From: Ruegeria sp. HKCCA6707
GTDB lineage: Bacteria > Pseudomonadota > Alphaproteobacteria > Rhodobacterales > Rhodobacteraceae
Direction: 5' to 3'
Assembly: GCF_013033515.1 (NCBI RefSeq)
Contig: NZ_WQEG01000001.1
Location: forward strand, 124,001-188,000
DNA length: 64,000 nt
Below the pieces are notes generated by a model. That model did not search any database. It was not told where the DNA came from and worked only from the letters and a program-made list of their open reading frames with translations. Of this stretch, positions 1 through 64,000 are shown piece by piece. The stretch's first letter is position 1, and every line of letters begins with the position of its first letter. Position numbers and translations under genes: made by a program.

Positions 1-437
1 AATGCCGCTGCGGCCGAGCCTTCGGGCGGGATGGAATAGGTCATGCTGGCGCGGGCCACGGGCTTGTCCGATCCTTCGGAAAATATCAGCACGTCCCCAA
101 CGGCAAGGCTGCGCCCAAGTTTCAGCAACTTGCAGTGGGCAATCATGTCCTTTGCGCCGTCCGGTTTGCGCAAAAAATCAAGAGAGCTGTTGGTAGTCAC
201 CGCCAAAGATTGCCGCCCTTTGCGCGCCAGAACCATCGCATAGACGCAGACATCCGCCAACCCAAACATCGACGGGCCCGACACGGTGCCGCCCGGACGC
301 AGATGCCGCTCTTCCACGACAAGCCGCATGGTAATCTGATCCTCGCTCAGCGCCTCGACCACAAAATCCTGATGCACCTGCGGAAAGACCTGCGCCAGAT
401 ATTCCATCAATTCTTCTTTGTTCAGCGCCAATGACAT
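1..437 (-). CDS. PaaI-type hotdog-fold thioesterase (partial, runs off left edge)
   Basis: About 145 residues are visible from an ATG at 437 with no stop before the edge, so the C-terminus is missing or nearly reached. The middle of the protein reads RPGGTVSGPSMFGLADVC, the central helix and loop typical of PaaI/YigI-like hotdog acyl-CoA thioesterases, followed by the TTNSSLDFLRKP strand region. Such enzymes hydrolyse acyl-CoA or aryl-CoA thioesters in the cytoplasm. It diverges from an enoyl-CoA hydratase gene 57 bases away, which fits acyl-CoA metabolism, but the exact substrate cannot be told. Confidence 0.8.
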   Translation of the reverse strand, partial: MSLALNKEELMEYLAQVFPQVHQDFVVEALSEDQITMRLVVEERHLRPGGTVSGPSMFGLADVCVYAMVLARKGRQSLAVTTNSSLDFLRKPDGAKDMIAHCKLLKLGRSLAVGDVLIFSEGSDKPVARASMTYSIPPEGSAAAA

Positions 438-494
438 ACTTCCCCTCCGTGCCCTGCCGCCCTAGAGTTGGCCAACTGTCATGGGGAGGGCAAG

Positions 495-1280
495 ATGGCA
501 ATTCTGGAACGTAGCGACACGGGGGCCGTTGCCCACCTGACCTTGAATGCGCCCGAGCGTTTGAATGCACTCAGTGATGAGATGCTGGCGGCACTCCAAG
601 ACCAATTTGATGCGCTACAGAATGACGAATCGATTCGGGTGGTCATCTTGTCCGGTGCGGGCAAAGCCTTTTGTGCCGGGCATGATTTGAAGCAAATGAC
701 ACAAGGTCGTCAGGCCGAAGATGGCGGTAAAGCCTATTTTCAGGATCTGTTTGACCGCTGCGCTCGCATGATGCTGTCGATCCAGTCTCTGCCCCAGCCG
801 GTAATTGCGCGCGTTCATGGCATTGCGACGGCCGCAGGATGTCAATTGGTGGCCACCTGTGATCTGGCTGTGGCCGCCGAAGGCACGCGGTTTGGCGTCA
901 ATGGGGTGAACATCGGTCTCTTTTGCTCGACACCGATGGTGGCGCTCAGTCGAAATATCACTAGAAAACAAGCATTTGAGATGTTGACGACCGGTGAATT
1001 CATATCTGCAGAACGCGCAGCTGAGCTGGGTTTGATCAACCGCGTTGTGCCAGAATTGCTACTTGAGCACGAAACCGAAGCACTGGCCAAACAACTGGAA
1101 GGCAAGCTTGGCGCGGCTGTGAAGATCGGAAAGCGGGCATTTTATGAGCAAATTCATATGCCTGTGGATCAGGCCTATGCCCATACCGCCGAGGTAATGG
1201 CGCAGAATATGATGCATCGCGACACCGAAGAAGGAATTTCTGCCTTTATTGAGAAGCGACCACCCAATTGGCGGCAATAA
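495..1280 (+). CDS. Enoyl-CoA hydratase/isomerase family protein
   Basis: This 261-residue crotonase-fold protein has the usual length. The oxyanion-hole segments are visible: SGAGKAFCAGHDL near residue 60 and HGIATAAGCQLVATCDLAVA near residue 110, and the C-terminus EKRPPNW is family-typical. The AAGCQL signature resembles the ECHDC3-like branch rather than classical EchA, so hydratase activity is not certain. I place the start at ATG 495 because GGGGAGGG lies about 5 bases upstream; an in-frame TTG at 468 has no ribosome site. It probably shares a divergent promoter region with the thioesterase gene on its left. Confidence 0.85.
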   Translation: MAILERSDTGAVAHLTLNAPERLNALSDEMLAALQDQFDALQNDESIRVVILSGAGKAFCAGHDLKQMTQGRQAEDGGKAYFQDLFDRCARMMLSIQSLPQPVIARVHGIATAAGCQLVATCDLAVAAEGTRFGVNGVNIGLFCSTPMVALSRNITRKQAFEMLTTGEFISAERAAELGLINRVVPELLLEHETEALAKQLEGKLGAAVKIGKRAFYEQIHMPVDQAYAHTAEVMAQNMMHRDTEEGISAFIEKRPPNWRQ

Positions 1281-1532
1281 GGCAATGGTCTAGGATAATT
1301 TTAACGACTGTTCGCAATTTTTCCCTTCCCAAAAGGGCAACACTGTGGCACAGGTTAGTCAGGGCTAAGGCTCAATTATGCTTTTGGGTCGCCGTGGGCG
1401 GAAGGTCCCTCCAGCTGGTTTCTCTCACCGGCGCAGACATTCCCGCAGCGGCGACCCCAAAATCTCCCAAGTTTTCCAACACCTGAAAGAGACGCGTTGC
1501 GCATGTTTGCGTCGTGCCCTATGTGGCAGCGC

Positions 1533-2873
1533 ATGACACAGAAATTGCATATCGTTGGCGGCGGCATGGCCGGATCTGAGGCGGCCTGGCAAGCGGCAGA
1601 AATGGGTGTGGATGTTGTCATCCACGAAATGCGGCCCAAAGTTGGCACCTTTGCGCACCAAACCGGCAATCTGGCCGAGATGGTATGCTCGAACTCCTTT
1701 CGCTCCGACGATGATGAGCAGAACGCTGTTGGTCTGCTGCATTGGGAAATGCGCGCAGCCAACGGGTTGATCATGACCACTGCCGACGCGCATCGCCTGC
1801 CTGCTGGTGGCGCGCTGGCTGTGGATCGTGATCCTTTTGCGGAATCCGTCACCGCTAAGCTGCACGCACATCCCAAAGTGACCGTGACCGGGGAAGAAGT
1901 CACCACCCTGCCCCATGATGGGCATTGGATTTTTGCAACCGGCCCCCTGACCTCGCCAGATCTGGGCGCGGCCATTCAGGCGGAAACCGGGGCTGAGGCG
2001 CTGGCCTTCTTCGATGCGATCGCTCCGATCGTCTATGCCGAAAGCATCGACATGAGCCAGGCCTGGATGCAGTCGCGCTATGATAAGGGTGAGACCGAGG
2101 AAGAACGCACCGCCTATCTGAACTGCCCGATGGGTCGTGATCAGTATGAGGCGTTCATCGATGCGCTGCTTGCAGCTGACAAGACCGAGTTCCACGAAGG
2201 CGAAACTGCAGGGTATTTCGACGGGTGCCTGCCCATCGAAGTGATGGCCGAACGTGGTCGCGAAACCTTGCGCCATGGTCCAATGAAGCCGGTGGGGCTG
2301 ACCAATCCACATCAGCCGGATGTCAAACCTTACGCCGTGGTCCAACTGCGCCGTGACAACGCCTTGGGCACACTGTTCAACATCGTGGGCTTTCAGACCA
2401 AGATGAAATACGGCGCGCAAACAGATGTATTCAGAACGATCCCTGGGCTGGAGAATGCAAGTTTTGCCCGCCTGGGCGGTATCCATCGCAACACGTTTCT
2501 GAACTCGCCAACACTCCTCGATGCGCAGATGCGTCTGAAATCCAAGCCCAACATCCGGTTCGCAGGTCAGATCACCGGTGTCGAAGGCTATGTCGAAAGT
2601 GCTGCCATGGGGCTGCTGGCCGGTCGGTTGGCGGCGGCTGAAATTCTGGGGAACACCCTGCCTGATGTGCCCCAAGACAGCGCCATGGGCGCCTTGATCC
2701 ACCACATCACTGGCGGCGCAGATGCCAAGACCTTTCAGCCGATGAACGTCAATTTCGGTCTGTTCCGCCCGGTTGATGGCCTCAAAGGCGGGCGGCGCGG
2801 GCGAAAGGATCGGTATAAGGCCTATACCGACCGCGCAAAACAGGAATGGACCAACTGGTTGAGCCAATGTTGA
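1533..2873 (+). CDS. trmFO: Methylenetetrahydrofolate--tRNA-(uracil-5-)-methyltransferase TrmFO
   Basis: TrmFO makes 5-methyluridine at position 54 of tRNA using methylene-THF as carbon donor and reduced FAD. The 446-residue protein starts with the FAD-binding Rossmann motif VGGGMAGSE (residues 8-16). Further family blocks are [11 protein letters not shown], the Cys-containing [14 protein letters not shown], and [24 protein letters not shown] near the C-terminus. The start is placed at ATG 1533 so that the Rossmann strand begins at once; an upstream in-frame ATG at 1497 would add 12 unusual residues. No strong ribosome site is seen for either. About 250 non-coding bases precede it. Confidence 0.95.
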
Positions 2874-2910
2874 CTGGACGTGGCAGGCAGGCTGCGCCTA
2901 ACATGTGGGC

Positions 2911-3525
2911 ATGAGCAAGAAGTTCCTCGACGACGCCTATAACCTGAATTCCGCTCAGGAAACGCAAGATCTTTATCAGGACTGGGCGGCCTCTTATGAC
3001 GATGAGGTGGCCGAAAACGGCTATGCGACGCCGCGCCGTGTTGCGGCTGCGTTATGGGCGCATTTGCCAGAGCCACAGACCCCGATTCTAGACTATGGCT
3101 GTGGCACGGGCCTGTCGGGTTTGGCGCTGCACGAGGCAGGGTTCCGCGTGCTCGATGGCATGGACCCGACACCAAAGATGTTAGAGGGCGCGCAGGCCAA
3201 GGGGGTTTATCGCAAACTAAAAGGGTTTGACATCGACGACCCGGCACCGCTGCAAAACGGCGCCTATTCCGTCATCGCCGCCATAGGGGTGATTGGAACG
3301 GGAGCCGCGCCGCCAGAAACCTTTGATCTGTTGATGAAAGCCCTGCCCAAATCCGGCATTCTGGCCTTTTCCTTCAACGATCATACGCTGGATGATCCGG
3401 CCTTTACCTCGCGGCTGACAGATTGGGTCGACACCGGTGCGGCGCGCATTTTGTTTCGCGAAAGCGGGCCGCACCTGCCCCGTCAGAACCTGAATTCCGA
3501 CGTCATCCTTCTTGAAAAAGCGTGA
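2911..3525 (+). CDS. Class I SAM-dependent methyltransferase
   Basis: A 204-residue soluble methyltransferase. Motif I is ILDYGCGTGLSGLAL near residues 57-71, followed by the acidic/adenine region DGMDPTPKMLEGA. The N-terminus SYDDEVAENGYATP matches the Williams-Beuren-region-protein-like (WBSCR27) group of small-molecule methyltransferases; the substrate is unknown. The TGA stop overlaps the GTG start of the next gene (gluQ), so the two are probably translationally coupled. An in-frame GTG at 2905 is an alternative start. Confidence 0.85.
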   Translation: MSKKFLDDAYNLNSAQETQDLYQDWAASYDDEVAENGYATPRRVAAALWAHLPEPQTPILDYGCGTGLSGLALHEAGFRVLDGMDPTPKMLEGAQAKGVYRKLKGFDIDDPAPLQNGAYSVIAAIGVIGTGAAPPETFDLLMKALPKSGILAFSFNDHTLDDPAFTSRLTDWVDTGAARILFRESGPHLPRQNLNSDVILLEKA

Positions 3526-4367
3526 CCTTCACCACCCGATTTGCGCCATCCCCCACCGGTCCGCTGCATCTGGGCCATGCCTATTCGGCGTTGCTGGCCT
3601 CCGACGTGGCCACAGCACAGGGTGGCCAGTTTCTGCTGCGGATCGAGGATATTGACCGGTCCCGCGCGCGGGCGCAGTGGGAGGATCAGATATATGACGA
3701 CCTGAGCTGGCTTGGCCTGCGCTGGCCTGCGCCAGTGATGCGCCAGTCTGACCGGTTGCCGCAGTATCGCGCGGCATTGGATCAGTTGATCCAGATGGGG
3801 GTGGTCTACCCCTGCAGCTGCAAACGCGCAGATATCGAGGCCGCAGCGGGTGCGCCGCAGGAAGGCGTTCCGCAATTTGGCCCCGATGGGCGCATCTATC
3901 CAGGCACCTGTCGTTACCGTGCAATGTCGTCTGCGCAACCAGATGACGTGTTGCGGCTGGATGTGGCCAAAGCCATCCAACGGGCGGATATTACGGGTTT
4001 CACGGAAACGGGCGAGACCTATCACGGTGCGCATAAGCTGGACCCTGATGCGCTGATCTCATCTGTCGGCGACATCATTCTGGTGCGCCGCAACATGGGC
4101 AGCTCTTACCACCTGTCTGTAGTGGTCGACGACGCCGCGCAGATGATCACCCATGTGGTACGCGGGGAGGACTTGTTTGAGGCCACGCAGATCCACGTAT
4201 TGCTGCAAACCCTACTGGGCCTGCCTATCCCGATCTATCACCACCACCGATTGATCCGGGACGACGCAGGTAAGCGCCTGGCCAAACGAGACGACGCGCG
4301 GGCGCTGATGAAATACAGGGCCGAAGGCGCTAGCCCTCTGGATATTCGCAAGATGGTGGGTCTCTGA
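3522..4367 (+). CDS. gluQ: Glutamyl-Q tRNA(Asp) synthetase
   Basis: A truncated glutamyl-tRNA synthetase paralogue that attaches glutamate to queuosine-34 of tRNA-Asp without an anticodon-binding domain. The 281-residue length fits. The HIGH motif is HLGH (residues 16-19), the KMSKS counterpart is KRLAKR (about 251-256), and the zinc site C98, C100, Y126, C130 is intact, as in the E. coli enzyme. It starts with GTG at 3522, overlapping the TGA of the methyltransferase gene. The substrate needs queuosine, so the host should make or salvage Q. Confidence 0.95.
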   Translation: MTFTTRFAPSPTGPLHLGHAYSALLASDVATAQGGQFLLRIEDIDRSRARAQWEDQIYDDLSWLGLRWPAPVMRQSDRLPQYRAALDQLIQMGVVYPCSCKRADIEAAAGAPQEGVPQFGPDGRIYPGTCRYRAMSSAQPDDVLRLDVAKAIQRADITGFTETGETYHGAHKLDPDALISSVGDIILVRRNMGSSYHLSVVVDDAAQMITHVVRGEDLFEATQIHVLLQTLLGLPIPIYHHHRLIRDDAGKRLAKRDDARALMKYRAEGASPLDIRKMVGL

Positions 4368-4419
4368 CCCGGCCATCATTTCAAAGATAGGCTCGCCGAA
4401 GGCACGGCGCACGCGTCCT

Positions 4420-4791
4420 TCAGTGCATCGGAGCCATCAGCTCAACCTCCTGCCCGTCGCGCACTGCAGTGTAAAAGCACGACCGGCGATTGGTGTGGCA
4501 GGCCGGACCGGTCTGACGCACCACGACCAACAGGCAATCCCGGTCGCAATCCACACGAAAATCCACCAGTTCCTGCACATGGCCCGAGGATTCGCCCTTG
4601 ATCCAAAACGCCTGCCGCGACCGCGACCAATAGGTCACGCGCCCGGTCTCCAGCGTCCGCGACACTGCCTGCGCATTCATCCAGGCCATCATCAAAACCT
4701 CTCCGGTTTCTTCATCCTGCGCAATCGCAGGAATCAACCCGTCAGCGTTGAACTTAAGAGTGTTTGGATCAAACGTGATCGAGTCTGACAT
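4420..4791 (-). CDS. hisI: Phosphoribosyl-AMP cyclohydrolase HisI
   Basis: Third step of histidine synthesis, opening the adenine ring of PR-AMP. The 123-residue, single-domain form lacks the HisE pyrophosphohydrolase domain. Metal ligands are visible: D81, D83 and D85 in DCDRDC, and the zinc cysteines C82, C98 and C105. An upstream in-frame ATG at 4809 would add MQKVFL; MSDSITFDP at 4791 is the more natural start. Its 3' end is convergent with gluQ (52-base gap), and its 5' end diverges from the Fe-S scaffold gene. It stands alone, away from other his genes. Confidence 0.94.
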   Translation of the reverse strand: MSDSITFDPNTLKFNADGLIPAIAQDEETGEVLMMAWMNAQAVSRTLETGRVTYWSRSRQAFWIKGESSGHVQELVDFRVDCDRDCLLVVVRQTGPACHTNRRSCFYTAVRDGQEVELMAPMH

Positions 4792-4857
4792 GAGAAAAAC
4801 CTTTTGCATCCCAGGGTTGGGTCACTATGTATGAGGAACAGACAACGAGGGAAAGCC

Positions 4858-5310
4858 ATGTCCGGCGAAACCGATCTTATCAAGCTGTATTCCGGTCGTA
4901 TTCTGGCCCTGGCAGCCGATATTCCCCATCTTGACCGGCTTGAAGCCCCCGACGCGACCGTCAAGAAACGCGCGCCTTTGTGCGGGTCCACAGTGACCGT
5001 GGATGTCTCGGTTCAGGACGGGCGGGTGGCCGAGTTCGGTCAGGACGTTAAAGCCTGCGCATTGGGCCAGGCTGCGGCTTCGGTCGTTGGCAGCGCCATT
5101 CTTGGGGCGACCCGGTCACAGGTCGAAACCGCGCGGGATCAGTTGAAGGCCATGCTCAAGAGCGACGGCCCCGCCCCGGATGCACCCTTTGACGGCTTGG
5201 ATGTTCTGATGCCCGCACGCGATTACAAGAATCGCCACGCGTCGATCATGCTGACATTGGAAGCCGCCGCCGAGGCGATGGAACAGGCTGAACAGGCGCA
5301 TTGCGCGTAA
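4858..5310 (+). CDS. IscU/NifU-like iron-sulfur cluster scaffold protein
   Basis: A 150-residue protein of the IscU/NifU N-terminal family. The first two conserved cysteines are present (C42 in PLCGST, C67 in KACALG). At the third site, where IscU usually has Cys, the protein reads KNRHAS, with histidine instead; a further cysteine is the penultimate residue. Such solitary scaffold-like proteins next to hisI/marC are not part of an isc or suf operon, so a housekeeping scaffold role is not proven. The start at 4858 is preceded by GAGGGAAAG. Confidence 0.8.
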   Translation: MSGETDLIKLYSGRILALAADIPHLDRLEAPDATVKKRAPLCGSTVTVDVSVQDGRVAEFGQDVKACALGQAAASVVGSAILGATRSQVETARDQLKAMLKSDGPAPDAPFDGLDVLMPARDYKNRHASIMLTLEAAAEAMEQAEQAHCA

Positions 5311-5367
5311 GCCGTGGTTTTTGAAATGAGATCGGTCTAGGGTCTGTCTCGCATAGCGGAGAAAGAC

Positions 5368-6006
5368 TTGAAGTATCTTCTTGAACAATTCGTCACGCTC
5401 TGGGTTGTCATCGACCCCATTGGGACCATCCCGGTGTTTATCGCCGTGACGGCGGGGATCGAGGCTGCGGCGCGCAGGCGCGTGGCTTTGTTGGCGGCCT
5501 TGGTCAGCGCCGGGATTTTGCTGTTCTTTCTGCTGTGCGGCCAACTGGTCATCGAAGCCCTGGATATCGGCCTGAATTCCTTTCAAGTGGCCGGTGGCAT
5601 CATTCTTTTTCTCTTTGCGCTGACCATGATTTTTGGCGAAAGCAAACAGCACCGGGAACAACGCGAAGCCGAAGAAGAGTTGGATCAAGCGCCGCAGAAA
5701 CCCAACCCAGCCATTTTCCCATTGGCTGTGCCCTCGCTGGCTTCACCCGGGGCTATGCTGGCCATCGTCGTGCTGACCGACAACAACCGTTACAGCGTGG
5801 TGGATCAGGGCATAACCGCGCTTGTCATGCTGGTTGTCGTGCTGATTGCTTTTGTTCTGATGCTTTTGGCCGAGCCGATTATCCGGTTCATCGGCTATTC
5901 CGGCGCCGCGATCATCAGCCGGGTGATGGGGATGATTCTGGCTTCGGTTGCGGTGAACTCGGTCCTGTCGGCGCTGCTGGAGATTTTCAAAACCGGTCAG
6001 CTGTAA
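5368..6006 (+). CDS. MarC family integral membrane protein
   Basis: A 212-residue polytopic protein with about six hydrophobic segments, the family marker VVIDPIGTIPVFIAVT near residues 13-28, and the second repeat block FPLAVPSLASPGAML in mid-protein. MarC proteins were once linked to multiple antibiotic resistance, but that has been withdrawn and the function is unknown. The start is TTG at 5368 with GGAG about 9 bases upstream. It ends against the terminator of the opposite-strand ligA-recG unit. Confidence 0.88.
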   Translation: MKYLLEQFVTLWVVIDPIGTIPVFIAVTAGIEAAARRRVALLAALVSAGILLFFLLCGQLVIEALDIGLNSFQVAGGIILFLFALTMIFGESKQHREQREAEEELDQAPQKPNPAIFPLAVPSLASPGAMLAIVVLTDNNRYSVVDQGITALVMLVVVLIAFVLMLLAEPIIRFIGYSGAAIISRVMGMILASVAVNSVLSALLEIFKTGQL

Positions 6007-6044
6007 AAAAAACCGCCGCACCTTCCGGGCGGAAAGGGCGGCGG
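6005..6044 (-). terminator. Intrinsic terminator of the minus-strand ligA-recG-small ORF unit
   Basis: GCCGCC-type stem (arms 6013-6019 and 6038-6044, 7 perfect base pairs, with an inner CCG/CGG pair) is followed on the minus strand by a run of eight T bases. On the plus strand there is no T run, so it mainly stops minus-strand transcription. Confidence 0.85.
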
Positions 6045-6191
6045 CAGGTATTGCGTCTCTCGTGTGGGACCCGGAACTCCGCGCGGGGCCGAGGCTGGCC
6101 CCTTCAAGGGAATTGGGACAGGCAGGTCACCCTTGACTGAGATGGGGATGACAAGCGCGGTAGACCGGCACGAGATCGCAGGCAGAAAACT

Positions 6192-6314
6192 CTAGAACCC
6201 TGTGGGCATATGCAGGGCAACCATCAGGATCACGACCAATGACACAGCACCCGCAGCGTCTTGAATAAACGTTGCCTGAGAACGGCTGAATGCGGATTTG
6301 ATCTGGGTCAGCAT
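6192..6314 (-). CDS. Small single-pass membrane protein (40 aa), candidate SOS-regulated
   Basis: The reading frame starts at ATG 6314 with GAGGTGACC as ribosome site and ends in TAG at 6192. The protein begins MLTQIKSAFSRSQATFIQD, a short basic amphipathic stretch, followed by one hydrophobic helix AAGAVSLVVILMVALHM. I recall similar tiny proteins downstream of recG in Rhodobacteraceae, though I cannot run a search here. A direct GTTC-N7-GTTC repeat, the alphaproteobacterial LexA-box pattern, lies 70 bases upstream of the start. The layout recalls SidA of Caulobacter, a 29-residue SOS-induced membrane division inhibitor. Function is inference only. Confidence 0.7.
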   Translation of the reverse strand: MLTQIKSAFSRSQATFIQDAAGAVSLVVILMVALHMPTGF

Positions 6315-6383
6315 CGGGTCACCTCTCGTCGTGTCTTAAGGTTTTGTTGACCTTTTGTTCTCATATTTCGAGGGGCGGGTAAA

Positions 6384-6408
6384 GAACTTTTTGAGAACAT
6401 TTGCGAAC
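6384..6408 (-). promoter_or_regulatory. Candidate LexA (SOS) box, GTTC-N7-GTTC, plus a third GTTC
   Basis: On the minus strand GTTC occurs at 6398-6395 and 6387-6384 with exactly 7 bases between, matching the GTTC-N7-GTTC LexA operator of alphaproteobacteria. A third GTTC (6408-6405) lies 6 bases further upstream. It stands in the 112-base gap between the recG stop and the start of the 40-residue membrane protein, where a promoter would be expected. Confidence 0.6.
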
Positions 6409-6425
6409 TTTATGGGGTTTACCGG

Positions 6426-10774
<4,349 letters not shown>

Positions 10775-10887
10775 CTATCACATCTTCTTTGTCCCCAGTG
10801 ATAGGGCGAGGCCATGGCCAGGTCCAGTGCTGTGCTGAGCCGTGAGTGAGTATGTCGTCCCGGACCTATAACGACAAATCTGTCGTA

Positions 10888-11604
10888 TCAGGCGCCGACG
10901 GCCATGCGGGTTTCATCCAGACCGTTGCTTTGCGGGTCACGCAACACATAGCCACGCCCCCATACCGTTTCGATATAGTTGTCACCGCCGGTGGCATTGC
11001 TGAGTTTCTTGCGCAATTTGCAGATGAACACGTCGATGATTTTCAATTCCGGCTCATCCATGCCGCCATACAGGTGATTGAGGAACATCTCTTTCGTCAG
11101 GGTCGTGCCCTTGCGCAGGCTGAGCAGTTCCAGCATCTGGTATTCTTTACCGGTCAGGTGAACCGTTTTGCCTTCGACCTCAACCGTTTTTGCATCCAGG
11201 TTCACGGCCACCTGGCCGGTGTGAATGATTGATTGAGAATGACCTTTTGACCGGCGGATGATGGCGTGGATGCGGGCCACAAGCTCTTCGCGATGGAACG
11301 GTTTGGTCAGGTAGTCATCGGCGCCAAATCCAAAGCCTTTGATCTTGCTTTCAGTGTCGTCCGCACCCGACAGGATCAGGATTGGCGTTTCGACGCGCGA
11401 GATGCGCAACTGGCGCAAAACCTCGTGCCCGTTCATATCCGGCAAATTCAAATCAAGCAGGATCAGATCGTAGTCATACAGTTTCGCCAGGTCGATCCCT
11501 TCTTCGCCAAGATCTGTCGCATACACGTTCAGGTTGGCATGGGTCAGCATCAACTCGATGCTTTTGGACGTTGTCGGATCATCCTCGACAAGAAGTATGC
11601 GCAT
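10888..11604 (-). CDS. ctrA: Cell-cycle response regulator CtrA
   Basis: OmpR-type master regulator of alphaproteobacteria; in Rhodobacterales it is non-essential and drives motility and gene-transfer-agent release. The 238 residues show a receiver domain with phospho-acceptor D51 in [12 protein letters not shown], the [12 protein letters not shown] segment, and a C-terminal winged helix ending KLRKKL...[13 protein letters not shown]. It is nearly identical in layout to Caulobacter CtrA (231 aa). The ribosome site is TTGGAG before ATG 11604. The upstream region has a CtrA-like box and a GANTC site (annotated separately), suggesting auto-regulation. Confidence 0.97.
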
Positions 11605-11638
11605 TTAACTGCTCCAATTTAGGTCAAATTCTTCAACT

Positions 11639-11643
11639 GAATC
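11639..11643 (-). promoter_or_regulatory. GANTC (CcrM methylation) site in the ctrA promoter region
   Basis: GAATC lies 35 bases upstream of the ctrA start. In Caulobacter a GANTC in the ctrA P1 promoter makes transcription sensitive to CcrM hemimethylation. The site is seen directly; its role here is by analogy. Confidence 0.45.
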
Positions 11644-11661
11644 GAGCCTGTAGAAAAATGG

Positions 11662-11676
11662 TTAATCTGAAGTTAC
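11662..11676 (-). promoter_or_regulatory. CtrA-like binding box upstream of ctrA
   Basis: TTAA-N7-TTAC, one base away from the CtrA consensus TTAA-N7-TTAA, sits 58-72 bases upstream of the ctrA start codon. This is compatible with the known auto-regulation of ctrA. Confidence 0.55.
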
Positions 11677-11702
11677 CGTTTATCCATTTATTCACATTCA
11701 TC

Positions 11703-11981
11703 TTAAAGTTGTCGATATTTTTTTAGCGCAGTGACTTTCAGACCGGCCTCACCGTGTTCGGCAACCAGTGACACCCAGTTGTTGAACTCTTCCTCACTGA
11801 TGGCATAACGCTTTTGCGCCTCGGACTGGGTGATCAGCCCGTAAACCACGCCACGGACGACCAGAATCTTGCGTGGCGCGACCCAGCGGCGTGTATCTGT
11901 GGGCGGCAGATCGGCGCGTGTCAGAATGCTGCCATCGGGCAAGGTGACGGATCGTGGACCTTCCACTTTGTGCAAATACAT
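11703..11981 (-). CDS. sciP: CtrA inhibitor SciP (DUF1153 family)
   Basis: SciP is a small helix-turn-helix protein that binds CtrA and blocks its activation of transcription after S phase. The 92 residues start MYLHKVEGPRSVTLPDG, followed by the diagnostic LPPTDTRRWVAPRKILVVRGV block and an HTH region (YGLITQSEAQKRYAISEEEFNNW). The start MYLHKV at 11981 is conserved in the family; an ATG at 12017 would add 12 residues. It is transcribed toward ctrA with about 98 bases between its stop and the ctrA start. A degenerate CtrA-like box lies upstream at 12026-12040. Confidence 0.93.
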   Translation of the reverse strand: MYLHKVEGPRSVTLPDGSILTRADLPPTDTRRWVAPRKILVVRGVVYGLITQSEAQKRYAISEEEFNNWVSLVAEHGEAGLKVTALKKYRQL

Positions 11982-12111
11982 CTCATTGACCTTTTTTTGC
12001 TGCGACAAAGCTGGCACCAGTCTACTTAAAGCCGAGTGAAACCGCCCCTTGAGAGTGTGTAGAATTTTCCTATATTCTGCCGGTCTTCTTTAACCCGGAA
12101 CGGATACCCTA

Positions 12112-13257
12112 ATGGCCCTCGATACCGAGACCCCGCTGAACTCGCTTGGCTTTGCCAAACCGCCCTCGGAAACGCGGGTGGTGGTGGCCATGTCTGGTGG
12201 TGTGGACAGCTCCGTGGTTGCCGCGCATCTGGCCGAACAGGGATATGACGTGGTGGGCGTAACCCTGCAGCTTTATGATCATGGTGCCGCTTTGGCCAAG
12301 AAAGGCGCCTGCTGTGCCGGGATCGATATCCATGACGCGCGGCGCGTGGCCGAAGAGCGCGGCTTTCCCCACTATGTTCTGGACTATGAGAACATCTTCA
12401 AGGACGCCGTGATTGACGAATTTGCCGACAGCTATCTGGCGGGGGCAACCCCTGTGCCCTGCATTCGGTGTAATGAGCGGGTGAAGTTCAAGGATCTGCT
12501 GGAAACCGCCAAGGATCTTGAGGCTGACTGCATGGCGACGGGTCATTACATTCAGCGCAAGATGGGTGCAAACGGCCCGGAATTGCACAGCGCCGAGGAT
12601 GCAAACCGCGATCAATCCTATTTCCTGTTCTCGACCACGCCCGAGCAGCTTGAGTTTCTGCGCTTTCCGCTGGGCCACCTGCCCTCGAAAGACGCAACGC
12701 GAGAGATGGCCGCACAATACGGGCTGGCCGTGGCCGACAAGCCCGACAGTCAGGACATCTGTTTTGTGCCCAACGGCAATTATGCCAGCGTGATCGAAAA
12801 ACTGCGCCCTGGTGCGGCGGAACCGGGTGAGATCGTCCATGCCGATGGACGTGTTCTGGCGCAACATGAGGGCGTGATCCATTACACCATCGGTCAGCGC
12901 CGCGGCCTTGGCATCGGCGGGCTGAGCGAGCCGCTTTATGTGGTCAAGCTGGACGTGGACAAGAAACAGGTCGTCGTCGGCCCCAAAGAGATGCTGGCCA
13001 CGCGCATCGTGCCAGTGCGTGAGATCAACTGGCTGGGCGATGAGCCCTTTACCGCGCGCAAGGAATGGCACCTGTCGGTCAAAGTCCGCTCCACCCGCCC
13101 CCCAAGCGAAGCGATTATCCGCCCCCTGTCCGACTCCACTGCCGAGGTGGAACTGCTGACCCCCGAAGAAGGCATCTCGCCCGGTCAGGCCTGTGTGTTC
13201 TACGCCTCAGAGAGCAGCCGCCTCTATGGCGGTGGCTGGATCTGGCGGGGGTATTAG
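12112..13257 (+). CDS. mnmA: tRNA 2-thiouridine(34) synthase MnmA
   Basis: Adenylates and thiolates U34 of tRNA Lys, Glu and Gln. The PP-loop SGGVDSS is at residues 28-34. The catalytic cysteine C120 ([11 protein letters not shown]) and persulfide-accepting cysteine C217 (SQDICFVP) are both present. An extra CC pair at residues 67-68 is common in alphaproteobacteria. The 381-residue length is normal. It diverges from sciP and shares a 130-base promoter region with it. Its 3' end is convergent with a ComJ-like gene. Confidence 0.96.
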
Positions 13258-13331
13258 GGTTGCGATGGGTTTGCGACAAGCTGGACGCCAAGATCCAATG
13301 GCGATCTTGTTTCAGCATTGTTCTTAGCGAA

Positions 13332-13796
13332 CTAAGCCACAAACTCTTTGAGAACTTTCAGCGGTTTGGCATCTCCTTTCCAAAGCTCAACGCGATAACG
13401 ATCATTACCTTCCAAACCATCCGAATAAACACTGTCTAGGTTTGAATAGAGCACGCGGGCTTGGTAGTGTCCTTTGTCTAAGACCAGCCGCTCCGCCTCC
13501 GGTAGATAGTCGGTGCTTCCAGCGACAACCAACCGGCCCGAAGGCACGTCAATGGAAAACTCAACAACATGATCCCACGATGAAGATTCCAACTCAGACG
13601 GTTTGTTGCTAACGAGAACTTCGACTGGAACGTGCATATTTCGAGCTGTTCGTACAGCAAAAGCATCTACTCCACGCGCTAATCTCGCTCTCATTGCGTC
13701 TTCGGTCCATAGATCACCGTCTACGCCCGCCGACCATTCATCTTGGACAAGAAACTGAAAAAAGTCCGCGAACAGTTTGAATTCTGAAGTGATCAT
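13332..13796 (-). CDS. ComJ-like hypothetical protein (possible nuclease-inhibitor fold)
   Basis: A 154-residue cytoplasmic-looking protein with no signal or membrane segment. Its pattern (N-terminal beta-rich SEFKLFADFFQFLVQD, then WTEDAMRARLARGVDAFAVRTARNMHVPVEVLV, then VPSGRLVVAGST and KGHYQARVLYSNLD) parallels Bacillus ComJ/Nin, the inhibitor of the NucA nuclease, by eye. No partner nuclease gene is adjacent. The gene looks more AT-rich than its neighbours, lies alone between convergent mnmA and the AhpD-like gene, and has no clear ribosome site, all compatible with transfer. The family assignment is tentative. Confidence 0.6.
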   Translation of the reverse strand: MITSEFKLFADFFQFLVQDEWSAGVDGDLWTEDAMRARLARGVDAFAVRTARNMHVPVEVLVSNKPSELESSSWDHVVEFSIDVPSGRLVVAGSTDYLPEAERLVLDKGHYQARVLYSNLDSVYSDGLEGNDRYRVELWKGDAKPLKVLKEFVA

Positions 13797-13857
13797 AGAA
13801 GAAGCTGCTTAAAAATCTGAGATTAACGTCAATTTGGCTAGGCTATCGACATTTAGC

Positions 13858-14406
13858 CTATCCACCAGAAACGGCCTCAACCGCAGCCTCAAGTTCAATC
13901 TGCAAAGCATCATTGAAGCGGTTAAAAGCGCCGGTTAGGGCGATGCGCCAAGTGAGTTCGACGATTTGTGCGTCGGTGAACCACTGCCGCAGGTCTGAGA
14001 CCTCGGCGTCGCGCATCTGGCCTGAGCGCAATGTGACCGCCTTAGCATAAAGCACAACCGCCTTGTCGCACTCGTCCAGTTCCGGGTGGTCGTCTACCTC
14101 GGGCAGTTTCGCGACCCCTTCGGCGCTCAGCCCCTCGACGGTGGCCCAGGCTGCGTGATGCGAGATGCAATAGTCACAAGCGTTCAGCTTGGACACCGTG
14201 ACCATAGCCAACTCCAATGCGCGTCGGGGCAAATTGGCCTGTGCGCGCAGCTCGGACAGCATACCGGCCACGTGGTCCAGCACCGGCGGGCAATGGGCCG
14301 CCACACGGGACCAATTGTCGAACGGCCCATAAGCCTCCAGCGTCTGATGGGCTTCGCGCGCCGTCTGGGTCATCTCGTCATCGCGCAGGGCGGGAATGCG
14401 GGTCAT
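13858..14406 (-). CDS. AhpD-like / carboxymuconolactone decarboxylase family protein
   Basis: A 182-residue helical protein with the AhpD redox motif C77-x2-C80-x3-H84 in NACDYCISHHAAW. Proteins of this family are peroxidase-related alkylhydroperoxidases or thiol-redox partners; the substrate is unknown. The start is fixed by AAGGAGAG about 6 bases before ATG 14406. The longer frame from 14472 has no ribosome site. It is monocistronic as far as can be seen. Confidence 0.88.
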   Translation of the reverse strand: MTRIPALRDDEMTQTAREAHQTLEAYGPFDNWSRVAAHCPPVLDHVAGMLSELRAQANLPRRALELAMVTVSKLNACDYCISHHAAWATVEGLSAEGVAKLPEVDDHPELDECDKAVVLYAKAVTLRSGQMRDAEVSDLRQWFTDAQIVELTWRIALTGAFNRFNDALQIELEAAVEAVSGG

Positions 14407-14490
14407 GAGGTCTCTCCTTGGCGGGCGTCTGAGCGCAGCTTTTCGACCCTGCCCTAGCGACTGCATGTTCACAAGGGCCGGACCAGGGGG

Positions 14491-15066
14491 TCAAAGCCCA
14501 TCCGTCGGCGAATTGATCAGGATATAGAGCCCCACGCAAACCATGACATAGGGCGCGATGCGATCCATCCGGGCAAAACGCGGCGCTAGGTTCTGGGCAT
14601 GCGGCGCGCCCCAACTGGCCAGAAGAACCAGCCCAGCGGCCGCAATGCTGGCGCCAATCAGGGCCGCCCAGCGAAAGCCGGGGGTTGAGTCGGCCAGAAG
14701 CGGTGTCATCACGGCAAAGCTGTCAATCGACAGGCTGAGGAACAGTGTGACAATCGAGGTGACCGCGCTTTTGGTCCCCATCTCTTCGACCTCGGCGCTG
14801 CTGGCCTGATGCCAGATGCCACGCAGGCCCAGCACAAGCGGGACAAGGCCCAGATAGCCGATCCAGAAGGGAATGCCGTTGTTGTTCAGTCCGACGGCCA
14901 CGATCATCGACAGGCTCAGCATTATGGTTTGAGCCAAAGCAAACCCTGTTATTGCGCGGCGTCTGTCGACGACCAGAAAGAGGCCCAGCAGAACCGCGAG
15001 GTTGTCCAAGTTGGTGGTCACCAGCGCAATGCCGGCAGACAGGGCAAAGAGTGTAAGTTCAAGCAT
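14491..15066 (-). CDS. CadD-like cadmium resistance/LysE-superfamily membrane transporter
   Basis: A 191-residue membrane protein with about five hydrophobic segments. The first repeat carries TTNLDNLAVLLGLF and the second SLSIDSFAVMTPLL, an internal duplication with a conserved Asp in each half, as in the CadD/LysE superfamily of small exporters. Substrate is not known. Its start at 15066 overlaps the lpxB stop by 8 bases, so it is translationally coupled to the lipid A operon, an unusual partner. The ATG at 15129 would add 21 residues inside lpxB and is less likely. Confidence 0.75.
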   Translation of the reverse strand: MLELTLFALSAGIALVTTNLDNLAVLLGLFLVVDRRRAITGFALAQTIMLSLSMIVAVGLNNNGIPFWIGYLGLVPLVLGLRGIWHQASSAEVEEMGTKSAVTSIVTLFLSLSIDSFAVMTPLLADSTPGFRWAALIGASIAAAGLVLLASWGAPHAQNLAPRFARMDRIAPYVMVCVGLYILINSPTDGL

Positions 15067-16225
15067 GTGCCTTGGGCAGCCGATCCAGAACGGCGCGCGC
15101 TGCGCGCAGGCCCGGCGCCTCACCTCCACGGCCCAGCCTTTCCATGGTCAACGCCATTGCCTCCTGCTGTGCGACCGGGTTTTCGCATACCGCATTCAAG
15201 GCTGCGGCGATGTTTTCGGGCGTGCAGTCATCCAGCAGACACTCTGGTACAGCGCGCGTATCGGTTACCAGATTGACCAGCGTCACGGTGTCCAGCTTGA
15301 CCATGCGCTCGGCCATTTTCTGGGTCAGCCAGTTGAGCTTATAGGCAATGACCATCGGCGTGTTCTGCGCTGCCAGCTCCAGCGAGACGGTACCCGACGC
15401 GGCAAGCGCAAGGTCCGCCGCAGCAAAGGCCGCGCGTTTCTGGGCGCTGGCCTGCGCGGCGTCGCTGTCGCGCGGGTCCAAAACAACCGGCTTACCCGGC
15501 CAGTTGGGAACAATCGAATTGATCAGATCGGTCGTTGCCCCAACCGTGGGCACGACAACACGAAACGCGGGGTGCTTTGCGATAAACAGCTCCAGCGCGC
15601 CGCCAAAGCTGTCGGCCAGCCGCTCGATCTCACCTCGGCGCGAGCCCGGCAAGGCCAGCAGGAAAGGCGCATCGCCCAGATCATGGGTTTCGCGAAAGCC
15701 TGCGATTTCGGCTTGCGTTGCAATCGGTTCACTGGCCACGGGATGACCGACAAAGTCGCACTCCATCCCGGCCCGCTCCATATAGGGCGGCTCGAAGGGC
15801 AGCAGAGCAAGCACGTGGTCGATCACCTTGGCCATCTTGTCCGCTCGTCCTGGTCGCCAGGCCCAGACGCTGGGGGCCACGTAGTGCACGGTTCGTATCG
15901 CGCTAGAGGCTTTGACGATCTTGGCCACGCGCAGCGAAAAATCGGGGCTGTCGATGGTGATCAACACATCAGGTTGCACCGCAAGCACCGCCTCGGCCGT
16001 CTCGGCGATCCGTCGTTTGAGGTGAAAAAACTTCGGCAGAACTTCCACCAGCCCCATGACGCTGAGTTCAGACATCGGAAACTGGCTGGTCAGCCCTTCT
16101 GCTTGCATCAACGGGCCGCCAACACCGTGAAATTCGACGTCAGGGACAAGGGTTTTCAACCCCGCCATCAACGCGCCACCCAGCCGGTCGCCAGACGGTT
16201 CTCCGGCCACCAGAAAGACGCGCAT
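15059..16225 (-). CDS. lpxB: Lipid-A-disaccharide synthase LpxB
   Basis: GT19 glycosyltransferase joining UDP-2,3-diacylglucosamine and lipid X. The 388 residues start MRVFLVAGEPSGDRLGG, the family hallmark, with further blocks GLVEVLPKFFHLKRR, ITIDSPDFSLRVAK, and YVAPSVWAWRPGRA. The ATG at 16225 overlaps the lpxI stop as TGATG, so translation is coupled. It follows lpxI, lpxA and fabZ in one operon. Confidence 0.96.
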   Translation of the reverse strand: MRVFLVAGEPSGDRLGGALMAGLKTLVPDVEFHGVGGPLMQAEGLTSQFPMSELSVMGLVEVLPKFFHLKRRIAETAEAVLAVQPDVLITIDSPDFSLRVAKIVKASSAIRTVHYVAPSVWAWRPGRADKMAKVIDHVLALLPFEPPYMERAGMECDFVGHPVASEPIATQAEIAGFRETHDLGDAPFLLALPGSRRGEIERLADSFGGALELFIAKHPAFRVVVPTVGATTDLINSIVPNWPGKPVVLDPRDSDAAQASAQKRAAFAAADLALAASGTVSLELAAQNTPMVIAYKLNWLTQKMAERMVKLDTVTLVNLVTDTRAVPECLLDDCTPENIAAALNAVCENPVAQQEAMALTMERLGRGGEAPGLRAARAVLDRLPKAHA

Positions 16226-17019
16226 CAGACAGCCCGCTCGCGCACGGTCAGGAAGAGGCCAAGCCGGTTGCATTCGGCAATCACCGTGTCGCGCTGCAAC
16301 AGGATCACACCGCCCTTTTCGATGACGATCCCTGTCAGCCCTGCCGCAACGGCCTCGGCCACGGTGTCGGGGCCGATGGTGGGCAGGTCCACCCGCCGAT
16401 CCTGGTCGGGTTTTGGGCCTTTGAACAGAATCCCGCCGCCCGCATCCGGGCGCTGGGTCAGCGATTGTAGCATCCAGGCGGTGCCAAAGATGCCCTCGAC
16501 CGCGAGCACTTGCCCCTTCAGAACGACACAGGCCTGCCCGATATCCGCAGCCCCCATGCTGCGTACCACGCCCACGGCACGGTCTGCATCTGCCAGATCC
16601 CCTTCAGCAGGTTGCGCCTCGGTCAAACAGCCCAGCGGAGGCAACAGATCCGGGACGAGGTCATGCGCGGCGCGCACGCTCAGCCCTGCACCCTCGAAGA
16701 TTGATATCACGGCGCGCAAAGCCGCATCGTCGCCGGCGATCATCGCTTGCTGCAATTGCGGAACCAAAGGCATTGTCGCCGCGTCGATACGGGCCGGGTC
16801 TACCTTCGGGCGTTTCACAGCGCCAACCATGCAGATCTCGGTTACGCCGCGTGTCTGCAACTCGGTCAGAAACGTGCCCAGCTGTTCCAGCGGGAAGACC
16901 ATGTCAGGGGTCAGCCTATCGGGCACGAACCCTTCCAAGGCGCAGATCAAAGGGCGCTGGGGCAACCGGGCGACCAATTCGTCCGGCAATGCGCCTGTCC
17001 CCGCAATCAAAGCCAGCAT
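16225..17019 (-). CDS. lpxI: UDP-2,3-diacylglucosamine pyrophosphatase LpxI (DUF1009)
   Basis: The alphaproteobacterial replacement of LpxH, giving lipid X and UMP. The 264 residues show the N-terminal MLALIAGTGALPDEL fold start, and the C-terminal catalytic block with GLTGIVIEKGGVILLQRD. Placement between lpxA and lpxB is the standard layout for LpxI users. It overlaps lpxB by 1 base and is 3 bases from the lpxA stop. Confidence 0.94.
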   Translation of the reverse strand: MLALIAGTGALPDELVARLPQRPLICALEGFVPDRLTPDMVFPLEQLGTFLTELQTRGVTEICMVGAVKRPKVDPARIDAATMPLVPQLQQAMIAGDDAALRAVISIFEGAGLSVRAAHDLVPDLLPPLGCLTEAQPAEGDLADADRAVGVVRSMGAADIGQACVVLKGQVLAVEGIFGTAWMLQSLTQRPDAGGGILFKGPKPDQDRRVDLPTIGPDTVAEAVAAGLTGIVIEKGGVILLQRDTVIAECNRLGLFLTVRERAV

Positions 17020-17022
17020 CGG

Positions 17023-17808
17023 TTATTTCCTTGGCGTCAGGAAGGACCGGTCGGTATCGCTGGTGACAAAATCCACGATCCGGCGGACATAGTCGCTTTG
17101 GACGTCTTCCCCCAGGCGATGCGCACGGTCCATGAAGGGGCCGTCACCTTCGGACAACTCGCGGAACGCTGCCCGCAAGGCTGCGATATCTTCACGCGCC
17201 ACACCGCGACGCTTGAGCCCCACAAGGTTCAGCCCGTCCAACTCACCACGCGGTGCCTGGACCAGACCGTAGGGAATGACATCCTTGGCCACCATGGTAA
17301 GCGCGCCAATAATCGCCCCCTGCCCGACTCGCACCCATTGATGCAAGCCCGAGATGCCACCCACAATGACATCATCTTCTATGATGCAATGCCCGGCTGC
17401 GCCCGAATGGTTGACCATGATCACGCGATTACCCATCTGAACGTCATGCGCCACATGGACGCCAGCCATCAACAGGCAATCGTCCCCGATGCGGGTGACA
17501 CCGCCACCACCTTCTGTGCCGGTATTGATTGTGACATGTTCACGAATGCGGTTCCGTTGGCCGATCTCAAGACGCGTATTCTCGCCGCCGAATTTCAGAT
17601 CCTGCGGAATTTCACCGATGACCGAAAAGTTGAAGATGACGGTGTCGTCCCCAACCGAAGTCTCACCGGTCACCACGACATGTGATTTCAGCTCGACCCG
17701 GTCTCCGAGACGGACATTGGGTCCGACGTAACAGAACGGTCCAACCGTACAATCCTGCCCGAGTTTTGCACCCTCTTCGATGATGGCGCTGGGATGGATA
17801 CCGCTCAT
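17023..17808 (-). CDS. lpxA: UDP-N-acetylglucosamine acyltransferase LpxA
   Basis: First committed step of lipid A synthesis. The 261-residue protein is a left-handed beta helix built of hexapeptide repeats, with the catalytic histidine H121 in HVAHDVQMG and the family block [16 protein letters not shown]. The C-terminal helical domain ends at FLTPRK. The start at 17808 overlaps the fabZ stop as ATGA; the ATG at 17829 is inside fabZ and less likely. Confidence 0.97.
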
Positions 17809-18278
17809 GCTGTTTTTTCCATGTCCCAATCAACATAGGCCGAAAACTCGGCCTCGGCGGCCACTTCGTCATCAACGGTCGCACGGCCGCTGAACTTGAA
17901 GATTTTACCACCCTTTTTGCCGCGCACGGTTTCGACATGCATCTTCAAGACGTCACCGGGCACCACTTTGCGGCGGAATTTGCACTTGTCGATATTCATG
18001 AAATAGATCAGCAGCTCGCTATCGATCACATCCATACCGACGCCCAGCATGACCCCTGCAGTCTGTGCCATCGCTTCGACAATGGTAACGCCTGGCATGA
18101 TCGGCGTGCCCGGGAAATGGCCCTGGAAATGAGGCTCGTTCATCGTGACGTTCTTGACGCCAATAGCCGATTGATACCCGTCAATTTCGACCACCTTGTC
18201 GACCAAAAGAAACGGATAGCGATGCGGCAGAATGCGCTGGATCAGCTGAATGTCGGCACTCTTGGTTTCCGTGCTCAT
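17805..18278 (-). CDS. fabZ: 3-hydroxyacyl-ACP dehydratase FabZ
   Basis: Hotdog-fold dehydratase of fatty acid synthesis. Catalytic residues H54 ([12 protein letters not shown]) and E68 ([10 protein letters not shown]) are in place, and [13 protein letters not shown] is the family start. Of 157 residues. It competes with LpxA for hydroxyacyl-ACP, and its place in the lpx operon with coupled translation is conserved. Confidence 0.97.
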
Positions 18279-18352
18279 GGTTCTGGTGTCCCGTTTTTTG
18301 GTGTTATCTTGAACGTGTGGTTAGCAATACCGTCACGTCAGGGCAAGCCACG

Positions 18353-18934
18353 CTAGTCGCCAGAGAGGTCATCGAGACCTTGTCCATCCCCAATAGCTGC
18401 ATCTATGCGAGAAATTGCAAAATCGGTAATGTCCGTACGATCGGCGCTCAGAAAGACACTGGACCTTTCGATGATCATCGAGGCACCGGATTCGCGCAGA
18501 AGGTCGATCAAATGAGGTTGCGCCAACTCAAAAAACGCAGCTCGCGCGACTTCGCTGCGGCGTGCCAAATCGTCCAGCTTTGCACGTTGGCTTTCACGAT
18601 GCGATTGAACTTTAAGGTCGAACGCATCTGCAAGCGGCGTGAACTCCTCTGGCGGCAGAGTCGCGCGCTGTTCGGTCAGGTCTTGCTCTTCTTGGCTCAA
18701 TTCAGCGACGATCTTCTCATTTTCTTCCGCAAGTTCGGCACTTTCCTCTTCGATTTCTCGGAAGATACGTTGGCCAAATTGCGATTCAGAAAACAACCGC
18801 TCGCTTGAAATTGTAAGAACACCCGATTGCGGCACGCCCAATTGCTGTGCCGCCGCCGATGCACCGATGCAGACAAAAACACACAGGGCCCAGATCGGGC
18901 CCCGCGTAATCCTTTTGACAAATGACGGTTTCAT
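18353..18934 (-). CDS. OmpH/Skp-like periplasmic chaperone
   Basis: A 193-residue secreted protein: an N-terminal signal (WALCVFVCIGASAAAQQ, probable cleavage after SAAAQ or ASA), then a strand with SGVLTISSERLFSES, then a long charged coiled coil (about residues 60-135, IEEESAELAEENEKIVAEL), and a C-terminal return to the body. Skp/OmpH proteins hold unfolded outer membrane proteins on the way to BamA. It lies 4 bases after bamA, which supports this role. It is divergent in sequence from E. coli Skp. Confidence 0.85.
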   Translation of the reverse strand: MKPSFVKRITRGPIWALCVFVCIGASAAAQQLGVPQSGVLTISSERLFSESQFGQRIFREIEEESAELAEENEKIVAELSQEEQDLTEQRATLPPEEFTPLADAFDLKVQSHRESQRAKLDDLARRSEVARAAFFELAQPHLIDLLRESGASMIIERSSVFLSADRTDITDFAISRIDAAIGDGQGLDDLSGD

Positions 18935-18938
18935 TGGC

Positions 18939-21299
18939 TCAGAAATTTGCCTGAATGGTCAGGTCAAAGCTTTGCTCTTTGTCAAAGCTTTCTTTCTTAA
19001 GAGCTTTTGAGAAGTTGAAACGCAGCGGGCCAAAGGGTGTTGTCCACAGGACCGACACGCCCAATACGTGACGGATCGAACCATCTGCACCAACGATATT
19101 GGCACCCGTCGTGTCAACGTTGTTGATGTTGTAGAGGTTGCCGACGTCATAGAAAACACCGCCCCTCAAACCAAGTTCCTCGGGCAGCCCCAGTGGAAAA
19201 TCGGTCTCAAACCGGGCGACCCAGTAATAGTTGCCACCGATAGCGTCGTCTTCACCGTTCGAAAGGTCGCGCGGACCAATACCCGACGGTTCGAACCCAC
19301 GGAAGGTCCCGCTTCCAAGCAAGAAGCGATCCAGTGTTCGACTAAAATCGGAACCTCTCCAGTTAAGCGCGCCAAGCTCAAGTGTAGCTCTCAGAACTAC
19401 TTCTTCATTCAAGACACGCTGCTGCGCGATCGCGCGCGCTGTGGTTTGGATATATTTGTTGTCACCACCCAGCCCAGCGTAGTCCAGGTTTGCTTCCAAC
19501 AGCACGCCTGCATTGGGGTTCAAACCACCAAGCCGGCTGTCGTAGATATAAGACAGACCAACCGAACTTGAAGTCCGGCTGCCTTGGGCGATTTCAGACG
19601 AAATAACCGCACCGCTTGTCTGGCCGCTTTGCTGGGTCATTTCACTGTCTTCCCAACCATAGCGAAGACGCAGTGCCGAGAGTTCACCAATCGAATAGGT
19701 CAACTGCGGTTGGAAGAACAACCGCTCAGTATTGTACGACGCAAAGCTTGAATCCGTGGCAGCGAAACCCAGACCCAGGTCGAACCGCAATTGGCGACCC
19801 AATAGATAGGGCTCGGTAAAGTTCAAGGTGTACTGTTCTGACTCCTGAGCCGTCGAGATTGTCAGGCCCAAATTCTGACCACGTCCCAAAAAGTTCGATT
19901 CGTTCAAACCAACCGCGATGCCGAACCCGTCGGAAACCGAGAAACTACCACCGAGGCTCAGCGAACCGGTCGGTTGTTCGGCGACATCCACATCGACGAT
20001 CACCTGGCTTGGGCTCGACCCTTCTCGTGTTTCGACATCGGCCTCGGAAAAGAAGCCAAGTGCCCGAATACGTTCAGCGGCCTGACGGATTTCGCGCGGG
20101 TTAAAGGGGTCTCCTTCGACAGTGTCGAACTGGCGTCGGATAACACGGTCGAGTGTTGTCGTATTTCCTTCGATGTCGATCCTTTCGACAAAGATGCGAG
20201 GCCCTTTTGTCAGAACAAACTGAATATCCAATGATAGATCACGATCATTTCGTGTGACGCGAGGCTCGACCCGAAGAAAATCGACACCTTCCTTCAAGCC
20301 CAAGCGTTCTTGTCTCGCGATCGACTGTTCGACCAGCGAGGGCGTGTAGGTAACGCCAGGTTTGATCTTCAAGGCTTCCTGATAGATCGCTGGATCGACA
20401 CCCGGAATTTCACTGACCGTTGTGATGTTACCAAATGAGAACTTCTGACCTTCGGTGATGTTCATGACCAGGAAAAACGCATCCCGTTCGCGGGTGAACT
20501 CGACATTCGTGCTGTTAACCCGAAAGTCGACGTAGCCGCGCGAAAGATAGAAATCCCGAATTACCTGCTTATCGAACTCGATCCGGTCGCCGATGAAGGT
20601 ATCGCTTCGGATGAAGGTCCGCAAAAACGTTGCTTGCTTGGTTTCTAGAACACGGCGCAAACGTCGGTCCGAGAACGCGCGGTTCCCTACGAAACTTACG
20701 CGTTCAACCTCGATCGTAGTGCCTTCGGCCACTTCGAAAACCAGATCGACCCGATTGTCATTGCGACGAATGATACGCGGGATGACGGTCGCCGAAACGC
20801 GTCCCTGGGCCGAGTAAACCTCGGCGATCAGATCGGCATCCGCTTCGGCCACTTGGGGCGTAAACACCCGCCGCGTCTCAGACGAAATGACGTCAAGCAG
20901 CACCTCATCCTTTACCCGGCGATTCCCTTCGATGCTGATTTGGTTGATTGTCGGGTATTCCTGCACCTCGATCACAAGAGTCGTGCCGCGCGGTGTCAGT
21001 TCAACTGTTTCAAAAACGCCACTGTCAAGCAAACGCTGGAAAGCATCATTCAACTGACCTGCGGTTACCGTTTGGCCCGGTTCGATACCTGTTCGTTCGA
21101 TGATCGTCGACGTTTCGATCCGCCGATTGCCTTCAACTTCGAAGCTGTTGATGGTGTAAGTCTGCGCCTGCGCGACCTGTGGTGCTGCCGTTAACCCGAC
21201 GACAGTAAAGGCAAAAATGAATACTAGTGCGCGCCACAATATATTGATTGGTGCCTGTACCGAGCCGCAGGATGTGCCCGTACCTCTGCTGTCCGCCAT
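18939..21299 (-). CDS. bamA: Outer membrane protein assembly factor BamA
   Basis: Central pore of the BAM complex. The 786 residues contain a signal peptide (ALVFIFAFTVVGLTAAPQVAQA), five POTRA domains (about residues 50-430), and a 16-strand barrel. The loop-6 motif is present as FRGFEPSGIGPRD, and the last residue is phenylalanine (LTIQANF), the outer-membrane beta-signal. It is followed closely by ompH/skp, fabZ and the lpx genes. The upstream ribosome site is weak (TTGAG). Confidence 0.97.
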   Translation of the reverse strand: MADSRGTGTSCGSVQAPINILWRALVFIFAFTVVGLTAAPQVAQAQTYTINSFEVEGNRRIETSTIIERTGIEPGQTVTAGQLNDAFQRLLDSGVFETVELTPRGTTLVIEVQEYPTINQISIEGNRRVKDEVLLDVISSETRRVFTPQVAEADADLIAEVYSAQGRVSATVIPRIIRRNDNRVDLVFEVAEGTTIEVERVSFVGNRAFSDRRLRRVLETKQATFLRTFIRSDTFIGDRIEFDKQVIRDFYLSRGYVDFRVNSTNVEFTRERDAFFLVMNITEGQKFSFGNITTVSEIPGVDPAIYQEALKIKPGVTYTPSLVEQSIARQERLGLKEGVDFLRVEPRVTRNDRDLSLDIQFVLTKGPRIFVERIDIEGNTTTLDRVIRRQFDTVEGDPFNPREIRQAAERIRALGFFSEADVETREGSSPSQVIVDVDVAEQPTGSLSLGGSFSVSDGFGIAVGLNESNFLGRGQNLGLTISTAQESEQYTLNFTEPYLLGRQLRFDLGLGFAATDSSFASYNTERLFFQPQLTYSIGELSALRLRYGWEDSEMTQQSGQTSGAVISSEIAQGSRTSSSVGLSYIYDSRLGGLNPNAGVLLEANLDYAGLGGDNKYIQTTARAIAQQRVLNEEVVLRATLELGALNWRGSDFSRTLDRFLLGSGTFRGFEPSGIGPRDLSNGEDDAIGGNYYWVARFETDFPLGLPEELGLRGGVFYDVGNLYNINNVDTTGANIVGADGSIRHVLGVSVLWTTPFGPLRFNFSKALKKESFDKEQSFDLTIQANF

Positions 21300-21418
21300 G
21301 TTTTTTTCTCAACCCAGAATCTAAGTCTTTGCAAGTTGAGTAGCGGGAATATGCAGTCTTGTCAAAAGACCAAACTGCATAAAAAGCGTATTGGTTTTAG
21401 GCTTTCAGAGACGAGGAA
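21300..21418. other. Non-coding stretch upstream of bamA
   Basis: Together with 21563-21635 this is what remains of the rseP-bamA gap outside the small membrane protein. It is AT-richer than its surroundings and probably holds a bamA promoter or leader. I see no clear hairpin or riboswitch. Confidence 0.4.
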
Positions 21419-21562
21419 TCACATAGTCACCAGATAAGCGCCTGCCGCAAGGGCAAGTGCGGTGATCGCAAAACTCATCAGCATGTTCCAGTTCATCAGG
21501 AACAGAAAGCTGAAACTCTGATATGATTTCTGCAATGCCTTGGTCATCTGTCCGGTTTCCAT
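21419..21562 (-). CDS. Small single-pass membrane protein between rseP and bamA (47 aa)
   Basis: A short frame in the 336-base gap between the rseP stop and the bamA start. It reads MTKALQKSYQSFSFLFLMNW followed by one hydrophobic helix (SFAITALALAAGAYLV) and ends TGA at 21419. ATG 21562 gives 47 residues and ATG 21547, with a weak GGA upstream, gives 42. I recall similar FSFL...NW...GAYL small proteins in Rhodobacteraceae, but have not searched. A different frame of the same strand (21405-21602) gives a Cys-rich 65-residue peptide without hydrophobic character and is less likely. Function unknown. Confidence 0.5.
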   Translation of the reverse strand: METGQMTKALQKSYQSFSFLFLMNWNMLMSFAITALALAAGAYLVTM

Positions 21563-21635
21563 GCTCTGTGTAAGGACAGATCATAGCGTTTAAATGCGGC
21601 AAGAATGCGTCCAGATTGTGCCGGGTTTTACCAAA

Positions 21636-22988
21636 TCAGCAGAACAGGTCGTTGCTGATCGAAAACAGCATCAAAGACAGGATCATGGTGATGCCGATGC
21701 CCATCAGGATCCGAAGCGCCTTGTCGCTGGGTGGTTTGCCCGAAACCGCCTCATAGGCATAGAACACCAGATGGCCGCCATCCAAAGCGGGTATCGGGAA
21801 CAGGTTCAAAAGGCCGATCGCCGCAGACAAGACAGCTATGAAAAAGATGAAGCTCTGGGCGCCCTGGCTGGCCACCGCACCCGAGGTCTCGGCAATCCCG
21901 ATAGGCCCCGAGATATTGCAGGTGCTGATCGCTCCGGTGATCATGTGCCACATACCCGACAATGATCCTTCGATGATCCGCATCGTCTGGCTGACACCGA
22001 CCGAGAGGGATTCGCCAACACCGGCGGGAACGGTCGCAGGTTCCAGCATCATGCCGCCGACGATTCCGATACGCCAATGCGTTGCAAAACCTCCATCGGC
22101 CAAGGGCTCGTCCGTCCGACGCGGCGCCAAAGCAAATTCAAGGTCTGCACCATCGCGCCACACATTCAAAAGCAAGGCGCGCCCGTCCGAGCTTTCAACA
22201 TGTTCTTTCAACTGGTCGAAGGCAAAGATTGGGTCTCCGTCAACCGAGGTGATTACATCGCCCGCTTTCAAATCGATATCCATGGCCGCACTGCGTGGCG
22301 TCACCTGTTGTATCAGCGGTGGGAACAACCACGGGCCAGCGACGTCCAGGGTCTCGCCGTCTCGGATCACCGTATAATCCAATACGGGTTCGACGGGCAG
22401 CGCGTCCCGGAATTCCGACCATGTGTTGCCATCATCGATATCGGGAGTTGCGATCCCTTCGATAGCGATGATCTCGTCTCCATCCTGCAAGCCCTGTACG
22501 GTCCCCGGCAAAGGTTTCAAAGAGGCAATTGTCAGCGGCTCGCGGGTGACGCCTTCGGACCAGAAAATCGCGCCGAAAACCAAGATCGACATGACGAAAT
22601 TGAACACAGGTCCCGCAGCCACCGTCGCTGCGCGCGCCCAAAGCGGCGCACCGTGCATCGTACGACGCAGGGCTTCGGGGCTTTGCTCGGCTATTTCGGT
22701 CATCGTGTCTTCGTCTTTGCCCGAGGCCGCATTGGCGTCGCCCAGAAACTTGACGTAGCCGCCGAAAGGAAGCAGGGCGATCTGCCACTTGGTGCCGCGC
22801 TTGTCGACACGGCTCCACAGGACCGGGCCAAATCCGATCGAGAACACTTCGGCATGAATGCCAGACCAGCGCCCAACGATATAGTGGCCATATTCGTGGA
22901 CCGCGACGATAACGGACAATGCAATCACGAAGGCTGCGATTGTGTAGAGAAGCCCACCGAATTGCGGGATCAGAGAAAAAATATCCAA
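21636..22988 (-). CDS. rseP: RIP metalloprotease RseP (site-2 protease)
   Basis: Intramembrane zinc protease that releases sigma factors by cutting anti-sigma proteins. The 450 residues show the HExxH motif H31-E-Y-G-H35 in the first membrane helix, PDZ domains in the middle (LKAGDVITSVDGDPI), and the third ligand D403 in PALDGGHLV. It follows dxr in the classic order uppS-cdsA-dxr-rseP-bamA. Confidence 0.96.
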   Translation of the reverse strand: MDIFSLIPQFGGLLYTIAAFVIALSVIVAVHEYGHYIVGRWSGIHAEVFSIGFGPVLWSRVDKRGTKWQIALLPFGGYVKFLGDANAASGKDEDTMTEIAEQSPEALRRTMHGAPLWARAATVAAGPVFNFVMSILVFGAIFWSEGVTREPLTIASLKPLPGTVQGLQDGDEIIAIEGIATPDIDDGNTWSEFRDALPVEPVLDYTVIRDGETLDVAGPWLFPPLIQQVTPRSAAMDIDLKAGDVITSVDGDPIFAFDQLKEHVESSDGRALLLNVWRDGADLEFALAPRRTDEPLADGGFATHWRIGIVGGMMLEPATVPAGVGESLSVGVSQTMRIIEGSLSGMWHMITGAISTCNISGPIGIAETSGAVASQGAQSFIFFIAVLSAAIGLLNLFPIPALDGGHLVFYAYEAVSGKPPSDKALRILMGIGITMILSLMLFSISNDLFC

Positions 22989-22993
22989 GTGTC

Positions 22994-24166
22994 TTATCCT
23001 GCTCGTTGTCGCACGGCTTCATCCACCCACTTCCGTGCGAGATGGTCCGCTTGCTGGACGTTATCAAGGGTCAAAGCGGCATCAATAAGGTCATTTGTAG
23101 TGTCAAATTGGTCAAGAACGACCGAGACCAAGTCTGCCATGTCCAAAAAACCGATCCGTCGGGCGATGAAATGATCCAGAGCGCGCTCTTTGGCGGCGTT
23201 GAATATCGCGCCGGACAAGCCACCACGCTCCATCACGTCCCGGGCAATGCGCAGCGCTGGATATCGGTTCAGATCGGGCGTTGAAAACCGCAATTGACCA
23301 AGCGCTGCCAAATCCAGTCGCTCGACAGGCAAATCGCGACGATCCGGCCAGTGCAACGCATATCCGATAGCATGGCGCATATCTGGCGCGCCAAGATGGG
23401 CCATCAATGCTCCGTCGTTGAAACCGACAAGTGCGTGCACAGTGGACTCGGGGTGAACAAGCACTTCGATCTGGTCCGGATGAACCTGAAAGAATTCTTT
23501 GGTCTCAATGACCTCCAGCGCCTTGTTGAACATAGACGCGCTGTCGATCGTAATGCGCTGCCCCATATCCCAGTTCGGGTGGCTCGAGGCCTGTTCGACC
23601 GTGGCACTGGCCAGAGCTTCCAAAGGCCAGTCCCGAAACGCACCGCCGCTGGCGGTGATGATGATCCGCTCGACCGCGTCCATATCCTCGCCCACGAGAG
23701 CCTGGAACACAGCTGAATGCTCACTGTCGACCGGCAGAAGCCGGGCATTGTGTTGCTGCGCGGTCTGCAGCACCAAAGGTCCGGCGCAAACCAGTGTTTC
23801 CTTGTTCGCCAGCGCCAGCGTCGCGCCTTGCTCCAGCGCTTTGATCCCTGGGGCGAGCCCTGCGGCCCCGACGATGGCGGACATCACCCAGTCCACCGGA
23901 CGGGAAGCCGCTTCGGCAATGGCATTCTGACCCGCTGCGGCCTCGACACCCGATCCTTTCAGCGCAGCCCTCAATGCATCAAGCTGTCCGTCGTAAGCCG
24001 TTACCGCAATATCAGCCTGTAAGTGTTTGGCATCATTTGCCAATTGTTCAATGTTGTTGCCACCGGTCAGCGCCACCAAATCATAGGCGTCTGTCTGTCT
24101 GGATATCAGATCAATCGTGCTCTGACCAATCGATCCTGTAGCGCCCAAAATGGATAGCTTGCGCAT
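22994..24166 (-). CDS. dxr: 1-deoxy-D-xylulose-5-phosphate reductoisomerase
   Basis: Second step of the MEP isoprenoid pathway. Length 390 residues. NADPH-binding start MRKLSILGATGSIGQST, the metal- and substrate-binding block LLPVDSEHSAVFQAL, and TASGGAFRDWPLEAL are all present. The ATG at 24166 overlaps the cdsA TAA stop as TAATG. Isoprenoid output feeds UppS two genes upstream. Confidence 0.97.
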   Translation of the reverse strand: MRKLSILGATGSIGQSTIDLISRQTDAYDLVALTGGNNIEQLANDAKHLQADIAVTAYDGQLDALRAALKGSGVEAAAGQNAIAEAASRPVDWVMSAIVGAAGLAPGIKALEQGATLALANKETLVCAGPLVLQTAQQHNARLLPVDSEHSAVFQALVGEDMDAVERIIITASGGAFRDWPLEALASATVEQASSHPNWDMGQRITIDSASMFNKALEVIETKEFFQVHPDQIEVLVHPESTVHALVGFNDGALMAHLGAPDMRHAIGYALHWPDRRDLPVERLDLAALGQLRFSTPDLNRYPALRIARDVMERGGLSGAIFNAAKERALDHFIARRIGFLDMADLVSVVLDQFDTTNDLIDAALTLDNVQQADHLARKWVDEAVRQRAG

Positions 24167-24944
24167 TACATCCCCACAGGAACAAAGAACTGAGCTGCGA
24201 TCAGAACAAATAACGCAGCCCCCATCATTCCGTCAAACCGGTCCAGAAAACCGCCATGGCCGGGAATGAGGTTCGAGCTGTCCTTGACGCCAAATTTCCG
24301 CTTTGTGGCGCTTTCAACAATATCACCGATCTGGCTGGCCATCGACGCCAGAACCGAGATGACGACGAAGAAAAAGCCCAAGCCAAAATAGGCTGCAAAA
24401 ACTATTCCAACCACCGCCGCGGCGGCCCATCCTCCTGCGGTTCCCGACCATGTTTTCTTGGGGCTGATGCGTGGCCAGAACTTTGGCCCACCAATCGCCT
24501 TGCCCACGAAATAGCCCGCGACATCCGTGGCGACGACGATCAGGATCAGCCAGACCATCCAGCCAAACCCCATGTTTTCGCGGATCGAGATAAAGCCCAG
24601 ACCCGCCGCTGCGATCCAGACGGCAAAGGCGACATAGGTCAGCTTTGCACGTCCAACCTGCCCCGCGCCGACAATCGCGGGTGCAACAAGGATCGGCAGA
24701 CGGTAAATGGCGGGTAGATGATAGCTGGCAATGACCGCAGCCCCGGTCAAGATCGCAAGCTGGATCGCGACGCCAGCGCGCTCGGGCGCGATCATGCGCA
24801 CCAATTCCCAGGTCATCAAGCCACAGGCGATGCCAACGAAGATTTCAAACCATAGGCCGCCCAGCCAAACTTCAACCGCGCCAATGGCGACCAAGACCGC
24901 AGCAGACAGAACTCGGGCGGTAAGGTCAGCCCATCGGCCATCGC

Positions 24945-24948
<4 letters not shown>
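24166..24948 (-). CDS. cdsA: Phosphatidate cytidylyltransferase CdsA
   Basis: Makes CDP-diacylglycerol from phosphatidate and CTP. A 260-residue membrane protein with about seven hydrophobic segments and the CDP-DG synthase signature near the C-terminus: KRKFGVKDSSNLIPGHGGFLDRFDGM. The start at 24948 overlaps the uppS stop as ATGA; an upstream ATG at 24996 lies in uppS. Confidence 0.96.
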
Positions 24949-25664
<716 letters not shown>

Positions 25665-25674
25665 ATGCTGGGCC

Positions 25675-26238
25675 TTAGACCTGCATGATCTCGGTTTGCT
25701 TGGTCTCAAGCGCGTCATCCACCGACTTGATCATTGCGTCGGTCATCTCCTGAACTTCGGCTTCCCAAAGTTTCTGATCGTCTTCCGACATGCCATCGGC
25801 CTTGGCCTTCTTGATCTGATCCATGCCGTCCCGGCGCACATTGCGGATCGAGACGCGTGCGCTTTCAGCATATTGCCCGGCAACTTTACCCAGTTCCCGA
25901 CGACGTTCTTCGTTCAACTCGGGAATGGGCAGCATGATGATGGTGCCATTCAGCTGAGGATTGATCCCCAAACCACTTTCGCGAATGGCTTTTTCCACTT
26001 TGCCGACCAGCGACTTGTCCCAGACGTTGACCGTCACCATGCGCGGTTCGGGCACATTCACTGTGCCCACCTGATTGATCGGCGTCATCGAACCGTAGGC
26101 ATCCACCATCACAGGCTCCAGCATCGAGGCCGATGCCCGCCCGGTGCGCAGCGACGCAAATTCGGTTTTCAAATTCGCCATGGCGCCGTCCATGCGGCGT
26201 TGCAAATCATCGGTGTCCAGTTCGAAATCATCAGACAT
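25675..26238 (-). CDS. frr: Ribosome recycling factor
   Basis: Splits post-termination ribosomes with EF-G. The 187 residues carry the conserved [32 protein letters not shown] start and [28 protein letters not shown], the tRNA-mimic three-helix bundle signature. An ATG three codons upstream (26247) is possible. It heads the long envelope cluster frr-uppS-cdsA-dxr-rseP-bamA on the minus strand. Confidence 0.97.
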
Positions 26239-26386
26239 GCTGCTCACTCCCGGTCTTCAGGTGCTGTTTGGATGGGTCATAAGCCATCACAATTGGGATG
26301 TATAGCAATCATGAGCATGAATTGTGGCAATGGCCAGAGTTGTTTCTGGCCATTGTCAGACAAATGCCCGGAGTTGTGGCCGCGCC

Positions 26387-27382
26387 TCAAGCGTTCACAT
26401 CGACAACGACACGGCCCTTGACCTGGCCTTGCAGGATATCGGCCCCAAGCTTTGGCAGATCCGACAGAGTCGCGGGTTGTACCATCGCTTCAAGCTTGTC
26501 CATCGGCAGATCAGTGGCGATGCGGTTCCAGGCGCGCACCCGGTTGTCATAGGGCTGCATCACGCTGTCGATCCCCAGCAGGTTCACACCGCGCAGAAGG
26601 AACGGAATCACCGTGGCCGGTAACCCTGCGCCCCCGGCCAGGCCGACAGCGGCGACCGAGCAACCGTATTTCATCTGCCCCAGAACCCGCGCAAGCATTT
26701 CACCGCCGACCGCATCAACGCATCCGGCCCAGGTTTCGCTCTCAAGCGGGCGTTTGGTGGTCTCGTTCAACTCCTCGCGCGGCACGATGGTGCTGGCACC
26801 CAATGACTTCAGGTAATCGCCGGTCTCCGGGCGTCCCGTTACTGCGGCCACTTCATAGCCCAGATGCGCTAGAATGGCCGTAGCCACCGATCCAACGCCA
26901 CCTGCTGCGCCGGTGACCAAAACAGGCCCGTGGCCGGGGGTCAGCCCGTGGTCTTCCAAAGCCATCACCGCCAGCATTGCAGTGAACCCCGCAGTGCCCA
27001 CAGCCATCGCCTGTTGCGTGCTCAATCCATCCGGCAAGGGAACCAGCCAGTCAGCCTTGGCACTGGCTTTCTGGGCGTACCCGCCCCAATGCGCCTCGCC
27101 CACACGCCAACCAGTTAAAACCACCTTGTCACCGGGCGCATAGCGCGCATCCGAGGACGTCTCGACAGTACCGGCATAATCGATCCCCGGAATATGAGGG
27201 TAATTGCGCACAAGCCCTCCACCCTTGGGGGAAAGGCATAAACCGTCTTTGTAATTCACCGTGGAATATTCGACCGCCACGGTCACATCTCCGGATGGCA
27301 GGTCCTCTTCCGAGATTTGCTTGATCTCGGCTTGTGCCGCGCCGCTGTCCTCGTCCTTGTTCATGATCAACGCATTAAACAT
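26387..27382 (-). CDS. acuI: AcuI-type acryloyl-CoA reductase (MDR, YhdH family)
   Basis: NADPH-dependent medium-chain reductase without the zinc ligands of alcohol dehydrogenases. The 331 residues show EYSTVNYKDGLCLSPKGG and HIPGIDYAGTVE near the N-terminus, and the Rossmann motif VTGAAGGVGSVATAILAHLG near residue 155. AcuI reduces acryloyl-CoA to propionyl-CoA during DMSP breakdown. The adjacent upstream gene on the same strand is dmdA, the same order as in Ruegeria pomeroyi, which supports the AcuI call over a general quinone oxidoreductase. Confidence 0.9.
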   Translation of the reverse strand: MFNALIMNKDEDSGAAQAEIKQISEEDLPSGDVTVAVEYSTVNYKDGLCLSPKGGGLVRNYPHIPGIDYAGTVETSSDARYAPGDKVVLTGWRVGEAHWGGYAQKASAKADWLVPLPDGLSTQQAMAVGTAGFTAMLAVMALEDHGLTPGHGPVLVTGAAGGVGSVATAILAHLGYEVAAVTGRPETGDYLKSLGASTIVPREELNETTKRPLESETWAGCVDAVGGEMLARVLGQMKYGCSVAAVGLAGGAGLPATVIPFLLRGVNLLGIDSVMQPYDNRVRAWNRIATDLPMDKLEAMVQPATLSDLPKLGADILQGQVKGRVVVDVNA

Positions 27383-27426
27383 TCAGCTCTTCCTTTCTGT
27401 TCCTCAGCGCCAGATCCGCTTTGCAT

Positions 27427-27486
27427 CTGGCCAAAAATATCCCCGGGGGTTCGCGCAGCGACAGAGGTAGAGCCCCCTACCTCCGC
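27427..27486 (-). repeat. dmdA terminator hairpin with the intergenic TATTTTT element
   Basis: Just after the dmdA stop, GAGGTAG (27464-27470) pairs with CTACCTC (27477-27483) around a 6-base loop. Further downstream is CCCCCGGGGATATTTTTGG (27432-27450, minus strand). The same element, in the form CCCCCGAGGTATTTTT, follows dctD at about 45517-45531, suggesting a dispersed terminator-linked repeat. Confidence 0.5.
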
Positions 27487-28590
27487 TCAAATCCAGAAAT
27501 GCGCCTGCACCACCGCATCACGTGTCCCCGCCGGTGTCTCAACCTCCAAAGCCGTGCCCGCGTCCCAATGGCTTAGCTTCACCATACCGATGGCCACATT
27601 TGTTGTGAAATCCGGCGACCAGGCAGCCGAAGTGATCTGCCCCACGCGCCTGCCTTCGGCAAAAACGCCCCAGGGCCGATCGCAGGGCGGAACCGGGTCC
27701 CCGGCGATGGCGATCGGTCGGATCTGTTGCACTGGACCTTCCTTGGCCACACGCAACAGCGCATCACGCCCAATACATCCGATCGCGGTATGTGTGTTGC
27801 AGAACTTGCCCAGCCCGCATTCATGCGGTGTGTTGTCGTCGGTCATGTCATTGCCAAAAGACAGCAACCCGCCCTCGATCCGTTCGATCAGGTTTGGGCA
27901 CCCTGCCCGCACGTTCAGATCCCGCCCAGCCTCGAACAGAGCGTTCCACAGCGGCATTCCAACCGCGCTGCCTTCGACATAGATCTCGAACCCGCCCTGT
28001 TTCGAATAGCCCGAGCGCGCAATCGCCAGGCTGTGGCCCTGAAACTCGAACATGTCAAAGCGGAAGAACCGGATGTCACGCACACGGTCTCCGAAAACGC
28101 GCGCCAACAGCTCATCCGATTTTGGCCCCTGCACCGCCAAGGGTGAGACGTCGGGCTCATCCACCAGCACATCCAGACGATAGCCATTGGCGATTCCCTT
28201 GACCCAGAACAGCAGGTCACTGTCGGCAATGGATATCCACCAACGGTCCTCTGACAGCTTCACCGCCACTGGATCATTCAGCATCCCGCCGGTCTCATCC
28301 ACGATGGGCACGTAATAGCATTGCCCCGGCAGCATCCCACGCAAATCGCGTGGGGTGAGCATTTGCATCAACCGCGTCGCATCCGGGCCGCGCAGCTCGA
28401 CCTGGCGCTCGCAAGAGACATCCCAGATTTGCACATGCTCTTTCAGGTGCCGATAATCCGCTTCGACGCTTTCAAAGACCGTCGGCAGCAGCATCCGATT
28501 GTAAACCGTATAGGCTTTGACCCCTGCCGCTTCGACACCGTCTGAGAACGGGGTGCGCCGCAAGCGCCGGGACAGAGAAATTTGGGTCAC
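27487..28590 (-). CDS. dmdA: Dimethylsulfoniopropionate demethylase DmdA
   Basis: Transfers a methyl group from DMSP to tetrahydrofolate, giving methylmercaptopropionate. The 367 residues have the GcvT/glycine-cleavage-T fold and match Ruegeria pomeroyi DmdA in many blocks I recall: RRTPFSDGVEAAGVKAYTVYN, DPVAVKLSEDRWWISIADSD, DVSPLAVQGPKSDELLARVFG, GYSKQGGFEIYVEGS, and NTPHECGLGKFC. GcvT proteins usually differ at these positions, so DMSP demethylase is strongly favoured over aminomethyltransferase. It precedes acuI on the same strand (104-base gap), so the cell can both demethylate DMSP and detoxify acryloyl-CoA. Confidence 0.93.
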   Translation of the reverse strand: MTQISLSRRLRRTPFSDGVEAAGVKAYTVYNRMLLPTVFESVEADYRHLKEHVQIWDVSCERQVELRGPDATRLMQMLTPRDLRGMLPGQCYYVPIVDETGGMLNDPVAVKLSEDRWWISIADSDLLFWVKGIANGYRLDVLVDEPDVSPLAVQGPKSDELLARVFGDRVRDIRFFRFDMFEFQGHSLAIARSGYSKQGGFEIYVEGSAVGMPLWNALFEAGRDLNVRAGCPNLIERIEGGLLSFGNDMTDDNTPHECGLGKFCNTHTAIGCIGRDALLRVAKEGPVQQIRPIAIAGDPVPPCDRPWGVFAEGRRVGQITSAAWSPDFTTNVAIGMVKLSHWDAGTALEVETPAGTRDAVVQAHFWI

Positions 28591-28639
28591 GCCGCTCTCC
28601 TCTCACTGATCAGACATTCGACGACGCTTCGGTCGCGCA

Positions 28640-29344
28640 TCACTTGGGTCCGTGCCAGTCGATGGGGCAAATTTCGGCGGATTTACCGCCAAAATCCCAA
28701 ACCCGGCCATAATCACGCACCCTAGATTTGGTGCCGCGCGCGACGATGATGTCGGGGCCCATCCAGTATTTCGAGTTCGAGACCATCACCGGATGATCGG
28801 GGTCCTTGCCGCCCAGCATCTCGATCTCGCCCTGAATTTTGCGACCAATCATGATGCGACGCTTGGTTCCGTCGCGTTCAATCTCAACCGGCGCACGCTC
28901 GGCTCCGATGATCTCGCTGACGAGCATGGTGAACAGACCTGTGGTGCCGCCTGCCTGACCACTGAAGATCTGCAGCAGGCCGTTATACGCCTTGCCGCTG
29001 GCGCGTTCGTCGACATAGGCGGCGACTTTCCACTGGCCTTCGCCCATCCGGCCCGGAATATCGACCAGCAGGCCCACATTCAAACCGGACAGGTCTTCGC
29101 CCTCGTAATGGCCTTCGTCGATGATCACCCCCATCCAGGCGTGGCAATGGCCTTCGGTTGGTGGATGCGCGCCCAGCGAGACAACGCAGGGACAAAATAC
29201 ATCGCAGGAACAGTTCAGGATCAACTCGCCCTTGATGGCCCATTCCGTCGGGCTCATCTCGCGCCGTTTGGGGTTGGGCATGCGGCTGTCGATCCGCTGG
29301 CTTATCGGCAGCCTGTCCGCATCTGCCCTTCTGTTCTTTGCCAT
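28640..29344 (-). CDS. DUF1326 domain-containing protein
   Basis: A 234-residue soluble protein. The Cys-rich N-terminal motif LNCSCDVFCPC (CxCxxxCxC) is typical of DUF1326 and may bind metal; GQWKVAAYVDERASGKAYNGLLQIFSGQAGG is the conserved core. Function is unknown. It starts at ATG 29344, preceded by GGAGGAG. A further 18 bases upstream is the stop of a DUF2182 membrane protein; the two families are often neighbours, suggesting a joint role. Confidence 0.85.
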   Translation of the reverse strand: MAKNRRADADRLPISQRIDSRMPNPKRREMSPTEWAIKGELILNCSCDVFCPCVVSLGAHPPTEGHCHAWMGVIIDEGHYEGEDLSGLNVGLLVDIPGRMGEGQWKVAAYVDERASGKAYNGLLQIFSGQAGGTTGLFTMLVSEIIGAERAPVEIERDGTKRRIMIGRKIQGEIEMLGGKDPDHPVMVSNSKYWMGPDIIVARGTKSRVRDYGRVWDFGGKSAEICPIDWHGPK

Positions 29345-29362
29345 TTCATTCTCCTCCGCAAG

Positions 29363-30151
29363 TCATCCGTAAGTCACGGGAAAGGCCAGCAGCAGCACGC
29401 CGCCAGCAATCAAAAGAAACCCCATCGGCCGGGTCACCCGGTGCCCGATCTGAGGCAGTTTTTCCAAGACCATGAACAGCGTCGCCAAACCCATCCACAA
29501 GAGGCTCATGACTCCGCCCACAAAGCCTAGCGCCATAAAGCCCCAGCAGCATCCAACGCAAAAACTGCCCAGCCCCAGCCCCATGCGCAGACCGCCTGCA
29601 AAGCCGGTTTTCCAATGGCCCAGGAAATAGGACATGGGCGCGTGACAGATGCCGTGGCAGACCGCTTTGCCGCGGGTAAACTGAAACGCGCCGACGACGA
29701 TCATCAACCCTGCGGCAACCCATCCCGATTTGGCGATGCCCAGCATGTCGATCACGCCACCAAACAGCAGCACAAGCTGAACACCTGCAATCAGGGCTGC
29801 AAATCCGACCCAGACGACGAAATACCCCAGCAACACCCCCAGCCATCCAGCGCGAGAGCCATTGGCGCTACGGATCAGGTCCTCGTAACTGCGCAGCGTG
29901 GGCACAAGCGTCGGCAGCATCATCGCGGCCATCATGATGGCCCACATCCAGAACAACGGGCCGTACTCGGCCATGGGCATGTACATATCCATCCGAGGAT
30001 CCATTGCCGCCATCGCCTGCCCCATGGGCCCCGGGCGCCCGATCCAGTCCAGATCCATCGCGCGGCTCATGGAGAACATCACCCACCACGCGCACAGAAT
30101 CGCGAGATAGAAGCCCAGCCACAGCCCGTTGCGGATGATTGCGCGACTCAC
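29363..30151 (-). CDS. DUF2182 domain-containing integral membrane protein
   Basis: About 262 residues with six or seven hydrophobic helices. Met/His/Cys-rich segments include MDPRMDMYMPMAEYGPLF, KAVCHGICHAPMSYFLGHW, and GSFCVGCCWGFM, which suggest metal handling. I choose the GTG start at 30151 because GGGAGGA lies 6 bases upstream; an in-frame ATG at 30169 is possible. Partner of DUF1326 downstream; the regulator of FadR type on the other side is transcribed divergently. Confidence 0.85.
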   Translation of the reverse strand: MSRAIIRNGLWLGFYLAILCAWWVMFSMSRAMDLDWIGRPGPMGQAMAAMDPRMDMYMPMAEYGPLFWMWAIMMAAMMLPTLVPTLRSYEDLIRSANGSRAGWLGVLLGYFVVWVGFAALIAGVQLVLLFGGVIDMLGIAKSGWVAAGLMIVVGAFQFTRGKAVCHGICHAPMSYFLGHWKTGFAGGLRMGLGLGSFCVGCCWGFMALGFVGGVMSLLWMGLATLFMVLEKLPQIGHRVTRPMGFLLIAGGVLLLAFPVTYG

Positions 30152-30183
30152 CTGATCCTCCCACAGCATCGCTCTTGCTTTTC

Positions 30184-30209
30184 AAATGTCAGACTTTTAA
30201 ATGTCAGAC
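30184..30209 (+). promoter_or_regulatory. Tandem direct repeat AAATGTCAGAC in the divergent promoter
   Basis: Two exact copies of AAATGTCAGAC (30184-30194 and 30199-30209), 15 bases apart start to start, lie between the DUF2182 and FadR-type genes. This spacing (about 1.5 helical turns) and position suggest an operator for the adjacent regulator, though FadR-type operators are more often palindromes. Confidence 0.55.
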
Positions 30210-30240
30210 AAATAAAAATTCATATTTGCAGGCACACGGG

Positions 30241-30972
30241 ATGAAAATTGACCCCAAAAACCCGGCGGACCTGTCGGCGCAGATCGCGCAGGCTATTCGG
30301 GACGCTATCGTGTCTGGCGCGCTGATCGTTGATGAGCGTCTGCCGTCCGAAGCTGAGCTGGCCGATCAGTTCCAGGTTTCGCGCCCCACTGTGCGCGAGG
30401 CCCTGAAACGTCTGGCCGCTCAGGCACTGATCCGCACCCAGCGCGGAGCCACGGGGGGCGCTTTTGTGAACCGTCTCAGCTTTGAGGACGCATATTCGCA
30501 GCAAATCACCACTTCGACCCTGCTGCTGTCTATGAATGCGGTCAGTTTCGATACTGCCTGCGAGGCGCGCTATGCGCTGGAACGCGCCTGCGCGCCCATG
30601 TCCGCTGAACGCAGAAGCCCGGATCAGCTGGCCACGATGCGGGCCGAGATCTTTCGTCAGGCGCAGCCCGGGCTGACGGATGAGGCCTTTTGCGCCTCGG
30701 ATGTGGCCTTCCATCGCGCGTTGGTCGACGGTGCTGGCAATCCGGTTCTGTCCTACCAACTAGCGGGTGCGGTTGAGGCGATGCAGCCACTGATGAACAT
30801 GATCACCTTCACGGCACGGTCGCGCGAGGCCATTATCGAGCTGCACGGCAACATAGCCGACGCTCTGGATGCGCGCGACGCGGATGGTGTCGAGGCCGCT
30901 CTGATCGAGCTTGAGGCCTATACGCGGCAATTGGCCCGGGACGTGGCCGAACAACGTCGCAAACCCGCTTGA
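30241..30972 (+). CDS. FadR/GntR-family transcriptional regulator (FCD domain)
   Basis: A 243-residue regulator: N-terminal winged helix (LPSEAELADQFQVSRPTVREALKRLAAQALIRTQRG, the GntR signature, residues about 36-72) and a C-terminal FCD ligand domain with the typical metal/acid-binding histidine in FHRALVDGAGNP. FCD regulators sense small organic acids. ATG 30241 follows a weak AGG. It diverges from the DUF2182-DUF1326 pair, its probable target, with a tandem repeat between. A DUF4345-like gene follows 74 bases downstream. Confidence 0.9.
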   Translation: MKIDPKNPADLSAQIAQAIRDAIVSGALIVDERLPSEAELADQFQVSRPTVREALKRLAAQALIRTQRGATGGAFVNRLSFEDAYSQQITTSTLLLSMNAVSFDTACEARYALERACAPMSAERRSPDQLATMRAEIFRQAQPGLTDEAFCASDVAFHRALVDGAGNPVLSYQLAGAVEAMQPLMNMITFTARSREAIIELHGNIADALDARDADGVEAALIELEAYTRQLARDVAEQRRKPA

Positions 30973-31046
30973 AGCGCCAAGTTGGTGCTGTTCATTCGCC
31001 AAGGGCAGTCTAGGTTCGCAATGAACCCACAGAAAAAGAGGCCAGA

Positions 31047-31409
31047 ATGATACCGATCGTGAACGCAATTGCCGCCCTGTTGACCATCGGGTTTGGCCTG
31101 TTCGGCTTTTTGGCCCCCGCCTATACGGCCAATGCGCTGGATCTGGCACCCACCACCAGCACTATGGGGCTCAGCGAAATGCGCGCCTCGGTTGGCGGGC
31201 TGTTTGTGGTGACAGGGATCGCGGTTTTGTGGCTCAACCAGCCCATGGCCTATGTCATGCTGGGCGTGGTCTATTCCGGGGCGGCACTGGGGCGGTTCGT
31301 ATCTGTTGTGCTGGACAACCCACCCCTGGCCAAAGCTCTGATTTTTGGGGGAATCGAGCTTGTGCTGGCCGTGTGGCTGATTGCGGCCAATCTCAACAGA
31401 ACCGCCTAA
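31047..31409 (+). CDS. DUF4345-like small membrane protein
   Basis: A 120-residue protein of four hydrophobic helices. MRASVGGLFVVTGIAVLWL, SGAALGRFVSVVLD and FGGIELVLAVWLI fit the DUF4345 family, in which a small four-helix fold is conserved but function is unknown. The start is supported by AGAGG about 7 bases before ATG 31047. It follows the FadR-type gene in the same direction. Confidence 0.7.
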   Translation: MIPIVNAIAALLTIGFGLFGFLAPAYTANALDLAPTTSTMGLSEMRASVGGLFVVTGIAVLWLNQPMAYVMLGVVYSGAALGRFVSVVLDNPPLAKALIFGGIELVLAVWLIAANLNRTA

Positions 31410-31437
31410 GGCATTGGCGCTGCGGCAGATTCGCCAT

Positions 31438-31466
31438 TTGCATCTGTCCTACGCCTTGCCTATATA
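31438..31466 (+). promoter_or_regulatory. Putative ssrA promoter
   Basis: TTGCAT (31438-31443) and TATATA (31461-31466) are separated by 17 bases, near-consensus -35 and -10 elements just upstream of the tmRNA gene. Confidence 0.6.
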
Positions 31467-31471
31467 AAAGA

Positions 31472-31785
31472 TGTCCTTCGGGACTATGGACATAAACGCG
31501 CTCGTAATAAGCGGATCGGACCCGGGGGCGGTACCCGGCGGCTCCACCAACCATCCTTCGTTTGGGGATTTTGGGGCCGAAACAGGATCGACGAACGTCT
31601 AAAGGGGTTAGCTTTGTCTCGGCTGTCTGCCACCGTTACCGGCGAAACTAGTACAATTGCAAACGACAATCGTGCTCCGGTTGCAGTTGCTGCGTAAGCA
31701 GTAACAAGACCGAAATCTAAGCCCTTGCGCCTAGCCGCGTAAGGCGGGGTTCGCAGGTACCTGGCAACAGAAACCTGCATTTCCC
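31472..31785 (+). ncRNA. ssrA: tmRNA, circularly permuted two-piece form (SsrA)
   Basis: The gene order is permuted: the acceptor piece comes first and ends GGCGGCTCCACCA at 31549; then a 23-base spacer removed in processing; then the coding piece beginning GGGGCCG at 31573. GGGGCCG and CGGCTCC form the 7-pair acceptor stem with the alanine-identity G-U at pair 3. The tag frame GCA...TAA (31659-31697) encodes ANDNRAPVAVAA. The T-stem CCGGG/CCCGG is present. Ends are approximate; the 3' end is a GCAGGT/ACCTGC hairpin (about 31753-31778). The tag would be delivered by SspB, encoded 2.1 kb downstream. Confidence 0.95.
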
Positions 31786-31877
31786 CTATGCGCGAATTCT
31801 GAACAAGATCTCAGGTTTTGTTCACGGTTTATTTAGGCCTTTGCCGCATCGTCCTGACCAAGAGACAGGAGGCTGTG

Positions 31878-32309
31878 ATGAGCAACGCAGATATGCTTCG
31901 CAACTGGTATTCGCAGGTTTGGGAACAGGGCAATACGGATGCAATCGATCAGTTCTTTGCGCCCGACACCACAACCGAAGGGTTGATCCCTGAAATGCAG
32001 ATGGATGGTGGTGATTTTCGTGACCTCGTCATGGCATTCCGACACATCCTTGGCGACATCACGGTTGAAATGCCCAAGATCCTAGAAAGCGGCGATTGGG
32101 TCAGCGCGTTTGTTCACCTGAAAACAACGCGCGCTGACAATGGGGCTCCGGTTACGGCCACAGGGCAGGTTATGGCGCGGTTCAAAGGCGACAAAATGGT
32201 TGAGGCGTATAACCAGTTCGACTTCGTTTCGCTGTTTGAACAACTGGGTCAGTTCCCGCAAGACACCCTGCCCGTCTGCATGACTGGGCAGCGCCTGGAC
32301 TGGGCTTGA
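31878..32309 (+). CDS. NTF2/SnoaL-like domain protein
   Basis: A 143-residue protein with the cone-shaped NTF2-like pattern: NWYSQVWEQGNTDAIDQFFAPD at the start, then PDTTTEGLIPEMQMDGGDFRDLVMAFRHILGDI, then WVSAFVHLKTTR and VEAYNQFDFVSLFEQLG. The ribosome site GGAGG precedes ATG 31878. These proteins are ester-cyclase or limonene-epoxide-like in fold but usually of unknown activity. It stands alone after ssrA. Confidence 0.8.
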   Translation: MSNADMLRNWYSQVWEQGNTDAIDQFFAPDTTTEGLIPEMQMDGGDFRDLVMAFRHILGDITVEMPKILESGDWVSAFVHLKTTRADNGAPVTATGQVMARFKGDKMVEAYNQFDFVSLFEQLGQFPQDTLPVCMTGQRLDWA

Positions 32310-32575
32310 CGGCACGCTTGACCCAGTCGCGCGTTCCGCGTTAGCTCAGCCCTGAACGGGGTTAGCTTGCGAACACCCCAAAGGTCGCTTTCCAAGCTTC
32401 GCATGTATCCGAGTTGAAACAGGAAACATGCAATGGCAGCCTCGCCGCGAAGATTTGAAACCCCAGCCTTTTGGCCCCTAAAGCTGCTTTGGGTTCTGTG
32501 TCCGGCGCAGAATGCGCGCCAGCTGTGCAACGCGCGCGCATACACGATGGTGACGCGACATCTCGTGTGGTCCGC

Positions 32576-33826
32576 ATGAGCCCGTCATTTTCCGAACTGC
32601 TCCGCGTCTTCGGGCGCATTGGGCTTTTGTCCTTCGGTGGCCCGGCGGCACAGATTTCCCTGATGCATCAAGAACTGGTCGAGCGTCGCCCTTGGCTGGA
32701 TGAGCAGAGCTTTCTCAGGGCGCTGTCTCTGTGCATGTTGTTGCCTGGGCCCGAGGCGATGCAACTGGCCACCTATGCGGGGTGGCGGCTCCGCGGCGTT
32801 TGGGGAGGGCTGATCGCAGGCACGCTTTTTGTCGTGCCCGGAGCCATTGTCATCGCCCTGCTGGTTGCGCTTTATGCGGCCTATGGGGATTTGCCCTTGG
32901 TTCAAGCCGGATTTCTGGGCATCAAGGCAACTGTCATCGTGATCGTCCTTCAGGCGTTGAGCAACCTTTCGCGAAAGGCTCTTAACGGGCCGAGCCACAA
33001 AGCGACCGCTGCGCTGGCATTCATCGCTATCTTCGCGCTCAACCTGCCTTTCCCGATCATCATCCTCTGCGCCGCCCTTTGGGGATACGCCGTTACACCA
33101 GTGCCCAAGGGTGTTCCTGCGACCCCCTCGCCCGTCCGTAACAGCCCGATCCGAACGGCAGCGATCTGGCTGACGCTTTGGCTGACCCCCTTGGTCCTGC
33201 TGACCCTGACAGGTCAAACCTTGCTGAGTGATCTGGGCTGGTATTTCGCCCGTCTGGCAGTGGTGACCTTCGGCGGGGCCTATGCGGTTTTGGCCTATAT
33301 GACGCAGACCGTGGTGGATACGTATCACTGGATCAGCACCGATCAGATGATCGACGCGTTGGGACTTGCCGAAACAACCCCCGGCCCGCTGATTCTGGTG
33401 ACACAGTTTGTGGCCATGCTCAGCGGCTACCTGTCCGGTGGATATGCCCTGGCCATGGCGGCGGGAGCGGTGGCCCTTTGGGCGACTTTCGTGCCGTGTT
33501 TCCTGTGGGTTTTCCTGACAGCACCCTATCTCGACTACCTTGCTGAACGCCCGCGTCTGACCTCGGCATTGCACGCGATCACGGCAGCCGTGGTCGGAGT
33601 GATTCTCAATTTGTCGCTCTGGTTTGGGTTGAGCGTCTTATTCGGAACAGTCGCGGATTGGAGTTTTGGCCCGGTGTCAATACCTTTGCCCGAAATCACC
33701 TCTTTGAATCTTGCCGCGCTAGGCTTGACAATCGGCGCTGGGCTGTTGATTTTCTGGGCAAAATTGGGGTTTGCAGTCAGTTTGGCTCTGATGACCTGCG
33801 CCGGTCTGGTTTTGCACTATTTGTAG
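32576..33826 (+). CDS. chrA: Chromate efflux transporter ChrA
   Basis: A 416-residue CHR-family transporter with two homologous halves. The first half shows FGRIGLLSFGGPAAQISLMHQELVERRPWLDEQSF and LLPGPEAMQLATYAGWR; the second repeats FARLAVVTFGGAYAVLAYM and LGLAETTPGPLILVTQFVA. The long (bidomain) form is standard for proteobacteria. The start is placed at MSPSFSEL (32576); the frame is open upstream to 32471. No chrB regulator is next to it. Confidence 0.9.
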   Translation: MSPSFSELLRVFGRIGLLSFGGPAAQISLMHQELVERRPWLDEQSFLRALSLCMLLPGPEAMQLATYAGWRLRGVWGGLIAGTLFVVPGAIVIALLVALYAAYGDLPLVQAGFLGIKATVIVIVLQALSNLSRKALNGPSHKATAALAFIAIFALNLPFPIIILCAALWGYAVTPVPKGVPATPSPVRNSPIRTAAIWLTLWLTPLVLLTLTGQTLLSDLGWYFARLAVVTFGGAYAVLAYMTQTVVDTYHWISTDQMIDALGLAETTPGPLILVTQFVAMLSGYLSGGYALAMAAGAVALWATFVPCFLWVFLTAPYLDYLAERPRLTSALHAITAAVVGVILNLSLWFGLSVLFGTVADWSFGPVSIPLPEITSLNLAALGLTIGAGLLIFWAKLGFAVSLALMTCAGLVLHYL

Positions 33827-33902
33827 CCAATCTTGGCCCGCGCGGCCTTTCGTTTCCGGCCAAATCCCCTATGCTGAGTGTAGCGAGTATTGAGGACAAC
33901 TT

Positions 33903-34367
33903 ATGTCGCAGGACATTGACTATGGAAACCTGATGCACACGGCCATGCGCGGCCTGATCAAGCAGGTTTTGTCGGATGTATCCAACACCGGCCTGCCTGG
34001 GGCACATCACTTCTTTATCACCTTCGATACGCGCCAACCGGGCGTCGAGTTGGCCGATTGGCTGCGCGAGCGCTATCCTGATGAAATGACCATCGTCATG
34101 CAGCATTGGTTCGAAAACCTGACGGTTGGAGACGAAGGCTTTTCGATCACGCTGAATTTCGGCGATGCGCCCGAGGTTCTGTATATCCCCTATCTGGCCA
34201 TCAAGACCTTTGTGGATCCGTCGGTCGAGTTTGGCTTGCGCTTCGAAAGCAATGATGACGATAGCGAGGATGATATCTCGGAAGAGATCGCTGTCTCAGC
34301 GCCGGAAACAGAAGACGAGCCGCATCAGGATGCAGATATCGTCTCGCTCGACAGTTTTCGGAAGTAA
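33903..34367 (+). CDS. sspB: SspB-like adaptor of the ClpXP protease (alpha type)
   Basis: SspB binds the SsrA tag and hands tagged proteins to ClpXP. The 154 residues start with the tag-binding domain: YGNLMHTAMRGLIKQVLSDVSNTGLPGAHHFFITFDTR and MQHWFENLTVGDEGFSITLNFGDAPEVLYIPY. An acidic linker (about 118-140) leads to a C-terminal tail ADIVSLDSFRK, probably the ClpX-binding peptide. It matches the alphaproteobacterial SspB-alpha group rather than E. coli SspB. The tmRNA gene is 2.1 kb upstream. Confidence 0.9.
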   Translation: MSQDIDYGNLMHTAMRGLIKQVLSDVSNTGLPGAHHFFITFDTRQPGVELADWLRERYPDEMTIVMQHWFENLTVGDEGFSITLNFGDAPEVLYIPYLAIKTFVDPSVEFGLRFESNDDDSEDDISEEIAVSAPETEDEPHQDADIVSLDSFRK

Positions 34368-34395
34368 GCAAATCGCAGCGCTGCGCCTAAGGCCT

Positions 34396-34950
34396 TTATT
34401 CTTTTCGCAAGAACGTTTCGACCGAGCGTGATTTCTCGCCATTGCGGAACCGCGAGAAGGACAATTCCAGCCCGCCGTCGGCCAGCGTTCGGTCAAATTG
34501 CTGCAACTCATAGCCACCGGATTCGTCAATAAACAGCGAAAAGACAGTCAGCGTCGGCCCGTCGATCCGCCCCCAAACAAAGGGTTCTCCTTTCATCGGG
34601 TCCAACGGAACTTCGTGCCCGAAAACATTTCGCTTCATCGCAGCCGAGTACAGGTCGCCGCGCCCCGAGGGCAGAAAGTCGATGGAATACTTCTCGTCCT
34701 TCACGCGCCCGTCCGGCTTGTAGGTCGTTGTCGTCCAACTGACATTGAACCCCTGTTTAAGCTCGTGAATAGAAACGCTCATATCGCGCGGGGTTTCTTC
34801 GCCGTCGATGTTCACCACATTCGCCGAGCCAACATAATTCCCCACAAAAGGTGTGATGTCGGATGCTTTGGCAGCGACAGCCAAGAACAGCATGATCAAC
34901 GCCGCGCCAAGCGTCACGATCAGTGACTGTCCGGGAATCGATCTTTGCAT
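34396..34950 (-). CDS. Secreted hypothetical protein
   Basis: The 184-residue protein has an N-terminal hydrophobic signal (SLIVTLGAALIMLFLAVAAKASD, cleavage probably after AKA), then a beta-rich body with no recognised domain (FVGNYVGSANVV, YKPDGRVKDEKYSIDFLPSG). ATG 34950 is favoured by GGAGAG just upstream; ATG 34974 or 34962 would lengthen the N-terminus. It is probably periplasmic or outer-membrane associated. Function is not recognised. Confidence 0.7.
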   Translation of the reverse strand: MQRSIPGQSLIVTLGAALIMLFLAVAAKASDITPFVGNYVGSANVVNIDGEETPRDMSVSIHELKQGFNVSWTTTTYKPDGRVKDEKYSIDFLPSGRGDLYSAAMKRNVFGHEVPLDPMKGEPFVWGRIDGPTLTVFSLFIDESGGYELQQFDRTLADGGLELSFSRFRNGEKSRSVETFLRKE

Positions 34951-35156
34951 TTCACTCTCCATCGCAGGGTGCACTACATTCTATCCGGCCTACCCATCAG
35001 CACAATGGGCCTGTTTGCGTTAACTTCAAGGTTTGAGCGCTACTGACGATCTATATCTTTGAAAGCCCAGCCTCTATGGTGCGCGCAACTTGCCGATTGA
35101 GTCATGCGATCTCTCGGGCTAAACGGCATACAACTGCATACCAGACGGAGTGACAG

Positions 35157-36551
35157 ATGTCTCAGACCCGCACCGAATCCGACAGCTTTGGCCCGCTTGA
35201 GGTTCCTTCTGACAAGTATTGGGGCGCGCAAACTCAGCGATCGATCATGAATTTCCCGATCGGTTGGGAAAAACAGCCCGTGGCCATTGTCCGCGCGCTG
35301 GGCGTGATCAAGAAAGCCTGTGCGATGGAAAACAAAGCCACTGGCAAGCTTGACGCCAAGATTGCCGATGCGATCATCCAAGCCGCGGGTGAGGTGATCG
35401 AGGGCAAGTTTGATGACAACTTCCCTCTGGTCGTGTGGCAAACCGGATCGGGCACCCAATCGAACATGAACTCGAACGAGGTGATTGCGAACCGGGCCAT
35501 CGAAATTCTGGGCGGCGTAATCGGTTCGAAATATCCGGTGCATCCGAATGACCACTGCAATATGGGGCAATCGTCAAACGATACCTTCCCCACCGCCATG
35601 CATATTGCCACCGCGATGAGCGTGCGAGATGTGCTGATGCCGGGTCTGGAGAAATTCGCTACAGCGCTTGAGAAAAAAGCTAAAGAGTTCGAAGGGATCA
35701 TCAAGATCGGTCGAACCCATACGCAAGATGCGACACCTTTGACGCTGGAACAGGAGTTTGGCGGATACGCACATCAGATCCGTCAGGGGATCGCCCGCGT
35801 TGAGGCGTCGATGCCCGGCATCTACGAGCTGGCGCAAGGCGGCACTGCGGTGGGCACTGGCCTGAACACGCACAATGGTTGGGACGAAGCAGTTGCAAAG
35901 AACATGGCAGACATCACCGGCCTGCCCTTTGTCACCGCGCCGAACAAGTTCGAAGCGCTGGCGGCCCATGATGCCATGGTCTTCCTGTCAGGTGCCTTGG
36001 CGACCATTGCGGGCTCTTGTTACAAGATCGCGAATGATATCCGCTTGCTGGGCTCAGGCCCGAGGTCAGGTCTGGGGGAACTGATCCTGCCGGAAAATGA
36101 GCCCGGCTCTTCGATCATGCCAGGCAAGGTGAACCCGACACAGGCCGAAGCGCTGACCCAGGTCGCCGCCCATGTGATGGGCAATGATGCGGCGATGAAA
36201 TTTGCGGGCTCGCAGGGTCATTTCCAGCTGAACGTCTACAATCCGATGATGTCCTACAACCTGCTGCAATCGATCCAGTTGCTGGGCGATGCAACCGACA
36301 GCTTTACCGAGCGCATGTTGCTGGGCATCAAGGCCAATGAGCCCCGCATCGACAAGCTGATGAAGGAATCGCTGATGCTGGTGACCGCGCTTGCCCCCAC
36401 CATCGGCTATGACAATGCCACCAAGGTTGCCAAGACGGCCCATAAGAACGGCACCACCCTCAAGGAAGAGGCCATTGCCCTGGGTTTTGTCGATGCGGCG
36501 ACCTTTGATGCGGTTGTGCGCCCTGAACAGATGATCGGCCCGAAAGACTGA
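35157..36551 (+). CDS. fumC: Class II fumarate hydratase FumC
   Basis: Oxygen-stable, iron-independent fumarase of the TCA cycle. The 464 residues carry the signature [13 protein letters not shown] (near residue 315), the catalytic [13 protein letters not shown], and [16 protein letters not shown]. The TGA overlaps the ATG of a DUF4169 gene by one base (TGATG), so the small genes downstream are coupled. Confidence 0.97.
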
Positions 36552-36727
36552 TGGGCAAACCGGTCAATCTGAACCGGTATCGAAAAGAAAAAGCGCGGGC
36601 TGCAAAAAAAGCCCGCGCAGACCAAAATGCTGTGGCGTTTGGGCGGTCCAAGGCGGAAAAAGACAAGGTGCTTGAGCGGCTGGACAAGCTGAAACGCGAC
36701 CTCGACAATCATGAGCTGGATGAATGA
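36551..36727 (+). CDS. DUF4169 family small basic protein
   Basis: A 58-residue, strongly basic peptide starting [23 protein letters not shown], the DUF4169 pattern, with a charged helical C-terminus (VLERLDKLKRDLDNHELDE). It is likely nucleic-acid or ribosome associated, but its function is unknown. ATG 36551 overlaps the fumC stop, and its TGA (36725-36727) overlaps the ATG of the next gene (36724), so all three are translationally linked. Confidence 0.85.
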   Translation: MGKPVNLNRYRKEKARAAKKARADQNAVAFGRSKAEKDKVLERLDKLKRDLDNHELDE

Positions 36728-36945
36728 GCGGCCGCCCGGTGAAACGCTCTCTGACGCTAAAGGGGCACCGGACCTCGGTTTCCCTTGAAGATGAGTTCTG
36801 GCGCGCTTTTCGCAACATAGCGCAGGAAAAAGATATTCCAATCAATGTCCTGGCGTCAGAAATTGATGTTGCGCGAGACCCGGAAACAGGCTTGGCCTCG
36901 GCCATCCGTGTATACATCCTGAATTGGTATCAAGACAAAGCCTGA
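36724..36945 (+). CDS. Ribbon-helix-helix domain protein
   Basis: A 73-residue protein with a ribbon-helix-helix pattern: a basic strand (KRSLTLKGHRTSVSL), then a helix (EDEFWRAFRNIAQEKDIPI), then a second helix (NVLASEIDV...SAIRVYILNWYQ). This group (RHH_4-like) includes DNA-binding or, in some cases, protein-binding small proteins. It is the third gene of fumC-DUF4169-RHH and starts in the ATGA overlap with the previous stop. Confidence 0.85.
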   Translation: MSGRPVKRSLTLKGHRTSVSLEDEFWRAFRNIAQEKDIPINVLASEIDVARDPETGLASAIRVYILNWYQDKA

Positions 36946-37003
36946 CCCTTGTCATCCCGCGCTTTGGTCGCTAGCTTGAGCAGGAACAAAAAGGGTACAT
37001 CAT

Positions 37004-37606
37004 ATGGGTGATCTCGTCACGGGCCCTGACGGCCAACACCGTTGTGCCTGGTGCCAGGCCGCACCTGAGTTCTTTGACTATCACGACACGGAATGGGGTT
37101 ACCCGGTTTCAGACGACATTCGCCTGTTCGAAAAGCTGTGCCTGGAAAGCTTTCAATCCGGGTTGAGTTGGCGCACGATCCTGAGCAAGCGCGAGAATTT
37201 TCGCAGTGCCTTTTGTGGTTTTGATTTCAACAAGATGGCCGTGTTTTCTGACGAAGATGTCGCGCGGCTGCTACAAGACACCGGTATTGTTCGCCATCGC
37301 GGAAAGATTGAAGCAGTGATCAATAACGCACGGCGTGCGCAGGAGTTGGTCGCTCAGGAAGGCTCGATCGCCGCCTATGTTTGGCGCTATGAGCCTGAAA
37401 CACCACCCGCGCCGCGAAGCGCATCGACCTCACCCGAGTCGGTTGCGATGTCTAAAGATCTGAAGAAACGCGGCTGGAAATTTGTCGGCCCCACCACCGT
37501 TTATGCATTTATGCAAGCGATGGGGCTGATCAATGATCACGCAGAAGGCTGCGTCTTTCGAGACAAAGCGGCGCAAAAGCGCCGCGCGTACGTCAAGCCG
37601 GTTTAG
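37004..37606 (+). CDS. tag: DNA-3-methyladenine glycosylase I (Tag)
   Basis: Removes 3-methyladenine from DNA. The 200 residues show the zinc snap C14 and H27 (CAWCQAAPEFFDYHDTEWG) with H179 and C183 in NDHAEGCVF, and the family block ESFQSGLSWRTILSKRENF. Its 3' end overlaps the convergent fructose-bisphosphate aldolase gene by 4 bases. Confidence 0.96.
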   Translation: MGDLVTGPDGQHRCAWCQAAPEFFDYHDTEWGYPVSDDIRLFEKLCLESFQSGLSWRTILSKRENFRSAFCGFDFNKMAVFSDEDVARLLQDTGIVRHRGKIEAVINNARRAQELVAQEGSIAAYVWRYEPETPPAPRSASTSPESVAMSKDLKKRGWKFVGPTTVYAFMQAMGLINDHAEGCVFRDKAAQKRRAYVKPV

Positions 37607-38484
37607 CAGGACGCTTTGAAGATCTTGTCGATATTGCCACCCAGGGCCGCGTTGAACTCGGCCTCGGATTGATGCTTCGACAGCCCTTCGGTCAAGGCGC
37701 GCGAGAATGAGGCAATCATTTTGCCGTTCTGCCCTAGCAGGTCGCAGGCCTCTTCAGTAGAATAGCCACCCGACAAAGCCACAACGCGCAACACGCGCGG
37801 ATGATCGGCCACCGCATCATAGAGGTTGGCTTTGGTCGGGATCGTCAATTTGAGCATCACATCCTGACCGTCTTCCAACTGATCAAGGTTTTTCAGGATC
37901 TCCGCGTTCAGGATGTCTTCTGCTTCAGCTTTGGTTGCGGAGTGGATATTCACCTCCGGCTCGATGATCGGAACCATTCCGGCGCTGACAACCTCACGGG
38001 CTACGTCAAATTGCTGTGCGACAATGGCGGCGATCCCTTCCGCGTTTGCCTCATGGATGACCGAGCGTTCCTTGGTCCCGAATACGCGACCTGCCTTGGC
38101 CAATGTCTCGGCCAGACCGGGGATCGGTTTCATCAATTGAACACCGTTTGCCTGCTCTTCCAGCCCTTTGTCGATCTTGAGGAACGGCACGATGCCTTTG
38201 ACCGACCAAAGGTAGTCAGCCACTTTGCGACCCTCGATCTCTTCACCCAATGTCCGTTCGAACAGGATGGCGCCGATGACTTTGTCTTTGGTGAAATCAT
38301 CCGCCAGAATGATCCGGGCGCGCATCTTCTGGATTTCGTCAAACATCTCGGCGTCTGAACCATAGTCAGACGCTTCCACGCCATAAAGCGCCAGCGCCTT
38401 TGGGGTCGAGCCGCCGCTTTGATCCAATGCTGCGATAAATCCTGCACCTTCAGACATCTGCGCGCGCTGTTCTGCGTTGGACAT
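37603..38484 (-). CDS. Class I fructose-bisphosphate aldolase
   Basis: The 293-residue protein is the short class I aldolase, Schiff-base type. FIAALDQSGGSTPKAL at the start, the REVVSAGMVPIIEPEVNI block, VMLKLTIPTKANLY (with candidate Schiff-base lysine), and VVALSGGYSTEEAC are visible. Such enzymes are known in marine Rhodobacterales. It is convergent with tag; the stops overlap by 4 bases. Confidence 0.92.
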   Translation of the reverse strand: MSNAEQRAQMSEGAGFIAALDQSGGSTPKALALYGVEASDYGSDAEMFDEIQKMRARIILADDFTKDKVIGAILFERTLGEEIEGRKVADYLWSVKGIVPFLKIDKGLEEQANGVQLMKPIPGLAETLAKAGRVFGTKERSVIHEANAEGIAAIVAQQFDVAREVVSAGMVPIIEPEVNIHSATKAEAEDILNAEILKNLDQLEDGQDVMLKLTIPTKANLYDAVADHPRVLRVVALSGGYSTEEACDLLGQNGKMIASFSRALTEGLSKHQSEAEFNAALGGNIDKIFKASC

Positions 38485-38557
38485 AACTCTTTCCTGTTCA
38501 ATACTGATTCCGATTTACCCCCTCGCATACAGCAGCGCGGAGACGGATGGTAGGATG

Positions 38558-39907
38558 TTAGCGCTCAACCAAGCGCAACCAGATGCCATCTTTGGACCTG
38601 ACCGTCAGATGTGCGACGGGAACAGGCGTTTTGCCGGGGATTGTTTCCAACCTGAAGCGCCGCAGGATCATCGACAAGATCAGCGGGCCTTCTACCATCG
38701 CAAAGCCCGCGCCCGGGCAAACACGCGGCCCGGCAGAAAACGGCATAAACGCATCCCGCTGACAGCGCTTGCCGTTCTCCGTGCTCCACCTGCTGGGGTC
38801 AAACCCGTCCGGGTTGTCCCATAACCGCTCATGCCGATGCAGATGCCAGGGGCTCAGAACCACTTGCGCGCCTGTTGGCAGGTCGCGATTTCTGAATTGC
38901 TCGGGACAGGTTGTTTCGCGCACCATCATCGGGACCGGCGGATAAAGCCGCAAGGTTTCGCGAAATATATCCCGCGCGCTACGCAGCTTTGAGATCGCAG
39001 AAAAATCGTGTTGATCCAGCAAGTGCGCTTCTGCGGCGATCCGGTCTTGCCACTCGGGGAACAGCGCTAACAAATACAGCGCCCAGGCCAAAGCGGATGC
39101 GCTGGTCTCGTGACCGGCCAGAAAGAAGATCGCCACCTGATCCACCATCTCATTGGTGTCAAAACAGCGCCCGGTGCTGGGGTCCGGTGTGGTCATGATC
39201 TTGGTCGCCAGATCATCTGGCGCGGTGCCGTTTGCAATCTGTGCAGCCCGTTCTTGTGTCATTCGCGTGATTAGAGCGCGGATATCCTGTGCGGTGCGGC
39301 GGGTGCGGCGGGAATGGAACCGAGGCATCCAGCGCGGCAACGGGACAAAGGCGGCCAGGTTCAAAAGCGGTTGTTCGCGCTGATAAGCGCGGAATTTCTG
39401 GAACACCTCTGCTGCGATGTCATGTTCAATCGGGACCGAAAACAGGGTGCGGAAAATCACGTCTGCGGCTGCGTGGCTGGTGATTTCTTCGAACTCGACG
39501 GGGTTTCCGACCCGCGATTGCAAACGGTCCGCACAAGCCTGCGCCGCTGCGCGCATCGCGGGAAAGGTATCTTTCAGCCGTCCGCCCTCAAACGCCGGAT
39601 CGATAATGCGCCGCTGGGCTTTCCAGACCTCGCCGTTGGTCAGGAACACCGATTGACCCAACAGCGGGCGTAACCCTTCGCTGATGCGGTTGGACTTGGG
39701 GAAATCATCGGGCCGGTCTTTCAGAACCGTTTGGATCAGATCAGGCTGATTGATCAGGTATGACCGGAAAAACGGCGTTCGAAATTCGGCCATCCAGGCA
39801 CGGTACAATCGCTGTGGCTGGGCCGAGAGCAGATCCTGCCGGAATAGTTTCAGGTACCGCGGCAGCGATACTTTGTCGGCGCGGGGCTGAGGCTTGGGTG
39901 GCGTCAT
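38558..39907 (-). CDS. Cytochrome P450
   Basis: A 449-residue soluble P450. Heme motif FSAGPRVCPG with the thiolate cysteine C397, I-helix FLAGHETSA, K-helix ETLR, and meander/PERF region DPSRWSTENG. No N-terminal anchor is seen. The substrate cannot be told; long-chain (CYP4/102-like) fatty-acid-type similarity is possible from the heme region. Its ATG overlaps the stop of the next gene upstream (39904-41121), and no ferredoxin or reductase partner is adjacent. Confidence 0.93.
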   Translation of the reverse strand: MTPPKPQPRADKVSLPRYLKLFRQDLLSAQPQRLYRAWMAEFRTPFFRSYLINQPDLIQTVLKDRPDDFPKSNRISEGLRPLLGQSVFLTNGEVWKAQRRIIDPAFEGGRLKDTFPAMRAAAQACADRLQSRVGNPVEFEEITSHAAADVIFRTLFSVPIEHDIAAEVFQKFRAYQREQPLLNLAAFVPLPRWMPRFHSRRTRRTAQDIRALITRMTQERAAQIANGTAPDDLATKIMTTPDPSTGRCFDTNEMVDQVAIFFLAGHETSASALAWALYLLALFPEWQDRIAAEAHLLDQHDFSAISKLRSARDIFRETLRLYPPVPMMVRETTCPEQFRNRDLPTGAQVVLSPWHLHRHERLWDNPDGFDPSRWSTENGKRCQRDAFMPFSAGPRVCPGAGFAMVEGPLILSMILRRFRLETIPGKTPVPVAHLTVRSKDGIWLRLVER

Positions 39908-41121
39908 GGGCCGACCGAACTGTATTTGGAAACCGGTGTTTCGATCCGCGATTTTGACGGCTTACGGCCGCTGAACCGCTGCGCGAGCGTCAGGGGCCCG
40001 GCGGTGATGCGGAAATAATCGTAGTCTCCGGGTTGGTCGAAGGCGCAGAGATACTGGAAATGCAGGCGGAAAAAGCGGTGGCGCAGCTGTCGCCAGCGCT
40101 CGGGCGACAGCGTCTGGGTAAAGGCCGCTGACAGGACAAGCGGCCAGCGCTTGCCCGGCCCGGCCACGCCACTCACCGCTACGGGATCACAAAGCGCAAA
40201 GGCGCAGCCATCGCCCGGGGCTGAGACATCGACCCAGGTCAGGTCTTCACGCGTGCTTAGGAATTGCAGGTCGCGGCGCAATTGGTCTGCGTTGGGCAGG
40301 AACGAGACCATGGGGACCACTTGCCCTAAGCTGAGGAAGAACACAGGGCGCTGTGTCTGGCGCTGCCTCAGCAACGAAGCCAGAACCAAAACTCCCAAAT
40401 GCGCGCCCGAGCTGTGGCCAACCACCAGCACCTCATCTGTGTCACCATCCAGCGCGTCCCGGATCATCTGCGCAAACCCTTCCAACCGGGCGGCCAGTTC
40501 AGCCGGAACGGCACCCTTCAAAGCCGAGGAATGCGCATAATCATGCATCAGGTAATAGGCAAAAAACCTGTTGTCGAAACGACGAAAGGCATAGAGCAGA
40601 CCATAGGCCAACCCGAACGCAGGCAAGAGAGCCAGCCAGCCTATCCAGCCCCAAAGCGGCGCAGCCGAGGCCCAAGCGATACCCACAGCCAGCGCCAATT
40701 GCCCCAGCAGCATCCCGACCGGATAAAGCGCCGCAATGACCGGCCCTTTGCGTAGCCGCATCAACCGTCCCAGCGTGCCGGTCGAAAGGTAAATCCACGC
40801 CGTCCTGAGCAATTGCAGATAGGTGCCGGGGATGGACTGCGCCATGCTCTGCTGCACGATGTCGGACCAGACCAGAACCTCGATGTCTGTTTCGGTTTCA
40901 AACCCGTCCTGGCGCGAGAACACGTGCCAACCATAGGGGCCATCACCGTTCTTGGGGCTCAATGCGATCTCATAGCCCGAAACCCGGGCCTGCGCGGCGC
41001 TTTCCTTGCGATAAAGCTCACGATAGCGACGAGGCGGAATCGGGTCATAACCGGGGATGTAGAACACCCGGCGTTTGCGCACTGTAGTTTCGGTGCTTTG
41101 ACTGCTCATGCCCCTGCTCAT
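39904..41121 (-). CDS. Membrane alpha/beta-hydrolase-like protein of unknown function
   Basis: The 405 residues begin with KRRVFYIPGYDPIPPRRY, a strand and oxyanion-loop-like start. Two hydrophobic segments (about 128-150 and 153-178) suggest an inserted membrane hairpin. A nucleophile elbow GHSSG (S237) follows strand VLVVGHSSGAH. The layout (strand, membrane hairpin, GxSxG) fits a hydrolase or lipase anchored to the inner membrane; I recognise no named family. It is coupled to the P450 by a 4-base ATGA overlap. ATG 41109 is an alternative start. Confidence 0.7.
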   Translation of the reverse strand: MSRGMSSQSTETTVRKRRVFYIPGYDPIPPRRYRELYRKESAAQARVSGYEIALSPKNGDGPYGWHVFSRQDGFETETDIEVLVWSDIVQQSMAQSIPGTYLQLLRTAWIYLSTGTLGRLMRLRKGPVIAALYPVGMLLGQLALAVGIAWASAAPLWGWIGWLALLPAFGLAYGLLYAFRRFDNRFFAYYLMHDYAHSSALKGAVPAELAARLEGFAQMIRDALDGDTDEVLVVGHSSGAHLGVLVLASLLRQRQTQRPVFFLSLGQVVPMVSFLPNADQLRRDLQFLSTREDLTWVDVSAPGDGCAFALCDPVAVSGVAGPGKRWPLVLSAAFTQTLSPERWRQLRHRFFRLHFQYLCAFDQPGDYDYFRITAGPLTLAQRFSGRKPSKSRIETPVSKYSSVGP

Positions 41122-41198
41122 CTGCCGCGCAGGTTAGCGCAGCGGGACGGTCAGGGTAAGACCCACCTGACCGGTCCCGCGATGTTAGAGCGATGGGT

Positions 41199-41951
41199 TT
41201 AACCGAAGGTTGCCAGAACCGGGAATGTTTCCAGCAGCCAGAAGCTGAACTCGGTAAACAGACCGGTAATCAGCATGATGCCCACGAACAACAGCAACCC
41301 GCCCATGATCTTTTCGATCAAAGCCATATGCGGTTTGATCTTGTTCATCACGGCCATAGACCGGTTCAGGAACATGGCGGCCAGCAGGAATGGAATGCCA
41401 AGGCCCGCCGCATAGACACCCAGCAAAAGGGTTCCGCGCGCCACCGAAGCCTCGGACGCCGCCAGCGACAGGATCGCGCCCAGTTGCGGGCCGATACAGG
41501 GCGTCCAGCCAAACGCAAAGGCCAGACCCAGAATATAGGCGCCAAAGATCGAACCACTGGATTCGCCGGTCTCCATCCGTGCCTCACGATCCAGCAGTGG
41601 AATGCGGATGATGTTCAGGAAGTGAAGACCAAAGACAATCACCACCGCACCCGAAATCTTGGCAAAAAGTACCTGATTTTGCAGCACAAAAGCGCCAAAG
41701 GCCGACGCGGTAAAGCCGAGCACCAGAAACACGGTCGACAAGCCCAGAACGAAGAACAGCGCCGACAGGGTGGCCTTGCGGCGCGCTTGCGCCTCATCTT
41801 TCATCTCGTTGATCGACACACCGCTCATATACGCAAGATAGGGCGGCACGATCGGCAACACGCAGGGGGACAGAAAACTGATCAGCCCGCCCAGCATGGC
41901 GATGAACATCGCGGGCAGAAGCTCCGCATCTATGATATCAATTCCGAACAT
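41199..41951 (-). CDS. ccdA: Cytochrome c biogenesis protein CcdA
   Basis: The 250-residue, six-helix membrane protein moves electrons from thioredoxin to periplasmic thiols. The two redox cysteines are C30 (FLSPCVLPIVPPYLAYMSG) and C152 (GWTPCIGPQLGA). The frame is open to 42002, but MFGIDIIDAELLPAM at 41951 is the natural start. It diverges from the TusA-like gene; the ccm genes proper are 12 kb away. Confidence 0.92.
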   Translation of the reverse strand: MFGIDIIDAELLPAMFIAMLGGLISFLSPCVLPIVPPYLAYMSGVSINEMKDEAQARRKATLSALFFVLGLSTVFLVLGFTASAFGAFVLQNQVLFAKISGAVVIVFGLHFLNIIRIPLLDREARMETGESSGSIFGAYILGLAFAFGWTPCIGPQLGAILSLAASEASVARGTLLLGVYAAGLGIPFLLAAMFLNRSMAVMNKIKPHMALIEKIMGGLLLFVGIMLITGLFTEFSFWLLETFPVLATFG

Positions 41952-42056
41952 GATCCCCACATATGGTATCAAATGCGCGTCGTCACGAGGCCAAACGGTC
42001 ACAACCTCGTGGTTGAAATCTAGACAGTGTTACAAGTTCGTCCTATCCCCAATGAC

Positions 42057-42290
42057 ATGACGCAAAAGATCGAGACGCTGGACGCGCTGGGGTTGCTGTG
42101 CCCGCTGCCTGTCCTAAAAGCCCGAAAACGCCTTAAATCCTTGCCTGCAGGCGCTGTGCTGCGGGTGCTTGCTGATGATCCGGCTGCGATTATTGATGTT
42201 CCCCATTTTTGCACCGAGTCGGGCCATGTGCTGCTGTCACAAGACAGCGATGGTGATCACCAGGTCTATCTGATCCAAAAATCTGGCTAG
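42057..42290 (+). CDS. TusA-family sulfurtransferase
   Basis: A 77-residue sulfur carrier with the active cysteine C15 in the CPxP motif (LLCPLPVLKARK). It may relay sulfur to 2-thiouridine synthesis (MnmA is encoded in the same window) or other pathways; specificity within the family is not clear. The ATG 42057 is chosen because a frame start at 42027 would add 10 residues. It ends against the rne terminator. Confidence 0.85.
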   Translation: MTQKIETLDALGLLCPLPVLKARKRLKSLPAGAVLRVLADDPAAIIDVPHFCTESGHVLLSQDSDGDHQVYLIQKSG

Positions 42291-42307
42291 ATTGAATCCG
42301 GACAAGA

Positions 42308-42337
42308 AAAAAGGCGGGTCATGATGCCCGCCTTTTG
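42308..42337. terminator. Bidirectional terminator between the TusA-like gene and rne
   Basis: AAGGCGGG (42311-42318) pairs with CCCGCCTT (42327-42334); the stem is flanked by A-runs on the left and T-runs on the right, so it works in both directions. It sits immediately after the rne stop and 20 bases after the tusA-like stop. Confidence 0.85.
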
Positions 42338-42341
42338 TTTG

Positions 42342-45062
42342 TTATAATGACCACCAGCCCTTGCGTTTTGGCTTGGCCGGGGCGGGTTCAGGCTCGGGCT
42401 CTGGCGTCACAGTTTCCAAAACCGGCTCTGGCGCTTCTTCTGCCGGAGCTTCAGGCTCTGCCTCTGTGGCCGTGACCTCTGGGGTTTCTTCGGCCACAGC
42501 GGCCTCAGGGGTCTCTTCTGCAGGGATTTCCTGAGGTTCCGCCTCTGCCGTCGGTTCAACAACTGGCTCAGACGTTTCTTCTTGCGCCACCTCTTCGGCA
42601 CGCGCGGCTTCGCTCGATTCTTCCGCCGCCGCAACATCCGCCTGGGCGCTCGCCTCGTCAGAGCTTACTTCAGCGGGTTGCGCGACCTCAGCGTCATCGT
42701 CCTTCTTGCGACGCCGCGCTGCACGTTTGCGCCTGGGTTTTGCAGGCTTTTCGTCCTGATCCGACGATGACGGTTCATCCGATGCGGTTTCGGCAGCGTC
42801 AGCGTCGTCTGACGCTTCACCTTCGGCACCTGAATCCTGTGCCTCGCCGTTTTCACCATTGCCGCCACCTTTCTTGCGACGACGACGGCGACGTTTGCGC
42901 TTGGGTTTCTGTTCCTCGTCGGACTGGACGCTGTCTTCAACGGCCTCTTCTTCGTCCGAGGTGTCAATCGCATCCATCAATGAGGCATCCGCCGAGATAA
43001 CCGGTGCGGTTGCTTCCGGGACAATCCGGCTCGCGGTCTTGAACTTCTCCATCGAGAAATCCGGGCTGACCAGATGCACATCACCTTCAACACGGACCGA
43101 CAGGCCATAGCGGGCTTCGATCTGCGCAATATGCTCGCGCTTCTGGTTCATCAGGAAATTGGCGATCCCCACAGGGCACCGCACCAGAACCTCGCGCGAG
43201 CGGCGACGCGTTCCCTCTTCCTCGATCTGGCGCAGGATCGACAAGGCCATACTGTCATCCGAACGGATCAAGCCTGTGCCGTGACAGGCCGGGCATGGCT
43301 GCGTTGTGGCCTCAAGCATCCCAGGGCGCAAGCGCTGGCGGCTCATCTCCAGCAGGCCAAAGCCCGAAATCCGGCCCACCTGAATGCGCGCGCGGTCGGT
43401 CTTCAGCTTGTCCTTCAGCCGCTTCTCAACAGCCGAGTTGTTCTTGCGCTCGTCCATATCGATAAAGTCGATGACGATCAGACCGGCCAGGTCCCGCAGA
43501 CGCAGCTGACGCGCCACTTCTTCGGCGGCTTCAAGGTTCGTCTTAAGCGCGGTTTCCTCGATCGAGCCCTCTTTGGTCGCCCGACCCGAGTTCACGTCAA
43601 TGGCCACCAATGCCTCGGTCACCCCGATCACGATATAGCCGCCGGATTTCAGCTGCACCGTCGGGTTGAACATCCCCGCCAGATAGCTTTCCACCTGATA
43701 GCGCGCAAAAAGCGGCAGCGCATCTTCGTACCGTTTCACGTTCTTGGCGTGAGACGGCATGATCATCTTCATAAAGTCCTTGGCGATGCGGTATCCGCCC
43801 TCGCCTTCAACCAGAACCTCGTCGATATCGCGATTATACAAATCGCGGATCGAGCGTTTGATCAGATCGCCTTCTTCATAGATCTTGGCCGGCGCAATCG
43901 ATTCCAGCGTCAGTTCCCGGATCTGCTCCCACAGGCGTTGCAGATATTCATAATCACGCTTGATCTCGGATTTCGTGCGCTTGGCCCCAGCTGTGCGAAT
44001 AATCAGCCCGGCCCCGGTCGGCACATCGATGTCCGAAGCGATTTCTTTCAGTTTCTTGCGATCGGCCGCGTTGGTGATCTTGCGGCTGATACCACCGCCA
44101 CGCGCGGTGTTGGGCATCAGCACACAATAGCGACCGGCCAGCGACAGATAGGTGGTCAGCGCGGCCCCTTTGTTGCCGCGTTCTTCCTTGACCACCTGCA
44201 CCAGCAAAACCTGGCGGACTTTGATAACTTCCTGGATTTTGTACCGGCGCGGGCGCGGTTTGCGCGGCGGGCGAATATCTTCGCTGTCATCTTCATCGGC
44301 GACCGATTCAATGGTCTCGTCTTTTGACGCAGCATCCGCGCTTTTCTCGCCCTGATCTTCATCCTCAGAGGTGTCATCTGCCCCATCTTCGGAGTCCACC
44401 GGGTCATCCGAGTTGTCCGTGTCTTCCGCCACAGCCTCCGACGCCGCATCCTCTGCGCCTTCTTCCGCTTCGACGGACTCTGCTGCGCTACTTTCTTCTG
44501 CGGCCTCTTCCACCTCGGCAGCAGGATCGTCCTGTGGTTCCTCAACCGGTGTTTCGGCAACAACCTCCATCGGAGACGTCCCTTCGGGTACCGGCATTTC
44601 CGCCTGATCCCCATCGTCCAGGTGGATGGTTTCCATTCCGCTGGGTTCAGACGAAACGTCCAGTGTTTCGACCGGATCGTCCGATTTGACGTCTGCCGCT
44701 TTTGTGCGTGAACGCGACCGCCGCTTCTTGGGCTTCGCCTCTTCGGCCTCATCCCGCGCCTTCATCGCCTCGGCATAGGCGCGCTCTTCTTCCATCAGCG
44801 CTTCGCGATCCGCGACGGGGATCTGGTAGTAATCCGGATGGATCTCGGAAAACGCCAGGAAACCGTGCCGGTTCCCGCCATAATCGACAAAAGCTGCCTG
44901 AAGCGAGGGTTCGACCCGCGTGACTTTTGCTAGATAGATATTGCCAGCAAGCTGACGTTTGTTTTCGGATTCAAAATCGAACTCCTCGACCTTGTTTCCG
45001 TCGACCACCACGACGCGGGTTTCCTCCGCGTGGGTGGCATCGATAAGCATTTTCTTAGCCAT
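42342..45062 (-). CDS. rne: Ribonuclease E
   Basis: Main endoribonuclease and degradosome scaffold. 906 residues. The S1 domain is split: its first half ends near residue 87 and its second half resumes at VRQVLLVQVVKEERGNKG (about 282), with a 185-residue acidic, Glu/Asp/Ala/Ser-rich insertion between. The DNase-I-like catalytic domain (VAIDVNSGRATKEG) and the zinc link CPACHG are present, then a C-terminal acidic and Arg-rich tail ending KPKRKGWWSL. An insertion at this place is known for alphaproteobacterial RNase E. MAKKMLIDATHAEETRV at 45062 is the start. Confidence 0.96.
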   Translation of the reverse strand: MAKKMLIDATHAEETRVVVVDGNKVEEFDFESENKRQLAGNIYLAKVTRVEPSLQAAFVDYGGNRHGFLAFSEIHPDYYQIPVADREALMEEERAYAEAMKARDEAEEAKPKKRRSRSRTKAADVKSDDPVETLDVSSEPSGMETIHLDDGDQAEMPVPEGTSPMEVVAETPVEEPQDDPAAEVEEAAEESSAAESVEAEEGAEDAASEAVAEDTDNSDDPVDSEDGADDTSEDEDQGEKSADAASKDETIESVADEDDSEDIRPPRKPRPRRYKIQEVIKVRQVLLVQVVKEERGNKGAALTTYLSLAGRYCVLMPNTARGGGISRKITNAADRKKLKEIASDIDVPTGAGLIIRTAGAKRTKSEIKRDYEYLQRLWEQIRELTLESIAPAKIYEEGDLIKRSIRDLYNRDIDEVLVEGEGGYRIAKDFMKMIMPSHAKNVKRYEDALPLFARYQVESYLAGMFNPTVQLKSGGYIVIGVTEALVAIDVNSGRATKEGSIEETALKTNLEAAEEVARQLRLRDLAGLIVIDFIDMDERKNNSAVEKRLKDKLKTDRARIQVGRISGFGLLEMSRQRLRPGMLEATTQPCPACHGTGLIRSDDSMALSILRQIEEEGTRRRSREVLVRCPVGIANFLMNQKREHIAQIEARYGLSVRVEGDVHLVSPDFSMEKFKTASRIVPEATAPVISADASLMDAIDTSDEEEAVEDSVQSDEEQKPKRKRRRRRRKKGGGNGENGEAQDSGAEGEASDDADAAETASDEPSSSDQDEKPAKPRRKRAARRRKKDDDAEVAQPAEVSSDEASAQADVAAAEESSEAARAEEVAQEETSEPVVEPTAEAEPQEIPAEETPEAAVAEETPEVTATEAEPEAPAEEAPEPVLETVTPEPEPEPAPAKPKRKGWWSL

Positions 45063-45570
45063 GTGTCCTTGATGCACCGCGCCAAACGCGTTGTCCTGAC
45101 CCGTCCGGGTGGACAGGCACATTTGGCATGATGTCTTGTAGTGGCGATATCGGACGGCGCGCGGCAAGGTCTGGCGCTATGGCCCCCTGCCCGTTCTCTC
45201 AATCGTTGCGCGCGCGTCATCGCGGTTCTTCTCCGACAAGCGCAGAGTGCTGCAGCCTGCCCATTTATTCCTTTCGCCCGAAGGGGTTCGGGCTCAGGTG
45301 CTCTGTTGTCCCATACGGGACACAATCGGTCTGCCTTGCCGTTCGACCCTTCAGGTCACCTTCAGCAAAACAGCGAAACTCTTTGATTCGGGACTTTTGG
45401 GCACCAAAAAAACGCCCGGCCCGTCAGGACACCATAAAAGCAGTCCTGTGGAAAAGACAATGGGCAAACTGCATTCGGCCGGTCCCGAACTCAGTAATCC
45501 TCTTCTTCTGTTGAAAAATACCTCGGGGGTGAATTGAGCCGCAGGCTCAAGAGGGGGCTGGCCCCCTCCC
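45063..45570 (-). promoter_or_regulatory. rne 5' region with two adjacent hairpins; no gene seen
   Basis: This 508-base gap between rne and dctD contains no convincing coding frame. On the minus strand it holds the dctD 3' hairpins (see separate entry) and, upstream of rne, two adjacent perfect hairpins: TGTCCC/GGGACA (45307-45322) and GCCCGAA/TTCGGGC (45276-45293, 4-base loop). They stand 214-260 bases before the rne start, in keeping with a long leader. E. coli rne has a 5' leader that mediates auto-regulation; whether this does is unproven. Confidence 0.5.
45517..45568 (-). repeat. dctD 3' tandem hairpins and terminator-linked element
   Basis: Two perfect hairpins abut the dctD stop: GAGGGGGC/GCCCCCTC (45551-45568) and TTGAGCC/GGCTCAA (45534-45550). 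Downstream is CCCCCGAGGTATTTTT (about 45517-45531, minus strand), the same short element that follows dmdA at 27432-27450. The combination acts as a likely terminator. Confidence 0.55.
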
Positions 45571-46905
45571 TTACAAATAGTCCGACCTTTGCAGCCCGTA
45601 TTTGGCCATCTTCTCGTTCAGCGTGCGGCGCGGCAGGCATAGTTCTTCCATGACCGACGCAATCGACCCCTTATGTCGCCGCATCGTGTTGTCGATTAGC
45701 ATGCGCTCGAACGCTTCGACATATTCCTTCAGCGGCTTGCCTTCGGTGGTCATCACCGGCTGCATTTCTTCGTGATCCGACATCAGCAATGACGCGATCG
45801 TGCCCGAGCCGCGCCGCGACTGCAAAACGGCGCGTTCGGCGATGTTGATCAACTGGCGTACATTGCCCGGCCAGGGCGCCTGCAACAGTTGCGCGGCCTC
45901 CTGGGCGCTCACCTGTGGTGCATCGCAGCCATATTCTTCAGCAAACTGCTCGCTGAGACGGGCGAAGAGCGTCAGGATATCCTCACCCCGCTGCCGCAGC
46001 GGCGGCATGGTGATCCGCAGCGCGGCAAGCCGATAGAACAAGTCCGGGCGCAACACGTCTTCTGATGTTTTGCCCGCTTCCTGCAGATTCGAGATCGCGA
46101 CGATCCGGGTTTCCGCAGGTGTTCCCTGCTCGTTCATGACATTCAGCAAACGGGCTTGCAGCGTGTCGCTTAGCGCTTCGATATCTTCCAAAACCAAAGT
46201 GCCACCGCGCGCCTCTTCGATGGCGGGCAACTGGCTGTCTTCCGGCAGCATCGGGCCAAACAGACGCTTCGAAAGCGCTTCCTCTTCCAGCGCCGCGCAT
46301 GAGACCAGAACAAATTTCTTGCCAGCCCGGCTGCCAACCGCGTGCAGCGCGTGGGCCACGAGCGTTTTACCGGTGCCGGTCTCGCCATCGATCAGCACAT
46401 GACCATCGGCCTGGCCCAGATCCAGAATGTCTTCGCGCAGACGCTCCATCACCGGGCTGGCACCGATCAGCTTGTTCATGATCTGCGCGCCACCCGACAG
46501 CTCGCGCCGCAATGCGCGGTTGTCCAGGGTCAGACGGCGGGCGTTGCTGGCGCGTTTGGCCAGTTCCGACATGCGGTCCGGGTTGAAGGGCTTTTCAAGA
46601 AAGTCAAACGCGCCCACGCGCATCGCCTCAACCGCCATGGGCACATCGCCGTGCCCCGTGATCATGATCACCGGCAAGGTGCTGTCTGCACCCATTAGCT
46701 TTTTCAGCATCTGGATACCGTCCATCCCCGGCATCTTGATGTCCGAGATCACGATGCCCGGGTAATCCGGCCCCAACACCTTGAGCGCGTCTTCTGCGCT
46801 GGCGAAGGTTTCGGTGTCATAGCCCGACAATGCCAGCCATTGGCTGATCGACTGGCGCATGTCCTGTTCATCATCCACAATGGCGATCTTCATGGCCTGT
46901 GCCAT
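45571..46905 (-). CDS. dctD: DctD-like response regulator, AAA+ domain lacking GAFTGA
   Basis: Response regulator of C4-dicarboxylate transport, partner of DctB next to it. The 444 residues: receiver with D55, AAA+ domain with Walker A GETGTGKT (174-181), and C-terminal Fis-type helix-turn-helix (SIASVMEELCLPRRTLNEKMAKYGL). In the sigma-54 activators the loop GAFTGA should follow LFG; here it reads LFGPMLPEDSQLPAIEEARGG (215-235), so the motif is absent, and Walker B is LVLEDI rather than hhhhDE. It may therefore work with sigma-70. The ribosome site AGAGGAAG favours ATG 46905. Confidence 0.88.
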   Translation of the reverse strand: MAQAMKIAIVDDEQDMRQSISQWLALSGYDTETFASAEDALKVLGPDYPGIVISDIKMPGMDGIQMLKKLMGADSTLPVIMITGHGDVPMAVEAMRVGAFDFLEKPFNPDRMSELAKRASNARRLTLDNRALRRELSGGAQIMNKLIGASPVMERLREDILDLGQADGHVLIDGETGTGKTLVAHALHAVGSRAGKKFVLVSCAALEEEALSKRLFGPMLPEDSQLPAIEEARGGTLVLEDIEALSDTLQARLLNVMNEQGTPAETRIVAISNLQEAGKTSEDVLRPDLFYRLAALRITMPPLRQRGEDILTLFARLSEQFAEEYGCDAPQVSAQEAAQLLQAPWPGNVRQLINIAERAVLQSRRGSGTIASLLMSDHEEMQPVMTTEGKPLKEYVEAFERMLIDNTMRRHKGSIASVMEELCLPRRTLNEKMAKYGLQRSDYL

Positions 46906-46916
46906 AGGTCTTCCTC

Positions 46917-48695
46917 TTATTCGGCGGCCTCAAGGCCGTCTGTTCCCAATATGGGCAATTGCATCTCAAACACAGCGCCGCCTTTCTGGCCATTGCGCGC
47001 CGTCAGTCGTCCCCCATGGTCGTTCACGATCCCGGACGAGATGGCAAGCCCCAGCCCCACACCGTCACCGGGACGTTTGGTGGTGTAAAACGGCTCGAAC
47101 AGGTTTTCGATATCCTCGATGCCGTGCCCGTTGTCACGCACCGTCAAGACCGCTGTATCGCCTGCCGCCAATATGATCTCGACATCAGGTTCCGCCACTG
47201 ATTTGGTGGCATCCAGCGCGTTGCGCAAGAGGTTCACCATCACCTGTTCGATCCGCATACGGTCGCCCATGACCACCACGGGGTCTTCGGGGATGATCTG
47301 CGTGATCTTGACATGTCGCTGCCGCAACTGTGGTTCCATCATCGACAGAGACGAGGCCAGCGCATCCCCAAGATTTACTGGCGAAAACGCGTCAGCCCCT
47401 TTGCGAGCATAGGATTTCAGCTGCCGCGTGATCGCTCCCATCCGCTCGATCAGCCCATCGATGCGACCAAAGCTGGCCAAAGCCTCTTCGGGGCGATCAC
47501 GCCGCAGCAGCAACCGCGCCCCGGCCAGATAGGTTTTCATTGCTGCCAGAGGTTGATTCAACTCGTGGCTGACCGCCGCCGACATTTCGCCCAAGGCCGC
47601 CAGTTTCGAGCTTTGTGCAAGCGTCTGCTCGGCCACTTCCAGCGTCTTTTCCACCCGTTCGCGCTCAGCAATTTCCCGCTGTAGCCTTGTATTCAATGCG
47701 CGAAGCTCCGCCGACTCGCGCTGGAACAATGCCATGCGCAAGGTCGCCCTGCGGCTGAGCGCATAGAAGGCCAGCGCCAGAAGAATCGCAAAGCCCATAA
47801 TCTCAAGTGCCAGAACGCTGTTCACCCGTTCCCGCACCGAGGAATAGGTGGTGTAAGAGGTCATCTGCCACCCCCGGAACGGGATCCGCGTCTCCATGCG
47901 CATGACCGCCTCGCCTTGGAAATAGGCGTCAACTGGCACTGCCGTCCAATCCGTAGTTGCGCGGATGGCGCGCTGAATGGCGCCCTGAGGGGGCTGACGC
48001 AACAGCGCGTCTTGCTCGACCAAGCCACGCCATTTGGGTTCGGTTGATAGAATGATGGTCCCGGTGCTGTCGGTGACCATGACTGCATCGGAAATCCCCG
48101 ACCAGGCGCGTTCGAACTTTTGCAGATCGACCTCGACAACAATGACGCCAAGGATCTCGGAATTGGCTTCGATCCGCCGCGAATACACAAAGCTGTAGCC
48201 GCCGGATTCGCGGGCGATGACCGAAAAGATCGTCGCATTCGACCGAATGGCATCGATGAAATAGGGGGAATTGCGATGCGCCTCACCCAAACGGTTTCGA
48301 TCGGTTGCTGCACGTGTCAGCCCATCTCGGTCGAGCAAAACCAAAGACGCTGCACCGATCTCTTCCACAAACGAGATCAGGCGCTGGCTCGACAGGGTAT
48401 AGTCGCTGGATTGCAGCGCGGATATCAGTGTCGGGTCACGTGCCAGCAATTGCGGCACGATAGCATTGCGTCGCAATTCGCTGATCAGGTTGCCGGAATA
48501 CAAGGCCAGTCGCAGTTCGGCCCGGTTGCGCGTGGACTCCGTAAACCGGTTGGTCAGCAGGCTGTTGGTGACCCAGACGGTGACAACGGCAGTCAACAGC
48601 AGCATGACAATGGCCAAGCGCAGTCGCCACCCCAAGGTGGTTGAACGAAAGCCTCTGAAAAACCCTGTCGACGCCGACCCAGTATCTGAACTCAT
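46917..48695 (-). CDS. dctB: C4-dicarboxylate sensor histidine kinase DctB
   Basis: A 592-residue sensor: N-terminal TM helix (LAIVMLLLTAVVTVWV), a double-PAS-type periplasmic region (residues about 50-280), second TM helix (LEIMGFAILLALAFYAL), coiled linker, and a histidine kinase with H box AAVSHELNQPLAAMKTYL and ATP-binding blocks (NLLRNALDA, DNGHGI, PGDGVGLGLAIS). It is followed by dctD 11 bases downstream. It senses C4-dicarboxylates together with DctD. Confidence 0.93.
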   Translation of the reverse strand: MSSDTGSASTGFFRGFRSTTLGWRLRLAIVMLLLTAVVTVWVTNSLLTNRFTESTRNRAELRLALYSGNLISELRRNAIVPQLLARDPTLISALQSSDYTLSSQRLISFVEEIGAASLVLLDRDGLTRAATDRNRLGEAHRNSPYFIDAIRSNATIFSVIARESGGYSFVYSRRIEANSEILGVIVVEVDLQKFERAWSGISDAVMVTDSTGTIILSTEPKWRGLVEQDALLRQPPQGAIQRAIRATTDWTAVPVDAYFQGEAVMRMETRIPFRGWQMTSYTTYSSVRERVNSVLALEIMGFAILLALAFYALSRRATLRMALFQRESAELRALNTRLQREIAERERVEKTLEVAEQTLAQSSKLAALGEMSAAVSHELNQPLAAMKTYLAGARLLLRRDRPEEALASFGRIDGLIERMGAITRQLKSYARKGADAFSPVNLGDALASSLSMMEPQLRQRHVKITQIIPEDPVVVMGDRMRIEQVMVNLLRNALDATKSVAEPDVEIILAAGDTAVLTVRDNGHGIEDIENLFEPFYTTKRPGDGVGLGLAISSGIVNDHGGRLTARNGQKGGAVFEMQLPILGTDGLEAAE

Positions 48696-48731
48696 ATCGC
48701 GACGCTACGCGCCCGAGGCCCCGACCTCAAG

Positions 48732-49400
48732 TCACGCGGGCGCAAGAACGCCTGACAATGCGCGAAACAGCGCCGTCCCGTCTGTCCCGCCATGGCCTTC
48801 ATCAGCCGCCCTCTCTGGATGCGGCATCATGCCCAGAACACGCCGGTTCGGCGACAGGATCCCGGCGATATCCCCGCGCGAGCCATTGGGATTCTCGGTA
48901 TAGGAGAACGCGACACGATCCTCCCCTTTCAGCTCAGCCAGCGTTTCGTCATCGGCAAAGTAGTTTCCATCATGATGCGCAATGGGAATGCCGATCACAT
49001 CACCTGCGTTATAGCCCTGGGTAAAGGCGCTGTCGCTGGTCTCGACCTTCAGGCCAACGGTGCGGCAAATGTATTTCAGATCTGCATTGCGCAACAATGC
49101 GCCAGGCAAGATACCGGTTTCTGTCAAAACCTGAAATCCGTTGCAGATCCCGATCGCATAGCCGCCTCGCTGCGTATGCTCGACCAGAGACTTGCAGATC
49201 GGTGATTGCGCCGCGATTGCGCCGCAGCGCAGGTAATCACCATAGGAAAACCCACCGGGAACGCCAACGATATCCACACCATCTGGCAAAGAGGCATCCT
49301 TGTGCCAGACCATATCTACCTGAAACCCCGCATGCTCGAAGGCAACGGCAAGATCCCTGTCACAGTTGGATCCGGGGAAAACGATAACGGCTGCACGCAT
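48732..49400 (-). CDS. purQ: Phosphoribosylformylglycinamidine synthase subunit PurQ
   Basis: Class I glutamine amidotransferase giving ammonia to PurL. The 222 residues have the nucleophile C86 in GICNGFQVL and the catalytic His/Glu in MPHPERA. Purine gene order here is purC, purS, adh, purQ on the minus strand, so an alcohol dehydrogenase gene is inserted between purS and purQ. Confidence 0.96.
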
Positions 49401-49411
49401 GGTGATGTCTC

Positions 49412-50455
49412 CTAAGAGCTAAAGTCGGTGACGACCGCCACACCCGGAGGCGTCGGGGCGTCAAAGGCGGCAAGCTCGGCGCTTACCTGGTTAAGTGTAA
49501 TTTGGCGGGTAACCAACGGGCTCAGGTCGACCGCACCGCTTTCGAGCAGCGACAGAAGCGAAGGGTAGCGCCAGCTGGGCATACCGCGCGTGCCCTGAAG
49601 GGTGAGTTGACCGGAATAGAGCGCATCCATCGGCAAGGACATGGTCGTATGATCGCCCGCTGGCATTCCGATCTGCACCATACGGCCCAGCTTGCGCAGC
49701 GACCGCATCGCCGCAACCGTAGTGGTTTCAATGCCCAACGCCTCAATCGCCACATGCGCACCACCGCTGGTCAGGTCTTTGACCGCTTGTGGCGCGTCGG
49801 TCTTGGCCGCATTGACCACTGCGTGTGCGCCGAGCGATGTGGCATAGTCCAGTTTGTCATCATCAATATCCACAACGATGACTCGCGCACCCAACGCCTT
49901 GCCCAGCAACAGGGTCGAGACACCAACACCACCGCCGCCAAAGACAGCGATCCATTCCCCACCTTGAACCTGAGCCCGTCCCACCAGCGCTTGCCAGGCC
50001 GTGGTGACACGGCATCCCAGTGCGGCTCCGATCTCGGGCGCTATTGTTTCGGGCAATTGGGACAGGTTCGCATCAGCATGGGCCACCGCCACATACTCCG
50101 CAAAAGCACCGTCGCAGGTAAAGCCAGGCACCACCTGATCGGCGCAGATCGTCTGATGGCCCTGCGCACAGTCCGGGCATCGGCCGCAGGCCAGAATAAA
50201 GGGCGCTATCACCCGGTCCCCAGTGCGCCAGCGTTTGACGTCTGGCCCAACGGCGACGACTTCGCCGCAATATTCGTGGCCCGGGGTCATCGGTAAGATC
50301 ACATCGGGGTCCGCGCCGGACCAGGCATGCCAGTCAGAGCGGCACACACCACAGGCCAAAAGCCGCAGGACAACACCATCGGCGGCAGGCTCGGGATCAG
50401 GGACCTGCATCACCTCAAGCGGTTGGCGATATCCGATCAGACGCGCGGCGCGCAT
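49412..50455 (-). CDS. Zinc-dependent alcohol dehydrogenase family protein
   Basis: A 347-residue MDR dehydrogenase. The catalytic zinc block [10 protein letters not shown] and [16 protein letters not shown], the structural zinc lobe [15 protein letters not shown], and the NAD-binding [10 protein letters not shown] are all present. The substrate is not known. It lies between purS and purQ with gaps of 4 and 11 bases, so it is co-transcribed with the purine genes. Confidence 0.88.
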
Positions 50456-50459
50456 GGGC

Positions 50460-50690
50460 TTAGCCCAGCTCGATCTCGTAGCGTTCGATAACCGTATTGG
50501 CCAAGAGCTTTTCGCACATCTCGGTCACATCGGCCTCGGTCGCGCCATCGGCCAGATCCAGATCGATCACTTTGCCCTGACGCACGCCTTCGACTTTGTC
50601 GAACCCCATGGCGCCCAACGCGTGACGAACCGCCTCGCCCTGCGGGTCCAGCACCCCGTTTTTGAGCATCACATGCACCCGTGCCTTCAT
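50460..50690 (-). CDS. purS: Phosphoribosylformylglycinamidine synthase subunit PurS
   Basis: A 76-residue linker of the PurLQS complex. MKARVHVMLKNGVLDPQGEAVRHALGAMGFDKVEGVRQGKVIDLDL is the family pattern. The start at 50690 drops 42 residues of frame upstream that do not match the family. It is separated from purC by about 200 bases holding the purC terminator. Confidence 0.95.
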   Translation of the reverse strand: MKARVHVMLKNGVLDPQGEAVRHALGAMGFDKVEGVRQGKVIDLDLADGATEADVTEMCEKLLANTVIERYEIELG

Positions 50691-50847
50691 CTTCGAAAAC
50701 TCCACCTGTGGACCATGGGACCGGTCCGTTCCGTTGCGCGGGGGATAGCGCGCCTGACCCTTTTCGACAACCCTTTGCGGGCTTTGACCAAAGGCGGCTT
50801 TGTCGCAGCCGCCCAAATGGTGAATTTACCCGCACCCCAAATGCAAA

Positions 50848-50869
50848 ACGCCCCCGAAACCGGAGGCGT
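50848..50869 (-). terminator. Terminator downstream of purC
   Basis: On the minus strand ACGCCTCCG pairs with CGGGGGCGT (9 pairs, one G-U) around GTTT, then TTTTGC. It starts 27 bases after the purC stop. Confidence 0.7.
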
Positions 50870-50896
50870 GTTACCTGTTGAGCGACAAAGCTTGGA

Positions 50897-51652
50897 TCAG
50901 TTGATCAGAGTCGGCTTGGTCACATTGCTTTGCGGCAAGACGCCCAGTCGGCGCGCCACTTCGGAATAAGCATCTGTCAGGCTGCCCAGATCACGGCGGA
51001 ATACGTCCTTGTCCAGCTTCTGGCCCGTTTCGATATCCCACAGCCGGCAGCTGTCGGGGCTGATCTCATCGGCGACGATCAGGCGTTGATAATCGCCTTC
51101 GAACACGCGCCCGATCTCGATCTTGAAATCCACCAGACGGATACCGACAGCGAGCATTATGCCGCTCATGAAATCATTCACGCGTAGCGCAAGGCTGAGG
51201 ATGTCATCCATGTCCTGCTGGCTGGCCCAGCCAAAAGCCGCGATATGTTCTTCGGTGACCAAAGGATCGCCCAAGGCGTCATCCTTATAGCAATATTCAA
51301 CGATCGGGCGCGGCAGTTGCGTGCCCTCGGCAATCCCCAGACGTTTCGACATCGACCCGGCGGCATAGTTGCGCACGATCACCTCAAGCGGCACGATCTC
51401 GCAATTGCGTACCAACTGCTCACGCATGTTCAGGCGGCGGATAAAGTGGTTCGGAACGCCGATCTGCGTAAGACCTGACATGAAAAACTCGCTCAGACGG
51501 TTGTTCAAAACGCCCTTGCCGTCGATCACATCTTTCTTTTCCGCGTTGAACGCGGTGGCATCGTCTTTGAAATACTGAACGATGGTGCCCGGTTCGGGGC
51601 CTTCATACAGAATCTTAGCCTTGCCTTCATAGATCTTTTTGCGACGCGCCAT
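50897..51652 (-). CDS. purC: Phosphoribosylaminoimidazole-succinocarboxamide synthase PurC
   Basis: SAICAR synthetase. 251 residues starting [36 protein letters not shown], then ANN-type ATP-grasp motifs [20 protein letters not shown] and [15 protein letters not shown] 51652 is the family start; the frame continues upstream to 51778 without ribosome-site support. It is terminated before purS. Confidence 0.97.
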
Positions 51653-51839
51653 GAGCGACCTTTCCGAAACAGAGCATGGGAATGAGTCCCTTTGCCTTGC
51701 CGCTCTCATAGTGCAACCCTTGCGAACCCGCAAGTTCACCACCTCGGGCCGTTTTGACACAGCGCAAATACCTTGCACTGGCGCTGTCGTATGCTCATAT
51801 CGTCAGTAACGAAGATGTAACCCAAGAGGTCCCTATTCC

Positions 51840-52157
51840 ATGTCCACGTTTGACGACCGCGAAAATGCGTTTGAAGCCAAATTCGCCCATGATGAAGAGA
51901 TGCAGTTCAAGGCGCAGGCCCGCTGCAACAAGCTTCTGGGCCTTTGGGCGGCCGAAAAAATGGGAAAATCCGGCGATAGCGCTGAAGAATACGCAAAGTC
52001 TGTGGTGATCGCAGATTTTGAAGAGGCAGGCCACGAAGACGTTGTGCGCAAGGTTGCCGGTGATCTTGGACATCTGTCGTCAGCAGATGAAATCCGCGCC
52101 AAGATGGCCGAACTTTTGCCCCAGGCTAAAGCCCAGGTCCTGAGCGAAGCTGGATGA
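51840..52157 (+). CDS. F1-ATPase inhibitor zeta subunit (DUF1476)
   Basis: The zeta subunit inhibits ATP hydrolysis by F1FO of alphaproteobacteria, playing the part of epsilon/IF1. The 105 residues begin MSTFDDRENAFEAKFAHDEEMQFKAQARCNKLLGLWAA, the inhibitory N-terminus, followed by the four-helix domain ...FEEAGHEDVVRKVAGDL. It is the stand-alone gene, as usual, and two hairpins follow it. Confidence 0.94.
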   Translation: MSTFDDRENAFEAKFAHDEEMQFKAQARCNKLLGLWAAEKMGKSGDSAEEYAKSVVIADFEEAGHEDVVRKVAGDLGHLSSADEIRAKMAELLPQAKAQVLSEAG

Positions 52158-52166
52158 ACCTGACGC

Positions 52167-52191
52167 AAAACTCATGATCATCATGAGTTTT
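52167..52191. repeat. Perfect 11-bp AT-rich inverted repeat
   Basis: AAAACTCATGA (52167-52177) and TCATGAGTTTT (52181-52191) flank a 3-base loop, starting 10 bases after the stop of the zeta subunit gene. It is symmetrical, so it could act as terminator in either direction. Confidence 0.6.
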
Positions 52192-52204
52192 ATGAATTTG
52201 ATTT

Positions 52205-52242
52205 GACGCCCCTGTCGTGAGACACGGGGCGTCTCTTTGTTT
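52205..52242 (+). terminator. Terminator of the ATPase zeta gene
   Basis: GACGCCCC (52205-52212) pairs with GGGGCGTC (52226-52233), extended by TGTC/GACA, followed by TCTTTGTTTT. It ends 24 bases before the start of the homocysteine methyltransferase gene. Confidence 0.8.
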
Positions 52243-52266
52243 TAGCCCCTGTCAGGACATCGCAAG

Positions 52267-53280
52267 ATGACAAACGCGCTGAGTGCCTTTCTTGAAACAT
52301 CCGACATCATCCTGGCGGACGGTGCCACCGGAACAAATCTGTTCAATATGGGTCTGCAATCCGGGGATGCTCCGGAATTGTGGAATGTAGAGGCCCCGGA
52401 AAAGATCAAGGTGCTCTATCAAGGCTCGGTCGATGCGGGCAGCGATCTGTTTCTGACCAATACCTTTGGCGGCACTTCTGCGCGTCTGAAACTGCATGAC
52501 GCCCAGAATCGTGTGGCCGAGTTGAACCGCATCGGGGCCGAGCTTGGCCGTGAGGTGGCAGATGCAGCAGGTCGCCCCATTATCGTTGCGGGTTCGGTCG
52601 GGCCGACGGGTGAGATTATGGAGCCGGTGGGAGCGCTGTCTCATGCAGACGCAGTTGAGATGTTCCATGAGCAGGCCGAAGCGCTGAAAGACGGTGGTGC
52701 GGATGTGCTGTGGCTTGAGACCATCAGCGCGCCCGAAGAATTCCGCGCCGCGGCCGAGGCCTTTGCCCTGGCCAACATGCCCTGGTGTGGCACCATGAGC
52801 TTTGACACAGCGGGCCGTACCATGATGGGCGTTACCTCGGCGGATCTGGCGCAGCTGGTCGAGACCCTGCCAAATCCACCCATCGCGTTTGGCGCGAATT
52901 GCGGCACCGGCGCGTCCGACATTTTGCGCACTGTTTTGGGCTTTGCGGCACAAGGCACTGAACGCCCGCTGATCTCAAAAGGTAACGCCGGTATTCCGAA
53001 ATATGTGGACGGCCATATCCATTATGACGGTACACCCGAGTTGATGGGCCAATACGCGGCCATGGCGCGGGATGCAGGGGCGACGATCATTGGCGGGTGC
53101 TGCGGTACCATGCCCGACCACCTGCGCAAGATGCGCGCCGCGTTGGACGAAACACCACGTGGTGAGCGCCCAAGTCTGACCGAGATCACCTCCGCGCTGG
53201 GTCCGTTCACATCAGCCTCAGACGGTACCGGGGACGATGCGGTGCCTGAACGACGCACCCGCCGCCGCCGTCGCGCCTGA
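52267..53280 (+). CDS. Betaine/methyl donor--homocysteine S-methyltransferase
   Basis: A 337-residue zinc methyltransferase. The start has LADGATGTNLFNMGL and ETISAPEEFRAAAEAF, and the zinc ligands C212 (GANCGTGAS), C278 and C279 (GGCCGTMPDH) are present. Methyl donor could be betaine or, in marine bacteria, DMSP or 5-methyl-THF; it is one of the split methionine synthases of Roseobacters. The C-terminus carries a very basic extension ending RRTRRRRRA (not seen in most family members). Confidence 0.88.
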   Translation: MTNALSAFLETSDIILADGATGTNLFNMGLQSGDAPELWNVEAPEKIKVLYQGSVDAGSDLFLTNTFGGTSARLKLHDAQNRVAELNRIGAELGREVADAAGRPIIVAGSVGPTGEIMEPVGALSHADAVEMFHEQAEALKDGGADVLWLETISAPEEFRAAAEAFALANMPWCGTMSFDTAGRTMMGVTSADLAQLVETLPNPPIAFGANCGTGASDILRTVLGFAAQGTERPLISKGNAGIPKYVDGHIHYDGTPELMGQYAAMARDAGATIIGGCCGTMPDHLRKMRAALDETPRGERPSLTEITSALGPFTSASDGTGDDAVPERRTRRRRRA

Positions 53281-53284
53281 CGTT

Positions 53285-54061
53285 TCACCGCCCTTCGAAA
53301 TTCGGAGGGCGTTTTTCCAGGAAAGCCACCACACCTTCGGAAAAGTCCCGTGTGCGCCCGCACTCGCCTTGCAAGCTGGCCTCGATGGTCAGCTGTTCGG
53401 CCAACGACTTGTCATATGATCCGCGCAACGCCTTTTTGATTGCTCCGAAACCCGCTGTAGGACCATTGGCCAGATAGCTGGCGCGCTTGCGCCAGTGCTG
53501 ATCGAATGTGTCATCTGACACCGCTTCCCAGATCAGGCCCCAATCATCCGCTTGTCTGGCGCTGATCTTCTCGGCGAACAAAGCAGCCCCCATGGCTTTG
53601 GCAAAGCCCATAAGGCGCGGCATGAACCAGGTGCCGCCCGCATCAGGCAACAGCCCGATCCGTGCGAAAGCCTGCAGGAAATAGGCGCTCTCGGTCGCAA
53701 TCACCACATCCGCGCACAGCGCAAGATTGGCCCCTGCCCCAGCTGCGGCACCGTTTACGGCTGCGATGGTGGGCACCGGGCAGTCATAGATCGACTGCAG
53801 CATCGGCTCATATTCATCGCGCAGCGCCCGTTCCAGATCGATCCGACCCGTGCTGGAGGCGTCGCCCAGATCCTGACCCGAGCAGAAGGCACCGCCCGCC
53901 CCTGTCAGCACGATGGCGCGCGCATGGCGAGCGGCATGTTTCATCGCATGGGTGATCTCGGCCCGCATATTGGTGGTCAATGCGTTCATCTTGTCTGGCC
54001 GGTTCAGAGTCAGAACGGCCAGACCGTCGGTAATGTCCAAAAGAACGTCTTGATATTCCAT
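53285..54061 (-). CDS. Enoyl-CoA hydratase/isomerase (PaaG-like)
   Basis: A 258-residue crotonase with AGGAFCSGQDLGDASS and NGAAAGAGANLALCADVVIA, and the GLLPDAGGTWFMPRLMG loop with its catalytic Asp as in PaaG-type isomerases/hydratases of phenylacetate degradation. No paa genes are adjacent. The ATG at 54061 (MEYQDVLLD) is preferred to 54073. It is convergent with the homocysteine methyltransferase gene and 75 bases after ccmH. Confidence 0.85.
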   Translation of the reverse strand: MEYQDVLLDITDGLAVLTLNRPDKMNALTTNMRAEITHAMKHAARHARAIVLTGAGGAFCSGQDLGDASSTGRIDLERALRDEYEPMLQSIYDCPVPTIAAVNGAAAGAGANLALCADVVIATESAYFLQAFARIGLLPDAGGTWFMPRLMGFAKAMGAALFAEKISARQADDWGLIWEAVSDDTFDQHWRKRASYLANGPTAGFGAIKKALRGSYDKSLAEQLTIEASLQGECGRTRDFSEGVVAFLEKRPPNFEGR

Positions 54062-54135
54062 AGGCTTCCTCACCAGCGCGAAATCTTTTGCGGACCCTGA
54101 CGCAATTCCGCGGGAAGGAAAAGCAGAACGGCGCG

Positions 54136-54591
54136 TCAGTCTTCTAGAATTTCCTTGAGCCGCGCTTGTTCTTCGGCGCTCAGGCTGTCTGCAGGCGCTG
54201 CGGCTTCAAGGGCCGCGCGTCGACGCAAAAAGCTCCAGCCGACAGCCATAGCGATCAGCGCCATGATGGGTCCGGCAAGCCACAACAGCAGGTTGGCACC
54301 GGTCACGGTCGGTTTCAGCAACACATATTCGCCATAGCGGTCAACGATGAAATCCACAGCCTCTTCATCGCTATCACCCGCTACAAGCCGTTCGCGTACC
54401 AGCAGGCGCAGGTCGCGGGCTAGGTCTGCGTTGCTTTCATCAATGCTTTCATTCCGGCAAACCAGACACCGCAGGCCGGTGCTAATATCGCGTGCGCGCT
54501 GTTCGAGGGCCGGATCCTCCAGAACCTCATCAGGTTGCACCGCCCAAACAGGGGCTGCGACCAGCAAAAAGATCAGAACCAGGTGCTTCAT
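54136..54591 (-). CDS. ccmH: Cytochrome c-type biogenesis protein CcmH
   Basis: A 151-residue thiol-oxidoreductase of the system I heme-attachment pathway. Signal-like N-terminus, then LRCLVCRNESI (C42 and C45), then a C-terminal membrane anchor (GANLLLWLAGPIMALIAMAVGW). ATG 54591 overlaps the ccmF stop as ATGA. The long upstream frame to 54744 is not the start. Confidence 0.95.
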   Translation of the reverse strand: MKHLVLIFLLVAAPVWAVQPDEVLEDPALEQRARDISTGLRCLVCRNESIDESNADLARDLRLLVRERLVAGDSDEEAVDFIVDRYGEYVLLKPTVTGANLLLWLAGPIMALIAMAVGWSFLRRRAALEAAAPADSLSAEEQARLKEILED

Positions 54592-56552
54592 TCCGCGGGC
54601 ACTCCGGCTTTCGGTGTTTTGCGTGCGCCCGCTGCAACGCGGAACCGGCGGTCCGACAGGCTGAGCAACCCGCCCAGAGCCATCAGGACACACCCGCCCC
54701 AGATCCAGTTGGCCAATGGCTTGATATAGGTACGCACCACCCATCCGCCATTGGCCTGCTGATCCCCGATCACCACATAGACATCACGCATCAGGCGATA
54801 GTCGATGGCGGCCTCTGTCGTGGGCATCTGCGCCACCGGGTAATCGCGTTTTTCCGGGTGCAACAACGCCACGTGGCTTCCCTGCTTTTCAACCAGGATG
54901 TCTGCGGTGGTCGAAAAATAGTTCGGCCCCTGCACGCGGCGCACATCCTGCAATGTCAGGGTAAAGTCACCGACCTCAAACGGTTCGCCGGGTTGGGCCA
55001 CTCGGATGTCTTCGACCTCCCACGCGGTCAGACCGGCCACAGCAAACATGGTGATGCCCAATCCGGCATGCGCCACGGCCTTGCCCCAATCGGCCCCCGG
55101 CAGCCGGAAAAGGCGCGCGAGGCTGCCAGTACGGCCTGTACGGCTCCAAAGATCGACGGCCGCGCCGAAGGTGATCCAGGCGCCCAGAAACAGGCCAATC
55201 GGCCCCAGCGCGCTGCGCCCCGTCTGCATCACCCAGACCAGCAGAGCCAGCGCGACAGCCAGCACAAACGCATAACGCATCGACCACACCGCGCGCCCAA
55301 GTTTGCCGCGTTTCCAAGGCAGTGCCGATCCAATCGGCAGCGCAAGCCCCAATGCAATCATGAACGGGGTAAAGGCGGCATCGAAAAACGGCGGGCCGAC
55401 CGACAGTTTCCGGTCAAAGGCCATCTCGGCCACCATCGGCCACATGGTGCCAAAGAACACAACAAAACAACTGACCGCCAACAGGATGTTGTTCAGAACC
55501 AACGCGCTTTCACGGCTGACGATTCCGAACACACCCTTGGCCTCCATCGCCTGAGCGCGGGCAGCAAACAGGGTCAGAGCGCCGCCCATGAAAAAGATCA
55601 GAATCATCAGAATAAAGACGCCACGTTCTGGGTCATTGGCAAAGGCATGAACCGAGGTCAAAAGGCCTGACCGCACGATGAATGTCCCGATCAGGGAAAA
55701 CCCGAAAGCAATGATGGCCAGCAGGATGGTCCAGCTTTTCAACGCCTCACGCTTTTCCACCACAATCGCCGAATGCAACAGCGCAGCCGCCAACAGCCAT
55801 GGCATGAACGAGGCATTCTCTACCGGGTCCCAGAACCAGAACCCACCCCAGCCCAGCTCGTAATAGGCCCACCACGACCCAAGCGCGATGCCAATGGTCA
55901 GGAATATCCAGGCGGCCAGCGTCCAAGGGCGCACCCAACGGCCCCAGGCCGCATCCACGCGCCCTTCGATCAGGGCGGCGACCGCAAAGCTGAAGGCCAT
56001 GCTCAGCCCCACATACCCCAGATAGAGGAACGGCGGGTGAAAGGCCAAACCGGGGTCTTGCAGCAAGGGGTTCAGATCCCGCCCGTCAAAAGGTGCCACC
56101 GCCAGACGGTCGAACGGGTTCGAGGTGAAAAGGATGAAGGCAAAGAAAGCCACGCCAATCGCCGCCTGCACCGCCAAAACACGCGCTTTCAGGGTTGGGG
56201 GCAAACCGCTGCCAAACATTGCGGCCATGGCCCCGAACAGGGCCACAATCAGCACCCAAAGCAGCATCGATCCTTCGTGATTGCCCCAGGTTCCGCTGAT
56301 CTTGTAGAGCATCGGCTTGGCCGAATGGCTGTTTTCCACCACGATACGCAGTGAAAAGTCCGAGGTGGTAAAGGCCCAGACCAGCGCGGCAAAGGAAAAG
56401 CCGGTCAGCAGAAACTGCGCAATCGCCGCAGGCTCGGCGAAGGCCATCCAACCAGCCCAACGTTTTGATGCCCCGATCAGAGGCACCACGCTTTGCACGA
56501 TGGCGACAAGAAAGGCGAGGATCAGTGCGAAATGGCCAAGCTCGGTAATCAT
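54588..56552 (-). CDS. ccmF: Heme lyase CcmF
   Basis: System I heme lyase; 654 residues, about 15 helices. The WWD-like heme domain GGFWFWDPVENASFMPW, TWGNHEGSMLLWVLI, and the C-terminal periplasmic loop are visible. MITELGHFALILAF at 56552 is the start. Its ccmE gene lies 1.4 kb upstream with a phage-type lysis pair between them. Confidence 0.96.
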   Translation of the reverse strand: MITELGHFALILAFLVAIVQSVVPLIGASKRWAGWMAFAEPAAIAQFLLTGFSFAALVWAFTTSDFSLRIVVENSHSAKPMLYKISGTWGNHEGSMLLWVLIVALFGAMAAMFGSGLPPTLKARVLAVQAAIGVAFFAFILFTSNPFDRLAVAPFDGRDLNPLLQDPGLAFHPPFLYLGYVGLSMAFSFAVAALIEGRVDAAWGRWVRPWTLAAWIFLTIGIALGSWWAYYELGWGGFWFWDPVENASFMPWLLAAALLHSAIVVEKREALKSWTILLAIIAFGFSLIGTFIVRSGLLTSVHAFANDPERGVFILMILIFFMGGALTLFAARAQAMEAKGVFGIVSRESALVLNNILLAVSCFVVFFGTMWPMVAEMAFDRKLSVGPPFFDAAFTPFMIALGLALPIGSALPWKRGKLGRAVWSMRYAFVLAVALALLVWVMQTGRSALGPIGLFLGAWITFGAAVDLWSRTGRTGSLARLFRLPGADWGKAVAHAGLGITMFAVAGLTAWEVEDIRVAQPGEPFEVGDFTLTLQDVRRVQGPNYFSTTADILVEKQGSHVALLHPEKRDYPVAQMPTTEAAIDYRLMRDVYVVIGDQQANGGWVVRTYIKPLANWIWGGCVLMALGGLLSLSDRRFRVAAGARKTPKAGVPAE

Positions 56553-56628
56553 GCCCGTTGTTATAGGGCGAACGCCCCCGGCGCGCCATTCACTTTCAAT
56601 CCAGACGTCGCGCACAAAGTGTCGCGGT

Positions 56629-57207
56629 TCAGGGCGTTCTTAGACGCCGCCAGTCCTCTAGCGCCTTGTTTTCATCCGGGTCAGATACATGCTGCATCAA
56701 TTCCGCATCCGACCCCGGATCTGCCGCGCCGGGGGTGTTGCTGCGCATCTGATCCAGCCGTTGCAGGTTCGACAGCACGGTGGGCACACGCATCATCGTG
56801 GCGCTGATCTCACGTTGCAGGTCCTGCACCTTGGCCTGATGCCGCGCCCCGAAATAGAACGAGACAACAACGCCCAGCAGCCACCATAGTGGTTCGGGCA
56901 CAAGCGCAATGCCCTGCATCCGCGCGGCAAACCAGATCGGATCGATCATGGCGGCGGCAAACAACGCCAGGGTCCCAAGCGCCAGCGCCGGCCGTGGCAG
57001 ACGGTTGAGCCCGTCCATGAACCGGTCAAACGCGCCTTTCTGAGGGTTTTGGAACTCGGCCCCGAATTGACCCATGGCCTGCCCGCGCAAGGTGACACCG
57101 CGCTTGGCACTTTCTTCTGCGTTTTCGCGAAAGATTTCAGTCGTTTCGCGGATCACGTTGCGCTCATTCCCAAACAGAAACCCCAAAATGTTCGAAATCA
57201 ATCCCAT
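56629..57207 (-). CDS. Holin of gene-transfer-agent type (3-TM holin family)
   Basis: A 192-residue protein with two or three hydrophobic segments (ALALGTLALFAAAMI, PLWWLLGVVVSFYFG) and an N-terminal MGLISNILGFLFG. I match it by eye to the 3-TM holin family (rcc00556-type) of gene transfer agents of Rhodobacterales. The upstream endolysin gene overlaps its start by 10 bases, supporting a holin-endolysin pair. It would make the inner membrane permeable for endolysin. Confidence 0.75.
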   Translation of the reverse strand: MGLISNILGFLFGNERNVIRETTEIFRENAEESAKRGVTLRGQAMGQFGAEFQNPQKGAFDRFMDGLNRLPRPALALGTLALFAAAMIDPIWFAARMQGIALVPEPLWWLLGVVVSFYFGARHQAKVQDLQREISATMMRVPTVLSNLQRLDQMRSNTPGAADPGSDAELMQHVSDPDENKALEDWRRLRTP

Positions 57208-57809
57208 GCTGCCACCCTTTTCTGAAACTCTACCCGGCTCAGATGATAAGTGGGCGACAGGAACTCCTCGGCCCGCTTAATCCAGCCACCTTTGTCCCCG
57301 GCACGGGTGCGCGCGAATTTCCGAAGGCTCGCCCGGCGGTCTGCCAATCGGAAGTAATAATTCCGCCGCGCCACCCCATAGGCATCGCGCAGCGCCAAAG
57401 GATCAGGATTGGCTGCCTGCTTGGCCGCCTTCCCTGTCTGTGGCCCCATGACGCCATCAACGACCACATCGAACCCCATCTGGCGCAGCAGGCTTTGCAA
57501 CAAGCGAACGGCCTGCCCACCTGCGTTCACATACATGTCGAACACCGAAGGTTGCAGGTGTTCAGGCACCAAGGCCAATCTGGGCTTTTCGAAAAAATGG
57601 CGTATGAATATATCCACCGCCTGCGCGCGGCTCAGCATTTGCACGTCATCGCGCGACACCGCGCCGTCCCCGTTCAAATCCAATCCAAGCCGTCGCATCG
57701 TATGGATGGTCACACCGTATTTTGTTGCGCCACCCGGATCGTCAGGGTCGTCCACGAACCCGCCCTCGCGATGCACTATGTCTTGCGCAATTCGTCGAAC
57801 TGTCTGCAT
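57198..57809 (-). CDS. Endolysin, glycoside hydrolase 108 / TtsA family
   Basis: The 203 residues begin with RRIAQDIVHREGGFVDDPDDPGGATKYGVT, the GH108 signature with catalytic Glu E15. Then a peptidoglycan-binding type domain (VVDGVMGPQTGKAAK). In Rhodobacter capsulatus the GTA endolysin rcc00555 belongs to this family and acts with the holin rcc00556. The frame extends to 57917, but MQTVRRIA at 57809 is the natural start. A terminator lies between ccmE and this gene. Confidence 0.85.
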   Translation of the reverse strand: MQTVRRIAQDIVHREGGFVDDPDDPGGATKYGVTIHTMRRLGLDLNGDGAVSRDDVQMLSRAQAVDIFIRHFFEKPRLALVPEHLQPSVFDMYVNAGGQAVRLLQSLLRQMGFDVVVDGVMGPQTGKAAKQAANPDPLALRDAYGVARRNYYFRLADRRASLRKFARTRAGDKGGWIKRAEEFLSPTYHLSRVEFQKRVAAWD

Positions 57810-57870
57810 GATGCCTCCGCCCTTTGCGATACGGGCAGACTGGGCGAAGCGCATTAACAGGCTGTAAGAC

Positions 57871-57908
57871 AAAAGGGCGCTGCGAACCGCGATCCGCAAC
57901 GCCCTTTT
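57871..57908. terminator. Bidirectional terminator between ccmE and the lysis genes
   Basis: AAAAGGGCGCTGCG (57871-57884) and CGCAACGCCCTTTT (57895-57908) form a stem with one C-A mismatch, flanked by AAAA and TTTT. It separates ccmE transcription from the endolysin-holin genes. Confidence 0.75.
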
Positions 57909-57924
57909 CAAAATCAACCGGGTA

Positions 57925-58371
57925 TTACCCGTCGGTCGCTTCTTTGTAGACGCCCTGTTCCTTCAACGCGTCCACGACCTCTTTCGGCATGTAGGTTTCG
58001 TCATGTTTGGCCAGAATTTCAGTGGCTTCGAAGACGCCATTGATGTAGCTGCCCGTGCCGACCATGCCCTGATTTTCAGAAAACAGATCCGGCAGAACGC
58101 CAGTGAAAGACACCGGTACGCTCTCGCCCCCATCGGTCACCACAAAGCGCACGGTTTCACCCTGCCCGCGCACGATCGAGCCTTCTTCGACCAGTCCACC
58201 GATCCGAAACACCTCGCTGGGTTGCGGCGGTTCGGCGATGACCTGACTGGGTGAGCGAAAGAAATTGATCCCGTCGCGCATTGCATAACCAATCAACACG
58301 GTCGCCAACACCAGCGCGGCTGTGGCCAGCAATACGACTTGGACGCGACGACGTTTCTTGAGCGTTTTCAT
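57925..58371 (-). CDS. ccmE: Cytochrome c maturation protein CcmE
   Basis: Periplasmic heme chaperone. The 148 residues have one membrane anchor (VVLLATAALVLATVLIGYA) and the heme-binding H123 with Y127 in AKHDETYMP. It follows argC by 8 bases and precedes the terminator and lysis pair. Confidence 0.96.
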   Translation of the reverse strand: MKTLKKRRRVQVVLLATAALVLATVLIGYAMRDGINFFRSPSQVIAEPPQPSEVFRIGGLVEEGSIVRGQGETVRFVVTDGGESVPVSFTGVLPDLFSENQGMVGTGSYINGVFEATEILAKHDETYMPKEVVDALKEQGVYKEATDG

Positions 58372-58378
58372 GTCATCC

Positions 58379-59407
58379 TCATGGGAATAACGGGGCCATC
58401 ATCAGACCGGTGGTTTCGACCTCACCTAACATCAGGTTGGCGTTCTGCAAGGCTTGGCCGCTGCTACCTTTTGTCAGGTTATCCAAGGCACCCACCACGA
58501 TGGCCCGCCGCTCGACCCGGTCCGCGACAACACCGATATGGCAGAAGTTCGAGCCTCTCACGTGATGGGTCGAGGGTGTTTCGCCGAATTGCAGTACTTG
58601 AATGAACGGCTCAGCCTCATAGGCGGATTTCAGTGTTTCATAAACACTTTGCGGGTCACCCTTCACGTAAGTCGTGGCCAAAATCCCCCGGTTTGCGGGC
58701 AGCAAATGCGGGGTGAACTGCACATGAACCGGGCGTCCTGCGATCTTGGAAAACTCCTGATCGAACTCGCCCAGATGCCGGTGCGTGCCGCCAACCGCAT
58801 AGGCGTGATAGCCCTCGCTCAGTTCCGCATGCAGCAGGTTTTCCTTCAACGACCGACCAGCGCCCGAAACGGCGCATTTGAGGTCCAGAATGATGTCATC
58901 CAGATCAATGACGCCAGCGGACACCAGAGGCCGCAAAACGAACTGACCCGTTGCCGCGTTGCAGCCTGTGCCAGCTACAAGCCGGGCGGTGCGGATCTGA
59001 TCCCGATAGAACTCGGTCAGGCCGTAAACAGCCTCTGACTGCTGCTCAAGCGCGCTGTGCGGGTTGCCGTACCACTTTTCATAGGCCTCGGCGTCCTCAA
59101 GCCGGAAATCGGCAGACAAATCAACGATCTTGAGGTCTTTTGGCAGCGCGCGGATCACGTCCTGGCTGGTTTTATGGGGCAGCGCGCAGAAACACAGATC
59201 GATCTGCGAAAAGTCGATTTCCGAGATTTTGCACAAATCCGGCAGGTCCATATGGCGCAGATGCGGAAAGACCTGTGCCATCGAAAGCCCTGCCTTACGC
59301 TCGGCAGCCAAGGCAACGATGTCCATGTTCGGGTGCTCGGCAATCAGCCGCACCAGTTCGGCGCCGGTATATCCCGAAGCGCCCAGAATTGCGATTTTGT
59401 GGGTCAT
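58379..59407 (-). CDS. argC: N-acetyl-gamma-glutamyl-phosphate reductase ArgC
   Basis: Third step of arginine synthesis. 342 residues with NADP-binding GASGYTG (9-15), catalytic C149 in [13 protein letters not shown], and [27 protein letters not shown]. It precedes ccmE by 8 bases on the minus strand. Confidence 0.97.
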
Positions 59408-59501
59408 GTCAGACCTCTTTCATCTTGATGTCACATGTCACGACCGCCGATGCGACGGTCATTGGTCTAAGGGTCAGGAGTTGCGCCGTCCTTGATACAG
59501 G

Positions 59502-60311
59502 TCAGGCGGCTTCAAACTTGATTTGTCGTCGGAGGAACTGCGTGGCGCGGTCGCTGACCACATCGGGCTTTCCCGTCGTCAGAAACCCGCCCGGACCGTC
59601 GCCCAACATGTTGGGATGACGCTGCAAATAGTCGCCCAGACTGTCCGCCACCAGCGTTCCCTGACTGTACACCTGAACATCCGGTCCCAATGCCTTCTGG
59701 AACGCCTCAGCCATCAGGGGATAGTGCGTACAGCCCAGAATGGCCGCCTGAGGCGACGGCATTTTGCGTTTCAGCGCGTCCACATGACTGCGCACCAGGG
59801 CTTCGGCCAGGATCATGTCACCGTCTTCGATGGCATCGACCACGCCCCCGCAGGCCTGCGCTTCGACATCGACACCAATGGCCCGGAACGCCAATTCGCG
59901 TTGAAAAGCACGGCTGGAAACCGTGGCCGGGGTGGCAAACAAGGCCACATGCTGAACTTTGACCTCGCGCGGGGGAGAGTTGTCGCCCCATTGGCGTTCG
60001 GTCAAAGCCTCGATCAGAGGCACGAAAACTCCAAGCACGCGCTTGCCTTCGGGCACGCCTTCTTCCTGCATCCGCCGCAACGCCGCTGCGCTGGCAGTGT
60101 TGCAGGCCAGAATGACCAGATTGCATCCGCGCTCCCACAGGTCATGAACCGCGCGGCGCGTCAGTTGATAGATATCTTCCGCGTCGCGCACACCATAAGG
60201 CGCGTGCGAACTGTCGGCGTAATACAGGAAATCCACGTCGGGCAGCCGTTGCTGCGCGGCGTTCAGAACGGTCAGTCCGCCCAAACCGGAATCAAAGATA
60301 CCTACTGCCAT
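59502..60311 (-). CDS. murI: Glutamate racemase MurI
   Basis: Supplies D-glutamate for peptidoglycan. 269 residues: [13 protein letters not shown] with D7, the first catalytic cysteine C70 in LACNTASA, and the second in ILGCTHYPL near residue 194. It lies between the acyltransferase and argC genes. Confidence 0.96.
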
Positions 60312-60319
60312 GTCTTAAC

Positions 60320-61195
60320 TCAGGCGCGATGCCGTTCCTCGAATTCATAGCCATAGTCATACGACTTCAATGGCGTCGGAGACAGCTCATACGTGGCTTT
60401 GCGCAGGAAATCCATCATCTTGCGCGTGTCTTTGCCCAATGGGTCCAAAACATCACGACCAATTGGCTCACCGATCACCACCTTGACCGGAGTATCGACG
60501 CGCTTTTTGAACTCTTTGATCAACAATCCCATCCGCAGCGTGCTGTGCAGATGGCTGGCGATCTGGAACAGGCGCGAGGTGTGGCCGTCAAAGAAAACAG
60601 GCACAACGGTCGCGTCAGATTTGGCCACCATCCGCGCGGTGAACCCGCGCCATCCCGGGTCCATCGGGTGCGAAAACGGCTTTAACCCAGTGCTGACCGT
60701 GCCACCCGGAAAAATCCCAATGGCACCCCCCGCATCCAGGTAGTTCAGCGCGGTTTTACGTGTTTCGAGGTTCAGCTTCATCGCCTCTTTCGTCTCGTCA
60801 AACGAGATTGGTAGGATGATGCGATTCAGATCTTCGGCCTTGCGAAAGACCCGATTGGCGAGGATTCGAAAATCCCCTCGGGTTTGGGACAAGATATGTC
60901 CCATCATCAACCCGTCGAGAATGCCATAGGGATGGTTTGCGATCAGGATCAGCGGGCCGTCCTTGGGAATGTTTGACAGCGCGCCACCAACGATGTCCAA
61001 ACTCAGCCCATATCGGTCGACCATCACCTGCCAGAAGTCCCGGCCAGACGCGACTTCTCGATCATATCCATCCGCGCGTTTGATCAGACGCAAACGTCCA
61101 GTGGTGTTCTCGATCAGTTTGATCACCATCCGCCCACCCTTGGTTTCGGCGGAATAGGCATAGGAAATGTCACGAACAACATGACGCGAGCGCAT
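60320..61195 (-). CDS. Lysophospholipid-type acyltransferase (PlsC-like)
   Basis: The 291-residue protein has the acyltransferase block ANHPYGILDGLMMG (H-x5-D spacing rather than H-x4-D, a trait shared by hemolysin-like acyltransferases), the glycerophosphate region IGIFPGGTVSTG, and VVPVFFDGHTSRLFQI. Some marine Rhodobacterales use such enzymes (OlsA-like) to acylate ornithine or glutamine lipids; this cannot be told here. Ribosome site GGAG precedes ATG 61195; a methionine 22 codons in is also possible. Confidence 0.85.
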   Translation of the reverse strand: MRSRHVVRDISYAYSAETKGGRMVIKLIENTTGRLRLIKRADGYDREVASGRDFWQVMVDRYGLSLDIVGGALSNIPKDGPLILIANHPYGILDGLMMGHILSQTRGDFRILANRVFRKAEDLNRIILPISFDETKEAMKLNLETRKTALNYLDAGGAIGIFPGGTVSTGLKPFSHPMDPGWRGFTARMVAKSDATVVPVFFDGHTSRLFQIASHLHSTLRMGLLIKEFKKRVDTPVKVVIGEPIGRDVLDPLGKDTRKMMDFLRKATYELSPTPLKSYDYGYEFEERHRA

Positions 61196-61272
61196 TGTGG
61201 TCTCCGGTTTGCGGCCTGCTTGTTATTTTATGTGACAGATTTGCCCAAGTAACGTGACAAGGGCGTGAAGCT

Positions 61273-64000
61273 TCACTCTGCCGCAGTCTTTAACTCAGGA
61301 CCGCCCGACCGGATCAGCGCCAACAATTCTTCCCTTCGCTTTGCTGCTTTGGCCTCATTGGCCGCAAGGACCGGGCCAAACCCGCGGATCTCAAGGGGCA
61401 GCTTTGCCAGTGCCTCAATCGCGTCGCGTGTTTCAGAAGACAGTTTGGGCAGAACCTCCTTCATGTCCTTTTCGTACTGTTTGATCAGCGCCCGTTCCAT
61501 CCGGCGCTCGGCAGTACGGCCAAACGGGTCCAGCGGCGTGCCGCGCAGGGATTTCAAACGCGCCAGCAGCTTGAACAGCCTCATATACCCTTCACCAAAT
61601 GCCTTTTTGACAGGACGCCCGTCAGAACCGGCCTTGGACAGAACCGGCGGTGCCAAGTGGAAGGTCATTTTGAAATCGCCATCAAACTCGGCCTTTGCCT
61701 TTTCTCGGCTGTCCAGCAAAAGACGCGCGACCTCGAATTCGTCCTTGTAGGACAGCAGCTTGTGATAACCTTTGGCGACAGCCTCTTTGACAGCCTCATC
61801 TTCGATTGAATTGACCAGTTTGGTGTATTTCCTGGCCAATCGGGCGCTTTGATACTGTGTCAGGTGATCGGCACGGAATGCGATCAATTGATCCAGCGTC
61901 TTGGGCAGGGATGTTACGTTCGGTGCAAGGATCTTTGCGACCTCTTCGGGATGCAAGACAGCCCAGCGGCCAACGGCAAAGGCGCGTTTGTTGCGCTCGA
62001 CCGCTGTGCCGTTCAGGTCAATGGCCTGTTCGATTGCGTCCCAGGACAGCGGAATCAGACCACGCTGCCAAGCCGCGCCAAACACCATCATGTTGGAATA
62101 GATCGAATCCCCCATAACCGCGCGCGCGAGATCCGAAGCATCAAAGAGATCCACATTATCCTTCAGACGCGCCTTGAGCGCCAGCTCCAACCGGTCGCTT
62201 GGGATCTGGAATTCGGTATTGCGGGTGAAATCTCCGGTCACGATCTCATGGCTGTTAACCACCGCGCCGGTCTGGCCCTGACGGGTCAGCCCCAAGGTCT
62301 TGGCCCCCGCAGATACGACCAGATCGCCCCCGATCAAAGCATGTGCCTCGCCCGTTGCCACGCGAATGGCGCTGATGTCTTCGGGGCGCTCTGCCAGGCG
62401 GCAATGAATGTGAACAGCCCCGCCCTTTTGGGCCAGCCCCGCCATTTCCATCATCCCGGCGCCCTTGCCGTCGATTTGCGCGGCTTGCGCCAGAAGCGCA
62501 CCGATGGTGACAACGCCTGTGCCGCCAACGCCTGTGATTACAATGTTATGGGTTCCCTTGATGTCTGGCAGTTCTGGCTCGGGCAGATCGGGCAGATCAA
62601 TTTCAGTGGTTGCCTCTTTGCGGATTGTCGCGCCTTCCAACGTTACAAAAGACGGGCAAAACCCTTTGAGGCAAGAGAAATCCTTGTTGCAACTGGATTG
62701 GTCGACGGCACGTTTGCGCCCAAGCTCGGTCTCTTTCGGCACGATGGACACACAGTTCGACTGCACTCCGCAATCGCCGCATCCTTCGCAAATGTCGGTA
62801 TTGATGAACACACGCTTGTCAGGGTCCGGGAAGGTGCCCCGCTTGCGCCGCCGGCGTTTCTCTGCAGCGCAAGTCTGCACATAGACGATGACCGAAACAC
62901 CCTCAATGGCACGGAACTTTTCCTGAACCTGCATTAGTTCGGCCCGTTCATGCGTCTCGACATCCGAAGGCAAGGCCTTGAGGTTCACATCTTCCTTTTC
63001 GTCATAAACCAGCGCCACAGTCTTGACGCCCATAGCGCGCACTTCGTCCACGATCCGTTCCGCAGTCAGACCCCCTTCGTTGCCCTGCCCGCCCGTCATG
63101 GCAACCGCGTCGTTGAACAGGATCTTGAAGGTGATGTTGGTGTCGTTGGCCAAAGCGGCCCGGATCGCCTGAACGCCCGAATGGTTATAGGTGCCGTCGC
63201 CCAGGTTCTGGAACACATGCTCTGTGGTGGAAAACGGCGCTTCACCGATCCAGTTCGCACCTTCGCCGCCCATCTGGGTGAACCCCGTCGTCTCGCGATC
63301 CATCCACTGCACCATGTAATGGCATCCGATCCCGGCATAGGCCCGGCTGCCTTCGGGCAGTTTGGTCGAGCTGTTATGCGGGCAGCCCGAGCAGAAATAG
63401 GGCACACGTTCGGCTATGTTCTGAGCATTATCGGCGCGACGCGCCTCGGTCAGCTTGCTGAGACCTGCACGGATACCGTCCGTTTCGCGGCCTTCTTCGA
63501 TCAGGATATCACCCAGTTTTTCGGCGATCATGATCGGATCAAGCGCGCCGCGCGTCGGGAACAGTTCTTCCCGGTGCAGCGCCCCGGCCCCGCCTTTGTA
63601 CCAGCCGTAAACGCGCCGCCCGCGCCGGTCGTCAAAGATAGCCTCTTTGACCTGCACTTCGATCAGCTTGCGCTTTTCTTCGATGATAACGATCAGGTCC
63701 AGACCTTCGGCCCAATCGTGAAACCCTTTCATATCTAACGGGAACGTCTGGCCGATTTTATAGGTTGTGATCCCCAGGCGCTCGGCCTCGGCCTCATCAA
63801 TGTTGAGTAAAGACAAAGCGTGCGTCAGGTCCAGCCAGTTCTTGCCTGCAGCCACCAGCCCGATCTTGGCCCCCGCTTTGCCCCAGACGCGTTTGTCCAT
63901 CCGGTTTGCGTGCGAGAAGGTTTCCGCCGCAAAGCGCTTGTAGTCGATCATCCGCGCTTCTTGCAGGTGGGGCGTATCGCCCAAGCGAATGTTCAAGCCT
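61273..64000 (-). CDS. Indolepyruvate ferredoxin oxidoreductase (partial, 5' end beyond window)
   Basis: About 909 C-terminal residues of a fused alpha/beta IOR. TPP-binding QNLGDGTYNHSGVQAIRAAL, 4Fe-4S cluster cysteines CEGCGDCGVQSNC, CNKDFSCLKGFCPSF, then the gamma domain (TGVGGTGVVTIGALLAQAA) and the C-terminal extension. It oxidises arylpyruvates from aromatic amino acids to aryl-acetyl-CoA. The full protein in Roseobacters is about 1,140 residues, so the N-terminal fifth is outside. No stop is seen to the right edge. Confidence 0.95.
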   Translation of the reverse strand, partial: GLNIRLGDTPHLQEARMIDYKRFAAETFSHANRMDKRVWGKAGAKIGLVAAGKNWLDLTHALSLLNIDEAEAERLGITTYKIGQTFPLDMKGFHDWAEGLDLIVIIEEKRKLIEVQVKEAIFDDRRGRRVYGWYKGGAGALHREELFPTRGALDPIMIAEKLGDILIEEGRETDGIRAGLSKLTEARRADNAQNIAERVPYFCSGCPHNSSTKLPEGSRAYAGIGCHYMVQWMDRETTGFTQMGGEGANWIGEAPFSTTEHVFQNLGDGTYNHSGVQAIRAALANDTNITFKILFNDAVAMTGGQGNEGGLTAERIVDEVRAMGVKTVALVYDEKEDVNLKALPSDVETHERAELMQVQEKFRAIEGVSVIVYVQTCAAEKRRRRKRGTFPDPDKRVFINTDICEGCGDCGVQSNCVSIVPKETELGRKRAVDQSSCNKDFSCLKGFCPSFVTLEGATIRKEATTEIDLPDLPEPELPDIKGTHNIVITGVGGTGVVTIGALLAQAAQIDGKGAGMMEMAGLAQKGGAVHIHCRLAERPEDISAIRVATGEAHALIGGDLVVSAGAKTLGLTRQGQTGAVVNSHEIVTGDFTRNTEFQIPSDRLELALKARLKDNVDLFDASDLARAVMGDSIYSNMMVFGAAWQRGLIPLSWDAIEQAIDLNGTAVERNKRAFAVGRWAVLHPEEVAKILAPNVTSLPKTLDQLIAFRADHLTQYQSARLARKYTKLVNSIEDEAVKEAVAKGYHKLLSYKDEFEVARLLLDSREKAKAEFDGDFKMTFHLAPPVLSKAGSDGRPVKKAFGEGYMRLFKLLARLKSLRGTPLDPFGRTAERRMERALIKQYEKDMKEVLPKLSSETRDAIEALAKLPLEIRGFGPVLAANEAKAAKRREELLALIRSGGPELKTAAE

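Follow-up and report, generated by a model that had tools for sequence, protein, structure and literature searches.

A recG-linked locus of the Rhodobacteraceae with a LexA-type double operator, a 40-residue membrane peptide and a structured 3′ RNA: a candidate SOS unit

Single-span membrane inhibitors of cell division that are induced by the SOS response and act on FtsW are represented by SidA (PMC4211646) and YneA (PMC13396833). The latter source describes YneA as acting on FtsW and includes modelling of others (PMC13396833). The type I toxins TisB and DinQ of Escherichia coli are likewise LexA-controlled peptides of the inner membrane, 27–29 residues in length, and are subject to RNA-level control (PMC8309996).

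The locus compared with these systems here lies in a 64,000-nucleotide stretch of DNA from Ruegeria sp. HKCCA6707, hereafter the window, and thus in the Rhodobacteraceae. This large family of marine and soil bacteria, abundant in the sea, includes phototrophic model organisms and producers of gene transfer agents. Release of gene transfer agents in the family has been tied to LexA (PMC9638019), and a study of Dinoroseobacter LexA predicts LexA targets; its main text contains neither “recG” nor “division inhibitor” (PMC6473078), and the main text of a paper on Ruegeria pomeroyi sRNAs has no “recG” (PMC4809877). The open-access literature searched, to the extent of its accessible text, names no agent that stops division in Rhodobacteraceae after DNA damage, and no description of a recG-linked peptide locus was found in it. 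The reading proposed here, to which a probability of about 0.45 is assigned, is that the locus forms a small SOS unit of the Rhodobacteraceae in which a LexA-controlled peptide pauses constriction and a folded 3′ RNA is carried along. Its features are as follows.

6005–6046, minus strand: intrinsic terminator, hairpin and T-run (sequence and fold)
6047–6185, minus strand: structured 3′ RNA with a closing stem P1, two inner stems and unpaired CUGYCY motifs (126-bit match to model R2, fold, covariation)
6192–6314, minus strand: gene for the 40-residue single-span membrane peptide, stop codon included (ORF list, homologues, pN/pS)
6322–6327, minus strand: ribosome-binding site GAGAGG, purine-rich, positions −13 to −8 (sequence)
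6346–6360, minus strand: inverted, degenerate second LexA-type box, GAAC-N7-CAAC, its GAAC starting 23 nt after box 1
6378–6383, minus strand: −35-like TTTACC directly after box 1 (99-locus consensus; TTTACa in the family)
6384–6398, minus strand: LexA-type box 1, GTTC-TCAAAAA-GTTC (conserved in 108 of 110 loci)
6405–6408, minus strand: third direct half-site GTTC, 6 bases before box 1 (sequence)
6426–8540, minus strand: recG, the constant upstream neighbour (NCBIfam, synteny)

The 40-codon frame is a real protein gene, found family-wide and evolving as a protein. It runs on the minus strand from an ATG at 6314 to a TAG ending at 6192, between recG and a convergent gene for a MarC/NAAT-type transporter (5368–6006). 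The ATG and the good ribosome site that the first-pass annotation had reported are both in place, the latter as GAGAGG at 6327–6322. Across 30 sequences from the genus, pN/pS in this frame is 0.19, as opposed to 1.47 and 3.37 in the two alternatives. Column entropy averages 0.35, 0.18 and 1.02 at codon positions 1, 2 and 3; this codon pattern rules out a spurious open reading frame.

A lack of either frame or box among relatives had been named beforehand as one outcome that would refute the proposal of an SOS-controlled gene, and both are conserved. With the single window sequence as query, a homologue was recovered from 111 of the 149 genomes of the family, representing 110 of 148 genera, and from all 54 genomes of the window's genus. 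Surroundings were fetched for 110 of the 111 matched places (G022 is absent), and 108 sequences, namely the window copy and 107 of these 110 loci (excluding L108, L110 and L001, the window's own copy), were combined into a profile, A1, which, in the order, detects the peptide in 116 of 121 genomes, all assigned to this one family. For the 38 family genomes in which the single-sequence search had found nothing, the profile was used and, in 20 cases, the DNA around recG was searched as well. We count 29 of them as carriers. In 24 the evidence is a profile match examined in its surroundings; in the other five (G023, G033, G058, G090 and G130) it is a small frame immediately 3′ of recG that is accompanied by a box. 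G058 and G090 are the weakest of these five because they lack the D-x-x-G motif. Single-sequence search, profile and synteny together thus place the peptide in about 140 of 149 family genomes, the nine without a demonstrated copy being G008, G014, G017, G029, G054, G059, G095, G109 and G122.

Some of the more divergent genomes deserve separate mention. In G033 and G090, frames of 40 and 36 residues lie 3′ of recG with GAAC-N7-GAAC just upstream, and RecG is only 43–45% identical to that of the window, so position and box appear to outlast the peptide sequence. G014, G029 and G059 gave no RecG-length match and no peptide; the RecG search returned only a match of about 400 residues within a frame of about 1,170 residues, Mfd-like in size. 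Joint loss of RecG and peptide is possible in these three genomes. LexA had no match in G029 and only a below-cut-off match in G059.

Beyond the family, no credible A1 match was found in a 385-genome sample of the class, the four non-family matches being stretches of 16–23 residues within frames of at least 290 residues, and neither GTTC-N7-GTTC nor GAAC-N7-GAAC occurs near the recG 3′ end in 28 non-family loci of the class (two of which, L455 and L459, are truncated at contig ends). On these two results, a unit extending outside the family was rejected for the genomes and loci covered. An origin as a mobile-element gene was likewise rejected, on the basis of the fixed synteny with recG and of tblastn searches of 72,556 plasmid and 50,697 phage records, neither of which gave a match for the peptide at E ≤ 0.01.

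The upstream position of recG and ligA on the same strand, noted in the first-pass annotation, holds by NCBIfam identification of both (ligA at 8513–10765). In 105 of the 110 loci recG, on the same strand, is the immediate upstream neighbour; the exceptions are L008, L081, L083, L099 and L110. These repair neighbours were counted in favour of an SOS unit; linkage to recG alone is no argument for a role in division. The strictness of this linkage, together with the inverted second operator and the structured RNA past the stop codon, goes beyond what had been described for the locus before.

Two features elsewhere in the window were recorded. A holin-associated N-acetylmuramidase gene (NCBIfam NF040573; 57198–57917, minus strand) adjoins, within a few bases, argC and a gene for a small membrane-anchored protein; it is possibly a lysis gene and may be linked to a gene transfer agent. 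A tmRNA gene with the tag ANDNRAPVAVAA is predicted by ARAGORN at 31457–31788 on the plus strand.

The single hydrophobic helix seen earlier in the window peptide extends to its relatives: a 17-residue window with a mean Kyte-Doolittle hydropathy of at least 1.6 gives one span in all 108 aligned homologues. Residues 1–18 are net positive in 81 of the 108, which suggests, short of proof, an N-in topology. Every one of the 108 profile sequences has D19, G22 and L34, and conservation is 90% or more at L26 and P37. The window peptide has no match in Pfam, NCBIfam or PHROGs, and no Pfam or NCBIfam family matches more than two of the 108 homologues at E ≤ 0.1. Because the span is uncharged and has invariant positions, binding to a single partner is the suggested mode of action, and D19, G22 and L34 would point to a specific partner rather than to a general effect on the membrane. 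The peptide probably helps to pause growth or division during DNA repair, and SidA-like inhibition of division would be its likeliest role.

The alternative that survives best, unlikely as we hold it to be, is a membrane toxin of the TisB/DinQ type, which on SOS induction would lower the membrane potential and leave damaged cells dormant, with RNA structure in the message restraining translation. Size class, SOS control and a span in the inner membrane would agree with TisB (29 residues) and DinQ (27 residues) as described in PMC8309996, and so would the presence of a conserved RNA structure in the message. However, the membrane segment of TisB is described there as an amphipathic helix that carries charge, has salt bridges and presents a polar face (PMC8309996), whereas positions 21–37 of the present family are free of charged residues in 104 of 108 homologues. 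Pairing between leader and 3′ RNA, considered as a possible restraint, was rejected since partners from the same locus (−28.1 kcal/mol) do no better than swapped ones (−28.7 kcal/mol), and within the scope of this pairing test no gene for an antisense antitoxin came to light. That almost all family members have the peptide also suggests a core function. An inhibitor is tentatively favoured over a depolarizing toxin because the span is uncharged with invariant positions, as would be expected for binding one partner, and because the gene is near universal.

Sequence comparison further indicates that a conserved, covarying structured RNA lies 3′ of the peptide gene in the same predicted transcript. 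With its terminator, whose T-run reaches into the end of the convergent MarC-type gene, it spans about 185 nt in the window (6005–6185, minus strand). A terminator-ended stretch follows the stop codon in 98 of the 110 loci (87–250 nt, median 170); these 98 form the 3′ RNA set, the other 12 having no terminator by the search pattern. The window stretch including the terminator folds at −82.3 kcal/mol (z = −3.7), a stability reached by none of 200 shuffles, and 30 same-genus sequences share one fold consisting of a long closing stem P1, inner stems and the terminator. When the two sides of P1 were exchanged between loci for 92 of the 98 RNAs, pairing within the same locus averaged −21.9 kcal/mol versus −16.0 kcal/mol between loci; in 41 of these 92 loci the native pairing outperformed 95% or more of the swaps, and in 60 it outperformed 90% or more.

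Covariation is also evident in the model-fitted alignments, where all 25 pairs have changes on both sides and paired cells amount to 88.4% in 57 sequences and 89.3% in 86 sequences (three of them off site), as compared to 67% and 62% in column shuffles and 37–48% in slid controls. It is important to note that fitting an alignment to a model favours the structure, and that the swap test is independent of fitting. MAFFT followed by RNAalifold on 45 diverse sequences recovered the terminator only; the closing stem was recovered from single folds, the within-genus alignment and the swap test.

A first covariance model, R1, searched in 100 of the 110 loci, matched 57 at E ≤ 1, all at the expected site and 41 of them below 0.01. 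A second, R2, was searched in 100 of at least 118 loci from the operator scan described below, some of which come from genomes used in building it, and gave 86 matches at E ≤ 1, 83 of them at the site in 83 loci and 69 below 0.01; one scan locus, L326, encodes a peptide identical to that of L002. In the window's own genome R2 has one match (150 of 1058 first-look candidates were scored), and it has none in the five searched genomes with very divergent peptides, so the RNA either reaches less far than the peptide or has diverged there beyond the model. Rfam 15 has no match at E ≤ 1 in window positions 5800–6700, and in 10 loci its only matches are three sub-threshold Ysr141 matches (20–24 bits, cut-off 196) lying off the 3′ RNA. 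The motif CTG[CT]C[CT] occurs 332 times in the 98 RNAs versus 50 in shuffles and is 75% unpaired in the predicted folds, compared to 41% of all bases. CCTCC, which is typical of CcsR RNAs, is depleted, with 8 occurrences versus 51 in shuffles. As for the strand, the T-run and an excess of G-U over A-C at paired positions (104 versus 31, counted in an alignment fitted to the gene strand) favour the gene strand; folding energy is lower on that strand in only 25 of the 98 and so gives it no support.

These data raise the question of whether the RNA itself is the main product, an SOS-induced small RNA from a 3′ end whose CUGYCY loops bind mRNAs or an RNA-binding protein, with the peptide as side product or helper. 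The covarying structure and the enriched, mostly unpaired motif speak for this, and UTR-derived small RNAs are established in Rhodobacter sphaeroides (PMC8625941). We nevertheless consider it improbable, given the clear protein-level selection on the peptide, the wider reach of the peptide than of model R2 and the folding energies just described.

The remaining question is what controls the transcript. The first-pass annotation had proposed GTTC-TCAAAAA-GTTC at 6398–6384 on the minus strand as a LexA operator of the alphaproteobacterial type, with a third GTTC six bases before it. The sequence at these positions is as proposed, the third GTTC occupying 6408–6405, and the half-site pattern is conserved along with the gene. 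GTTC-N7-GTTC lies within about 115 nt of the ATG in 108 of the 110 loci, L100 and L103 having degenerate forms only, as opposed to none of 327 control windows (140 nt each, taken 210–700 nt upstream of the start codon and mostly within recG); the exact box was also present in 19 of 24 further family members. The triple arrangement GTTC-N6-GTTC-N7-GTTC is found in 90 of the 110 loci, and a second box of the form GAAC-N7-[CG]AAC in 95, the 23-nt spacing being counted 94 times. Box 1 and the inverted second box are therefore predicted to form a double operator of facing boxes, for which 99 loci give the consensus GTTCnCaaATGTTCTnAaAAAGTTCTTTACa-N11-ataTGAGAACAAAggggCAACA. No −10 element was resolved, either by a sigma-70 scan, which returned no site, or from the 99-locus consensus.

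Taken alone, GTTC-N7-GTTC is weak evidence because it is near chance both in the window (5 matches versus 1.8 expected, with 3 of 100 shuffles reaching 5) and in the genome (178 versus 146 for the reversed pattern); the other window matches are at 58715 and 62914, both inside long open reading frames, and at 21080 and 46121. The box at 6398–6384 stands above chance because it is conserved across the family loci, and this conservation, together with the empty control windows, rules out a chance box. A scan of named genomes with an extended operator pattern of 29 specified bases gave at least 118 stretches. All 118 among the matches listed lie at the peptide locus; recG is upstream on the same strand in 117 of them and the small open reading frame is found by a simple rule in 115; in the three others (L347, L355 and L403) the fetched stretch ends no more than 175 bases from the match. 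Genome names, considered for 80 of the matches, point in each case to Rhodobacteraceae or to unresolved alphaproteobacterial bins.

Comparison with the recA and lexA promoters of the genus places the arrangement in context. In all 19 same-genus genomes compared, the window's included, recA promoters (for example L163) carry facing GTTC-N7-G[GA]TC and GAAC-N7-GAAC, and lexA promoters carry GAAC-N7-GAAC; further out in the family a box is present at 22 of 23 lexA loci (27 fetched, 24 listed for the box count, 23 long enough). Two features set box 1 apart from the lexA boxes: its spacer, and the A preceding its second half-site, a base at which it also departs from the Caulobacter consensus as quoted in PMC13384398. 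The median score of box 1 is 16.0, close to the 90th percentile of random spacers (16.3), whose median is 12.2; lexA boxes have a median of 19.9. The case for LexA at the peptide locus thus rests on half-sites, arrangement and conservation, and not on the spacer; predicted LexA control of the peptide gene is well supported by sequence. Because about 97% of Caulobacter SOS promoters carry one box according to PMC12700426, a double operator would be unusual. LexA was matched in 27 of the 30 family genomes tested, the negatives being G008 (82% complete) and G029, in which no peptide was found, and G033 (74% complete), which has one. That another GTTC-repeat regulator owns the operator and the gene lies outside the SOS response is very unlikely, since the deviant spacer and AGTTC half-site are outweighed by the comparable pair of facing boxes at recA in all 19 genomes, by the identity of GTTC-N7-GTTC with the published Caulobacter LexA motif (PMC12700426) and by the near-constant presence of LexA itself.

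Computation thus finds a coding and conserved frame with a hydrophobic span, an operator, synteny with recG and a folded 3′ RNA with its terminator. From this pattern we infer LexA binding, induction, topology, target, division arrest and a role for the RNA, which can be joined in a simple model of the favoured SOS unit, whose layout would suit tight repression. In undamaged cells, LexA bound to two facing operators that bracket the promoter would keep transcription shut. DNA damage would trigger RecA-dependent self-cleavage of LexA and release one short transcript of about 0.35 kb, encoding a 40-residue inner-membrane peptide with its N-terminus inside and one span. The conserved helix face (D19, G22, L26 and L34) would most likely dock onto one membrane partner, probably in the late division complex (FtsW/FtsI/FtsN), and constriction would be paused, as SidA does in Caulobacter. 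The folded RNA and terminator at the end of the transcript may stabilize the message or be processed into a small RNA.

A more far-reaching version, which we offer as tentative and somewhat unlikely, is a dual-function SOS transcript, near universal in Rhodobacteraceae, that yields both the pausing peptide and a released small RNA whose CUGYCY loops bind mRNAs or an RNA-binding protein. If this were true, one gene of about 0.35 kb would answer DNA damage at both the membrane and the mRNA level. More generally, the peptide locus is a concrete, family-wide candidate for the division stop after DNA damage, and the 3′ RNA, with no Rfam 15 match, would be a new SOS-linked RNA family.

Among known systems, the CcsR1–4 RNAs in the 3′ UTR of ccaF1 of Rhodobacter sphaeroides (PMC8625941) are similar in that a conserved RNA lies 3′ of a small open reading frame in the same family of bacteria. 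They differ in control, CcsR being described as induced by oxidative stress and UdsC as having an RpoHII promoter (PMC8625941), whereas a LexA-type operator is found here, and in their loops, which here carry CUGYCY with CCTCC depleted. As compared to TisB and DinQ (PMC8309996), the present peptide has an uncharged span and invariant D19, G22 and L34, its RNA structure lies 3′ of the open reading frame, and no antitoxin RNA was identified in the pairing test. YneA, SosA and ChiZ are, like the protein proposed here, single-span membrane division inhibitors induced by the SOS response or DNA damage, but YneA is described with an extracellular LysM domain (PMC13396833), whereas the present peptide ends 3–4 residues past its span. 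SidA of Caulobacter crescentus, as described in PMC4211646, comes closest: a very short, SOS-induced single inner-membrane protein of an alphaproteobacterium, with a GTTC-N7-GTTC operator; span and operator of the Ruegeria gene are read from sequence only. Compared by description, SidA has 29 residues rather than 40, and the present peptide is found, in the searches run, in Rhodobacteraceae only, behind recG, with a double operator and a structured 3′ RNA. SOS-induced membrane peptides as a kind and small RNAs in 3′ UTRs are already known; as far as the searches reach, what is new is the peptide family with its double operator and its strict position behind recG, and the covarying RNA in the same predicted transcript.
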